Shown piece after piece: positions 1 through 64,000 of a DNA stretch of 64,000 nucleotides (position 1 is the stretch's first letter; each line of letters starts with the position of its first letter). Under the pieces are notes generated by a model. It saw only the letters and a list, made by a program, of their open reading frames with translations. It made no database searches and was not told where the DNA came from. The DNA comes from an uncultured Bacteroidota bacterium (GTDB lineage: Bacteria > Bacteroidota > Bacteroidia > 2-12-FULL-35-15). The position numbers and the translations under genes are program-made. The stretch covers positions 1-64,000 of the forward strand of contig CAINDA010000067.1 of assembly GCA_903847205.1 (NCBI GenBank), given 5' to 3'.

Positions 1-1868
1 CCGTTTCCTTTCAAGTAGCCTAAATCATCCAATAGCATATTGCCCAAAGCAACATGAAATTTTTCAAAGGGCTGATTGGTGCCTAAGCCAACATATTTGT
101 TATAACCGAAAAAAGCAATAGGCGAATTGCCCGAGTAGCCGTTAAATGGATTTTCAACAGCAACACCCCCTGTTCCTCCAGGAGTGTAAATACTTACTCC
201 TGAAGTATTGCCAGAATTAGTATTGTCACCAATTATAGTTTGTCTGTTGAAATTACCAATCATATTAAATTCGGTGCTGTTGTTACTGGGCGTTCCGTTT
301 CCTTTCATATAACCATTATCATCCAATAGCATATTGCCAAATGCAACATGCAATTTTTCAAAAGGCAAGGTTGTGCCAATACCTATAAAAGCGCCATTAT
401 TAAAAATATTACTGCTGTTTGTTACCCATGAAGAGCCGTTCCAGTAGGTGGTGTTTCCGGCAGCAGAGCCAGCGGCTATTACTCCTGAAGCACCGGTGCT
501 TCCAGTTGTTCCAATGTTTCCGGCTGCGCCTGTGGCACCAGTATTTCCGTTAGTTCCATTATTTCCTGTGGCACCTGTAGAACCTTTTATTCCATTGGTT
601 CCTGCAGCACCTGTGGCGCCGGTATTTCCAATATTTCCGTTAGTTCCTGCAGCACCCGTTGAGCCGGTAGTTCCATTGTTTCCATTTGTTCCTGCGGCCC
701 CTGTAGAACCTGTATTGCCATTAACTCCATTATTACCTGTTGAACCGGTAGCGCCTTTTATTCCATTAGTTCCTGCGGCACCAGTAGCACCGGTATTTCC
801 AATAGCTCCGTTGGTTCCGGCAGCCCCCGTTGAGCCGGTAGTTCCAATGCTTCCATTAGTTCCTGCGGCACCAGTAGCACCGGTATTTCCAATAGCTCCG
901 TTGGTTCCGGCAGCACCCGTTGATCCGGTAGTTCCATTGCTTCCATTTGTTCCTGCTGCGCCTGTAGCACCTGTATTTCCAATAGTTCCGTTAGTTCCAG
1001 CCGCACCTGTTGATCCTGTAGTTCCATTGCTTCCATTAGTTCCTGCAGCACCGGTATTTCCAGTAGCTCCGTTGGTTCCTGCCGTACCTGTTGATCCTGT
1101 AGTTCCATTGTTTCCGTTGGTTCCTGCCGTACCTGTTGATCCTGTAGTTCCATTATTTCCGTTAGTTCCAGCAACACCAGTTGATCCTGTAGTTCCATTA
1201 GCTCCGTTGGTTCCAGCAGCACCGGTTGCACCCGTGTTTCCATTTGTCCCATTGTTTCCGTTAGCTCCTGCAGCGCCTGTGTTTCCATTGCTTCCATTAG
1301 TACCGGCTGCACCCGTTGAGCCGGTAATTCCATTACTTCCGTTAGTGCCTGCAGCACCTGTCGCACCAATAGTTCCATTTGCTCCGGTATTACCAGTAAG
1401 TCCCATTGTGCCGTTACTGCCTGTTGTACCCGTTGCTCCGGTATTTCCCCGGTTGCCTGATGTTGTTGCTGAATTTTGAGCGAACAAAGCATAAGGTACG
1501 CTCATCAATTGCTGTGTTCCCATAACCAGATAAGTGCTGCCTCCGGTAACATCCATACTTATTTCGATAAAGTAAGGCCCCGTTGCCCAATTAATTGTGC
1601 TGAATGCCCCTATAACAGGAGTGCCTCTTCCAACTACCAGGTTCAACAATCCAAGGTTGTTTGATGTTACAGTATGTGTTTCGGAATAAACAATTGTTCC
1701 GGAGGAAGTTCCCTGACGCAGGTTTATTTGCAGCCCTATTGCCTGATTGGTTATAACAGTACCTGTTAAATTGCGTGCAACAGCCTGGTAATTGAAGCCC
1801 TGCGGTGCCTGCGCGAAAGAAATTAAGAATGTTGCGTTGAGGATTAAAAGAGAAATTATTTTTTTCAT
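1..1868 (-). CDS. Collagen-like surface protein, C-terminus cut off by the window
   Basis: The gene starts at an ATG at 1868 and stays open to the left edge, so its C-terminus lies outside. The protein opens with a signal peptide (MKKIISLLILNA...SFAQ) and an N-terminal domain of about 115 residues beginning [13 protein letters not shown], shared almost word for word with the genes ending at 2496 and 7135. A Gly-X-Y stretch follows (about nt 445-1450) rich in G-N-T, G-A-T and G-S-N triplets, with Asn and Thr instead of proline. After it come at least two copies of a module containing FEKLHVAxGNMLLDD. The gene lies 26 bp after a T9SS-sorted small protein, as in the two paralogous pairs to the right. 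I infer a secreted stalk-like or adhesive surface protein. The opposite strand shows a long Pro/Val-rich open frame here, which is a by-product of the repeat codons. Confidence 0.85.
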   Translation of the reverse strand, partial: MKKIISLLILNATFLISFAQAPQGFNYQAVARNLTGTVITNQAIGLQINLRQGTSSGTIVYSETHTVTSNNLGLLNLVVGRGTPVIGAFSTINWATGPYFIEISMDVTGGSTYLVMGTQQLMSVPYALFAQNSATTSGNRGNTGATGTTGSNGTMGLTGNTGANGTIGATGAAGTNGSNGITGSTGAAGTNGSNGNTGAAGANGNNGTNGNTGATGAAGTNGANGTTGSTGVAGTNGNNGTTGSTGTAGTNGNNGTTGSTGTAGTNGATGNTGAAGTNGSNGTTGSTGAAGTNGTIGNTGATGAAGTNGSNGTTGSTGAAGTNGAIGNTGATGAAGTNGSIGTTGSTGAAGTNGAIGNTGATGAAGTNGIKGATGSTGNNGVNGNTGSTGAAGTNGNNGTTGSTGAAGTNGNIGNTGATGAAGTNGIKGSTGATGNNGTNGNTGATGAAGNIGTTGSTGASGVIAAGSAAGNTTYWNGSSWVTNSSNIFNNGAFIGIGTTLPFEKLHVAFGNMLLDDNGYMKGNGTPSNNSTEFNMIGNFNRQTIIGDNTNSGNTSGVSIYTPGGTGGVAVENPFNGYSGNSPIAFFGYNKYVGLGTNQPFEKFHVALGNMLLDDLGYLKGN

Positions 1869-1894
1869 GTTATCAGGGTTGATGCTTTTATATT

Positions 1895-2380
1895 TTAGTT
1901 CGATTTAATTATTCGGAAGGATTTGTTTTGTGCAGAATTGTTTTTTATTAAAAGCAGGTATGTTCCTGAATTATATTCGGTCATATCTAGCTGCAGATGC
2001 GTGCTTGAATTTATCTGCCGTGATTTCAGTAATTTCCATTCCACAGTATATAAATCAACAACCAGAACTTGATTAAGTACATTTTGAATTTGCAATTGAA
2101 GAAAATCAACTGTCGGGTTTGGAAAAATTGTTATTGAATAATCGGCAGGCACATCATCAATTGACGAGGTTAATAAATTGGGCTGATGAAATCCCTGTGT
2201 TAAAAGATTGTTTGAATTACTTAGTGTTGATGTTACTGGTTCTCCCAAAGTCCAGTCTAATTGGGCTGAAGAGTTAGTAAAGCTGGTACCGGAAGTTGAT
2301 ATTATCTGAGGCGATAAGGACTGCGCTCCCGAAAATTTTATTAAAAAAAAGAGGAATAAAAAAAGCGGATTTTTTTTCAT
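1895..2380 (-). CDS. Small secreted protein with T9SS type A sorting domain (copy 1)
   Basis: I chose the ATG at 2380 because a typical Sec signal peptide follows (MKKNPLFLFLFFLIKFSGAQ); an upstream in-frame alternative start would put eight odd residues in front. After the signal comes a conserved short domain ([14 protein letters not shown]...[10 protein letters not shown]...[12 protein letters not shown]). Then comes a C-terminal domain of about 75 residues with FPNPTVDFLQLQIQ, LYTVE.KLL, NSGTYLL and a final FRIIKSN. That order (FPNP, a G-K-LL-like turn, GxY, basic end) is characteristic of T9SS type A sorting signals, which direct proteins across the outer membrane for release or surface attachment. 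It precedes the collagen-like gene by 26 bp and is probably cotranscribed with it. Its own function is unknown. Two close paralogues lie at 5195-5680 and 9024-9509. Confidence 0.85.
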   Translation of the reverse strand: MKKNPLFLFLFFLIKFSGAQSLSPQIISTSGTSFTNSSAQLDWTLGEPVTSTLSNSNNLLTQGFHQPNLLTSSIDDVPADYSITIFPNPTVDFLQLQIQNVLNQVLVVDLYTVEWKLLKSRQINSSTHLQLDMTEYNSGTYLLLIKNNSAQNKSFRIIKSN

Positions 2381-2406
2381 TTGATTTACTAAAAATTTGA
2401 GCATAC

Positions 2407-2436
2407 CAAAAATATAAATATTTAAGAAATTACAAA
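2407..2436 (-). promoter_or_regulatory. Bacteroidota-type promoter of T9SS gene copy 1
   Basis: Read on the minus strand there is TATTTTTG (2414-2407), a match to the Bacteroidota -7 consensus TAnnTTTG. Eighteen bases upstream is TTTG (2436-2433), matching the -33 element. The start codon at 2380 lies about 27 bases downstream of the -7 box. The same arrangement precedes the first gene of the cluster at 9509. No transcript data are available, so this is a motif match only. Confidence 0.55.
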
Positions 2437-2495
2437 TTTTTTTGGTAAAGAAAATTTACGTGAGGTTAATCACTGTTTTGGAGAAAAGACTATTT

Positions 2496-5168
2496 CTATT
2501 TTTCTTTCTCAGCGCTTACATTGCGCTTTTGAATTTCATCCAATTCATTTTCTATTTTAATGAATTTGTTTTTAAAGTCTGAGTTTTCTTTTTTAGAATG
2601 CTCCAGCTCGGCTTTAAAATTTGCATTTTCTGTTTTCAAATTTTCAATCATTTTTTGCTGCGCCTGCATTGCTGAGATGCTGAGTGTTGAAAGTGCTTCA
2701 TAATCTACTACTCTGAAATCGGTCACTTGGCGTCCATATACAAATACCGGTCCTTCGTCAGCAAGGTTTACTTTGAAACTATTTGCATCGGCTTCTATTA
2801 CTTCTGCCAGTTCAGTGCGTTTATCAAAAATCAGTTTTACTTTTTCGCCGGCTTTCAGATTGTTGGCGATTGTAATTTTTCCGTTTTTTATTTCCGCTGT
2901 TTTGAAAATATCCGGCACTTCGTCTTTTATTCTGCTTACTGCATTAGGGTATACCGTTTCCAATTCCTGTGCTATTAATTTTTTGTAAACTTTATTGCCT
3001 TTTCCAATGGTGTCAATGAATTGATAATCTTTAATGCGGATGTTCATAAGTGTATTCAAATCCTTTGCATTGTTTGAAACATCAATCACTTTTTTTATCC
3101 GTGCATCGGAGTAAGCATTAAACTCTAATGCCGCAATTCGCTGTGAAGCATAAATCGAATAATTAGCAGTACCGGATGTAGCACCTGTTGTGCCTGTAGG
3201 GCTTAAGTAGCCATAAGTAAGGGTATTGCTTTGTGAGCCGTTTACTTCCACAAGTGCTTTAGAAGGTGAAGTTGTACCAAAACCGACAAGCCCTCCATCA
3301 GTTACAAGTGCATAGTTACCATTTGCCCCTCCAGAAGCTTTAAAATAGCCTGCATAGTTAAAGCTTGCCGACCCAGTATTTGCGATTGAGCAATACACTC
3401 CCCATGTAGTATGAAATGAGTTTGAGTTAGCGCCTGAACTAGATACGTTAAATATTGTTGACGGAGTGAATCCTGCACCCGCTGTTGAAGCAGAGGTTAA
3501 TGAAAAAGCGTTTCCGGCTGTAAGACCATCAAATGAAAAAGAAGTTGTATTTGCTCCATGAGCAAGAGTTAGATTGGATGTTGGAGAAGCAATCAGATCC
3601 CATCTCATAAGCCCAGAAGGATTTGTCCAGACAGGCGGTGCACCTGCTCCCCCTGAAGTAAGCACATAACCATTAATACCGGCTGCATTATTAGGCATCA
3701 ATGCCCCGCTGAATTTGATATTTCCAGTAACATCTAAAATTTGAGAAGGTGTGCTTGTTCCAAAGCCTGTATTGCCATTTTTCAAAACTGTCATTGCATT
3801 AGAGGCTGCTCCGCTGCTTGTTCCATTACCAATAACAAACAAGCGATCAGCCGCATTCCATGAATTAGTACTTAAAGGTGTATATACAGTATTGTATTGC
3901 CCGATAACGGTTTCGGCGAAAGAGGGGGCATTTGTGGTAAATCCCATCGCAATTGAAACATCTCCGCTGGCAATAGTATAGTCTCCCATTGCAGTGGAAA
4001 TATGCCCGCTTGCAGTAGCGCTATTTCCTAACGCAGTTGAAGTGCCGCCGCTGGCGATTGTACTGTTTCCCATAGCAGTTGAAAAAGATGCACTAGCGTT
4101 AGTATTTGATCCCATTGCAGTAGAATAAGATCCGCTGGCAATAGTAAATATTCCCATTGCTGTAGAAGAAGGTCCGCTGGCAGTGGTGCCATTTCCTAAC
4201 GCAGTTGAATTGGATGCGTTAGCGGTGGAGTTGTATCCCATCGAAGTAGAAAAGTAACCAGTATTAGCATTGTCCCATTGTGTTCCATTTACGAATCCGG
4301 CTCTGAATGAGCCTTTACCCGGATAAAACATCATGCGGCTGCCAGCTCCAAAATCAGGCACTGTGGAAGATGCATTATAAGTTCCTGTAACTAAAACACC
4401 ATTGGTTGTGCTGCTTCCAAGTTCAACATGAAGCAGCGCTGCTACATTTGGTGTGGAAGTATTGATGCCTATATTGCCACCTGCATTATAAATGTTGCTG
4501 CTGTTTGCAACCCATTGCGTACCATCCCAATAAATAGTGTTTCCGATTGCAGCACCGGCAGTTATTAATCCTGCAGCTCCAGTTGAGCCGGTAGTTCCAA
4601 TGCTTCCTGTATTTCCGGTCAGCCCCGTTGCGCCTACAGCGCCTGTTGTTCCTGTTATACCCGCGGCTCCATTACTGCCAGTTGTTCCGGTTGAACCATT
4701 ATTACCTGTTGCACCCATTGCTCCATTAGTACCCGTTGCACCAGTAACACCCTGCGTTCCGGCCGACCCTGAATTTTGAGCATACAAAGCATAAGGCACA
4801 CTCATTAATTGCTGTGTACCCATTACTACATAAGATGTACCGCCTGTAACATCCATACTTATTTCAATAAAGTAGGGTCCGCCTGCCCAGTTAATACTGT
4901 TAAATGTTCCGGTTACTGGGGTCCCGCTGCCAATAACCATGTTTAATAATCCTAAATTATTTGAAGTGGTAGCATGTGTTTCGGTATAAACAATAGTTCC
5001 CCCGGCAGTCCCCTGGTGAAGGCTTATTTTTAAACCTACGGCCTGATTGATTAAAGCAGTACCGGATAAATTGCGTGCAACGGCTTGGTAATTGAAGCCC
5101 TGCGGTGCCTGTGCGAAAGAAATTAAAAATGCAGCGTTGAGGATTAAAAGAGTAATTATTTTTTTCAT
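2496..5168 (-). CDS. Collagen-like / YadA-head protein with C-terminal S74 self-cleaving chaperone
   Basis: 890 residues, modular. Residues 1-19 form a signal peptide, and residues 20-130 the [13 protein letters not shown] domain shared with the neighbouring paralogues. Residues ~135-205 are Gly-X-Y triplets ([13 protein letters not shown]...). Residues ~300-420 contain repeated (S/N)TAMG and TALGNxTxASG units, the signature of YadA-type trimeric adhesin heads. Near residue ~690 is YSDARIKK, the start of an intramolecular chaperone of the endosialidase / peptidase S74 family, ending with [12 protein letters not shown]. The last ~60 residues are a charged coiled coil ([24 protein letters not shown]...). 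S74 domains trimerise beta-rich fibres and then cut themselves off just before the Ser of the SD motif. All three modules favour trimers, so a homotrimeric fibre is a strong inference. No T9SS tail is present, so the export route is unclear. Confidence 0.88.
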
Positions 5169-5194
5169 GTTATTAGATTTACTGTATTTGTATA

Positions 5195-5680
5195 TTAATT
5201 CGATTTAATTATTTGAAAGGATTTGCTCTTTGAAGCATTGTTTTTTATTGAAAGCAGGTAGGTTCCTGAATTATATGCTGTCATATCTATTTGCAAATGT
5301 GTGCTGGAGTTTATTTGCTGCGATTTCAGCAATTTACCTTCTATGGTATAGAGATCTATAATAAGGACTTCATTTAATAAATTTTGAATTTGCAAAGTCA
5401 CAAAATCAACGGCGGGATTGGGAAAAAGAGTTACAGAATAATCGGCTGGTACATCATTAATTGCAGTAGTTAATAAATTGGGCTGATGAAATCCCTGGCT
5501 TAATAAATTATTTGAATTACTTAATGCAGCAGTTACTGGTTCTCCTATAGTCCAGTCTAACTGAGATGAAGAGTTAGTAAAACTTGTGCCGGAAGTGGAT
5601 ATTATCAGCGGGGAGAGGGATTGTGCTATCGAAAACTTTACTAAAAAAATTAAGGAGGTAAAAAGTAAATTTTTTTTCAT
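5195..5680 (-). CDS. Small secreted protein with T9SS type A sorting domain (copy 2)
   Basis: 161 residues: signal peptide ([20 protein letters not shown]), then [18 protein letters not shown]...[10 protein letters not shown]...FHQPNLL, then a T9SS type A tail starting at [14 protein letters not shown] and ending FQIIKSN. It is a close paralogue of the proteins at 1895-2380 and 9024-9509. It lies 41 bp after the thioredoxin-like gene and 26 bp before the collagen-like gene. Unlike the other two copies it has no TAnnTTTG promoter box just upstream, so it may be read through from the 7098 gene. It is exported and surface-sorted by inference; its partner and activity are unknown. Confidence 0.85.
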
Positions 5681-5721
5681 GTTGTTTTTTTGTTCACTAT
5701 AACATTCACTGCAATAAATAT

Positions 5722-7098
5722 TTAATTTGCCTTTAATACTTTCTCAATTTCTGATTCCAGATTCTTAACATCCAGAATGCGCTGAATAATAATTCCTTTT
5801 TTATCTATTAATGCCATTGATGGAGTTGCCTTTATATTGTAACTTTCAAGTGCAGGATTGGATTGACCAACATTCACATTAGTCCAGCCCAAGTTATTAT
5901 CAGATATAAATTTTTTCCATTGTTCACTGTTCGCATCCAGTGATGCGGCATAAATGTTAAAGCCTGCTTGATGGTACTTTTCGTATGTTTTTTTTATTTC
6001 AGGGGTGGCTTCAATACAGTGTGAGCAATCGGAAGACCAGAAAATCGCTAATGTAAGTTTGCTGTTTTTTACAACATCACTCAGTTTTTTCATCGATCCT
6101 TTATTATCCGAAGCAATTATTTCTGGAGCAATGCTTCCAGCTTTTATTTTTGAAGCCGATTTTAGAGCAGCAACAATTGATGGTAATTGCTCTTCTGCCC
6201 AGGGGCGTGTATCTAACCAGTCTCCCATTGTTTCGAGATACTCTTCTCTGTTAGTTTGAGAAAAAACATTGTAGAGAGCCAAACCTAATTTTTTGTTCGC
6301 TTCTTCATTACCCATTGCTTTCATAAACATATCATTTATAAAAGCATATCGGCCCTGCCTGCTTGTGTCAGCTATATCATTTAAATATCCAATGAATTTT
6401 ACAGCTATATCAGAAGTATAAAACAAACGTGTGTCAGAAAAATTTATTCCATCAAAATAATGTTTTTCCATTTGCTCTACAGGCGATTTCTGCTTATTCA
6501 GCATTGGGCATAATGCCATTGGAGCAATCACCTGAGCGGTGAATGTTTTGGGGTAGTCATTAATAATCTGCTGTATATGCATATTATAATCTGCGGTTAA
6601 ATCGGCCCAGTATTTTGCGCAGATGGTTTTATCAGCAATACAGGATGCTCTAAATCCTTTCAATGTATCACGAAGGGTTGCCATGTTGTTTCTAAGAATT
6701 TCATGAGCTACATTTTCAAAAGAATTGGTAATGTACATTTCAGGAGGCTTTCCGTTTGCCAGCACTATTTTAAAACCAGGATTAGGTTCATTTTTAGAGA
6801 ATAAAATACTTTTTGAAAAACCTCCGTAAAGAACTTCATAAAACTCAGTTTCTGCGACGGGAATCTTAAACTGAAAACTATTATCTGGTTTTATTTTCGT
6901 TTCATATTTCTTAAATATTGAATTATATGGATTTAAATTTATTGTTTTAGATGGCAGGGAAACATTATTATTAACTATAAAACCTGTAAATGTTATAGTA
7001 TCGGTTTTCTCTGCAAATAATGAAAATTGAAGACAAAAAAACAGAACAAAAAACACACTAAAAAAATTATATTTAATAGTTTGTAACTTGTTTTCCAT
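5722..7098 (-). CDS. TlpA-like thioredoxin-fold protein (secreted)
   Basis: 458 residues with an N-terminal hydrophobic signal (FFSVFFVLFFCLQFSLFA). The first ~140 residues form a beta-rich domain typical of Bacteroidota thioredoxin-fold proteins with DUF4369-type fronts. A helical middle follows, then a C-terminal TlpA/AhpC-TSA fold. The active site CSHC lies at about residue 356 (LAIFWSSDCSHCIEATPEI), and the cis-proline loop reads IKATPSMALID. Such proteins reduce or exchange disulfides outside the cytoplasm. The neighbours matter: the protein ending at 7135 has about seven Cys-rich repeats that would need disulfide chemistry, so a role in folding it is a reasonable but untested inference. 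It probably heads a short transcription unit with the 5195-5680 and 2496-5168 genes. Confidence 0.85.
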   Translation of the reverse strand: MENKLQTIKYNFFSVFFVLFFCLQFSLFAEKTDTITFTGFIVNNNVSLPSKTINLNPYNSIFKKYETKIKPDNSFQFKIPVAETEFYEVLYGGFSKSILFSKNEPNPGFKIVLANGKPPEMYITNSFENVAHEILRNNMATLRDTLKGFRASCIADKTICAKYWADLTADYNMHIQQIINDYPKTFTAQVIAPMALCPMLNKQKSPVEQMEKHYFDGINFSDTRLFYTSDIAVKFIGYLNDIADTSRQGRYAFINDMFMKAMGNEEANKKLGLALYNVFSQTNREEYLETMGDWLDTRPWAEEQLPSIVAALKSASKIKAGSIAPEIIASDNKGSMKKLSDVVKNSKLTLAIFWSSDCSHCIEATPEIKKTYEKYHQAGFNIYAASLDANSEQWKKFISDNNLGWTNVNVGQSNPALESYNIKATPSMALIDKKGIIIQRILDVKNLESEIEKVLKAN

Positions 7099-7134
7099 TT
7101 AGTTCAATTTTAATTATAAGGTTTTAACTGTTTT

Positions 7135-9000
7135 TTAATTACAAACGCCGCCTATGCAGCTATGTCCTCCAGGACAGGTGTTACCGCATGCACCGCAGCT
7201 ATTTGTATTATTGGTAATATTAACTTCACACCCATTAACAGGATTGTTATCACAATCTGCAAATCCTGGATTGCAGGAAGCAATTACACACAAACCAGAT
7301 GAACAGCCAATTGAAGCATTAGGCTTAGATGCACATACATTTCCGCATGCACCGCAGTTATTTGTATTATTGGTAACATTAACTTCGCATCCATCCGCAT
7401 AATTCATATTACAATCTGCAAATCCTGCGCTGCAAGAAGCAATTATGCATAAACCAGATGAACAGCCAATTGAAGCATTAGGCTTAGATGGACATACATT
7501 TCCGCAGGCACCGCAGTTATTTGTATTATTGGTAACATTAACTTCGCATCCATCCGCAGCATTGTTATTACAATCTGCAAATCCAGTATTACAGGTAGTA
7601 ATTACACACAAACCGGATGAACAGCCGACTGTGGCATTTGATTGTGAACACGTATTTCCGCAGGCACCGCAGTTATTTAAATCACTGGCAATATTAACTT
7701 CACATCCATCAGCAGAACTCATATTACAATCTGCAAACCCTGCACTGCAGGAGGCAATTACACAAAAGCCAGATGAACAGCCTATTGCAGCATTAGGTTT
7801 AGTGCTGCATATATTTCCGCAGGCGCCGCAGTTATTTAAATCATTAGTAATATTAACTTCGCATCCATCGGCATAATTCATATTACAATCTGCAAATCCT
7901 GGGCCGCAGGAAGCAATTACACACAAACCAGATGAACAGCCTATTGCTGCATTAGGCTTAGAAGCACATACATTTCCGCAGGCACCGCAGTTATTTGTAT
8001 TATTGATAAGATTAATTTCGCATCCATCCGCAGAGATGTTATTACAATCTGCAAATCCGGTAGTACAGGAAGCAATTACACAAAAACCGGATGAACAGCC
8101 GGCTGCGGCATTTGGCAGCGAACACACATGCCCGCAGCTGCCGCAATTATTAATATCAGTGCTGAGATTTACACAATTGCCCGAACAATTTGTTTGCCCT
8201 GGCGCGCAGTAGTTTCCCCAAGCCGGAACACCGCTGATAACCTTTAGAATTTGATTTTCTGCTCCGATAGGGATTAAAGTCCATGCTGTACCATTCCAGT
8301 AATAAAGGTCACCAGTATTTGTACCTGCTTGAAAAGTTCCAGTTGCACCTGTAGCGCCATTGATTCCAATAGTTCCCGTTGCTCCTGTTGAACCGTTGAT
8401 ACCGTCTATGCCAGAGGAACCTGTAGCTCCATTGATTCCAGTTGTTCCAGTCGCTCCAGTTGCGCCCGTTGAACCGTTATTGCCGTTTGATCCAGAGGTT
8501 CCGGTTGCACCAATAAGCCCTGTCGCTCCGCTATTACCTGTTGCACCTATTGTACCAGCAGCACCAGTTGCTCCGGTATTTCCCTGTGTGCCGGGTGTTC
8601 CAGAATTCTGCGCATACAAAGCATAAGGCACACTCATTAATTGCTGTGTACCCATTAATGCATAAGCGGTACCTCCTGTAATATCCATACTTATTTCAAT
8701 AAAGTAAGGTCCGTTTGCCCAGTTAATTGTATTAAAAGTTCCTGTAACAGGCGTGCCGCTGCCAACAACAAGATTCAATAATCCTAAGTTATTTGAAGTT
8801 ACAGTATGTGTTTCGGTATAAACAATAGTTCCTGCAGAACTTCCCTGGCGCAGACTTATCTTCATCCCTATTGATTGATTGATTAAAGCCGTGCCGGATA
8901 AATTGCGGGCAACCGCTTGGTAATTGAAGCCCTGCGGTGCTTGTGCGAAAGAAATTAAGAATGCCGCGTTGAGAATTAAAAAAGCAATTATTTTTTTCAT
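7135..9000 (-). CDS. Collagen-like protein with C-terminal Cys-rich repeats
   Basis: Start taken at the ATG at 9000, where a normal signal peptide begins ([20 protein letters not shown]); the longer form starting at 9018 adds six residues in front. Order of parts: signal peptide, the shared [13 protein letters not shown] domain, about 90 residues of Gly-X-Y triplets (GATG, GSNG, GING), a short linker ([15 protein letters not shown]), then seven CGxCGxxC units. Six of these are joined by GCSSGxCxIxSCxxGFADCxxxxxDGCE. Each repeat is about 47-48 residues. Similar cysteine repeats are familiar from secreted proteins of predatory and gliding bacteria. All cysteines appear in conserved positions, so intrarepeat disulfides are likely. 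No T9SS tail is seen; the T9SS-sorted partner at 9024-9509 lies 23 bp upstream. Function unknown; surface or adhesive role inferred. Confidence 0.87.
7136..8150 (-). repeat. Tandem ~141-144 bp repeats encoding Cys-rich modules
   Basis: Six complete and one partial in-frame copies, each encoding [10 protein letters not shown]...GCSSG.C.I.SC..GFADC......GCE. Copies differ by scattered substitutions and by a one-residue length change (CSQSN in place of CASKPN). The DNA is similar enough that unequal recombination could change copy number. Confidence 0.85.
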
Positions 9001-9023
9001 GATGATAGATTTAATCATTCGTA

Positions 9024-9509
9024 TTAATTCGATTTAATTATTCGAAAGGATTTTATTTTTGCAGAACTGTTTTTTATTGAAAGCAGGTATGTTCCAGAAC
9101 TGTATGCTGTCATATCTATCTGCAAATGTGTGCTGGAGTTTATCTGCTGTGATTTCAGTAATTTCCCTTCTATTGTATAAAGATCAATAAGAAGGCTTTC
9201 ATTTAAAGCATTTTGAATTTGCAAATTCACAAAATCAATGGCAGGGTTTGGAAAAATTGTCACAGAATAATCAGCCGGCACATCATCAATTGCAGTTGTT
9301 AATAAATTGGGCTGCTGAAATCCCTGTGTTAAAATATTATTTGAATTAGTTAATGCAGCTGTTACGGGTTCTCCTAATGTCCAGTCTAATTGAGCTGAAG
9401 AGCCGATAAAGCTGGTGCCGGAAGTGGATATTATCTGCGGGGAGAGGGATTGTGCAACCGAAAAATTTATTGAAAAACAAACGGATAAAAAAAGTAAAAT
9501 TTTTTTCAT
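9024..9509 (-). CDS. Small secreted protein with T9SS type A sorting domain (copy 3)
   Basis: Start set at the ATG at 9509, which gives [20 protein letters not shown], a clean signal peptide. The open frame extends 30 codons further, but that part is not signal-like and runs across the promoter. The conserved [14 protein letters not shown]...[10 protein letters not shown]...FQQPNLL domain is followed by a T9SS type A tail from [14 protein letters not shown] to FRIIKSN. It is the first gene of the collagen-like cluster and lies 23 bp before the Cys-rich collagen-like gene. About 75% or more identical by eye to the other two copies, so these pairs arose by local duplication. Confidence 0.85.
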
Positions 9510-9533
9510 TTGATTTTTTTTGATTGGAAGTAC

Positions 9534-9562
9534 CAAATGTATAAAGATTTGAAGGATTACAA
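9534..9562 (-). promoter_or_regulatory. Bacteroidota-type promoter heading the collagen-like cluster
   Basis: On the minus strand TACATTTG (9541-9534) matches TAnnTTTG, and TTG (9562-9560) stands 18 bases upstream. The ATG at 9509 follows after about 24 bases. Spacing and position mirror those at 2407-2436 in front of copy 1. Confidence 0.55.
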
Positions 9563-10123
9563 TTTTTTTATAGAAGAAAATTAACATTATATTAATCACT
9601 ATTTTTTAGAAAAACAACAACTCGGTAAAGGAATAATGCAATTTTGTGAATTTTAAGATTTTTTTCGACTGAAACGGATTTGTTTGGCCGAAACAAAACA
9701 TATTTGACTGAAAAAGGTATTTGTAGAATTTGACTGGAAAATCTGCTTTATCACAAAATAGATTTTAATACCATTTTTTGACTTTCACACTCATTTGTAT
9801 TGCCTCAAAAAGGTTTGTTTTATCAGAAAATAGCGGGAAATGATGCAGGCTGGATATCTTTTGGATTTATTATAAAAGGAATAAAATAACAGCAGTTTGG
9901 GTATTCAGATTAGAGGTTATATACAACAGTAAAGTATAAACTCTCTTCAGAACTTTGCTTAATGAGAGTTTTTTGTTTGTAAGTATTGTTTTATAAAAAA
10001 TTTGAAAGTAGCTCAATTAATAATCTAATGATTTTATTTTTTATATCATTGCATTAACAAGGAAACATTGATGCTTGTTTTGCATATAAAAAAACAGCAG
10101 CAAAGTTTTAGAAAATAGACAGC
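9563..10123. other. Intergenic region with degenerate periodic motif and a weak hairpin
   Basis: No convincing gene. Between about 9666 and 9740 the motif (G)ACTGAAA / GGCCGAAA / GACTGGAAA recurs at spacings of 19-26 bases, a decayed tandem pattern. At 9938-9971 AAACTCTC pairs with GAGAGTTT across an 18-base loop and is followed by T residues, a possible weak plus-strand terminator. The rest is AT-rich leader for the gene at 10124. Confidence 0.4.
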
Positions 10124-10711
10124 ATGATAAAATTTGATAATAAAATACTCACAGAATTAATTCAAAATGAAATTACTGCAGCGCAATTAGAAATTGGTTT
10201 TTTTAAATTGGGGCGGAACTTTGAAGTAATTGATGTTTTTGAAATAAATGATATTTATGTTGAAAATCCAACAGCTGAAGGTTATAATTTTGAGAATTCG
10301 AACTTTACAATTAAAGAACGATTAGAAAAATTGAAAATGTTTAATGGCTGGGTACACCTTGCCGGCGGGCTTTCATGCGGCATCAAAAATCAAATCATTT
10401 CAGATTTCAGGCTTTCAAAAAAGTATATAGAATCAATAAATTATTTTACCAGGGAGGATATAATAAACTTTAACGGCAAACCCGACTATGAATTAATTGA
10501 CAGCATGTCAGGGGGAATGGACTATTCAATTGATAACTATATTTTAGTGTATGAGAGTAAAGGACTCAATTTTTTTATCGACCCTGATAAAAACACATTA
10601 ACAGAAATTTATACCGGGAAGCTGGATAAAGATAAATATGAAATAAGGAAGCCTGCTTCAGGCATCAAAAATGGCTTTCAGCGCATGTTTAACAGAGGGG
10701 CTAAGGAATAA
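10124..10711 (+). CDS. Hypothetical protein, 195 residues
   Basis: I do not recognise a family. The protein is acidic at the N-terminus and soluble-looking, with no signal peptide or membrane segment. Notable stretches are WVHLAGGLSCGIKNQII near residue 76 and a final basic tail (GIKNGFQRMFNRGAKE). The ATG at 10124 is the first in frame. It ends 11 bp before the GNAT acetyltransferase gene, so the two are probably cotranscribed, which is the only clue to its role. Confidence 0.7.
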   Translation: MIKFDNKILTELIQNEITAAQLEIGFFKLGRNFEVIDVFEINDIYVENPTAEGYNFENSNFTIKERLEKLKMFNGWVHLAGGLSCGIKNQIISDFRLSKKYIESINYFTREDIINFNGKPDYELIDSMSGGMDYSIDNYILVYESKGLNFFIDPDKNTLTEIYTGKLDKDKYEIRKPASGIKNGFQRMFNRGAKE

Positions 10712-10722
10712 AAAAACATACT

Positions 10723-11337
10723 ATGGCAGAACAATGGATAAATCATCCGGCAATTTTAAAAGGAGAAACAGTTGACTTACTGCCTTTAGAAAAAAAACAT
10801 TTCGAAGAATTATTTGCAGCAGCATCTGACAAAAAACTTTGGGAGCTGATACCTACCGACTGTTCAACTCAGGAAAATTTTACAACCGCATACAGTACTG
10901 CATTGTCAGAGCGCGAAAAAGGAAATCACTACCCGTTTATAATCTTTCATAAACCATCAAATAAAATTATCGGTTCAACACGATTTTTTGAAATTATTAA
11001 AAGAGACAAAAAATTAGAAATCGGCTGGACGTGGATCATCGCTGAATACTGGGCAACAGGAATAAATTTAGAATGTAAACTATTATTGCTGACCTATTGT
11101 TTCGAAGTATTAAAAACAAGAAGGGTTCAGTTAAAAACGGATGAAAATAATTTACGCTCCAGAAAAGCAATTGAAAAAATAGGAGGCCGGTTCGAAGGTG
11201 TTTTAAGAAAAGATAGAATCAAGGACAATGGGATATCAAGAAACGCAGCCTATTACAGCATAATAGATGATGAATGGGAAACAGCAAAACAAAAAATTAT
11301 TCTTCAGCTTAACGACAAGAAAAAAATTGTGCGTTGA
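10723..11337 (+). CDS. GNAT-family N-acetyltransferase, RimJ/RimL type
   Basis: 204 residues covering a complete Acetyltransf_3 fold. The N-terminus has GETVDLLPLEKKHFEELF. The central strands read NKIIGSTRFFEI and LEIGWTWIIAEYWATGINLECKLLLL; the last part is where this family binds acetyl-CoA. The C-terminal motif LKTDENNLRSRKAIEKIGGRFEGVLR is characteristic of the RimL-like group. Members acetylate protein N-termini, antibiotics or small amines, and the substrate cannot be read from sequence. Second gene of a two-gene unit, followed directly by a strong terminator. Confidence 0.88.
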   Translation: MAEQWINHPAILKGETVDLLPLEKKHFEELFAAASDKKLWELIPTDCSTQENFTTAYSTALSEREKGNHYPFIIFHKPSNKIIGSTRFFEIIKRDKKLEIGWTWIIAEYWATGINLECKLLLLTYCFEVLKTRRVQLKTDENNLRSRKAIEKIGGRFEGVLRKDRIKDNGISRNAAYYSIIDDEWETAKQKIILQLNDKKKIVR

Positions 11338-11364
11338 ATCAAACATAATAATTTTTAAAAATAA

Positions 11365-11396
11365 AAAAGGCTCCGTAAAAATTTACGGAGCCTTTT
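11365..11396. terminator. Bidirectional intrinsic terminator
   Basis: A perfect 15-bp stem, AAAAGGCTCCGTAAA pairing with TTTACGGAGCCTTTT, has only two bases between the arms. A-rich and T-rich flanks on both sides suit termination of the GNAT gene (plus) and the lipoprotein gene ending at 11420 (minus). Confidence 0.9.
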
Positions 11397-11419
11397 GTTG
11401 CAATAAAATAATCGTCTTC

Positions 11420-12040
11420 TTAATTAGCTTTTGCAGAAGCTTTAACAATTGCATAAATTTTCTTTGCAATGTCTTCGCTGTATGCTGAACCTTTTACAGA
11501 AAAATTATCTAAAGGTCTTACATCTTGTATTGAATAAATTGCACCGTCTTTTTCAACATAATATGCAAAGTGTGTTTCCGGCTCGTATTTAGTGCCGTTT
11601 TCTTCATCTTTCATCTGCATTGAATAAACAAAACCATTTGGTTCTTCCGATATAATTTTTCCGTTTATATATGACGATTTATTGTTAACAGTTAAGCTTT
11701 TGTCGCTTTCCATAGCATCTTTAATGCTGCTCACAGCAATAGCGCTTACAGTAACCATGTAAAAGTCGCTGATTCGGATATCAACACCGCCGTTGCCGTT
11801 TTTTTCTGTCTTAGCTTCTTTAGGTAATTTTAAAGAAATATTGATAAAAGACGAAACCTGTTTAAGATTTTGATCAGCCCATGCTGCGTCATTAATAACC
11901 ATTGTAGGAGCAAGAGTAGTTACTGCTGCTGTGCTGGCTTCTGCCACTGTCGGAGCTGTTTCTTTTTTATCAGTAGGAGTACTGCATGATGCAAGAATAC
12001 TGATACCTGCTAATACCATAATGTAAGATGTTGTTTTCAT
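11420..12040 (-). CDS. Putative lipoprotein, 206 residues
   Basis: Signal peptide with lipobox LASC (Cys19) after MKTTSYIMVLAGISI, so it should be lipid-anchored. A Thr/Ala-rich linker follows (residues ~20-45), then a globular domain of about 150 residues beginning INDAAWADQNLKQVSSFINISLKLP. The domain resembles uncharacterised Bacteroidota lipoproteins; I assign no function. Monocistronic by position: it ends at a shared terminator and is followed upstream by an AT-rich leader. Confidence 0.78.
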   Translation of the reverse strand: MKTTSYIMVLAGISILASCSTPTDKKETAPTVAEASTAAVTTLAPTMVINDAAWADQNLKQVSSFINISLKLPKEAKTEKNGNGGVDIRISDFYMVTVSAIAVSSIKDAMESDKSLTVNNKSSYINGKIISEEPNGFVYSMQMKDEENGTKYEPETHFAYYVEKDGAIYSIQDVRPLDNFSVKGSAYSEDIAKKIYAIVKASAKAN

Positions 12041-12166
12041 TTTTTTATTTTTTATTTTTTTTATTTTCCTACTCGTAAGGCTTTTCGGTGCGGCCCCGTT
12101 TTTAGAACGGCTGAATTCAATAAATGTATTTTTTTAAATAGAATAATTGTATATAATAAAGGGATA

Positions 12167-12508
12167 TTATTTCATTCCTTTATCTTCAACACTTTTAATT
12201 TTTCCGCCTTCCCAGCAAAGAACGTAAGTTCTGGTAGTCATTCCGGCAGTAGCTTCCATTGTATAACAGTCTTTATCGGCAGCTATGCATTTAGCATCTT
12301 TAAGATCATACATATCCATATCTTTTTTATCCAGCCCTGCTGCTCCGTATTGAGTAACAGCAGCGCCCACAGCAGCAGCGGTTCCATTAAGCTGCTTCAT
12401 AAATGCATCCATTTCCGGTGCCGCTTTAACTGAACTTGAACCGCCTCCGCAGCCGTAAGCCACGAGCAGCAGCATCATTGAAATAAACAAAAGTTTCATT
12501 GTTTTCAT
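12167..12508 (-). CDS. Small putative lipoprotein
   Basis: Start taken at 12508 (MKTMKLLFISMMLLLVAYGCGGG); an ATG three codons later is equally possible. The lipobox is VAYGC. The mature part, about 90 residues, includes DMYDLKDAKCIAADKDCYTMEATAGMT with two cysteines seven residues apart. No family recognised. It lies between another lipoprotein gene and a small membrane protein gene, all on the minus strand. Confidence 0.7.
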   Translation of the reverse strand: MKTMKLLFISMMLLLVAYGCGGGSSSVKAAPEMDAFMKQLNGTAAAVGAAVTQYGAAGLDKKDMDMYDLKDAKCIAADKDCYTMEATAGMTTRTYVLCWEGGKIKSVEDKGMK

Positions 12509-12596
12509 ATGATTGTTTTTTTTGTTATAATTAATTTCAGTTGCTAAAGTAGTCAAAAAGCAAAGGCCCTTAAAAATATAAGCCGCTGTTTTTTAA

Positions 12597-12905
12597 TTAT
12601 TTAATGTTTAATCCGCTGGTTAATACATCGGCAGCCTCTTTAACTATCACCATCCAATAGGTTGAAATACCTGTTGAAACAATGCATAAAATAAAGCCTG
12701 CAATGATAATCCCTTTTTTAGGATTGGTTCCCTTAACAGCCATTATCACTGCCGTGATACCTAAAGCTAATCCAATAATTGAAGGCCAGAATGCAACGGC
12801 CCCGAAAATTGGTATAAGGGACCAGATTAATGTAATAATTCCGATAACTAAAGCAGCAATGCCTAAACCTTTTCCTGATGTTGATGTTTGATTTTGTGTT
12901 TCCAT
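12597..12905 (-). CDS. Small membrane protein, DUF4190-like
   Basis: 102 residues. A short polar N-terminus (METQNQTSTSGKGLG) is followed by three hydrophobic segments (~15-37, 40-60, 67-88), with NPKKG in the loop before the last one. This pattern fits DUF4190-type proteins, whose role is unknown. The open plus-strand frame over the same bases is a shadow. Confidence 0.7.
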   Translation of the reverse strand: METQNQTSTSGKGLGIAALVIGIITLIWSLIPIFGAVAFWPSIIGLALGITAVIMAVKGTNPKKGIIIAGFILCIVSTGISTYWMVIVKEAADVLTSGLNIK

Positions 12906-13092
12906 GTTTTTTTTGTTTTTTTAGATTGTTAAATAATTAATTTATTTTTCTGGGGCAAAAGTATTCAGGAAACTTTCGTTTGCAAATTTTTCGGGGATGA
13001 CAAAAAGGGTGACAGGTTGTAAAGGCCCGTTAAATAAGGGGTAAAATTAATCGGGGATACAAAATCGGCCGTTTTTTGAACCTCCGGCATTC

Positions 13093-13110
13093 CCTTTTTC
13101 TAGAAAAAGG
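13093..13110. repeat. 18-bp perfect palindrome downstream of the TPR regulator
   Basis: CCTTTTTCTAGAAAAAGG, self-complementary over its full length, lies about 45 bp beyond the stop codon of the TPR/LuxR gene. It could act in transcript ending, but a hairpin loop would have to open the centre, so this is uncertain. Confidence 0.45.
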
Positions 13111-13156
13111 AAGGGATTCTTGATCTGTTTTCTATCTTCAAATGATAAAAAAAGAT

Positions 13157-15052
13157 TTAATTTAATAAGGAGATGTACTTTGTTAAATTGTCATCTGCTT
13201 CAAGTTTTAATTTTTTCCTCATTCTGTTCCTTGACTTTTTTACAGAATCAGGACTGATGTGCAACACGTTTGCAATTTCTTTGTTTCCTAAATTACATTT
13301 GATCAGGGCGCAGTGTTTTAGTTCACTCCTGGTGAGATCTGGAAATTTTACGGTCAGATTTTGAAAAAACTCTTTATATACCAAGTTGAAATTTGTAATA
13401 AATTCTTCCCAATACTGTTCCGGAGCGATGTTTTCCTTAAATGTTTTAAATAAGTGTTCGGCAGCAGCCTGCTCTGTTCCTTGATTTTTATCTTTCATCT
13501 CCTCCATTTCCTGCTGCATCTTATCTAATAGCCTTGTTTTCTCTTTTATAAGGTTGGTAGAGCTTACCAGCTTTTCCTGTTTAAGCAGTAAGTCATTTTC
13601 TAAATTCAGCTTTTCCAATTTATTGCGTTCAAGCTCATTTTGAACTAGCTTTTGCTCAAGTTCATGCGCTTCCTTCTGTTTTTTTATTTTTATCCGCTGG
13701 CGGTTTATTAATAAAATACCAAGTAAGAATACAAAAATGAGCGTGCTTATTAAAAAATATGCTTTATAGGCGGCAATTTGTTTTTCCTGTTTTAAAATTG
13801 ATAATTCTTTTTCTTTTTTTTCAACTTCATATTTTGTCTGCATTTCAGCAATCTGATTGCTTTTGGTTACATTAAAAACAGAATCTCTTGATGCAGCATA
13901 CTGTTTGTAAAACTCCAATGCCTTTATCGGCTGGCTGGTCCGCTCATAGAGAACGCTTAGCTGTAAAAGAGTGTTTTGGGTATGGTCGCGAAAGCCGATG
14001 AGTGTATCAATGTTGAGTACCTTTTTGAAATATGCCTCAGCTTCTTTGTAACGTTTTGCGGTAACGTATACGGCGCCGATATTGCCCAGCTGAATGGCCA
14101 TTCCGCTTTTATTATCAAGCTCTTCGTAAATTGCCAAAGCCTTAAAATAATATTTTAATGCCTTGCTTGACAGGCTGTCACTTTCTGAATGCCCTAGTTT
14201 AGGGCTTTCACTCATGTCAGAATATATATTGCCGATGGTGCCGAGGCGTGAAGCCATCCAGTTTTTATTTCCAAGATCCTCATCAATCCTTAAAGCTCTG
14301 AAACTATATTCTAGTGCTTTTGTGTAGGAATGCTGATCGTAATAAATAATGCCGATGTTATTAAGGTCGGGCGAAATTTCACTTTTGTCGCCAAGGGTCT
14401 CATCAATTTTCAAAGCTTTGAAATAATAATCCAGCGCTTTAGCATGATCGCCGAGCCGTAAGTAAACCCCGCCGATATTTCCCAGTCTTGCAGCAATTGG
14501 CTGCTGCTCTCCTAATTCTTCATCTATTTCTAATGCTTTGAAAAAGTATTTGAGCGCCTTTGGATAATCGCATTGCTCAAAACATACATTCCCCAGGTTG
14601 CAGAGGCTTGAGGCAACACGTTTTTTATCTTTGAGTTCAGCGGCAATTTTTAAGGATTGTTTATGATAAATTCCTGCCTGCTCACAATTGCTTTTGTCCT
14701 GAGCTAAAAAACCAAGATGGGAATATGAATCTGCGAGTCCTTTTTTATAATCAATTTTCTGCGATAATTCGAGCGCTTCATTTGCATATTCATTTGCTTT
14801 TACAGCATCATTAAATTCCTCCTCCAGAAAAAGCAGGTTCAGGATATTTACCCTGCTGGTATCATCTTTAGTGAGTTTTAAAATATTTTGAAGTGAATCT
14901 GTTTTACGGCTTTGTGAAAAGCTTGTATGAAAGGAAATACAAAAAATGAAAAGAAGGAAAAAATAAGGGAACAAAAACTGTTCACTTTTAAATAAGTTAT
15001 ATTTGGATAAATGAGTGCGGCAGATGATGTTACGTAAAAAAGTTTTCAGCAT
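13157..15052 (-). CDS. TPR-repeat membrane protein with C-terminal LuxR-type HTH
   Basis: 631 residues. A hydrophobic N-terminal segment (FLFPYFFLLFIFCISFHTSFS) serves as signal or anchor. Roughly eight tetratricopeptide repeats follow (residues ~60-400), recognisable by A-L-x-Y-x-F-K-A-L-(K/E)-I-D and LGNIGxxY. A transmembrane helix (AYFLISTLIFVFLLGILL, ~432-452) leads into a coiled coil (~455-540). The C-terminal helix-turn-helix contains LTRSELKHCALIKCNLGNKEIANVLHISPDSVKKSRNRMRKKL. This architecture is common in Bacteroidota and is thought to link periplasmic or membrane TPR sensing to gene control; the target is not evident. It is 28 bp after nuoN on the same strand but is probably a separate function. 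Confidence 0.88.
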   Translation of the reverse strand: MLKTFLRNIICRTHLSKYNLFKSEQFLFPYFFLLFIFCISFHTSFSQSRKTDSLQNILKLTKDDTSRVNILNLLFLEEEFNDAVKANEYANEALELSQKIDYKKGLADSYSHLGFLAQDKSNCEQAGIYHKQSLKIAAELKDKKRVASSLCNLGNVCFEQCDYPKALKYFFKALEIDEELGEQQPIAARLGNIGGVYLRLGDHAKALDYYFKALKIDETLGDKSEISPDLNNIGIIYYDQHSYTKALEYSFRALRIDEDLGNKNWMASRLGTIGNIYSDMSESPKLGHSESDSLSSKALKYYFKALAIYEELDNKSGMAIQLGNIGAVYVTAKRYKEAEAYFKKVLNIDTLIGFRDHTQNTLLQLSVLYERTSQPIKALEFYKQYAASRDSVFNVTKSNQIAEMQTKYEVEKKEKELSILKQEKQIAAYKAYFLISTLIFVFLLGILLINRQRIKIKKQKEAHELEQKLVQNELERNKLEKLNLENDLLLKQEKLVSSTNLIKEKTRLLDKMQQEMEEMKDKNQGTEQAAAEHLFKTFKENIAPEQYWEEFITNFNLVYKEFFQNLTVKFPDLTRSELKHCALIKCNLGNKEIANVLHISPDSVKKSRNRMRKKLKLEADDNLTKYISLLN

Positions 15053-15080
15053 TCATAAAGCTTTAATTCTTTTGTCTTTT

Positions 15081-16451
15081 TTACAACAATCGGATAATAA
15101 AATCAGGGCAAAGGCCCAGTAAGATGATGGCAGCAGCAACAGCAATCAGCAGCAGTTTATGATTCAGCTGCACAGGAATAGTTTCTGTATTGCTTTCCTT
15201 AAAGTACATCGCAATAATAATTCTAAAATAATAATAAACACCCACCAATGATGCCAGAAGCGCAACAAGCACTAATCCGGTATAACCGCTTTGGAATGCT
15301 GCAGTGAAAATATAATACTTCGCAAAAAAGCCCGCTGTAGGCGGAATGCCGGCCAATGATAACAATGCAGCAGTCATTACAAATGCTAATAAAGGATTTG
15401 ATTTTCCTAAGCCGTTAAACGATTCTACATCTTCATTTCCTTTAGCACCGGCAACAATAAACAATACGCAGAATGTTCCGATGGAGCCGATTGAATATGC
15501 TGCTGCATAAAATAAAATTGCATTGCTTGAATAACTGTTGCCTGCCAATAATGCCAGCAGCATATAACCTGCATGCGCAACACTCGAATAAGCAAGCATG
15601 CGTTTTGTATTGCTCTGCATCACTGCTGTGATGTTGCCTATCAGTAGTGTTAAGGCTGCCATCACCCAAACAATATTTACCCATACCACGCTTACACTTG
15701 CAAAACAATTATTGAACAAACGCAGGAAGGCAGCAAAGGCAGCTGTTTTTACAATGGTCGCCATAAAGGCGGTTATAACGGTAGGCGAACCCTGGTAAAC
15801 ATCCGGCGCCCAGAAATGAAAAGGCGCAGCTGAAACTTTAAATGCCAGGCCGATTAACATCAGTAATATGCCGGTATAAAATATCGGCTCAATATTCGCA
15901 GGATGCAGTGTTATATAATCTTTAATTTCAGCTAAGTCAAAGGAGCCGGAAGCGCCGTAAATCAGGGCAATTCCGAACAGCAGGAAGCCCGTTGCAAAAG
16001 CGCCCATAATTAAATATTTGAATGCGGCTTCATTTGAGTTGAGATCATTTTTTTTGCTGCCTGCCAAAATATACATTGGGATAGAAAGAATTTCAATGCC
16101 TAAAAACAGCATCGCCATATTGGTGTAAGAAACCATGATAACGCTTCCTGCCAAAGCAAATAAAATTAACGCATAATGGTCGGTTAAACTCGTCTCTTCT
16201 TTAAAATAACTTTCCGACATTAAAAACCATAAAAAGGCAACAACCAGTATTACCGAGGTAAAGGCAACGGCATAATTATCGAAACGCATCATTTTAAAAT
16301 ACGTCATATTAGTATTCCAATCGCTGAGATTAAAAACAAATGTGGCAATTAATCCCAATAATACTAAAGGATACAATAGCTTTTTGAAGCTGAATATTTC
16401 AGCGAGTAATGTGATTACACCTAAGGAAGAAAGTAATATTAATGCTTTCAT
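15081..16451 (-). CDS. nuoN: NADH-quinone oxidoreductase subunit N
   Basis: 456 residues, almost all membrane helices. It belongs to the Mrp antiporter-like proton channel group of complex I. The conserved core includes FKVSAAPFHFWAPDVYQGSPT and KRMLAYSSVAHAGYMLLAL, with the lysines and the histidine of the proton path. Last gene of the nuo cluster; 68 bp separate it from nuoM. The start MKALILLSSLGVI fits the first helix. Confidence 0.95.
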   Translation of the reverse strand: MKALILLSSLGVITLLAEIFSFKKLLYPLVLLGLIATFVFNLSDWNTNMTYFKMMRFDNYAVAFTSVILVVAFLWFLMSESYFKEETSLTDHYALILFALAGSVIMVSYTNMAMLFLGIEILSIPMYILAGSKKNDLNSNEAAFKYLIMGAFATGFLLFGIALIYGASGSFDLAEIKDYITLHPANIEPIFYTGILLMLIGLAFKVSAAPFHFWAPDVYQGSPTVITAFMATIVKTAAFAAFLRLFNNCFASVSVVWVNIVWVMAALTLLIGNITAVMQSNTKRMLAYSSVAHAGYMLLALLAGNSYSSNAILFYAAAYSIGSIGTFCVLFIVAGAKGNEDVESFNGLGKSNPLLAFVMTAALLSLAGIPPTAGFFAKYYIFTAAFQSGYTGLVLVALLASLVGVYYYFRIIIAMYFKESNTETIPVQLNHKLLLIAVAAAIILLGLCPDFIIRLL

Positions 16452-16519
16452 AAATTTTAAAAGTATTATGTATCAAGTATCAGATAGGCTGTTTATAAGG
16501 CTTATCTAATAGATTGCAA

Positions 16520-17992
16520 TTATTTTAATTTTATCAATTCCGCCAATTTTGCTGCTGCCGGTTCCGAAATATCTAACAATGGTTTTGGATAAATTCCGAA
16601 CACAATAATCGCAGCGCATAAAATCACAAGTATTGTTTTTTCGTTTCCTGACAAAGGTGCAAAAGATGAGGTGACATCATTTGTATGCCCCAGCATAATT
16701 TTCTGGTATGCCCGAAGCATATAAACTGCTCCGAGAATAACACTTAACCCCGCAAACGCAGCAAACCAGGCGCTGTATTGGTAAAGGCCGTTCAACAATA
16801 AAAATTCTCCGATAAAACCATTTGTTAAAGGCAATGCAACACTGCCTAACAGTATAATTAAAAACAAAACAGCAAACTGAGGATTTACATTCCGGATACC
16901 GCCGAGTGATTCTAAATCACGCTTGCTGGTGCGCTGCTGAATAATATCTACAATAAAAAACAAACCCACAACATTTACACCATGGCTTATCATCTGCACC
17001 ATTGCGCCCTGCAATCCCTGCACATTCAAAGCAAGAATACCTGCCGAAATTAAACCAACGTGAGCTATTGAAGAGTATGCGATAAGCCGTTTAAAATCAT
17101 GCTGTGCAATGGCGATGCAGGATGCATAAATAATACCTATTACTGAAAGCAGAATAGCTAAATGCCCCCACTGCTCAACACCTAAAGGAACAACAGGCAG
17201 CAGCCAGCGTATTAAACCGTAAGTACCCATTTTTAACATTATGCCCGAAAGCATCATTGTGCCTGGGGTTGGTGCAGTTGTATAAGTGTCGGGCTGCCAG
17301 GTGTGGAAAGGAAATATCGGCATCTTAATAGCGAAGGCCATAAATAGTGCGATAAAAACATAACCCTGATGTGCTGCATCTAAACCCCGTCCTGCTTTAT
17401 AAAGCGCATCAATATTGAATGTATGAAGATGTTCAGCATCCACAGCAGTTGTATTTTGGTATAAATAAATTAAACCAAGCAGCATCAGAAGACTTCCCGA
17501 AAGGGTATAAACAAAAAATTTAAAAGTGATTTTAGCTCTGTTTTCCCCGCCCCAAAGCAGACAAATAAAATAAATTGGTATCAATGCCAATTCCCAGAAC
17601 ACATAAAATAAAAATCCGTCGAGCGATACAAACACGCCTATCAGCGCCATCTGCATGGCTAAGATCAAAGAGTAAAACAGCGCAGGGTTTTTATAATTAT
17701 TTTTAAAAGATGAAAAAATAATTATAGGAACAAGGAATGTTGTAAGCAGCACTAGTAATAATGAAATGCCGTCCATGCCCACGTGGAAAGAGATTCCAAG
17801 GGAGTTAATCCAGTTGCAGTTCATTTGAAACTGAACATCAGCAGTGTGCTGAAACTGCATCACTGCGAAAATAGAAATCACAAACTCTATAATGGCAGCG
17901 CCTAATGCAATGTTTTTTACCTGCTCCCCCTTTATTAATAACAACAGCAATGCTGCAAGTAAAGGAAAAAATATTAGTAGAATTGTAATCAT
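16520..17992 (-). CDS. nuoM: NADH-quinone oxidoreductase subunit M
   Basis: 490 residues with about 14 helices. Diagnostic stretches are SLDGFLFYVFWELALIPIYF, carrying the conserved Glu of the proton channel, then FAIKMPIFPFHTWQPDTYTTAPTPGTMM and FKRLIAYSSIAHVGL. It is one of three antiporter-like proton-pumping subunits and lies in the standard L-M-N order, 114 bp after nuoL. Confidence 0.96.
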   Translation of the reverse strand: MITILLIFFPLLAALLLLLIKGEQVKNIALGAAIIEFVISIFAVMQFQHTADVQFQMNCNWINSLGISFHVGMDGISLLLVLLTTFLVPIIIFSSFKNNYKNPALFYSLILAMQMALIGVFVSLDGFLFYVFWELALIPIYFICLLWGGENRAKITFKFFVYTLSGSLLMLLGLIYLYQNTTAVDAEHLHTFNIDALYKAGRGLDAAHQGYVFIALFMAFAIKMPIFPFHTWQPDTYTTAPTPGTMMLSGIMLKMGTYGLIRWLLPVVPLGVEQWGHLAILLSVIGIIYASCIAIAQHDFKRLIAYSSIAHVGLISAGILALNVQGLQGAMVQMISHGVNVVGLFFIVDIIQQRTSKRDLESLGGIRNVNPQFAVLFLIILLGSVALPLTNGFIGEFLLLNGLYQYSAWFAAFAGLSVILGAVYMLRAYQKIMLGHTNDVTSSFAPLSGNEKTILVILCAAIIVFGIYPKPLLDISEPAAAKLAELIKLK

Positions 17993-18106
17993 ATAATTAT
18001 ATCAATTTGAAAATGTGCTAATCTGTCAATTTTAAAAACTTTTGATGTCAAGTAGTGCTGTGTAATTATCAAATAAGCACATTGTCAAATCATCAAATTA
18101 ATTTTA

Positions 18107-20005
18107 CTACATCATGCGTGTAAACAATATAATCACAATGCTTATTACCATCACAAACACGTAGAAGCCGATATTTCCGGTTTGCAAAAGGCGGATTTTA
18201 CTGCTTGTCCAGTTTACAACAGTGCCTACTCCATTTACAATCCCATCTATCAGCTGGTTATCTACCACTTTATGTAATCCGTGCGAAATAAAATTTAAAG
18301 GCTGAGTAATTGCGTTATCGTATAATTCATCTATCCAGTATTTTTTGTAAACTAATTGATGAAGCGGTGTAAGCTCTTCTTCCTCAGCTGCCGGCAGTGT
18401 TTGATTTACAATGTATGTTTTGTATGCATAGTAAATTGCTGCAGCCATTACAGTTATGGCAACACCCATCAAAATCAATTCTGTCTGTTCGGGTAAATGA
18501 TGAATCAGGCGCAATGTTGAATCTTCAAAAACGGGTTTCAAAAATTCTTCTAAAAAATGTTTCCCGCCCAGCACTTCAGGAATACCTATAAATCCGCCGA
18601 CAATGGAAAGTACTGCTAATATCATTAACGGCACTGTCATGCTTTTTGGCGATTCATGTAAATGATGTTCCTGGTCGGAAGTTCCTCTGAAGCTTCCTTT
18701 AAAAGTTAAGAAGTATAAGCGGAACATATAAAAGGTCGTCATAGCAGCGCCTAACACGCCCAAGAACCAAAGAAGTTTATTGTGTTCAAAAGCATTCGCT
18801 AAAATTTCATCTTTCGAAAAGAATCCCGAAAAGCCCGGAAATCCTACTATTGCAAGTGTTCCGATTAAGAACGTTAAATGTGTAACCGGAATATATTTTT
18901 TTAAGCCGCCCATCTTGCGGATATCCTGCTCACCGCTCATAGCGTGAATTACACTGCCTGCCCCGAGAAATAATAATGCCTTAAAGAAAGCATGTGTCAT
19001 CACATGAAACACCGCGCCAGTATATGCTCCTACGCCAAGAGCAAGGAACATATATCCCAGCTGAGAAACTGTTGAATAGGCCAGTACTTTTTTAATATCA
19101 TTTTGTGCCAAGCCGATTGTTGCTGCAAACAAAGCTGTGCATACGCCTACTATTGCAACTACTTCCATTGTGATTGGCGAAAGGGTAAATAAAATATTTG
19201 AACGTGCAATCATATAAATACCCGCTGTAACCATTGTTGCTGCATGGATTAAAGCTGATACTGGTGTAGGGCCGGCCATTGCATCGGGAAGCCATGTGAA
19301 CAATGGTATCTGTGCGCTTTTACCAATTGCACCTACAAACAATAATAAAGTGATGGATGTTAATACCGGATTGCCGGAGGAGAAATTTTTAGCCATCATA
19401 AAAACATCGTGGTAGCCGATGCTTCCAAAGGTTACAAATATTAAAATGATGCCTAATAAAAAACCTAAATCGCCGATGCGGTTCATCACAAAAGCTTTTT
19501 TTGCTGCATTGTTGTAAGCTGTATTCTTGAACCAGAAGCCGATTAAGAGATAAGAGCAAAGTCCTACGCCTTCCCAGCCTACAAACATTATTAAATAGTT
19601 GGAGCCTAAAACTAATAATAACATAAAGAAAATGAAGAGGTTTAAATACGCGAAGAAGCGGGCAAAGCCTTCGTCATCGTGCATGTATCCAACAGAGTAA
19701 ACATGAATTAAAAAACCGACTCCTGTAACAATTAATAAAAAGAGGGAAGATAAAGGATCAACTAAAAAAGAAAATGGAACAGACAACTTGCCAGCTGAAA
19801 TCCAAGGAAACAATTCAACTGTAATTGATTTTTCTGCTTGTCCGGTTAATTGAAAAAATATTCCGGCTGCAATTATGAATGCCCCCAAAACAGAACCGCA
19901 GCCGATAAAGCCAACTAACCCTTTCGATAATTGTTTTCCAAATAAGCCGATAATCACGAAGCCGATTAAGGGGAGGAGGGGAACTAACCAAACTAAATTT
20001 ATCAT
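18107..20005 (-). CDS. nuoL: NADH-quinone oxidoreductase subunit L
   Basis: 632 residues. The antiporter-like core has YLIMFVGWEGVGLCSYLLIGFW, IPLFTWLPDAMAGPTPVSALIHAATMV and KKVLAYSTVSQLGYMFLALG. The C-terminal ~100 residues, including YKKYWIDELYDNAI, correspond to the long lateral helix and last membrane helix that tie L to M and N. Length is normal for the family. Confidence 0.97.
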   Translation of the reverse strand: MINLVWLVPLLPLIGFVIIGLFGKQLSKGLVGFIGCGSVLGAFIIAAGIFFQLTGQAEKSITVELFPWISAGKLSVPFSFLVDPLSSLFLLIVTGVGFLIHVYSVGYMHDDEGFARFFAYLNLFIFFMLLLVLGSNYLIMFVGWEGVGLCSYLLIGFWFKNTAYNNAAKKAFVMNRIGDLGFLLGIILIFVTFGSIGYHDVFMMAKNFSSGNPVLTSITLLLFVGAIGKSAQIPLFTWLPDAMAGPTPVSALIHAATMVTAGIYMIARSNILFTLSPITMEVVAIVGVCTALFAATIGLAQNDIKKVLAYSTVSQLGYMFLALGVGAYTGAVFHVMTHAFFKALLFLGAGSVIHAMSGEQDIRKMGGLKKYIPVTHLTFLIGTLAIVGFPGFSGFFSKDEILANAFEHNKLLWFLGVLGAAMTTFYMFRLYFLTFKGSFRGTSDQEHHLHESPKSMTVPLMILAVLSIVGGFIGIPEVLGGKHFLEEFLKPVFEDSTLRLIHHLPEQTELILMGVAITVMAAAIYYAYKTYIVNQTLPAAEEEELTPLHQLVYKKYWIDELYDNAITQPLNFISHGLHKVVDNQLIDGIVNGVGTVVNWTSSKIRLLQTGNIGFYVFVMVISIVIILFTRMM

Positions 20006-20095
20006 AAAAAAAGTATTATGTATTGAGTATTATGTATTAAGTATGCCGTATCCGTTTCATTGTACTTAATACTAAATACTTTGTACTTTAAAAAA

Positions 20096-20413
20096 CTACC
20101 ACTTCAATTTATTCAACATATTAATATCCGACGATTTTGTATTTCTGTAAACCATCATTAAAATAGCCAGTCCTACAGCCACTTCAGCAGCCGCAACTGC
20201 CATAATAAAGAATACAAATACCTGTCCTTTGCTGTCAGATAAATAACTAGAAAATGCCACCAGCAGCAGGTTTACAGCATTCAGCATTAATTCAATCGAC
20301 ATAAAAATAATTATGGCATTACGTCTGAAAAGCACGCCTAATACACCAATGGTGAATAATACTGTGCTTAATAACAGATACCAGTTAATAGGAATTGTTT
20401 GAATTGCGCTCAT
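20096..20413 (-). CDS. nuoK: NADH-quinone oxidoreductase subunit K
   Basis: 105 residues, three membrane helices. Start set at the ATG at 20413 ([20 protein letters not shown]). The nine-codon extension to 20440 reads into a repeat-like hairpin and lacks homology. Conserved [17 protein letters not shown] and [13 protein letters not shown] carry the two membrane glutamates of the family. Confidence 0.95.
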
Positions 20414-20414
20414 T

Positions 20415-20536
20415 TTGTTACCCCTCCAGCCTCCCCGCAAGGGAGGCTTTTAACTATAGTGTTTATTTAATTTTATTTTTGCCTCTCACCAATTGCCCCC
20501 TCTCTTGCGGAGAGGGGATTAAGGGGTGAGGTGTTT
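20415..20536. repeat. Pyrimidine-rich hairpin elements between nuoJ and nuoK
   Basis: Two adjacent imperfect palindromes: CCTCCCCGCAAGGGAGG near 20430-20448, and CCCCTCTCTTGCGGAGAGGGG near 20496-20518 followed by TTAAGGGGTGAG. Similar C-rich hairpins lie at 25100-25137, 28838-28868 and 60213-60246, so this is a dispersed intergenic element. It could affect mRNA stability within the operon (inference). Confidence 0.65.
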
Positions 20537-21037
20537 TTATTTTATACTTCTCTTCCCTAACATTACTGCACCAACCATTGCAGCCAATAACAATATGGAT
20601 GACACTTCAAACGGCAGTAAAAAATCATGAAACAAGGTCTGTCCAAGATTTTCAATTAAACCGATATTCGGATTAAATGCATTCACCTGAACAATTGTTT
20701 CTGCACCTTTCAGCGATCCTACTAATACAACAAGCAATAAGCCTGAAGCCACTGCAGCAGAGGCTTTAAGCCAAACACTTTTGTGCGGTTCTGTTTCTTT
20801 GTTCAAATTTAAAAGCATGATCACAAAAAGGAAGAGCACCATAATCGCACCTGCATATACAATAACATGAACAGCTGCTAAAAACTGCGCATTGAGCAAT
20901 ACATAATGACCGGCGATTGTAAAAAATGCCAAAACCAAATACAATACACTATGTACGGGGTTTTTCGAAAGCACTACCATCAGTGCGAACATAATCGCAA
21001 GGAAGGATAGAAAATAAAATAAGTAAGTTGTAATCAT
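20537..21037 (-). CDS. nuoJ: NADH-quinone oxidoreductase subunit J
   Basis: 166 residues from the ATG at 21037 (MITTYLFYFLSFLAIMFALMVV). The upstream 25-codon extension is low-complexity (LLTTNNDKLTTNN) and not part of the family. Five membrane helices; conserved NPVHSVLYLVLAFFTIAGHYVLLNAQFLA and VIVYAGAIMVLFLFVIMLLN identify it. Confidence 0.94.
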   Translation of the reverse strand: MITTYLFYFLSFLAIMFALMVVLSKNPVHSVLYLVLAFFTIAGHYVLLNAQFLAAVHVIVYAGAIMVLFLFVIMLLNLNKETEPHKSVWLKASAAVASGLLLVVLVGSLKGAETIVQVNAFNPNIGLIENLGQTLFHDFLLPFEVSSILLLAAMVGAVMLGKRSIK

Positions 21038-21130
21038 ATATTTGTTGTTGGTTGTTAGTTTGTCGTTGTTGGTTGTTAGCAGCTTGTTAATTCCGCTTCT
21101 AACAATTGACAACTTATAACTAGCAGCTAA

Positions 21131-21724
21131 TTATTTTTTCTTTTCAAATACTACATTGTGATCAAACTCTTTGTGTTTCTTAAACTCCAGCACTTCGGGT
21201 GTTTGGCGCTTAGTAACATCAATCCGTTTTTCTTTTTCAATACCTTCTACTAAAATATCTTTTCCGTAAGTAAAAAGGCCGCGGTTATATTCGCTGTCCA
21301 CTTTTCTGTCAGTTAAAAAAATCGCTTCTTTCGGGCACGCATCTTCACAGTCGCCGCAGAAAATGCAGCGCAGCATGTTTATTTCATAGGTTGCAGCATA
21401 TTTTTCTTCGCGGTACAAATGTTCTTCTCCCGGTTTACGCTCAGCGGAAGTCATTGTAATAGCTTCTGCAGGGCATGCAACGGCGCAAAGTCCGCAGGAG
21501 GTGCAGCGTTCAGCGCCGATTTCGTCGCGCTTTAAAACATGCTGTCCACGCCAGATAGCGCTGAATTCACGTGTCTGTTCAGGGTATTGTATAGTTGGTT
21601 TCTTTTTGAAAAAATGAGAAAATGTAATCATCATCCCAGAAATAATTGCAGGCAGATATATCTTTTCAGACAAAGACATTTCTTTTTTAACAACAACTTT
21701 CGATCTATTTGTTAATGGAAGCAT
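21131..21724 (-). CDS. nuoI: NADH-quinone oxidoreductase subunit I
   Basis: 197 residues. Two ferredoxin motifs, CTSCGLCAVACP and CIFCGDCEDACP, bind the N6a and N6b [4Fe-4S] clusters that pass electrons toward subunit B. An N-terminal helix (YLPAIISGMMITFSHFF) anchors the protein to the membrane arm. Eight bases separate it from nuoH. Confidence 0.97.
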   Translation of the reverse strand: MLPLTNRSKVVVKKEMSLSEKIYLPAIISGMMITFSHFFKKKPTIQYPEQTREFSAIWRGQHVLKRDEIGAERCTSCGLCAVACPAEAITMTSAERKPGEEHLYREEKYAATYEINMLRCIFCGDCEDACPKEAIFLTDRKVDSEYNRGLFTYGKDILVEGIEKEKRIDVTKRQTPEVLEFKKHKEFDHNVVFEKKK

Positions 21725-21732
21725 TTTTTTTC

Positions 21733-22779
21733 TTACTTAAATAGTGCATTAAAAATTTCATGACGCATCATCCACGTGCATGTTAATACTAAATTTAAAA
21801 TGGACAGCGGAATCAGCATTTTCCAGCCTAAATTCATCAGTTGATCATAGCGGAAACGCGGTATTGTCCAGCGTACCCACATGAAGAAAAAGATACCGAA
21901 AAATATTTTTGCAAATAAAAACACAACACCGCAGATAGCTAATAAATTAGGGCTTTGAATAAAACGGCCTATAAACGGCATGTTGTAGCCGCCAAAATAA
22001 AAGGTAGATATTACTGCTGATGAAATAAACATATTGATGTATTCAGCAAAAAGGTAAAAGCCCATTTTCATTGAGCTGTATTCGGTATGATATCCGCCGA
22101 CCAATTCCTGTTCGCATTCAGGCAAATCAAAAGGGGCGCGGTTTGTTTCTGCAAAAGCACAGACAATAAAAATTAAAGCTCCCAAGGGCTGTACTAAAAT
22201 ATTCCAATGCCATCCGCTCTGCTGTGCTGCAATCTGACCTACGCTTAATGTTCCGGTTGTTATTATCAATGCAATAATTGATAATCCCATTGCAACTTCG
22301 TAGCTGATCATCTGTGATGATGCGCGTACTGCACCAAGCAGCGAATATTTATTGTTCGATGCCCAGCCGCCGATCATAATGCCGTAAACACCAATGGATA
22401 CAACACCGAATAAATAAAGTATGCCGATATTTAAATCAGTTACCTGCAAAGAATAATTTTCGCCAAAAAGGTTTAATGATGTCCCCCAGGGAATTACTAC
22501 GCCGGTCATACAGGCTGTAAGCAAGCTTAATCCGGGAGCAATAATAAACAGCGTTTTGTTTGACACACTGGGTATCATTTCTTCCTTCATAAAAAGTTTT
22601 ACAGCATCTGCAACCGGCTGTAAAATTCCGAAAGGCCCGGCTCTGTTCGGCCCCAGGCGATCTTGTAAAAATCCGGCTACTTTACGTTCAGCATACGTGC
22701 TGTACATTGCTATTAATAGTGTAACTGCAAAAACAATTATCACTAAAATTAATTTGTATATTAAGTATCCTAAAGTCAT
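21733..22779 (-). CDS. nuoH: NADH-quinone oxidoreductase subunit H
   Basis: 348 residues, about eight helices. Conserved motifs include DRLGPNRAGPFGILQPVADA and ETNRAPFDLPECEQELVGGY, which line the quinone-entry site next to subunits B and D. Normal length; start MTLGYLIYKLILVII. Confidence 0.97.
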   Translation of the reverse strand: MTLGYLIYKLILVIIVFAVTLLIAMYSTYAERKVAGFLQDRLGPNRAGPFGILQPVADAVKLFMKEEMIPSVSNKTLFIIAPGLSLLTACMTGVVIPWGTSLNLFGENYSLQVTDLNIGILYLFGVVSIGVYGIMIGGWASNNKYSLLGAVRASSQMISYEVAMGLSIIALIITTGTLSVGQIAAQQSGWHWNILVQPLGALIFIVCAFAETNRAPFDLPECEQELVGGYHTEYSSMKMGFYLFAEYINMFISSAVISTFYFGGYNMPFIGRFIQSPNLLAICGVVFLFAKIFFGIFFFMWVRWTIPRFRYDQLMNLGWKMLIPLSILNLVLTCTWMMRHEIFNALFK

Positions 22780-22785
22780 ACAATT

Positions 22786-23760
22786 CTATTTTTTTCCAAG
22801 CAGCATTTGTTTTTGCGGTTTGCCGCTTTCTAATTTCAATTTCAATACATTTTGATAGTGATTCAATGATATCACCGAATGAGGATCAACTTGGCGGGGG
22901 CCTTCAATTACCCAGTCATTAATATGTTTTTTCTCAAAACGGCATTCATTGCAGATCCACTCTTCTGCTTCTCCCCATTTATCCTTGCGGGAAGTAACAC
23001 GTAATACCTCTTCTCCTTTTTCCCAAAGAGTAACTTTCCCTGAACATTTTTTGCAGTCGCGATGCGCATCCATCGGCTTTGTAAACCATACCCGGCTTTT
23101 AAAACGGTTCATTCTGTCCGTTAAAGCACCAACTGGACAAACATCAATTACATTTCCGGAGAAATCGTTATCAATTACTTTTTCAATATAGGTGCTGATT
23201 TCAGAGGCATCGCCGCGGAACAGCATTCCCTGAGAACGGTTATCAGTAATTTGGTCGGCGACCTTAATACAGCGGAAACACATGATGCAGCGTGTCATGT
23301 GCAATTTAATATATGGGCCGATATCTATCATTTCAAATTTCCTTCTTGGGAAATCATAACGAGTTTTTGCTGCGCCGTTTTCATATCCTAAATCTTGAAG
23401 ATGACATTCCCCGGCTTGATCGCAGATAGGGCAGTCTAAAGGATGATTGATTAATAAAAACTCTACAACTCCTCTGCGTGCTTCAAGCACTTCAGGCGAT
23501 GTATTGTTCTGCACCTCCATACCATCCATTACTGTTGTCCGGCAGGATGGAACAAGCTTAGGCATCGGGCGGGGATCTTTGTCAGAACCTTTTGAAACCT
23601 TTACTATACAGGTGCGGCAGTAGCCTCCGCTGGTTTTTAATTTTGAATAATAACACATTGCAGGAGGCACATTATCTCCGCCAATCATACGCGCAGCCTG
23701 CAGGATGGTGGTTCCATCAGGTACTTCAATGCTTTGTCCGTCAATCGTTACTTTAGCCAT
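22786..23760 (-). CDS. nuoG: NADH-quinone oxidoreductase subunit G, short form
   Basis: 324 residues, against roughly 700-900 in the full-length family. It keeps the N-terminal [2Fe-2S] domain (MCYYSKLKTSGGYCRTC...), the His-coordinated [4Fe-4S] motif (NHPLDCPICDQAGECHLQDLG) and TRCIMCFRCIKV. It continues through a CxxC...C region (DCKKCSGKVTLW...CNEC) and then stops. The large molybdopterin-oxidoreductase-like domain, which is not catalytic in complex I, is absent. Short NuoG is common in Bacteroidota, and no frameshift is seen at the end, so I read it as a native shortened form. Confidence 0.93.
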   Translation of the reverse strand: MAKVTIDGQSIEVPDGTTILQAARMIGGDNVPPAMCYYSKLKTSGGYCRTCIVKVSKGSDKDPRPMPKLVPSCRTTVMDGMEVQNNTSPEVLEARRGVVEFLLINHPLDCPICDQAGECHLQDLGYENGAAKTRYDFPRRKFEMIDIGPYIKLHMTRCIMCFRCIKVADQITDNRSQGMLFRGDASEISTYIEKVIDNDFSGNVIDVCPVGALTDRMNRFKSRVWFTKPMDAHRDCKKCSGKVTLWEKGEEVLRVTSRKDKWGEAEEWICNECRFEKKHINDWVIEGPRQVDPHSVISLNHYQNVLKLKLESGKPQKQMLLGKK

Positions 23761-23763
23761 CTT

Positions 23764-25095
23764 TTAACTTACTAATTCCTGTAAATGTTTAACATCTGTT
23801 ATTCTTTCAGGATGATTAATGTATTCCTCAAACTCCGCACGGAAGTGGCGGATAGCACTTGCTACAGGCCATGCGGCAGCATCACCCAAAGGGCAGATAG
23901 TATTGCCTTCAATTTTCCGCTGAATATCCCAAAGCAGATCTATATCGCTTGGTTTGCCATGCCCTTCAAGAATGCGGTGAAGAATTTTTTCCATCCAGCC
24001 TGTTCCTTCACGACAGGGCGAACATTGTCCGCAGCTTTCGTGGTGATAGAAACGTGCAAAGGTGTATAGGTTTTTTACGATGCTGGTTGTTTCGTCATAC
24101 ACAATAAATCCGCCTGAACCCATTGAGGTACCTGAAACAAAACCGCCGTCGCTTAATGATTCGTAAGTCATTAAACGCGGCTCGCCTTTTTCTGTTGTCA
24201 AAATAAATCCGGCAGGAAGAATAGGCACAGAGGAGCCGCCGGCAACTACTGCTTTTAATTTTTTACCATTTAGAATGCCGCCGCAATATTCATCCGAATA
24301 AATAAAATCTTCAACGGTTATTCCCATTTCAATTTCGTAAACACCGGGTTTATTAATATGTCCCGAGGCAGAAATTAATTTTGTTCCTGTGCTTCTGCCG
24401 ATACCGATTTTTGCATAAGCATCACCGCCGTTCATTACAATATAGGGAACAGCAGCAATTGTCTCCACATTATTTACAACTGTAGGGCAGCCGTATAGTC
24501 CTGCAATAGCAGGGAATGGTGGTTTAATACGCGGGTTGCCGCGCTTGCCTTCAAGAGATTCGAGTAATGCCGTTTCTTCACCGCAGATATATGCGCCTGC
24601 GCCGATTTGAACAAAAACATCATGCGAGAAATTTGTTCCTAAAATATTTTTTCCTAAAAGGCCTGCTGCATAAGCTTCTTCAATAGCAGCTTCAAGAATA
24701 CGTGCTACATAAAAATACTCCCCGCGGATATAGATGTAAGATGTCTTTGCACCCAAAGCAAAACTGGATGTAATCATTCCTTCAATCAAAATATGAGGAA
24801 TTTTTTCCATCAGGTATCTGTCTTTGAATGTTCCGGGTTCTGATTCATCTGCATTAACAACCAGGTAACGTTCAACGCCTTCTGGTTTTGCAAGGAAACT
24901 CCATTTCATCCCTGTTGGAAAACCAGCTCCGCCGCGCCCTCTCAATCCCGATTTCTTAACCTCTTCCACAATCACTTCAGGAGCCATTGTTTTCAGGGAT
25001 TTTTCTACAGATGCATACCCGCCATTCTGACGGTATACTTCCAATGTATTTATTCCCGGAACGTTAACGTGTTCTAATAATATTTTTTTACCCAT
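23764..25095 (-). CDS. nuoF: NADH-quinone oxidoreductase subunit F
   Basis: 443 residues, the NADH-oxidising flavoprotein. [18 protein letters not shown] binds NADH and [16 protein letters not shown] and [19 protein letters not shown] complete the site. [15 protein letters not shown], plus the later cysteine in [13 protein letters not shown], binds cluster N3. Three bases from nuoG. Confidence 0.97.
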
Positions 25096-25098
25096 TTA

Positions 25099-25216
25099 CT
25101 TCACCCCGAACCCCGCTTCAAAAGAGAGAGAGAGGGGGATTTCTTTTATTAATATTCTTTTTATGCATCTCATTTACCGTCCGTCTCTTATAGAAGAGCT
25201 GAGGAGGAGCAATGGT
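25099..25216. repeat. nuoE-nuoF spacer with C/G-rich hairpin remnant
   Basis: Contains CACCCCGAACCCCGCTTC and, further on, GAGAGAGAGAGGGGGATT, an imperfect version of the pyrimidine-rich hairpin seen between nuoJ and nuoK. No open frame. It is the largest gap in the E-to-I part of the operon. Confidence 0.5.
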
Positions 25217-25798
25217 TTACAATGTGTTTTTATAATCTAAATCGGTATAACTTTTTTGTTTTCCTTCCATGCGGTAATTCTCAACAATAGTATCAACTTT
25301 TTCTAAAGTTAAATTTTCATGGAACGATGAACCGCATTGCAGCATTGGTGCGCCGCCACAGCTGCCAAGGCATTCAACAGTTTTTATTGTAAACATTCCG
25401 TCACTCGTTGTTTCGCCTACTTTTACTCCTAATTTTTTTTCAAGATATTTAACAATATCCTCTGAACCTCTAGACCAGCAGGAAGATGTACGGCAGACTT
25501 CTAAATTGCATTTGCCAACCGGTTTTAAGTTGTACATCGAATAGAATGATGCTACTTCAAAAACTTCAATTGGTTTTATTTTCAGAACAGAGGCAACATA
25601 ATCCATCGTTTCAGGGCTTAACCATCCGCCAAACTCAGCCTGAGCAATGTGCAATACCGGTAATAATGCCGATTTGTGTTTTCCTTCAGGATAACGTGTA
25701 ATTATTTTTTGTACAGTTTTTAAGGCTTCATCGCTAAAAACAATTTTAGCGCGCTGGGTTTTATCAAAAGCCTGTGCTCCGCTTACTTGATTGCTCAT
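25217..25798 (-). CDS. nuoE: NADH-quinone oxidoreductase subunit E
   Basis: 193 residues, thioredoxin-like [2Fe-2S] protein. The four cysteine ligands are visible as CRTSSC and CLGSC, binding cluster N1a next to subunit F. The N-terminal helical domain contains YPEGKHKSALLPVLHIAQAEFGGWLS. Starts MSNQVSGAQAF. Confidence 0.95.
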   Translation of the reverse strand: MSNQVSGAQAFDKTQRAKIVFSDEALKTVQKIITRYPEGKHKSALLPVLHIAQAEFGGWLSPETMDYVASVLKIKPIEVFEVASFYSMYNLKPVGKCNLEVCRTSSCWSRGSEDIVKYLEKKLGVKVGETTSDGMFTIKTVECLGSCGGAPMLQCGSSFHENLTLEKVDTIVENYRMEGKQKSYTDLDYKNTL

Positions 25799-25802
25799 AA
25801 TG

Positions 25803-26438
25803 TTAGGCTAAACTTATTATATCTAAAACTACTAATAATGCAAAAATTGCATAACCGATAAATGTTAAATGCAAAATCAAATCAATCCAAAAGTTGTTTG
25901 TTATTCTATTACCATCTTTAATATAAACAGCAATCAATGCTAAAATGGGGAAAAGCGAAAGTATAACCAAAAGTATTAATTTGGAGTCGTCTGCAGCTGC
26001 AGGTTTTAAGTTGTTGATTTTGCTCGTGATTTTAGGTACGATCCTTTTTTTGAATTTTGAATCACACCTGGGAGCAGGGCTTTGTTCGTTGGAGGGCGCT
26101 ATAGATGATGAAGCAGATCCAAACTTAACAGCTTTTGATACAGCAGTAATATTTATTTTGTCATCAGTGCCTGCTGTAAGTGGATAATTTATTTCCGGCT
26201 GATTTGCAACAACGACAGTGCCTTCATCACTGTTTTCTTTTTTTTGTTTCGAAACGGTTGATCTGTTTTCAGTTGATTTTACGGAGCTGTATATTTTTGA
26301 TGTTTCAGTTTTTTTATGATTTAAATCAACATAATAACCTGTATTGTATCGTCTTTTTAATACAGCAATATCAGACGAGGCACATGAAGAAAGCAGAATT
26401 ACAATTGCTAAGGCTGATAATTTAAAAGTTGTTTTCAT
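25803..26438 (-). CDS. Lipoprotein with C-terminal YqaE/Pmp3-like membrane domain
   Basis: Start taken at the ATG at 26438 (MKTTFKLSALAIVILLSSC), which gives a signal peptide with lipobox LSSC; the longer frame overlaps nuoD. The N-terminal mature part has VLKRRYNTGYYVDLNHKK, as in Bacteroidota YqaE/Pmp3-family proteins. A low-complexity Lys/Ser/Glu linker follows. The last ~60 residues form two membrane helices with ILALIAVYIKDG...FWIDLILHLTFIGYAIFALLVV, close to the Pmp3 pattern. Function unknown; Pmp3 proteins affect membrane potential in yeast. It sits exactly between nuoD and nuoE, 4 bp before nuoE, so it is transcribed with complex I. Confidence 0.78.
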   Translation of the reverse strand: MKTTFKLSALAIVILLSSCASSDIAVLKRRYNTGYYVDLNHKKTETSKIYSSVKSTENRSTVSKQKKENSDEGTVVVANQPEINYPLTAGTDDKINITAVSKAVKFGSASSSIAPSNEQSPAPRCDSKFKKRIVPKITSKINNLKPAAADDSKLILLVILSLFPILALIAVYIKDGNRITNNFWIDLILHLTFIGYAIFALLVVLDIISLA

Positions 26439-26457
26439 TTTTGTTTTTAAATTAAAA

Positions 26458-27708
26458 TTAAGCGTCCAGCTCTCCTGCAATTACATTCATGCTGCTCATT
26501 GTAAGAATAGCATCTGATAAAAATGCACCTTTAATCATTTCTGTATATGCCTGGTAATAAATAAAGCAGGGCCTGCGCAGATGCACTCTGTAGGGCGATC
26601 TGCCGCCTTCACTGATAATATAAAAACCAAGTTCGCCGTTTCCGCCTTCCACAGCGTGGTATATTTCTCCTTTAGGAATATTATCCTCGCCCATCACAAT
26701 TTTAAAGTGATAAATTAAGGCTTCCATATTGTTATATACTTGCTCTTTCGGTGGAAGATAAAAATCAGGAACATCAGCATGGAAGATACCTGCCGGCTCT
26801 TTTTTAATTTTTTCGATGGCTTGTTTTATAATGCTTAAACTCTGCCACATTTCTTCTTCGCGAACCATAAAGCGATCGTAGGTATCGCCGTTTGTTCCGA
26901 CAGGAATAATGAAATCAAACTCTTCGTAAGATGAATACGGATTCATTGCACGTACATCATAATCTACTCCAGCAGCACGCAGGTTTGGTCCGGAGAAGCT
27001 GTATTGAAGGGCTTTTTCTGCTGTTATCGGTCCGCAGCCAATGGTGCGGTCCATAAAAATACGATTACGTACCAATAAATTTTCGAACTCCTTTAAACAA
27101 ACAGGAAGTTCCTCCATAAATTTATCAAGGATAGCCCATGCTTTAGGAGAAAAGTCGCGTTCCATTCCGCCTATTCTTCCAATGTTTGTTGTCAGACGGG
27201 CTCCGCAGAGTTCTTCATATATTTCATAAATACGTTCGCGTAACTGGAAAACGTAAAAATAAACAGTCAATGCTCCCGTATCCACACCAATAACACTATT
27301 GCAGATCAGGTGATCGGCGATACGCGCTAACTCCATAACAATAACGCGTAAATACTGCGCCCGTTTTGGAACTTCGATTTTAAATAACTTTTCCACTGCC
27401 AGATACCAGCCGATATTATTGATTGGCGAGGAGCAGTAATTCATGCGGTCGGTAATGGTGGTAAACTGGTAATAATTTCTATGCTCAGCAATTTTTTCAA
27501 ATGCACGGTGAATATAACCGATTGTTGATTCTCCTTCAACAACTATTTCACCATCCATCTTCAATACGTTTTGAAAAATACCGTGTGTAGCGGGGTGTGT
27601 AGGACCGAGATTGAGAATAGTATATTCTTTTTCCTCTCCCTGAGGTTCTGTGTTGGAGAGGGAAGTGCTGCCCTTTTTAACTTTTTCTATTTTATCTGCA
27701 CTATTCAT
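26458..27708 (-). CDS. nuoD: NADH-quinone oxidoreductase subunit D
   Basis: 416 residues, the quinone-site subunit related to [NiFe] hydrogenase large subunits. LNLGPTHPATHGIFQNVLKMDGE, GYIHRAFEKIAEHRNYYQ and DRMNYCSSPINNIGWYLAVE mark the quinone chamber. The protein ends MSSMNVIAGELDA. A Lys/Ser/Glu-rich N-terminal tail of about 25 residues precedes the conserved part. Separate from nuoC, not fused. Confidence 0.97.
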   Translation of the reverse strand: MNSADKIEKVKKGSTSLSNTEPQGEEKEYTILNLGPTHPATHGIFQNVLKMDGEIVVEGESTIGYIHRAFEKIAEHRNYYQFTTITDRMNYCSSPINNIGWYLAVEKLFKIEVPKRAQYLRVIVMELARIADHLICNSVIGVDTGALTVYFYVFQLRERIYEIYEELCGARLTTNIGRIGGMERDFSPKAWAILDKFMEELPVCLKEFENLLVRNRIFMDRTIGCGPITAEKALQYSFSGPNLRAAGVDYDVRAMNPYSSYEEFDFIIPVGTNGDTYDRFMVREEEMWQSLSIIKQAIEKIKKEPAGIFHADVPDFYLPPKEQVYNNMEALIYHFKIVMGEDNIPKGEIYHAVEGGNGELGFYIISEGGRSPYRVHLRRPCFIYYQAYTEMIKGAFLSDAILTMSSMNVIAGELDA

Positions 27709-27761
27709 TCTTTAATTTTTTTAAACTAGTCGTCTTCCTTTCCGGAAGATTGGGTCTTCTG

Positions 27762-28271
27762 CTATCGTCCGAACATTTTATCATCTTTGTCTTCACGCGT
27801 TCCATCTTCTAAAGGATATTCTTTGCGCATAGGATGATAAGTCATGTCTTCCATATTCAATATTCTCTTTAAATTCGGATGTCCTTTGAAAATGATGCCG
27901 AAAAAATCGAACTCCTGACGTTCCATCCAATTCGCGCCTAAAAAAACAGGAGTAATTGTTGGGACATTCGGATCGTTTATGCTGAAAAATATTTTTAAAC
28001 GGATTCTGAAATTTTTTGTCAGACTGTGCAGCTGATACATAACGCCAAGTTCCTGCCCTTTGTTCTCAGGATAATGCAAGCCGGCTAATGTAGTAAGGTA
28101 TTGAAAGGATAAATCTTCGTCATCGTACAGAAACTTAACAACATTGCAGATAATATCGCGGTTAAGTATGAAAACAGGATAGTCTGCTGAAATTTCAGAT
28201 GAAAGCAGTCCTTCACCAAATTGTGCTTTTAATTTGTCCTGCACGGTTTTTAATAACGCCTCTTTGTCCAT
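27762..28271 (-). CDS. nuoC: NADH-quinone oxidoreductase subunit C
   Basis: 169 residues, the 30-kDa subunit. The family signature reads WMERQEFDFFGIIFKGHPNL, then KRILNMEDMTYHPMRKEYPLED. One base separates it from nuoB. Confidence 0.95.
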   Translation of the reverse strand: MDKEALLKTVQDKLKAQFGEGLLSSEISADYPVFILNRDIICNVVKFLYDDEDLSFQYLTTLAGLHYPENKGQELGVMYQLHSLTKNFRIRLKIFFSINDPNVPTITPVFLGANWMERQEFDFFGIIFKGHPNLKRILNMEDMTYHPMRKEYPLEDGTREDKDDKMFGR

Positions 28272-28272
28272 A

Positions 28273-28830
28273 TTATTCCATTCCGTATTTTTCCATCAAT
28301 GCTTTGTATTCAGGCTGGTTTCTGCGCCTCACAGTTTCTGATTCAGCCAGTTTTTGAATCATCAGTATGCCGTCCAATACTTGTTCGGGGCGGGGCGGAC
28401 AGCCTGGTACATATACATCAACCGGAATAATTCTATCAATTCCCTGCAGTACGCTGTAAGTATCAAATATACCGCCGCTTGATGCGCAGGCCCCCATTGA
28501 CAGTACCCATCTCGGCTCTGCCATCTGCTCATATACCTGGCGTAATATCGGACCCATTTTTTTTGAAATGGTCCCCATTACCATTAATAAATCAGCTTGA
28601 CGGGGGGAGAAACTTAAACGTTCGGCTCCGAAACGACCTAAATCATAGGTTGATGCGGCTGTTGCCATAAACTCTATACCGCAGCAGGAAGTGGCAAAAG
28701 GCAGTGGCCATAAAGAATTTTTACGGCCTAAACCAACGGCCTTATCCATTGTAGTGGCAAAAAAGCCTGGACCTTCAATGCCATCGGGAGCCTGTACTAT
28801 ATTGATGTTTGATTTTTCTATTTCACTCAT
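28273..28830 (-). CDS. nuoB: NADH-quinone oxidoreductase subunit B
   Basis: 185 residues from the ATG at 28830 (MSEIEKSNINIVQAPDG); the eight-codon extension to 28854 comes from hairpin sequence. Cluster N2 ligands are visible: the tandem Cys pair in FATSCCGIEFMA, the Cys in SMGACASSGG and that in VPGCPPRPEQVL. This is the last iron-sulfur cluster before quinone. Confidence 0.96.
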   Translation of the reverse strand: MSEIEKSNINIVQAPDGIEGPGFFATTMDKAVGLGRKNSLWPLPFATSCCGIEFMATAASTYDLGRFGAERLSFSPRQADLLMVMGTISKKMGPILRQVYEQMAEPRWVLSMGACASSGGIFDTYSVLQGIDRIIPVDVYVPGCPPRPEQVLDGILMIQKLAESETVRRRNQPEYKALMEKYGME

Positions 28831-28946
28831 TTCTTTACCCTTCCAATCCCCCATAAAAGGGAGTTTTAACGAATTTATTGTATTTCTAAAATGGCATTCA
28901 AATCAAGCAGCCTCCTGTTTTAAGGAGGTGATTGAAACAGGGGATA

Positions 28947-29324
28947 TTACTCCCACTTTAGCGCACCTTTTTTAATGATATAATAAAATCCTACTAATAA
29001 CAATGCAACAAATGTCAGCATTTCAATAAATCCGGGCAGTCCCAGATTTTTAAAATTCACAGCCCATGGGTACATAAAAATAACTTCCACGTCAAACAAT
29101 ACAAATAATATTGCGACTAAAAAATATTTAATTGAAAAAGGGAAACGTGCATTTCCCTGCACTTCAATACCGCACTCGAAGGTGGCTTCTTTAATTTTTG
29201 ATTTTCTTTTTGGGCCTAGCCAATGTGTCACAATTAGAATGGCAATAACCACGGCCAAAGCGACAATAAACATTAATGCGACAGGTAAAAAATCGAGAGG
29301 GGAACTAGCAGCTGTTACGGGCAT
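28947..29324 (-). CDS. nuoA: NADH-quinone oxidoreductase subunit A
   Basis: 125 residues, three membrane helices. Start set at the ATG at 29324 (MPVTAASSPLDFLPV); an in-frame TTG two codons upstream is an alternative. ATFECGIEVQGNARFPFSIKYFLVAILFVLFDVEVIFMYPW is the diagnostic middle stretch in several pieces, with the conserved Cys and the DVE of helix 2. First gene of the complex I operon. Confidence 0.95.
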   Translation of the reverse strand: MPVTAASSPLDFLPVALMFIVALAVVIAILIVTHWLGPKRKSKIKEATFECGIEVQGNARFPFSIKYFLVAILFVLFDVEVIFMYPWAVNFKNLGLPGFIEMLTFVALLLVGFYYIIKKGALKWE

Positions 29325-29462
29325 ATACAAAAGGTGTTAAGTATATTACTTTACCGAGCGCAATTTTAGGTATTTATTTTTATATAACCAAGATTTGATT
29401 AACAAAATTATTTTTTTTACAAACCGCAATATTTTTTTGTTTAAAATAAAATTTCTGAAGCC

Positions 29463-29740
29463 TTAATACTCATTCTTCAACAGTTCGATTTTATTCAGTT
29501 TCTCAATATAATCAAATGATTTATTGTTTTTTTTAGGAGTTTTAAGCACTTCCTGTTTTTTATCATTAAAAAATGAAATCCCCAGCCTTATTTTTTACCA
29601 ATTTTTTCATTGGATTGATTTATTTGTGATTCGAAAACTTTATATATAGATAGTCTAATAAATCATTTGGAACATCCATATAGAAATTTGATTTTGGGGG
29701 ATGCCTTAAAATTTTTGCAATTCCATTATATTTTGCATGG
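29463..29740 (-). pseudogene. Decayed gene remnant beside the insertion sequence
   Basis: On the minus strand an open stretch begins at the IS boundary (HAKYNGIAKILRHPPKSNF...) and meets an in-frame TAA after SNHK. It continues INPMKKLVKNKAGDFIF and stops again. A shift of frame restores FNDKKQEVLKTPKKNNK and ends KIELLKNEY at the TAA at 29463-29465. The composition looks coding, but I cannot name the family. I infer a gene cut by the IS and since degraded. Confidence 0.4.
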
Positions 29741-30672
29741 TTAATTCAAGTTGCTAGTTAGTGATTTTATTAATTTGTAATCCAAAGATTAATAGAATCA
29801 GCGTAATCAAAAATCCAGCACGTTTTATAACGTGAACAGTTCTTGAGAACATATTTTTGATATCACTAATTGTTGTTTCTACTCTTTTTCTCATTTTTAA
29901 TTTTTGTTGAACAGCTTCTATAGTGTCTTTCCTTTTTGAATTCGACTTGTGTTGAATCTTCAATAAAACTCATTGTTTAGAAAACATTTCATCCTCTATT
30001 TTATAATCTGTATATGCAATTCTCCGTAAACACTTGCTTCTGGGGGAAGTCCATGCATTATTTTTTCTGTTGATTTCACACCACCTTGATTACCTGGAGC
30101 AAAGCAAAAAGCTGCTGGTATTCCTGAGCTCGTTGTTAATAGCTGCACTTTAACTCCGTAAAAAAATCTTCTCAGACTTGCTGTAAATCCTCTCCCTTTT
30201 TTGCTCTGCATCAGTTTGCTATTCATAATCCTAATGTTGTCGGATACTGCAACAGGGAAGGAAGTTACAATGTAATGAAGTTCAGAACAAAATGCTTTTA
30301 AATAATCCCCAACTTGCGTGAATAAATCATACATCAATCGTCCTATAGGATTGAGTCTGCGATTAAATTTACTTTTATCAAGCATCTTTTGAAGATAACA
30401 ATGACTTTTCATAAAATGAATTGCATGGCAGTGGTTTCCTCCAAAATAAAGTGCCGAAACAATTGCTGTTGTTGCAATTTCGCTGTCACTTACTTTTCAT
30501 CTACTATCTTCTTAGTGCTTAATTCCACTAAATAAATCATCAATCAAACAGAAAATGGATAAAATTTTATTCCTGGTTAGCCTTGGTTTTGTTTTTTAAG
30601 TTCGCAAGACAAAATTACTTAACCTTTGATTAGCCCACTTTTCAAAGGCCATTAACTAGCAACTTGAATTAA
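29741..30672. mobile_element. Inactivated IS982-family insertion sequence
   Basis: The ends are perfect 20-bp inverted repeats: TTAATTCAAGTTGCTAGTTA at 29741-29760 and its exact reverse complement at 30653-30672. The total of about 930 bp and the transposase type suit IS982. The outer TTAA on both sides could be a target duplication rather than part of the repeat (TTAA is its own reverse complement), in which case the true ends are 16 bp. The transposase inside is broken. Confidence 0.85.
29754..30595 (-). pseudogene. IS982-family transposase, broken
   Basis: Reading right to left: KPRLTRNKILSIFCLIDDLF, an in-frame TAA and TGA near 30497-30512, then KVSDSEIATTAIVSALYFGG. The central part has FNRRLNPIGRLMYDLF, SFPVAVSDNIRI and FYGVKVQLLTTSSGIPAAF, typical of the IS982 DDE domain. 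Next comes a frameshift near 29964-29995, then RKRVETTISDIKNMF...LILLIFGLQINKI, the family C-terminus. Two stops plus one frameshift make it non-functional unless supplied in trans. The final TAG lies inside the left inverted repeat. Confidence 0.87.
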
Positions 30673-30952
30673 TTAGAATTAAATCCGTTAGATAGGTTAT
30701 GAAAATCACGATGTTAACAGCAGTTCAAAAGCGAAGACAAATGCTTTGTTTTAGTGGTGCAAAAAAAGAAAAATTGGAATAAAAAAATTATTGAATTAAC
30801 AAAAGAAAAATCTACATCACTTTAAATGGTCGATAAAATTTGCAGCACTCTAAAATCAAAAAAATATTAGTGCGGAGTTACAGAAAATTTCTTTTTTAAA
30901 GATTAATTTTCTTTTTTCAATATTGAAAAAAACACATGAAATACTCTTTAGT

Positions 30953-31483
30953 TTATAATACAATCTTCTGAAATAAATCCCATATAACAATTCCTGCGCT
31001 CACAGCAATATTCAAAGAGTGTTTAGTACCCACCTGGGGTATTTCAATAACACCGGTGCTAACATCAATTACTTCCTGTGTTACACCTTTTACTTCATTG
31101 CCAAAAACAACAGCAACACTCTCCTTCTTTTCTGGAATAAAATCATTCAACATAACTGCAGATTCTGTCTGTTCAACTGCGTAAACTTTGTAGTTGTTTT
31201 GTTTTAATTCATCAACTGCTTCAAGTGTGCTTTTAAAATATTTCCAGGTAACACTATCCGTCGAGCCTAAAGCGGTTTTTTGAATATCTTTGTTAGGCGG
31301 GGTTCCTGTTATACCGCAAAGATAAATCGCTTGGACTAAAAATGCATCAGCAGTTCTAAAAACAGACCCAACGTTATTCAGACTTCTGATATTATCAAGC
31401 ACAATAATAACAGGTGTTTTAGCGGCCTCTTTAAATTCGCCTGTTGTTTTTCGATTTAATTCTTTATTCAATAATTTTCTCAT
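30953..31483 (-). CDS. RNA methyltransferase of the TrmH/SpoU family
   Basis: 176 residues, a minimal SPOUT domain without the N-terminal substrate-binding extension. Motif 1 is LDNIRSLNNVGSVFRTADAF, motif 2 is VAVVFGNEVKGV, and motif 3 is IEIPQVGTKHSLNIAVSAGIVIWDL, which forms the knot that holds S-adenosylmethionine. These enzymes 2'-O-methylate ribose in tRNA or rRNA. The exact target cannot be assigned; short stand-alone members resemble TrmL or TrmH. Stands alone, with AT-rich spacers on both sides. Confidence 0.9.
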   Translation of the reverse strand: MRKLLNKELNRKTTGEFKEAAKTPVIIVLDNIRSLNNVGSVFRTADAFLVQAIYLCGITGTPPNKDIQKTALGSTDSVTWKYFKSTLEAVDELKQNNYKVYAVEQTESAVMLNDFIPEKKESVAVVFGNEVKGVTQEVIDVSTGVIEIPQVGTKHSLNIAVSAGIVIWDLFQKIVL

Positions 31484-46386
<14,903 letters not shown>

Positions 46387-46577
46387 TTTATAGAAGGCAC
46401 TTTGGTTAATTTATAACATTATTAAGCAATTGGCGAAAGAGATAAATTATTAATGGTAGGGCAGCCAGATAATATAATGGAACTACGAACAAAATTTTTT
46501 AACTATCATTAATTAGTTTCGATCGTATTGCAAATTAAAATACATTACTGTATTTAGAACAAAATCATAGCTTGAAC

Positions 46578-46613
46578 AAAAAACCGCCTGCAATACTGCA
46601 TGGCGGTTTTTTT
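46578..46613. terminator. Bidirectional intrinsic terminator after the giant gene
   Basis: AAAAAACCGCC (46578-46588) pairs perfectly with GGCGGTTTTTT (46602-46612). The inner TGCA...TGCA can extend the stem. It ends transcripts from the giant gene (plus) and probably from the convergent gene at 46684 (minus). Just downstream, CATTTGTCATTAGTT is duplicated in tandem at 46614-46643. Confidence 0.88.
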
Positions 46614-46683
46614 CATTTGTCATTAGTTCATTTGTCATTAGTTTCTTGTCTAATGCCTCTTGCCTAATGACAAGTGCCTATTA

Positions 46684-47343
46684 TTATGCAATTGTTGTTG
46701 AAATAATATCGCTGAGCGGCCCTTTTTCTCCATGGGTATTTACATAACATGTGCGGAAATGAGCTTTTTTGCTTACATCGGCATCGGTAAATATAACATT
46801 GGCCAAAAATTTATGAATTTCCATAAGGCGCAAAATATCCCATACAATGGGTGATGTAGGCGTATCCTGAATACCAACATGCAGATGAACATGCTGTCCG
46901 GAAGGCATTGAATTGGTATTTGGAAATGCAGGATCGGTGATACGAAGTTTTGCCTGCAGGTGCGATATTTCATCAATATGAAGAGATGGAGAATGATCGG
47001 CCACTGTTGCCGCTATATGCGTAGTACTTTGGCCAATGTTAAGTGTAGAACGATCGGTGTTGGTTAGTGCCGATGTTGGAATATCATTATAAATAGAGGA
47101 TAATAATAGTTTCCAATCGGCAATCATACTATTCACTTGTTCCCTTATCTGGGAAGTTACCAAGGCTGGGTCGATATATTTTGCCCATAAAGTATCCCAG
47201 GCAGTTTTTTTATCATTCATAGCCTGCAGATTTGCTGTTGAAATAACAAAGCGAACTGCATTAGTATTTAAATAAGAAACAGCATTTAAAATATAGGTAT
47301 TAAATGCGTGGTGTGTTGATGGAAACGGGCCTCCTGATGGCAT
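46684..47343 (-). CDS. Hypothetical protein, 219 residues
   Basis: No signal peptide or membrane segment. The first ~130 residues are helical and include LWAKYIDPALVTSQIREQV. The second part ends in ARF-like strands, HFRTCYVNTHGEKGPLSDI, recalling the fibronectin-III-like end found in uncharacterised Bacteroidota proteins, but I cannot name a family. Several His residues cluster in GQHVHLHVG. It starts at an ATG at 47343 and is convergent with the giant gene. Function unknown. Confidence 0.65.
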   Translation of the reverse strand: MPSGGPFPSTHHAFNTYILNAVSYLNTNAVRFVISTANLQAMNDKKTAWDTLWAKYIDPALVTSQIREQVNSMIADWKLLLSSIYNDIPTSALTNTDRSTLNIGQSTTHIAATVADHSPSLHIDEISHLQAKLRITDPAFPNTNSMPSGQHVHLHVGIQDTPTSPIVWDILRLMEIHKFLANVIFTDADVSKKAHFRTCYVNTHGEKGPLSDIISTTIA

Positions 47344-47492
47344 AGTTTTATGAATTAAAGGTTAGTAATTTTAATTTTTGATGCAAACTTATTAAAGATT
47401 TTATAACCGGCAAATTTTTTTGTATTTTTTTTGCTGATAATAGCTTTATCCTGCAATAATGCATATTTATTACGTGTTATAACATCTTTATT

Positions 47493-47744
47493 TGAGGAAG
47501 AAGAGAAGCTTACCCTCGAGCAGGAGCCGCTAATCCTCAAGGATTAGAAGTTTATACTCGAGTGAGAGAACTTTTCACTCAAGTGTGAGAAGTATTCACT
47601 AGAGTGAGAGAAGCTTTCACTCGAGTGTGAGAAGTTTAAACTCAAGCTAGAAAAGTTTACACTCACGCGGGAGAAGTTTACACTTGAGTGAGAGAAGTTT
47701 ACACTCGAGTGGGAGCGGTTAATCCTCAAGGATAAAAGAATTAT
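47493..47744. repeat. 21-bp tandem array, about 12 units
   Basis: Units begin at 47493, 47514, 47535, 47556 and every 21 bases on to 47724, in perfect register. The consensus is ACTCGAGTGAGAGAAGTTTAC, with a palindromic ACTCGAGT core in several copies. The units at both edges carry AATCCTCAAGGAT instead. In one minus-strand frame the array would read as heptads HSSVNFS, but only TTG starts exist and a stop falls inside, so I treat it as non-coding. Position: 5' side of both the 46684 gene and phoH. Confidence 0.85.
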
Positions 47745-47957
47745 TGAACATTAATATTAATACAGCGTTACAGTGCCATGGGATATATAATATTCCCGCA
47801 AAAATTTCGTTTAAATAAAACTTAACCGCAATATTATATTAACCTTAATCCAGCAGAATTAGTAAACAACAATGTGTTCATTACTTTATAAGATGTTTTA
47901 AAAATATGTTTTAAGTTTATATAGTTTTATCACACATTCAAAAAAAACAGCCGCATC

Positions 47958-49286
47958 ATGATAAATGAAAAAAAAATTTTTGTATTAGATACTTCCGTAA
48001 TCATCTATGACCACAATGCAGCCAAGAGTTTCCAGGAGCATGATATAGTGATACCAATTACAGTTTTAGAGGAGCTTGATAATTTCAAAAAAGGCAACGA
48101 TACTAAAAATTTTGCTGCCCGTGAATTCACCCGGTACATTGATAAAATTTCGAAAGACAATACGCTGCAGGATTGGATACATATAAATGGCAAAGGCCAT
48201 GGGATGATTAAAATTGAAATGAACCAAAGCTCAAAAATTGATGCTGAAAAGGTTTTTGGAGAGAAAAAAGCTGATCACCGTATTTTAAACTGTGCTCTTT
48301 ATATTTCGGAAAAATATCCCGACCGTAAAGTGATAATGGTTACCAAGGATATTAATCTCCGCATTAAAGCGAAATCGCTCAGCTTAACTGCCGAAGATTA
48401 TGAAACAGGCAAGATTAAAGATGTAAGCGAGCTTTATACAGGATGCAGCGAAATACTTAAAGCGCCTCTTGAACTTATCAATGAAATTTATGAGAAGGGA
48501 TTTATTGAACCGGCAAAGCTGTTGAAAAAACAAAAGGCGCCGTCGAATCATTTTTATATTTTAAAAAACGGCGCTAAATCGGTGCTGGCAACCTACAGCC
48601 CGAGCAAAGATATTATTGAACGCATTAAAAAAGTAACCGCTTTTGGTGTTACACCGCAGAATGCCGAGCAGGCTTTTGCATTGGATGCGATAATGAACCC
48701 GGATGTTAAATTGGTATCTATTCAGGGTGTAGCAGGTACCGGCAAAACACTGCTGTCGCTTGCGGGAGCTTTGGAACAGCGCAGAAATTTCCATCAGATT
48801 TATTTAGCACGCCCCGTTGTGCCTTTAAGCAATAAGGATATCGGCTATCTGCCGGGTGATATTAAATCGAAATTAAATCCATACATGGAGCCGCTGTGGG
48901 ATAATCTTAAATTTATTAAAGGGCTGTTTACTGAAAAGGACCGGGAATACAAGCAGATTACAGAGATGTCGGAAAACGAAAAACTGGTTATCTGTCCGCT
49001 TGCATACATACGCGGCCGCAGTTTATCAAATGTGTTTTTTATTGTTGATGAAGCTCAGAATCTTACACCGCATGAAGTAAAAACAATTATTTCGCGCGCG
49101 GGAGAAAACACTAAAATGATTTTTACCGGTGATATTTATCAAATAGATACTCCATATCTGGATACTCAAAGTAATGGTTTAAGTTACTTAATCGACAGAT
49201 TGAAAAATCAAAAATTATATGCACACATTACTCTCGAAAAAGGAGAGCGTTCGGAACTCGCTAATTTAGCGAATGAATTTTTATAG
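47958..49286 (+). CDS. PhoH-family ATPase with N-terminal PIN domain
   Basis: 442 residues. The PIN nuclease domain (~1-140) starts KKIFVLDTSVIIYDHNA and carries acidic residues in VLDTS, LEELDNF and VTKDINLRIKA. The PhoH/RecD-like ATPase domain (~230-440) has the Walker A GVAGTGKTLLSLAGALEQ near residue 256 and the Walker B VFFIVDEAQNLTPHE. PIN-PhoH proteins (PhoH2 type) are RNA helicase-RNases in the species studied. Complete length, ATG start. It stands alone between the 21-bp array and a terminator. Confidence 0.93.
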   Translation: MINEKKIFVLDTSVIIYDHNAAKSFQEHDIVIPITVLEELDNFKKGNDTKNFAAREFTRYIDKISKDNTLQDWIHINGKGHGMIKIEMNQSSKIDAEKVFGEKKADHRILNCALYISEKYPDRKVIMVTKDINLRIKAKSLSLTAEDYETGKIKDVSELYTGCSEILKAPLELINEIYEKGFIEPAKLLKKQKAPSNHFYILKNGAKSVLATYSPSKDIIERIKKVTAFGVTPQNAEQAFALDAIMNPDVKLVSIQGVAGTGKTLLSLAGALEQRRNFHQIYLARPVVPLSNKDIGYLPGDIKSKLNPYMEPLWDNLKFIKGLFTEKDREYKQITEMSENEKLVICPLAYIRGRSLSNVFFIVDEAQNLTPHEVKTIISRAGENTKMIFTGDIYQIDTPYLDTQSNGLSYLIDRLKNQKLYAHITLEKGERSELANLANEFL

Positions 49287-49311
49287 TTAAAGCAGCAGAT
49301 AAATTCAAAAT

Positions 49312-49342
49312 AGCTGTTCCAAGGTTTTGGAGCAGCTTTTTT
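49312..49342 (+). terminator. Intrinsic terminator after phoH-family gene
   Basis: AGCTGTTCCAA pairs with TTGGAGCAGCT (one mismatch) around a GGTT loop, followed by a T-run. Confidence 0.8.
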
Positions 49343-49481
49343 ATTTTCCTGCTTTCCTGATTCGTCATAAAATATATTCCTGTTTTATATTAATTTGCCG
49401 GCCGAATAAAATCCTATGCGCATACAGCAATAGTATGATTATACTATACATTGGATAAATATGTTTAATAGCAGCGGGACG

Positions 49482-49514
49482 AAACCTGTCAGGTTTTCAA
49501 AACCTGACAGGTTT
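49482..49514. repeat. Nested palindromic element
   Basis: AAACCTGTCAGGTTTT and AAAACCTGACAGGTTT form a perfect 16-bp inverted repeat with one base between. Each arm is itself a palindrome (AACCTG-N-CAGGTT). I recall this element as a recurrent intergenic sequence in Bacteroidota genomes, but cannot check copy number here. Confidence 0.75.
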
Positions 49515-49577
49515 ATTCATACTTATTTATGATTTTACAGAGTATAAATTTATCCCATTTTCAGCCTAATAAAAAAT

Positions 49578-50579
49578 ATGAAGCATTCTAACATCCCGAT
49601 ATTCCTGCCGGAGCTGGCCTGTCCGCACCAATGTGTTTTCTGCAATCAGGAAAAAATAAGCGGAACGCTCTCTATTCCTAAGCCGGAGGACGTAAGTAAA
49701 ATCATTGAAACTCATCTGAGCTCATTGAAAGAAAAAAGAATTGTTGACATTGCTTTTTTTGGCGGAAGCTTTACAGGGATATCTATTGATCTTCAGGAAA
49801 AATATTTGAAGGAAGCCTTTAAATTCATTCATAGCGGGATTGTTTCAGGGATAAGGATATCTACCCGCCCTGATTATATTGAGCAGGAGAAACTTGATCT
49901 GCTGAAGAAATACGGTGTTACTACTATTGAACTTGGCGCGCAGAGCACCAATAATGAAGTGCTGAATAAATCAGGAAGGGGTCATAACTTTGAATCCATT
50001 AAAAAGGCAGCGGCATTAATTCTTGAAAATGGCTTTCAGCTTGGTCTTCAGATGATGATAGGTCTGCCGTATGATACTTTTGAAAGATCACTGCAGACTG
50101 CGAACGACATAGCTGCGCTGGGTGCACAGAGTACACGCATTTATCCTACAGTAATTATTAAAGAAACCGTTTTGGAACAGCTTTACAATAAGGGGAAATA
50201 CAAACCCTTATCGCTGGAAGAAGCCGTAGTATGGACAAAGGAGCTTGTTAAGGTTTTTGAGAAAAACAATATCAATATACTGCGAATCGGGCTGCATCCG
50301 TCAGAAGAATTAAAGCCCGGCAAATCACTTGCTGCAGGACCTTTTCATCCTTCATTTAAGGAAATGGTAATGAGTAAAATTTGGAATGAACTAATTTTTA
50401 ATGCGCTCGAAAATAAAAATCCGGAGAATGCATCTTTCAGAATAAATGATAAACAATTAAATTTTGCAGTCGGTTTTAATGGAAGCAACAAAAAGGAACT
50501 AGAGCAAAAAGGAATAAACACAAGGTTTACAGCCGACAGCAGTTTATCCAAATACCAATTTGATGTTAGCTATAATTGA
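49578..50579 (+). CDS. Radical SAM protein, Elp3-like without acetyltransferase domain
   Basis: 333 residues. The iron-sulfur motif is C15-x3-C19-x2-C22 (ELACPHQCVFCNQ). Other conserved parts are DIAFFGGSFTGI, RISTRPDYI, TTIELGAQSTNNEVLNKSGRGH and LGLQMMIGLPYDT. This resembles the radical SAM half of Elp3 and the family often annotated COG1243-like. There is no GNAT domain at the C-terminus, so tRNA wobble modification is possible but not shown. Its last 17 bases overlap the next gene, so the two are translationally coupled. Confidence 0.85.
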   Translation: MKHSNIPIFLPELACPHQCVFCNQEKISGTLSIPKPEDVSKIIETHLSSLKEKRIVDIAFFGGSFTGISIDLQEKYLKEAFKFIHSGIVSGIRISTRPDYIEQEKLDLLKKYGVTTIELGAQSTNNEVLNKSGRGHNFESIKKAAALILENGFQLGLQMMIGLPYDTFERSLQTANDIAALGAQSTRIYPTVIIKETVLEQLYNKGKYKPLSLEEAVVWTKELVKVFEKNNINILRIGLHPSEELKPGKSLAAGPFHPSFKEMVMSKIWNELIFNALENKNPENASFRINDKQLNFAVGFNGSNKKELEQKGINTRFTADSSLSKYQFDVSYN

Positions 50580-51258
50580 CAGCAGAGCGCCGAGTGAAGC
50601 TATTGTAAATTTAAAGAAACATGCAGCTGCTGTGTTTCAATTTGCATCGGATGGAATAACATTTAATTCTATTTCGGGCCACCCTGATATTTTTATTTAC
50701 CAGGATGAATCCAGCCTTGTTATTGCTCCTAATGCACCTTTAGCTTTGTTTGAGTTTTTAGATGAGCACAATGCGGCTTATATTTTGGGCGAGAAAAATG
50801 TGGGAGAGAGTTTTGAGAACAGCGTTTTGTACAACTGCATCAGCACTGCAGATTATTTGTTTCATAAATCAGGATTCACTGATGCTTCAATCATTAAAGT
50901 AAACGGCGGAAAAGAATTTATTAATCTGCCGCAAGCTTATACCAGATGCAGTTTAACGCATCTCGGGAGCAATAGATATATTACATCTGACAAAGGAATT
51001 GAGAAAAAACTCTTAGCAAAAGAATTGGATTGTTTTTATTTTTCTCCTGAAGAAATCTCTATAATAGGCCACCAGCATGGGTTTTTGGGCGGTACAAACG
51101 GACTGTATAGGAATAAATTATTTTTTATCGGCAATATTAATCTGCATAAGCAGGGCAAGGCCTTGAGAAATTATATCGAAAATTGCGGGATTGAAATTGT
51201 TTCCCTTGCTGACAGCTTGCTGTACGACGGCGGCGGCATTTTATTTATTGATAAGTAA
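50563..51258 (+). CDS. DUF6873-like protein of unknown function
   Basis: 231 residues from the ATG at 50563 (MLAIIDSRAPSEAIVNLKK); an in-frame TTG lies one codon before. The fold pattern with RCSLTHLGSNRYITSDKGIEKKL and HQHGFLGGTNGLYRNKLFFIGNI suggests the arginine-deiminase-like GME fold reported for DUF6873, recognised from memory. Catalytic residues cannot be confirmed. The overlap with the radical SAM gene implies a joint function. Confidence 0.65.
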   Translation: MLAIIDSRAPSEAIVNLKKHAAAVFQFASDGITFNSISGHPDIFIYQDESSLVIAPNAPLALFEFLDEHNAAYILGEKNVGESFENSVLYNCISTADYLFHKSGFTDASIIKVNGGKEFINLPQAYTRCSLTHLGSNRYITSDKGIEKKLLAKELDCFYFSPEEISIIGHQHGFLGGTNGLYRNKLFFIGNINLHKQGKALRNYIENCGIEIVSLADSLLYDGGGILFIDK

Positions 51259-51264
51259 TCCCGA

Positions 51265-51444
51265 TTATTCTTTCGATTTATCCGGCAGAAAAAAAAGAAT
51301 AATTGTTGCAACAACCGGGAGCGCCAAGCCTATTAAAAACCATTTCTTACCGCTGCGCCCCAGACGGACTGCGAGTTTTGAAGTAATAATAGGAACGCTG
51401 AACAAAAATAAAAGTCCTATGCTGAAAATAACAACTGCTCCCAT
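51265..51444 (-). CDS. Small membrane protein, 59 residues
   Basis: ATG at 51444, stop TAA at 51265. The sequence starts MGAVVIFSIGLLFLFSVPII, has a basic middle (KLAVRLGRSGKKWF), then a second hydrophobic segment (LIGLALPVVATIILFF) and a charged end (LPDKSKE). Two helices with a positive loop are typical of a real small inner-membrane protein. The overlapping plus-strand frame (51191-51454) has no such pattern. Function unknown; convergent with the gene ending at 51258 and upstream RND genes are on the same strand. Confidence 0.65.
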   Translation of the reverse strand: MGAVVIFSIGLLFLFSVPIITSKLAVRLGRSGKKWFLIGLALPVVATIILFFLPDKSKE

Positions 51445-51486
51445 AGCGCTCTAATTCTTTTTCTTCAAAGTTTTTCTGTATTTCTT

Positions 51487-54400
51487 CTAAGCATCTAAAT
51501 CACCGTATTCGAGCTTGGTTCCTCTAAAATAAAAAGCTATGCGGGCAAACATAATAAAGAACGGTATGTACATTACGGCAGCAGGCAGTCCCAAATGTTT
51601 TAATATAATCTGTGATTTGCGTTTTAAGCGTTCTGAAATTAAATACATAGCAGGAACCAATAAAAGCGTTAAAAATGTTGCGAATGCCAAACCAAAAATC
51701 ATTGTCCATGATAAAGGTCCCCAGAACACAACACTGTCACCGCCAATATAAATATGCGGCTGGCCGTGTGCAAATAATGTTTCGAAATCAATATTAAAAC
51801 CTACTGCTAAGGGGAGCAGACCGAGTATTGCAGCTGTTGCTGTTAACACAACAGGAGTCATACGTGTTCGGCCGGCTTCTATAGTTGCATTCCACAAACT
51901 CATACCCTGCAGGCGCGACATTTCGGCAAACTCAATAAGCAGAATTCCGTTTCTTACAACCACACCGCCAAGAGCGATAATACCAACGCCGGTCATTACG
52001 ATGCTCATATTCATTTTAAAGAAAGCCGTTCCAAGCAAAACTCCGATGATGCTGAAAAATATTTCCGACAAAATAATCATAGGTTTACCCACTGAATTAA
52101 ACTGAAGCACGAGGATAAAAAACATCAGGCCTATTGAAACAAGCAAAGCTGTGCCAAGGAATGCTCCGGTCTCTTTCTGCTCTTCCTGTTGTCCTGTCAA
52201 ATCAATTTCAACTTTGCCCTGAGGTTTAAATAAGGCCACAGCTTTTTTTAGGTTTCCGACAACTTCATTTTCATTGAAGCCCGCGGATACGTTTGAAGAA
52301 AGTGTAATCACGCGTTTCTGCATTTTACGTTTTATGCCGTCGTAAGTATTGCTGTATTCAATGTCGCAGAATGCAGAGAGAGGAACACTTCGCAGGATGC
52401 CGCCCATATTCATATCACGGAAAGTGATTTTTAAATTTCGGATTGCTTCAATATTATTCCGCTGATCTAACTGATAACGGATTTGTATCGGGTATTCATC
52501 ATTCGCATCGCGGAATTTAGAAGGGCCGTCAATTCCGAAAACAGCATTCCTGATTTCCATTGCTATCTGTCCGGTTGAAATGCCTTCGCGGTTGGCGCGC
52601 TCCCTGTCGATATTAAAAACTATTTCAGGTTTGTTGCTTTCAAAGTCTGATTTTAAATTTTCAATACCTCCTATATTCTGCGCTTTCAAAAATTGTTTTA
52701 AGCGGTTAGAATTGTTTATCAGTTCAGTAAAATCATCACCTTTCACTTCAATATTAATAGGCTTTGAAAGGGGAGGGCCGGCCTGTTCCTGATTTACAGT
52801 AATTTCAGCACCAGGAATATTCCATTTCAAATTTTGCAGTTCTCTTAAATAATCGGTGGTGGATTTACCAACACGTTTATCAAAATCAACAAATGAAATT
52901 GCAATTTTTCCGCGGTTAGGATAATTGTTCTGATCCTGATCCCGCGGGTCTGTTGTTCCCCTGGTTACATTGGTGATGATTGACTTTACAGTTTTATTAG
53001 AATCGCCGAGTACTGCATTCACTTTCTTTTCGACCTGAAGCATTACAATGTTGGTTTTTGCAGGATCGGTTCCTACCGGCAGTTTCACATACACATAAAC
53101 AAAGTTAGGATCCCCTTGCGGGAAGAAAACTATTTTTGGACTGCGGGCAGCAAAAAACATAACAGAAATAAAAAACAAAATAAAGGTTCCGGCAAGAGCC
53201 AGTCCCGGCCGTTTCAAAAGTTTTGTTAATAGATTTGTATATTTTTGGCGGATGTAGGGCCATACTTTTGTTTGAAATTTGTCAATGATGCTGTGAAGAA
53301 CTAATTTATTCAATATATAAAATGCCAGGATAAACAAAGCTAAATTAGCGATTGCCGGATGTCCGCTGGAATGCAGTAGTAAAGCCAATACAATAAAAAT
53401 TATGCAGGTAACCAATGTGCCGCGCGACCATTTTTTTTCTGCATGATCATCAGGTTTATGAGGTTTCATAAAATCGACTGCAAATACCGGACTGATGATA
53501 TAAGCCACAAACAGTGATGCAAGCAGGGTTATAATAAGCGTAACCGGCAGATAAAACATAAATTTACCGATGATGCCTTTCCAGAATAATAAAGGAAGGA
53601 ATGGGGCCAGGGTAGTTAATGTTCCGCTGAGCACCGGCATAAACACTTCACCCACAGCCATTTTTGCGGATGTTTTTATATCCAGTTTTCCATTATCAAA
53701 AATCCGGTGCGTGTTCTCAATTACAACAATGGCGTCATCTACAACAATACCCAATGCTAATAAAAATGCGAAGAGCACAATCATATTCATGGTGTAGCTG
53801 AAACCAAAAGCACCGCCTGTTGCAGGCATTACTATAAATGCTATAAACATGGAAAGGGGCACTGATGCTGCCACAAACAAGGCATTTGTAACACCCATAA
53901 AAAACATCAGAATAAATGTTACAAGAATAAAACCAATGATAATGGTATTAATTAAATCGTGAAGAGTGCTTCTTGTTTTTTCGGATTGATCTCCGGTAAC
54001 AGTAATTTTTAAATCTTTAGGAAAAGTTTTTTCCTGCATGTCTTTAATAATTGCTGCTATTTTATCTGATGCCTCAATCAAATTTTCTCCTGCACGTTTT
54101 ACAACATTAAGTGTAATCACATTTTTCCCTTCAAGGCGTGCATAGCTCTCCTGTTCTTTGTTTCCGTCAATCACTTCTGCAAAATCTTTGAGATACAGCT
54201 TAGCTCCCGACTGTGAATTAATTACTAAATTTTTTATTTCATCAACCGTTTTAAATTCTGCTTTAATAGTCAGGTTGCGTTTCATCCCGTCAATGGGAAC
54301 CAATCCGCCGGAAATATTCAGGTTTTCAGATTTCATTGCACGGCCTATATCACCAAGAGTTAAATTGGCCGCCTGCAGTTTATACATGTCAACATTAATT

Positions 54401-54966
54401 TGAATTTCGCGTTCAAGATCGCCTACCATCACCACTTTGGTGATTTCTTTCATGGCTTCAATTCTGTCTTTCAGGTCGTCAGAATATTTTTTTAATTTAT
54501 TTAAATCCATGTCCCCTGCAATGTTCACATACATAATCGGTATTTCCGAAATGTTTACCTCCATTACGTTAGGCTGTGCTGTCAGGTCTTTTGGTAAGTC
54601 AGTCTGAGCTTTATCTATCGCGTCTTTTACTTTTTGTTTGGCAATAGGAACGTCAACACCGGTATTAAATTCAACCATTATTATTGAAAAATCCTGTAAT
54701 GAAGTGGAGTTAATTTTCTTTACTCCGGCAATTGATTTTAATTGTTTTTCAATCGGCTTAGTAACCAGGTTTTCAATGTTTGTAGGGGAGTTACCCGCAT
54801 ATACTGTATTTATATATATGGTAGGAATAATTATATCCGGGAAACTTTCTTTTGGGATACTGTTGTATGAAAATACTCCAGCTAATGCGATTATGATGGT
54901 AAGCACATAAACACTGATTTTATTATCAATTGCCCAGCTTGATGGTTTAAATTCTTTGAAGTTCAT
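51487..54966 (-). CDS. RND-family efflux pump, inner-membrane transporter
   Basis: 1159 residues, slightly longer than AcrB. The N-terminus is ISVYVLTIIIALAGVFSYNSIPKESFPD. The proton relay is in LALGIVVDDAIVVIENTHRIFDNG, with the paired aspartates. Two large periplasmic loops carry the expected porter motifs. An extra hydrophobic insertion of about 60 residues lies near residue 510-580 (TLVTCIIFIVLALLLHSSG...LALFILAFYILNKLV), adding perhaps two helices. It pumps toxic compounds or metabolites outward with proton entry; the substrate is unknown. Follows the adaptor and channel genes in the order TetR-TolC-adaptor-pump. Confidence 0.94.
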   Translation of the reverse strand: MNFKEFKPSSWAIDNKISVYVLTIIIALAGVFSYNSIPKESFPDIIIPTIYINTVYAGNSPTNIENLVTKPIEKQLKSIAGVKKINSTSLQDFSIIMVEFNTGVDVPIAKQKVKDAIDKAQTDLPKDLTAQPNVMEVNISEIPIMYVNIAGDMDLNKLKKYSDDLKDRIEAMKEITKVVMVGDLEREIQINVDMYKLQAANLTLGDIGRAMKSENLNISGGLVPIDGMKRNLTIKAEFKTVDEIKNLVINSQSGAKLYLKDFAEVIDGNKEQESYARLEGKNVITLNVVKRAGENLIEASDKIAAIIKDMQEKTFPKDLKITVTGDQSEKTRSTLHDLINTIIIGFILVTFILMFFMGVTNALFVAASVPLSMFIAFIVMPATGGAFGFSYTMNMIVLFAFLLALGIVVDDAIVVIENTHRIFDNGKLDIKTSAKMAVGEVFMPVLSGTLTTLAPFLPLLFWKGIIGKFMFYLPVTLIITLLASLFVAYIISPVFAVDFMKPHKPDDHAEKKWSRGTLVTCIIFIVLALLLHSSGHPAIANLALFILAFYILNKLVLHSIIDKFQTKVWPYIRQKYTNLLTKLLKRPGLALAGTFILFFISVMFFAARSPKIVFFPQGDPNFVYVYVKLPVGTDPAKTNIVMLQVEKKVNAVLGDSNKTVKSIITNVTRGTTDPRDQDQNNYPNRGKIAISFVDFDKRVGKSTTDYLRELQNLKWNIPGAEITVNQEQAGPPLSKPINIEVKGDDFTELINNSNRLKQFLKAQNIGGIENLKSDFESNKPEIVFNIDRERANREGISTGQIAMEIRNAVFGIDGPSKFRDANDEYPIQIRYQLDQRNNIEAIRNLKITFRDMNMGGILRSVPLSAFCDIEYSNTYDGIKRKMQKRVITLSSNVSAGFNENEVVGNLKKAVALFKPQGKVEIDLTGQQEEQKETGAFLGTALLVSIGLMFFILVLQFNSVGKPMIILSEIFFSIIGVLLGTAFFKMNMSIVMTGVGIIALGGVVVRNGILLIEFAEMSRLQGMSLWNATIEAGRTRMTPVVLTATAAILGLLPLAVGFNIDFETLFAHGQPHIYIGGDSVVFWGPLSWTMIFGLAFATFLTLLLVPAMYLISERLKRKSQIILKHLGLPAAVMYIPFFIMFARIAFYFRGTKLEYGDLDA

Positions 54967-54982
54967 AGTATAATTTTTTTTA

Positions 54983-55010
54983 CCGCTAAGACGCAGAGAC
55001 GCAAAGCTTT
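54983..55010. repeat. Dispersed-type repeat in the RND operon spacer
   Basis: ACCGCTAAGACGCAGAGACG continued by CAAAG lies between the adaptor and the pump. Very similar strings built from GACGCAAAG are commonly seen as intergenic repeats in Bacteroidota; copy number here is unknown. Confidence 0.4.
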
Positions 55011-55056
55011 TTTAATTTTTTTACTGTTATCGGTATTTCCGGCCTATAAGTAATTT

Positions 55057-56163
55057 TTATTTTTTATAAATTATTGCGTCGCCGTCATTCACCACATCGT
55101 AACCTGCAGTAACAATCAAATCGCCTTCTTTTAATCCGCTGGTAACTTCCGCTTTGCCGTTGTATTCTTTGCCGATAGTAATGATTTGTTTCTTAGCTTT
55201 ACCGCCTTCCGCCACCATTACAAATGATGCATTTGTTTCATCTTTTAACACTGTTCTTATTGGAACAATAATCACCGGTTTTGCAGATTTGTAATCGTTG
55301 ATATTAAGACGGGCAACCATATTAGGGTGGTATTCTTTCTGATTATCCAGAAGTACTTCCACGGTAAATGAACGGGTGCTGGTATTAATTGCACGGGAAG
55401 TATAATTCACTGTAGAAATTATAGAATCGTCGGTGTCGGGAAACCGTACAATCACTTCGCTGCCTTTTTTAATTTTTGATGCATAGCCTTCGGCCACATC
55501 TGCTTTAACTTTTAAGTTAGAAAAATTGATCACGCGGATTGAGGGCATACCGGGAGCTGCAAGCTGTCCTACTTTAATGTCCACTGCATCAACAGTGCCG
55601 TTTATAGGCGAAACAATTTTTGTCATTGAAAGTTGCTGCAGCAGTGCGGCCATTTTTTTCTCCATACTTTCTTTGTTTGTTTTTGCCTGCAGAAACTGTA
55701 TTTCAGTACCTATTTTTTGATCCCATAAATTCTTCTGTTTTTGAAATATTTGGTTTACCAAATCAGTATTTGTCTGCAGGTCAGCAATACTTTGATTAAT
55801 AGCGATGGCATCTGTTTCGGCAAGAACCTGTCCTTTGGTAACTGCATCGCCCACTTTCACATTTATTTTCACAATTGTTCCCGGCATTTCAGAGCTTATA
55901 CTTACATTTTCATCAGCATCAACCCTGCCTTGTATGTTGATATAGTTTTTGAATATTTCGGGCTTTAATATTTCAACTGCAACGGCAATACCGCTGACAG
56001 CAGAATCTGTTTTTGTATTTAAGGATGATTCCAACGCAGCAATTTTGACTTTTAATTCCACCTCCTGCTTTTTTAGTTTTTCAAGTTCTGCTTTCGGATC
56101 GCCCGCTGAATGACATGCTGTGAGTATTAATGCAATGCCCGGTATAAGAAATATTTTTTTCAT
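55057..56163 (-). CDS. RND efflux periplasmic adaptor (membrane fusion protein), lipoprotein
   Basis: 368 residues. The signal peptide ends at a lipobox (ILTACHS), so it is lipid-anchored. A short coiled coil at ~25-55 precedes the barrel-sandwich hybrid: INIQGRVDADENVSISSEMPGTIVKINVKVGDAVTKGQVLAE, seen in pieces at ~75-115, and SPINGTVDAVDIKVGQLAAPG. A helical hairpin lies between. It links the pump to the outer-membrane channel gene next to it. Confidence 0.93.
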   Translation of the reverse strand: MKKIFLIPGIALILTACHSAGDPKAELEKLKKQEVELKVKIAALESSLNTKTDSAVSGIAVAVEILKPEIFKNYINIQGRVDADENVSISSEMPGTIVKINVKVGDAVTKGQVLAETDAIAINQSIADLQTNTDLVNQIFQKQKNLWDQKIGTEIQFLQAKTNKESMEKKMAALLQQLSMTKIVSPINGTVDAVDIKVGQLAAPGMPSIRVINFSNLKVKADVAEGYASKIKKGSEVIVRFPDTDDSIISTVNYTSRAINTSTRSFTVEVLLDNQKEYHPNMVARLNINDYKSAKPVIIVPIRTVLKDETNASFVMVAEGGKAKKQIITIGKEYNGKAEVTSGLKEGDLIVTAGYDVVNDGDAIIYKK

Positions 56164-56205
56164 TTTGTTATTTTATATAATTGAATTCTTATTTTTTCTG
56201 TTTTA

Positions 56206-57552
56206 TTATTTAAAATTTCCGTTTGCTTTATCAAAATCTATTTTAGCTTCAATAGCATTGTATAATGCATTATTATAATTGGTCTGTGATTCTTTCAATG
56301 CTGTTTGGGCCTCAATCATTCCAATATTAGAACCAATGCCCTGCTCATATTTCAGTTTAGATAAACGGTATACTTCTTCGGCAACAGCAATGTTTTTCTT
56401 TTGATTTTCGAGTGAGATGGATGCATTTTGAAGCATTGTCAATGAGGACATCAATTCAAGGTCGATAGATTTTTTAATAAAGTCGATATTGTTCTCCGCT
56501 TTTTGAAGCGAGAGTTTTGCCTGCTGATTTTTGGCGTTGCGCTGCAAGCCTGTAAAGAGGGGCATTACAATTTTCCCGCCAATCAATGCAGTAGGATACC
56601 AGGGCGTTTTAGAGTTAAAAATATCGAATTGAGAACGATAAGCGCTGCCTGTTAAACTGCCGTAGGCAAAGGCATTTGGGAGATAAGAAAAACGATTGCG
56701 TTTTAAATCAAGTTCGGCAAGTTTAAATTGTGTTAAAAATAAATCGTATTCTACACGTTTTGAATAATCAAATTTTTCGGCTGAAACATTTTCGGCTACA
56801 TCAAATTTTACATCGGCTAATTTATCTGTCAAAACAAGAGCGGCATTAATATCCATGCCCATTTGGTATTTCAGCAGATAATTTCCAAGCTTAAGCAGCC
56901 GCTGTATATTGTCCTGCTCTATCAGTAAATTGTTATAAGTAACTGTTAAGCGGTCGAAGTCAATTTTTTCAACAAAGCCGTTATCCAATAAGGCTTTTGT
57001 GTCATCCATTGCTTTTTTTATGCGCTCAATATTGGCATCCATTAAATGCATGCGTTCTTCACTTATCAATACTGTATAATACGCTTTACTCACCGTTACG
57101 GCAGTTTCAATGTGAGTCCGCTGTGATGCTTTTGCGGAAAGCTGTACATAAACTTTTGATGCCATTACACCTAAGAGATAATCGCCGCTGAAGAGCAGCT
57201 GGCTTGCATCAAATCCGGCGGTTGCCTGGTATTGGGTGCCGAATTTCACAGCAGCATAAGAGCCGGGACGGCCTCCGAAAAATTCGGCAGGTATTAGTGA
57301 AGTAGGGATTTCAAGAAAATCTTTTACATCAAAACTGGAGTTGATCTGCGGCATCCCCATTCCTAATACTTCTTTTACCTTTTGCTTTGCAAGGTCTTCG
57401 TCAATTGCAGCATTTTTTATATCGTGCTGATTTTGTGAAGCAAATTCAATTGCCTGCTTTACCGAAAAAGAATATCCCGCCGCTTCTTTTGTCTGAGCCC
57501 CGGCGCCGCCTGCAATTACCGTTAAACTAATTATAAATAAGACTTTTTTCAT
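56206..57552 (-). CDS. TolC-family outer-membrane channel
   Basis: 448 residues with signal peptide (MKKVLFIISLTVIAGGAGAQ). Typical TolC features: SFSVKQAIEFASQNQHDIKNA at the start of the mature protein, an internal duplication, long helices (ENNIDFIKKSIDLELMSSL) and YEQGIGSNIGMIEAQTALKESQTNYNNALY near the C-terminus. Forms the exit duct for the RND system encoded just downstream. Confidence 0.93.
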   Translation of the reverse strand: MKKVLFIISLTVIAGGAGAQTKEAAGYSFSVKQAIEFASQNQHDIKNAAIDEDLAKQKVKEVLGMGMPQINSSFDVKDFLEIPTSLIPAEFFGGRPGSYAAVKFGTQYQATAGFDASQLLFSGDYLLGVMASKVYVQLSAKASQRTHIETAVTVSKAYYTVLISEERMHLMDANIERIKKAMDDTKALLDNGFVEKIDFDRLTVTYNNLLIEQDNIQRLLKLGNYLLKYQMGMDINAALVLTDKLADVKFDVAENVSAEKFDYSKRVEYDLFLTQFKLAELDLKRNRFSYLPNAFAYGSLTGSAYRSQFDIFNSKTPWYPTALIGGKIVMPLFTGLQRNAKNQQAKLSLQKAENNIDFIKKSIDLELMSSLTMLQNASISLENQKKNIAVAEEVYRLSKLKYEQGIGSNIGMIEAQTALKESQTNYNNALYNAIEAKIDFDKANGNFK

Positions 57553-57669
57553 TTTATTTTATTTTCCTGCGAATTACGAATTTTAACCGAATTACGAATT
57601 TGTGCTGGAGTTTGTATATTATTACCAATTGCAATTGTTTTTTGCTATTTGCCTATTGCTGATTACCGG

Positions 57670-58284
57670 CTACTCCTCTTCCGAAAGCTCCTTGTATTTA
57701 TTAATCAATTTATGTCCTTTAAGGGTGCAGATGCCGTGTAAAAAATGATCGAGTAAAGCCAATTGTACGTCCACAATTTTATACTTATCAGGAGGAAAAG
57801 CCTGGGGGTTAAAACCCATTTCAACTTCTTCCATTCTTAGCCTTGCAATAATTTTTGTATTAATATCAGAGCGGACCAGCCCCTGCTTAATGCCGCGTTT
57901 AACCGAATCTTCCACCATGCGCTCAATACATTCTTCTTTAAATTGTTTAAATAATTTCCATGCGTTTGGATGATATTTTTGAAGGTCATAAAATAAATTC
58001 GGGTTCATCTGAGCAAACATATTTTCGAGATTTTTCATCATACCAAAAACCTCTTCGATAACATTTGCTGATTCTTTTTCAATCAGTTGAAATTCGCATT
58101 CGTTTTTTTTCAAACGCTCAGTAAGCAGCTTTTCCACCACTTCGTTTTTATCAGAATAAAACTGGTAAATGGTTTTTTTTGATATGCCCAGGTCTTTGGC
58201 AATATCATCCATGGTGATGCTTTTGATGCCATACTTAAAGAACAAATCTTCAGCACTTTTTAATATCCTGTCTTTAGTTTTCAT
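57670..58284 (-). CDS. TetR-family transcriptional regulator
   Basis: 204 residues from the ATG at 58284 (MKTKDRILKSAEDLFFKYG). The helix-turn-helix is SITMDDIAKDLGISKKTIYQFYSDKNEVV. The C-terminal ligand domain is diverse and includes MNPNLFYDLQKYHPNAWKLF. It is the first gene upstream of the efflux operon on the same strand, so it likely controls that operon. The form starting at 58308 adds eight residues and is less likely. Confidence 0.92.
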   Translation of the reverse strand: MKTKDRILKSAEDLFFKYGIKSITMDDIAKDLGISKKTIYQFYSDKNEVVEKLLTERLKKNECEFQLIEKESANVIEEVFGMMKNLENMFAQMNPNLFYDLQKYHPNAWKLFKQFKEECIERMVEDSVKRGIKQGLVRSDINTKIIARLRMEEVEMGFNPQAFPPDKYKIVDVQLALLDHFLHGICTLKGHKLINKYKELSEEE

Positions 58285-58767
58285 CTTGAGTTTGAAAAAT
58301 TCCGGCACAAAACTATGGAAACATTTTTCATTCCCAAAGTTTCCGTTGAAATAATTTTAATAATTTTTATTTGGATTGATAATCAGATAAATAGAAATGG
58401 CCGGGAAATTTAAAAATGACGAGCAAAAACATTTGGCAAAGATAAACTTTGGAAAGAGCCTGTTCAATTGGGTTCCAGGTGTTATGTCTGTAAAACGCTG
58501 CGTTCTTCACGTTTGGTAAAATTAAGTTGGAAACCAAGTACAAGATCCCTCGCAAAAGGCTCGGGATGACAAGGTCTTCAGCACATTTCGGCCTTCAAAG
58601 AATCAGGAGCACTGTTGAAATGATTTTAATAAAACATTGGCGGCTAACAGCAGTGCCGGATTAACTTTTTCAGGCATGTCGGCTTAGGAGACAAACACTA
58701 ATTATAAAGTGCTGTTATCAGAGAAAAAATTCGTTTTTTTGTATCCTCAAAAATTATCACAATTATT
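58285..58767. other. Intergenic region between tetR and asnS
   Basis: No gene supported. Around 58540-58580 GATCCCTCGC and GGCTCGGGATGACAAGG form an imperfect inverted pair of the kind seen in dispersed repeats. The divergent promoters for the TetR gene and asnS must lie here, but I could not pick them with confidence. Confidence 0.45.
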
Positions 58768-60210
58768 ATGGAAATTCTGAAAAGAACAAAAGTAAAAGAG
58801 CTGTTAAATTCAACGGCTTATGGTACTGAAGTAACGGTAAAAGGCTGGGTGCGTACATTCCGCAACAACCAGTTTATAGCAATTAACGACGGCTCAACAA
58901 TCAATAATATTCAGGCGGTGGTTGATTTTCAAAATACCGAAGAGTCGCTGTTAAAGCGCGTTACAACAGGCGCGGCAGTTTCGGTGACAGGGGAATTAAT
59001 TGAATCATCCGGGAAAGGGCAGAAAGTTGAAGTGAAAGTTAAATACCTGGAAATACTTGGCGACAGCGATGCAGAAAAATTTCCGCTGCAGCCTAAAAAA
59101 CACAGCTTAGAATTTTTACGCGAAATTGCGCACCTGCGCTTCCGCACTAATACATTTAATGCAGTTTTCAAAGTGCGCCATGCATTGGCTTTTGCGATAC
59201 ACCAGTTCTTTAACGACCGCGGATTTGTGTATCTGCACACCCCTGTTATTACTGCATCTGATGCAGAAGGCGCAGGAGAAATGTTCCGTGTTACCTCCCT
59301 TGATTTTGATAATCCCCCGCGTACCGAAGACGGCAAAGTAGATTTTAAGCAGGATTTTTTCGGTAAGTCCACTAACCTTACTGTTTCCGGGCAGTTGGAG
59401 GCTGAGCTGGGTGCAATGGCGTTGGGAGAAGTATATACTTTCGGTCCTACCTTCCGCGCAGAAAATTCAAATACAACCCGCCACCTTGCTGAGTTTTGGA
59501 TGATTGAACCTGAGGTCGCTTTCGCGGATTTGAATGATAATGCGGACTTAGCTCAAAATTTATTACAGTACGTAATTAAATATGCGCTAGATACCTGCCC
59601 CGATGAATTGGAGTTTCTGAAAACCCGTTTACTGGAAGAAGAAAAATTAAAACCTCAGGACGAGCGTTCTGAAATGGATCTGCTTACAAAACTTCATTTC
59701 TGCTCATCAAGCGACTTTGAAAGGCTTACCTATACTGAAGCAATTGAAATTTTAAGAAATTCAACTCCTAATAAAAAGAAAAAATTTAAATACCTGATTG
59801 ATAAGTGGGGCGCGGATTTACAGAGTGAACACGAGCGTTACCTTGTTGAGAAACATTTTAAAAAACCAGTTATTTTAACTGATTATCCGAAAGATATTAA
59901 ATCGTTTTACATGCGGCTGAATGATGACGGGATGACTGTACGCGCCATGGATATACTGTTTCCAGGCATCGGCGAAATAATCGGCGGGTCGCAGCGTGAA
60001 GAGCGTTTAGAATTTTTAGAAAACCGCATGAAAGAAATGAAAATTCCGGCGGATGAATTATACTGGTATTTAGATACTCGGAAATTCGGAACAGCTCCGC
60101 ATGCGGGATTTGGTTTAGGTTTTGAACGGTTGGTATTATTTGTAACAGGAATGACAAATATCCGTGATGTAATTCCTTTTCCAAGAGCGCCTAAGACTGC
60201 GGAGTTTTAA
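58768..60210 (+). CDS. asnS: Asparaginyl-tRNA synthetase
   Basis: 480 residues, class II enzyme that joins asparagine to tRNA-Asn. An N-terminal OB fold ([22 protein letters not shown]) binds the anticodon. Motif 2 is [25 protein letters not shown] and motif 3 is [27 protein letters not shown]. Normal length; ATG start. Confidence 0.97.
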
Positions 60211-60212
60211 GC

Positions 60213-60250
60213 ACCTCTCCCTTAATCCCTCTCCACAGGAGAGGGGTGAA
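60213..60250. repeat. Pyrimidine-rich hairpin after asnS
   Basis: CACCTCTCCCTTAATCCC then TCTCCACAGGAGAGGGGTGA folds into a stem-loop and matches the element between nuoJ and nuoK. It may double as a terminator, though it has no T-run. Confidence 0.6.
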
Positions 60251-60338
60251 ATCTGGAAAATATAAAACGGGGAATAATAATAATAAAGTTTATAAAAAAG
60301 TTTCCCTCATCAATGAGAAGGGTTAGGAAGAAAACAAT

Positions 60339-61250
60339 ATGATGTCTGCTAAAACACTTCTTCAGCAATTACAGCAAGGCAATAAAAAAGTCTTGGCACG
60401 CTGTATTACCATTGTTGAAAATGAACTGGAAGGCAGCCAGGAAATTTTAACATCTCTTACATTTTCAAAGAACACGCCTGTTATCGGCATTACCGGGCCT
60501 CCTGGTGCCGGTAAAAGCACACTGATAAATGCGGTAATAAAAAAACTGTCAGACCAGGGAAAATCAATCGGCATAATTGCAATTGACCCAACATCTCCTT
60601 TTAATTTCGGTTCTTTATTAGGCGACAGGCTTCGCATGGCAGAACATTTTACAAACGAAAATGTGTTCATCCGATCTTTAGCAACGCGCGGTTCTCTGGG
60701 CGGACTGTCGGCTGCAATCATTGAAATTGTTGATGTAATGCGGGCATTTGGGTTTGATTATATTATTGTTGAAACAGTGGGAGTGGGGCAGAGTGAAGTG
60801 GAAATTGCCGGCCTGGCGGACACAACAGTGCTGGTGCTGGTTCCTGAATCGGGAGATGATGTGCAGGCGCTGAAATCGGGGGTAATGGAAATTGCAGATA
60901 TTTTTGTTGTGAATAAATCCGACAGGGAAGGTGCAAATACTTTTATGAAAAACATAATACAGCTGGTTCATTCAAAGCCTGCGGGCGATTGGCATATTCC
61001 TGTGATAAAAGCTTCGGCAATAAAAAACGAAGGCACCGCCGAATTAATTGAAGCCATTGAAAAGCATCAGCTCATCGGTGTAAATACAAAACGCCCTTAC
61101 CTAATGGCGGAGAAGGCTTACCGTTTAATTCAGAATTACAGGATGAAGGATGTTTCTAAAAAAAATCTGCAGCAGCAAATTGAAATTGAATTAAAAAAAA
61201 CTGATTTTAATTTGTATAGGTTTGTAGATAATTTGATTGGCAAGGCCTGA
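60339..61250 (+). CDS. meaB: Methylmalonyl-CoA mutase-associated GTPase
   Basis: 303 residues, G3E-type P-loop GTPase that protects and reloads B12-dependent methylmalonyl-CoA mutase. Walker A is GPPGAGKSTL at ~53-62. IIAIDPTSPFNFGSLLGDRLRM, FIRSLATRGSLGGLS, VETVGVGQSEVEIAGLADTT and the base-recognition motif NKSD follow. Often called ArgK in older annotation. Two adjacent ATGs (60339 and 60342) could both serve. The mutase genes are not in this window. Confidence 0.92.
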   Translation: MMSAKTLLQQLQQGNKKVLARCITIVENELEGSQEILTSLTFSKNTPVIGITGPPGAGKSTLINAVIKKLSDQGKSIGIIAIDPTSPFNFGSLLGDRLRMAEHFTNENVFIRSLATRGSLGGLSAAIIEIVDVMRAFGFDYIIVETVGVGQSEVEIAGLADTTVLVLVPESGDDVQALKSGVMEIADIFVVNKSDREGANTFMKNIIQLVHSKPAGDWHIPVIKASAIKNEGTAELIEAIEKHQLIGVNTKRPYLMAEKAYRLIQNYRMKDVSKKNLQQQIEIELKKTDFNLYRFVDNLIGKA

Positions 61251-61558
61251 TGGCTTAGAGAAAACAATTGATTTTATTCTTTTAGAATCCCGTAATAATT
61301 TATTCAAATCAATTGTTGGAACCAGCGTTCATGCGCAGGTCATGCTGAGCCTGTCGAAGTATGCGGACCTGCTCTCGCACACCCATCGACAGGCTCAGGG
61401 TGACGACACACAATTGAGATTATCAAAAAGTTGATTCATTTATTATTTCGTAAATTAGCATTCCGGATTTAAAAAATCCCACATTCATTTCTGCGGTGAG
61501 GGCAAATCTTTAACGAAAAAAATCTCTCCATGTACTGGATGATAAACAAAAATATATT
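61251..61558. other. meaB-dnaG spacer with an inverted repeat
   Basis: GTCATGCTGAGCCTGTCGA (61339-61357) and TCGACAGGCTCAGGGTGAC (61386-61404) are complementary at 17 of 19 positions across a 28-base loop. This is a familiar type of dispersed palindromic repeat. The remainder is AT-rich and would hold the dnaG leader. Confidence 0.65.
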
Positions 61559-63619
61559 TTGATTCATAAGGAAGACATAGATAAGATATTTGAAGCTGCA
61601 CGGGTTGAAGAAGTGGTAGGTGATTACGTTACGCTCAAAAAGCGGGGAGTGAATCTCATCGGCTTATGTCCTTTTCATGATGAAAAAACTCCTTCATTTT
61701 ATGTTTCTCCTGTTAAAGGGATTTACAAATGTTTCGGCTGCGGCAAGGGCGGGCATGCGATAAATTTTGTGATGGAAAAGGAGCTGATGTCGTATCCCGA
61801 TGCGCTTCGCCATCTTGCAAAAAAATACAACATACAAATTGTAGAGGAGGAGCAATCGCCCGAGCAGCTTCAGTCGCAGAACGACCGTGAAAGTTTGTTT
61901 GTAGTTTCTTCATTCGCTCAGAAAAAATTTTCAGAAAATCTGTACAACACTGATGAAGGAAAGTCAGTGGGGCTGGGCTATTTTAGAGAGCGTGGTTTCA
62001 GAGAAGACATTGTTCAAAAATTTCAGCTGGGTTATTGTCTTAATCACCGCACTGTATTTACAGATGCTGCAATTGCTGCAGGTTATAAGCTGGAATACCT
62101 TGTAAAAGCAGGGCTTTCTATAGAGTATAAGAACGAGCCTGAACACCAAGCGGTGAACCAAGGTTCTAGTGAAGGGAGTCCTGAAGCCTCCCCAAACTTG
62201 AAACTTGAAACTTTAAACTCTAAGCCTTCAAAATATTTAGACCGTTTTTGGGGGCGCGTGATGTTTCCTATTCACAATGCAACAGGCCGTGTGATTGCCT
62301 TTGGCGGGCGCACACTGCGCACCGATAAAAAAACTGCGAAATACATCAACTCTCCCGAAACAGATATTTATCATAAGAGTGATGTGCTGTACGGAATATT
62401 TTTTGCAAAAAAAGAAATCATTGCGCAGGATAACTGCTTCCTGGTAGAAGGTTATACCGATGTGGTATCAATGCATCAGGCGGGAATTGAAAATGTAGTT
62501 GCGAGCAGCGGTACATCATTGACTACAGGACAGATTAAACTTATCCGCAGGTTTACAAACAACATTACAATTTTATACGATGGCGACAACGCCGGTATTA
62601 AAGCCAGTTTCAGAGGTATTGATTTGATATTGGAAGAAGGGATGAATGTGAAAGTTCTGTTATTCCCTGACGGGGAAGATCCTGACTCCTACTCTAAACG
62701 TGTAAACAGCGAAGAGCTGAAAACGTTTATCAAAAATAATTCGAAAGATTTTATTTCGTTCAAAACAAATTTATTGATGGGTGATGTGCAGAACGACCCT
62801 ATCAAAAAAGCCGGACTCATCAAGGAAATTGTCGAAAGCATTGCGCTTATTCCTGAAGCTATTTACCGTTCGGTATATGTGAAAGAGTGCAGCCGTATTT
62901 TGGATGTTGAAGAATCTATTTTATTGAGTGAACTGAATAAAATACGCAGCAAAAAGTTTAATGATAAAAGTAATCAGCACACTGCAATAAGTCCTGCACA
63001 GCGCGAAGCAAATGTTTCGGAAGAATTAATTGCCGAAGAAAAAAAGCAGATTCTTGATGCAAGCGCCGAACACCAGGAGCGCGATATAATCCGTCTGCTG
63101 CTGAATTATGGAAATAAAAATGTTTTGATTGACGGTGAAGATTTAGACGAACATTCTAAGCCGGTACAAATAGAAATTACGCTTGCCGCTTTAATCGTTC
63201 ATGAGTTGCTGCATGATGCTATTGTATTTGAAAACACGATATACAATGATGTTTACAATGAGTTTGTAAAACATCTCGAGAATGATAAAGTACCTGATTA
63301 CAATTATTTCATCAGTCACGAAAACCTTGCCATCTGCCAGTTAACAGTAGATTTGATCAGCAGCCCCTATTCTCTTTCCAATTGGGAGCAGCACAGTATT
63401 TACACTACAATGGAAGAAGATATTCTTAAAAGGTCGTTGTACAATGCTGTGTATGCTTTAAAAAGCCGCAGGCTGGAAATGATGATTCACGAAATTCAAA
63501 AAAAGATAAAAGAAAACCCTCCGGAAGATGAGCTGATGGCGCTTATGCAGACACAGCATCAACTGCTTGCTGCGAAAAGAACATTTAATGCTTTGCTGGG
63601 GAGAATTATTGTGAAGTGA
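61559..63619 (+). CDS. dnaG: DNA primase
   Basis: 686 residues, makes RNA primers at the replication fork. The likely start is TTG, giving MIHKEDIDKIFEAARVEEVV, which aligns with normal DnaG; no in-frame ATG fits. Zinc ligands are C37, H40, C58 and C61. The RNA-polymerase and Toprim domains have GRVMFPIHN, FLVEGYTDVVSMHQAG, VVASSGTSLTTGQIKL and ILYDGDNAG. The C-terminal part binds helicase. Unusual: about 30 residues near 195-225 (HQAVNQGSSEG...KLETLNSKPS) interrupt the conserved region before DRFWGRVMFP, and their DNA is a direct-repeat AACTTGAA run. Confidence 0.94.
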   Translation: MIHKEDIDKIFEAARVEEVVGDYVTLKKRGVNLIGLCPFHDEKTPSFYVSPVKGIYKCFGCGKGGHAINFVMEKELMSYPDALRHLAKKYNIQIVEEEQSPEQLQSQNDRESLFVVSSFAQKKFSENLYNTDEGKSVGLGYFRERGFREDIVQKFQLGYCLNHRTVFTDAAIAAGYKLEYLVKAGLSIEYKNEPEHQAVNQGSSEGSPEASPNLKLETLNSKPSKYLDRFWGRVMFPIHNATGRVIAFGGRTLRTDKKTAKYINSPETDIYHKSDVLYGIFFAKKEIIAQDNCFLVEGYTDVVSMHQAGIENVVASSGTSLTTGQIKLIRRFTNNITILYDGDNAGIKASFRGIDLILEEGMNVKVLLFPDGEDPDSYSKRVNSEELKTFIKNNSKDFISFKTNLLMGDVQNDPIKKAGLIKEIVESIALIPEAIYRSVYVKECSRILDVEESILLSELNKIRSKKFNDKSNQHTAISPAQREANVSEELIAEEKKQILDASAEHQERDIIRLLLNYGNKNVLIDGEDLDEHSKPVQIEITLAALIVHELLHDAIVFENTIYNDVYNEFVKHLENDKVPDYNYFISHENLAICQLTVDLISSPYSLSNWEQHSIYTTMEEDILKRSLYNAVYALKSRRLEMMIHEIQKKIKENPPEDELMALMQTQHQLLAAKRTFNALLGRIIVK

Positions 63620-63650
63620 TTTTTTTCTTTAAAGGTTTCCTATTTCGTCC

Positions 63651-64000
63651 CTAAATAAATTTATTCTGCAAGCTGTCTTTATACGTTGAAGAAACATCCA
63701 CAGATGAATTATCGGCCATAGTGAGACTTCCGCCTTTTCCTTTTGTATATCTTTTTATGTGATTTTTATTTACCAGATGAGATTTATGAACCCGCAGAAA
63801 TCCATGATCTTTTAACAGCTCTTCATAAAATTTAAGGGTACGGCATATCATCATCTTTTTACCGTTTACAAAATAAAATTCTGTAAAGTTATCGTTGGCC
63901 TGGCAGCGGATGATGTCACCGGTTTTTACTACTTCAAAACCATTGAGGAGAGGCAATGCTATTTTGTGATCCTGCCCTATTGCATTGCGGATATTTTCGA
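63651..64000 (-). CDS. LytTR-type response regulator, C-terminal part
   Basis: The stop is at 63651 and the frame is open to the right edge, so the start and the receiver domain lie outside. The visible part is a complete LytTR DNA-binding domain: KIALPLLNGFEVVKTGDIIRC, then TEFYFVNGKKMMICRTLKFYEELL, FLRVHKSHLVNKNHIKRYTKG and SLTMADNSSVDVSSTYKD. These proteins usually pair with a histidine kinase of the LytS type. Only this end is in the window; an internal TTG at 63956 is not a credible start. Confidence 0.88.
   Translation of the reverse strand, partial: ENIRNAIGQDHKIALPLLNGFEVVKTGDIIRCQANDNFTEFYFVNGKKMMICRTLKFYEELLKDHGFLRVHKSHLVNKNHIKRYTKGKGGSLTMADNSSVDVSSTYKDSLQNKFI

Follow-up and report, generated by a model that had tools for sequence, protein, structure and literature searches.

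A predicted self-cleaving S74 fibre of an uncultured Bacteroidota bacterium and its recurring neighbour gene with a T9SS sorting domain

The gene for a fibre protein with a C-terminal S74 domain was found in a 64,000-nucleotide stretch of DNA (the window) from an uncultured Bacteroidota bacterium, next to a small gene encoding a sorting domain of the type IX secretion system (T9SS), and this pair of fibre and partner recurs across the sampled Bacteroidota genomes. The partners share a domain of about 50 amino acids with the pattern ...WTxGE...LTQGFxQP, here named QGF. As the best explanation of the whole, considered rather probable, it is proposed that the gene encodes a T9SS-linked, self-cleaving and probably homotrimeric surface fibre, whose QGF partner would serve in its export, in its fixing at the surface, or in both. 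The searched literature, outside which most subscription papers lay, gave no account of the QGF/fibre pair and none of S74 fibres linked with T9SS. The features discussed are collected in Table 1.

Table 1. Coordinates in the window of the fibre gene, its modules and the neighbouring fibre and partner genes.
Feature	Position	Strand	Remarks
Fibre gene	2496..5168	-	890 aa, one open frame, ATG start
Probable signal peptide at the fibre N-terminus	N-terminal		Sec-like, by eye
N-domain, residues 20-131	4776..5111	-	beta-rich; looks like distant kin of the N-domain of Bdellovibrio mosaic adhesive trimer (MAT) fibres
Collagen-like stalk, residues 134-202	4563..4769	-	23 Gly-X-Y triplets
YadA-head repeats, about residues 307-409	3942..4250	-	14-residue period
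S74 (intramolecular chaperone) domain, residues 687-822	2703..3110	-	insertion of about 45 residues; Pfam stretch 687-744
Motif S687-D-A-R-I-K692	3093..3110	-	cut predicted at Tyr686/Ser687
C-terminal long helix, residues 823-889	2502..2702	-	from the AlphaFold2 model
Partner gene	5195..5680	-	161 aa; QGF about residues 20-72; T9SS type A sorting domain 85-159
Second fibre gene	3..1868	-	runs off the window; same N-domain, long collagen-like stalk
Partner of second fibre	1895..2404	-	QGF and T9SS type A sorting domain
Third fibre gene	7135..9018	-	same N-domain, collagen-like stalk, cysteine-rich MXAN_6577-like repeats
Partner of third fibre	9024..9599	-	QGF and T9SS type A sorting domain

The fibre is built of recognisable modules. 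The Pfam family Collagen (PF01391) matches with 34.8 bits against a cut-off of 27.2 (E 1.4e-8, best stretch residues 137-191), and the GATG triplets noticed in an earlier, sequence-only reading of this DNA belong to an unbroken run of 23 consecutive Gly-X-Y triplets with 17 threonines and no proline. The head repeats described there as STAMG were likewise recovered: Pfam YadA_head scores 57.9 bits (E 1.2e-15) in five stretches, above its cut-off, and the motif ST[AS][ML]G occurs seven times, at residues 307, 321, 335, 349, 363, 377 and 391, with a spacing of 14. The Gly-X-Y run and this periodicity are far beyond what chance would give. At the C-terminal end, Peptidase_S74 (PF13884) matches residues 687-744 with 28.8 bits against a cut-off of 22 (E 1.5e-6), a weak score such as the insertion carried by this S74 subtype leads one to expect. 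The reading had also reported YSDARIKK followed by a coiled coil; the motif is present as Tyr686-Lys693, but the helix comes only after about 130 residues of S74 fold. Modules of these kinds are trimeric in other proteins, and by analogy the fibre is probably a homotrimer. The idea of a fibre made of such modules, with an S74 chaperone at its end, is upheld by their presence, by an intact Ser/Lys dyad and by a fold nearest to that of MyRF ICA. Up to an E value of 0.1, Pfam gave YadA_head, Collagen and Peptidase_S74 only, and no YadA C-terminal membrane anchor; profile searches found no T9SS sorting domain on the 890-aa fibre. The partner gene and the known cellular S74 fibres of Bdellovibrio with a like layout did not figure in the sequence-only reading.

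Ser687 and Lys692, within S-D-A-R-I-K, are read as the catalytic dyad because they are homologous to S587/K592 of MyRF and S911/K916 of endoNF; in MyRF, alanine at either dyad residue abolishes cleavage (PMC8326128). A search with the S74 half of the fibre gave matches in 11 of 119 genomes, its own included, and the motif was seen at 10 of the 11 places outside its own genome, the eleventh (L195) being a partial match (query 93-214) that stops short of it. Nine relatives (L185-L193) belong to one subtype, marked by an inserted stretch of about 45 residues that ends in Phe-Val-Tyr/Phe-Gly; Lys-Lys-Val/Leu-Ile-Ala-Gln precedes this end in eight of the nine and in the fibre itself. Among the subtype domains above 60 bits, those below being left out, S-D-x-R-x-K is present in all 45 (10 bacterial and 35 viral, the latter from 34 loci), and the strict Phe-Val-Tyr/Phe-Gly pattern in 10/10 bacterial and 15/35 viral domains. 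In the alignment A8, Ser, Asp and Lys are invariant in 31/31 rows, 30 of which had been preselected by a motif filter and are not independent. The genome holds nine S74 domains above the Pfam cut-off.

The 31-row S74 profile finds MyRF ICA (E 1.3e-22), a long tail fibre (7.4e-19), a T5-type fibre (7.3e-11) and gp12 (2.9e-8). The AlphaFold2 model of residues 670-890, of middling quality (pLDDT 78.7, pTM 0.49), has the chaperone fold followed by the C-terminal helix, and its best fold match is MyRF ICA (Foldseek E 1.5e-4; VIA-align Z 8.2 over 121 residues). The endosialidase 3GW6 follows with a Foldseek E of 0.004 and a Z of 6.3, which is no higher than that of unrelated rows; most VIA-align rows under MyRF ICA are unrelated beta barrels that superpose on the S74 insertion. 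From the profile matches and the model it is concluded that the C-terminal domain is a true S74 chaperone, which is probably active, and self-cleavage of the fibre is predicted as likely. A domain that still acts as chaperone and trimeriser and has lost the ability to cut would agree with the low Pfam score and with the Lys-Leu before Ile-Ala-Gln, where the commonest form is Gly-Phe; the Lys-Lys at this place is, however, usual in the subtype (9/10 bacterial and 34/35 viral domains above 60 bits), across which Ser and Lys are invariant, and such a loss appears quite improbable.

The same subtype is present in viruses. Viral contigs scanned with the subtype alignment gave 34 loci of 37-48% identity, and in an S74 tree (28 viral, 10 bacterial and 21 other rows) the bacterial and viral copies interleave. 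The bacterial label of the subtype needs four changes in this tree, at least three of them forced by well supported branches; the tree has several long branches, and two viral rows, L197 and L228, could be bacterial contigs that were assigned wrongly. Judging from the tree, the S74 domain has probably been exchanged more than once between viruses and Bacteroidota. The suggestion that it was borrowed from phage fibres thus keeps its element of exchange, which the viral-contig loci and the interleaving support, but not its direction, for which the tree gives no support. Single-sequence searches with the S74 half found no relatives among annotated phage records and, with phmmer, no S74 matches in the PDB; these blanks are attributed to low sensitivity, since alignment-based searches did find phage and PDB relatives. 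The N-domain has no match in annotated phage records, and in IMG/VR it was found at three loci only. That the gene might encode the tail fibre of a cryptic prophage would fit the 34 viral-contig loci with the same S74 subtype, but the fibre has a signal-peptide-like start and secreted neighbours, NADH dehydrogenase genes lie at about 15-29 kb in the window (by eye), no phage-like genes were noticed by eye among the ORFs listed in the window, and the phage records are without the N-domain. The neighbourhood and the empty phage-record search for the N-domain led to the rejection of this candidate, whose probability is next to negligible.

The N-domain is common to all three fibre genes of the window, the other two being 80 and 86% identical over residues 1-132, and was found in 15 genes of the genome. 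Its model is a confident beta domain (pLDDT 88.9), for which no clear PDB match was found (best Foldseek E 0.004, best Z 6.9). NF053851, the NCBIfam model of the Bdellovibrio MAT N-domain, matches residues 12-86 with an E value of 8.5e-10 and 38.7 bits against a cut-off of 60, and by this missed cut-off membership of the fibre in the MAT family was rejected; in the phylum sample, 0/99 genomes pass the cut-off and 16 match at 1e-5. The layout is that of the MAT type, with a beta-rich domain of about 130 aa after a signal peptide (by eye), a fibre middle, and S74 or another tip. The fibre looks like a distant relative of the MAT fibres with a like layout, while by the curated test it is a non-member. 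In Bdellovibrio bacteriovorus, 21 MAT proteins share the layout and 13 of the 21 end in an S74 domain with SDxxxK; the MAT fibre Bd3182 cleaves at S782, and the fibres are on the surface, where the element holding the N-domain is given as unknown in that paper (PMC10769870).

The three partner genes of the window lie upstream of their fibre genes on the same strand, separated by 26, 26 and 5 bases (ORF coordinates), and encode proteins of 161-191 aa as listed, with a probable signal peptide by eye. The sorting domain of the partner at 5195..5680 scores 42.1 bits with TIGR04183 (cut-off 23), and Pfam gave no match besides the sorting domain on this 161-aa protein. Among the matches listed, the same genome has eight full-length QGF genes, six of them directly upstream of an N-domain fibre gene; for six of eight to lie within 1 kb upstream by random placement, P is about 2e-16. 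The other two are directly downstream of a fibre gene (contig C56) and separated from one by a single gene (contig C44). Seven of the 15 fibre genes of this genome have no adjoining QGF gene. A 530-aa frame in contig C35, the eighth match of one search, is not beside a fibre gene and appears to encode some other protein bearing a sorting domain.

The same arrangement was found in other genomes. A cultured strain, Flavobacterium defluvii DSM 17963, has such a pair too (locus L100), with a divergent copy of QGF. For the best QGF match per genome (30 of 41 genomes, own included, among the matches listed), an N-domain adjoins in 25/30, counting that of L122 at about 0.8 kb from QGF, and in 26/30 with a broader N-domain model that adds L130, whose N-domain is cut off; the remaining loci are at a contig end (L109, L119) or without an N-domain (L114, L121). 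Of a further 40 lower-scoring full-length QGF loci, a non-random set picked among the matches listed for near-full coverage, 30 have the fibre gene immediately downstream of QGF (L170 on the strength of the original QGF match alone) and three immediately upstream, as presumably does a fourth (L142, with the N-domain outside the contig); in four a single gene intervenes, and in two near contig ends no fibre was seen. The QGF queries included the sorting domain and favour partners bearing one. The reverse count covered 79 loci from genomes found by the N-domain alone: a sorting-signal gene is directly upstream of 49/95 fibre genes with enough flank and of 7/304 other genes (Fisher P 1e-28), the latter being genes of the same loci encoding at least 150 aa, sorting-signal carriers themselves excluded. 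No sorting-signal gene is directly upstream of the other 46/95. In another count of 103 fibre frames, 52 have such a gene directly upstream, which in 49 cases encodes QGF, fibre arrays account for 28, and 23 are in neither situation.

The sorting signal is on the partner and is absent from the fibre. No T9SS sorting domain was found in any of 112 distinct complete fibre C-ends (last 200 aa, fewer in six short proteins), a set that leaves out duplicates and fibres below 250 aa, nor in any of 171 N-domain frames (own HMM), which rules out that the partnerless fibres carry a sorting domain of their own. The tips of the 112 fibres include S74 (20), Collagen (19), Lcl_C (19), FISUMP (5) and BclA_C (4). 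From 129 QGF frames, 117 of 120-270 aa were kept, eight above 270 aa and near-duplicates being dropped, and together with the window's own partner these make 118, of which 114 have a type A and three a type B sorting domain. The loci that were reached by way of the fibre only, and are free of the QGF-query bias, hold 52 QGF frames of 120-270 aa, 50 of them with a type A end (own HMM); among all 60 QGF frames of these loci, eight exceed 270 aa, seven of these lack the type A signal, and several end in another domain. A type A end is absent in five of 121 mid-size QGF frames (own HMM), and three of the five (L125, L141, L142) look like type B, confirmed for L141. On contig C56 the signal of the partner is of type B, and in the same row of genes are a PorP/SprF gene, which passes its cut-off with 261.6 bits, and a PorE-like OmpA gene, whose 316.8 bits fall short of the PorE cut-off of 600; genome G002 has the row SprF-like, PorE-like, fibre and type B partner (SprF and PorE by eye).

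The two proteins also diverge together. For the 97 pairs compared, r is 0.725 between N-domain and QGF distances, 0.631 between those of N-domain and sorting domain, and 0.614 between those of QGF and sorting domain, which are on one chain. The first value exceeds the second by 0.093 (bootstrap 0.037-0.152), and 0/2000 permutations reach the N-domain/QGF correlation. These distances fit an interface between QGF and the N-domain, and shared ancestry explains part of the correlation.

Signal peptide, trimer, cleavage, direct binding, T9SS dependence and adhesion of the fibre, which we infer, can be joined into one mechanism. The fibre would enter the periplasm by its Sec signal peptide, and the S74 domain would keep three chains together during folding of the collagen-like, YadA-head and beta regions, then cut the chain before Ser687 and depart. 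The N-domain would attach the fibre to the cell, with the QGF domain of the partner bound to it; T9SS would handle the sorting domain of the partner and thereby export the fibre, fix it at the surface, or do both. Fibres without a neighbouring partner may rely on the leading gene of an array, acting in trans, or may need no partner. The dependence of export or anchoring on the partner is likewise what we infer. In its most specific form, the proposal is a two-protein export of trimeric fibres, in which a signal-less fibre would be carried through T9SS and fixed by a QGF mini-protein, N-domain and QGF being cognate and co-evolving, and type A and type B signals being swappable with matching shuttle genes while the fibre stays unchanged; in this full form it is held tentatively, as a possibility a little short of even.

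Another division of labour deserves weight, namely that the fibre is exported by a different route and the QGF mini-protein is a surface anchor only, fixed to LPS after a PorU cut and holding the N-domain. The mature partner would be tiny, with a QGF domain of about 60 residues, and some fibres are without a neighbouring partner, both of which suit a pure anchor. We know of no T9SS partner of the Bdellovibrio MAT fibres, which also speaks for this division. MAT fibres are on the Bdellovibrio surface (PMC10769870). To our knowledge, Bdellovibrio has no T9SS, so that the N-domain may be independent of T9SS. Cutting by PorU and attachment to anionic LPS are common among T9SS substrates (PMC10202324). 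On the other side, no other outer-membrane export route was seen in the fibre sequence or beside the fibre in the window. SprA, the T9SS translocon protein, is encoded in the genome and in 34/34 N-domain genomes of a sample of 148 (P 1e-4 by simple counting), which is weak evidence, as 117/148 genomes have SprA and 19/20 of the SprA-negative genomes listed, with 11 more unlisted, are of one family (f31). Taken together, a partner that only anchors seems somewhat unlikely.

Partner and fibre could also be surface proteins encoded in one operon, regulated together but never in contact, and neighbours through shared expression and inheritance. Tandem cassettes and fibre arrays are indeed common, and the neighbour is missing at 46 of the 95 fibre genes; the QGF distances, however, agree better with those of the N-domain than with those of the sorting domain on the same chain, the order of partner then fibre recurs in most loci seen, and a sorting signal is on none of the fibre C-ends examined. 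A pairing without contact is thus regarded as unlikely, and the T9SS-linked fibre with a QGF partner for export and/or fixing is preferred.

Compared with known systems, the fibre alone extends a known kind, that of MAT fibres and S74 spikes, to a second large phylum. MAT fibres such as Bd3182 likewise have a signal peptide, an N-domain of about 130 aa that is rich in beta structure, a long middle part of trimeric build and a variable tip (PMC10769870), whereas the stalk here is partly collagen-like and YadA-like, the N-domain is distant, and a T9SS partner gene is present. With the phage S74 fibres and spikes (endosialidase NF, the T5 L-shaped fibre, GA-1 gp12) and with MyRF ICA, the fibre shares a homologous C-terminal chaperone with the Ser/Lys dyad; it differs from them in its signal-peptide-like start and in its inserted subtype with Lys-Lys-Leu-Ile-Ala-Gln. 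YadA-head repeats are common to this fibre and the YadA-type trimeric autotransporters, whose membrane anchor is missing here by Pfam, and export of the fibre must therefore proceed otherwise.

The partner gene is the surprise. The type B adhesins of T9SS with PorP/SprF and PorE operons, as described in PMC12618676, resemble the C56 locus in the type B signal of its partner and in its operon parts; those adhesins carry their own signal, whereas here signal and fibre are two proteins. For the MAT fibres, the partner points to where the surface element that binds the N-domain may be sought (PMC10769870), and within Bacteroidota it gives a handle on a large set of fibres with tips as unlike as S74, Lcl_C, FISUMP and collagen. 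In Flavobacterium columnare, proteins without a sorting domain, mainly peptidases, appear to be T9SS-dependent by a mechanism given as unknown in PMC9936825. The fibre shares with them the lack of a sorting domain, and the recurring signal-bearing partner proposed here offers a testable answer to how such a dependence may arise.

The QGF partner gene, encoding a small protein with a domain of about 50 aa, and the N-domain fibre gene also occur as a pair on two IMG/VR contigs listed as viral (L182 and L183), which may be mobile elements or host flanks. In five other loci (L071, L080, L091, L092 and L094), the QGF proteins adjoining or close to fibres have about 300 aa and carry, in place of the type A sorting signal, another C-terminal domain, which by eye is dockerin-like. 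After the type B QGF gene of L022, L141 and L142 comes a long frame that looks TamB-like on inspection. Ahead of some fibre genes lies a gene that resembles an outer-membrane beta-barrel, whether or not a QGF gene is present; three of the four such genes tabulated match Pfam OMP_b-brl.

Genes with the S74 chaperone domain were also seen on other contigs of the window's genome. The protein on contig C64 has, downstream of this domain, a putative T9SS type A sorting domain recognized by eye, and self-cleavage, if it happens, would separate this sorting signal from the fibre. On contig C34, three frames apparently represent one paired S74 fibre gene, broken up by either assembly error or gene decay. 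The S74 frame on contig C45 ends shortly past its motif and is adjoined by an ORF that, by eye, is a possible transposase.

Coordinates of the additional genes in the window and in the extracted loci
Sequence	Positions	Strand	Feature
Window	5722-7098	-	thioredoxin-like gene (by eye), between two cassettes
Window	7135-9018	-	third fibre
Window	32239-46386	+	collagen-like frame, 4715 aa, TTG start, Gly-X-Y repeats over most of its length
L024	6781-7431		beta-barrel-like gene ahead of fibre
L025	7403-8062		beta-barrel-like gene ahead of fibre
L151	2344-2994		beta-barrel-like gene ahead of fibre
L020	3371-4330		beta-barrel-like gene ahead of fibre
L015 (C64)	3306-6314		S74 protein
L020 (C34)	13128-18651		split S74 fibre gene
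L017 (C45)	4076-5404		S74 frame

Within the window, the long collagen-like frame contains 873 GST triplets, its longest Gly-X-Y runs reach 133 triplets, and it matches Pfam Collagen with 1623.8 bits. The third fibre ends C-terminally in repeated cysteine-rich modules, which match NF041328 (MXAN_6577-like) with 134.7 bits against a cut-off of 100.
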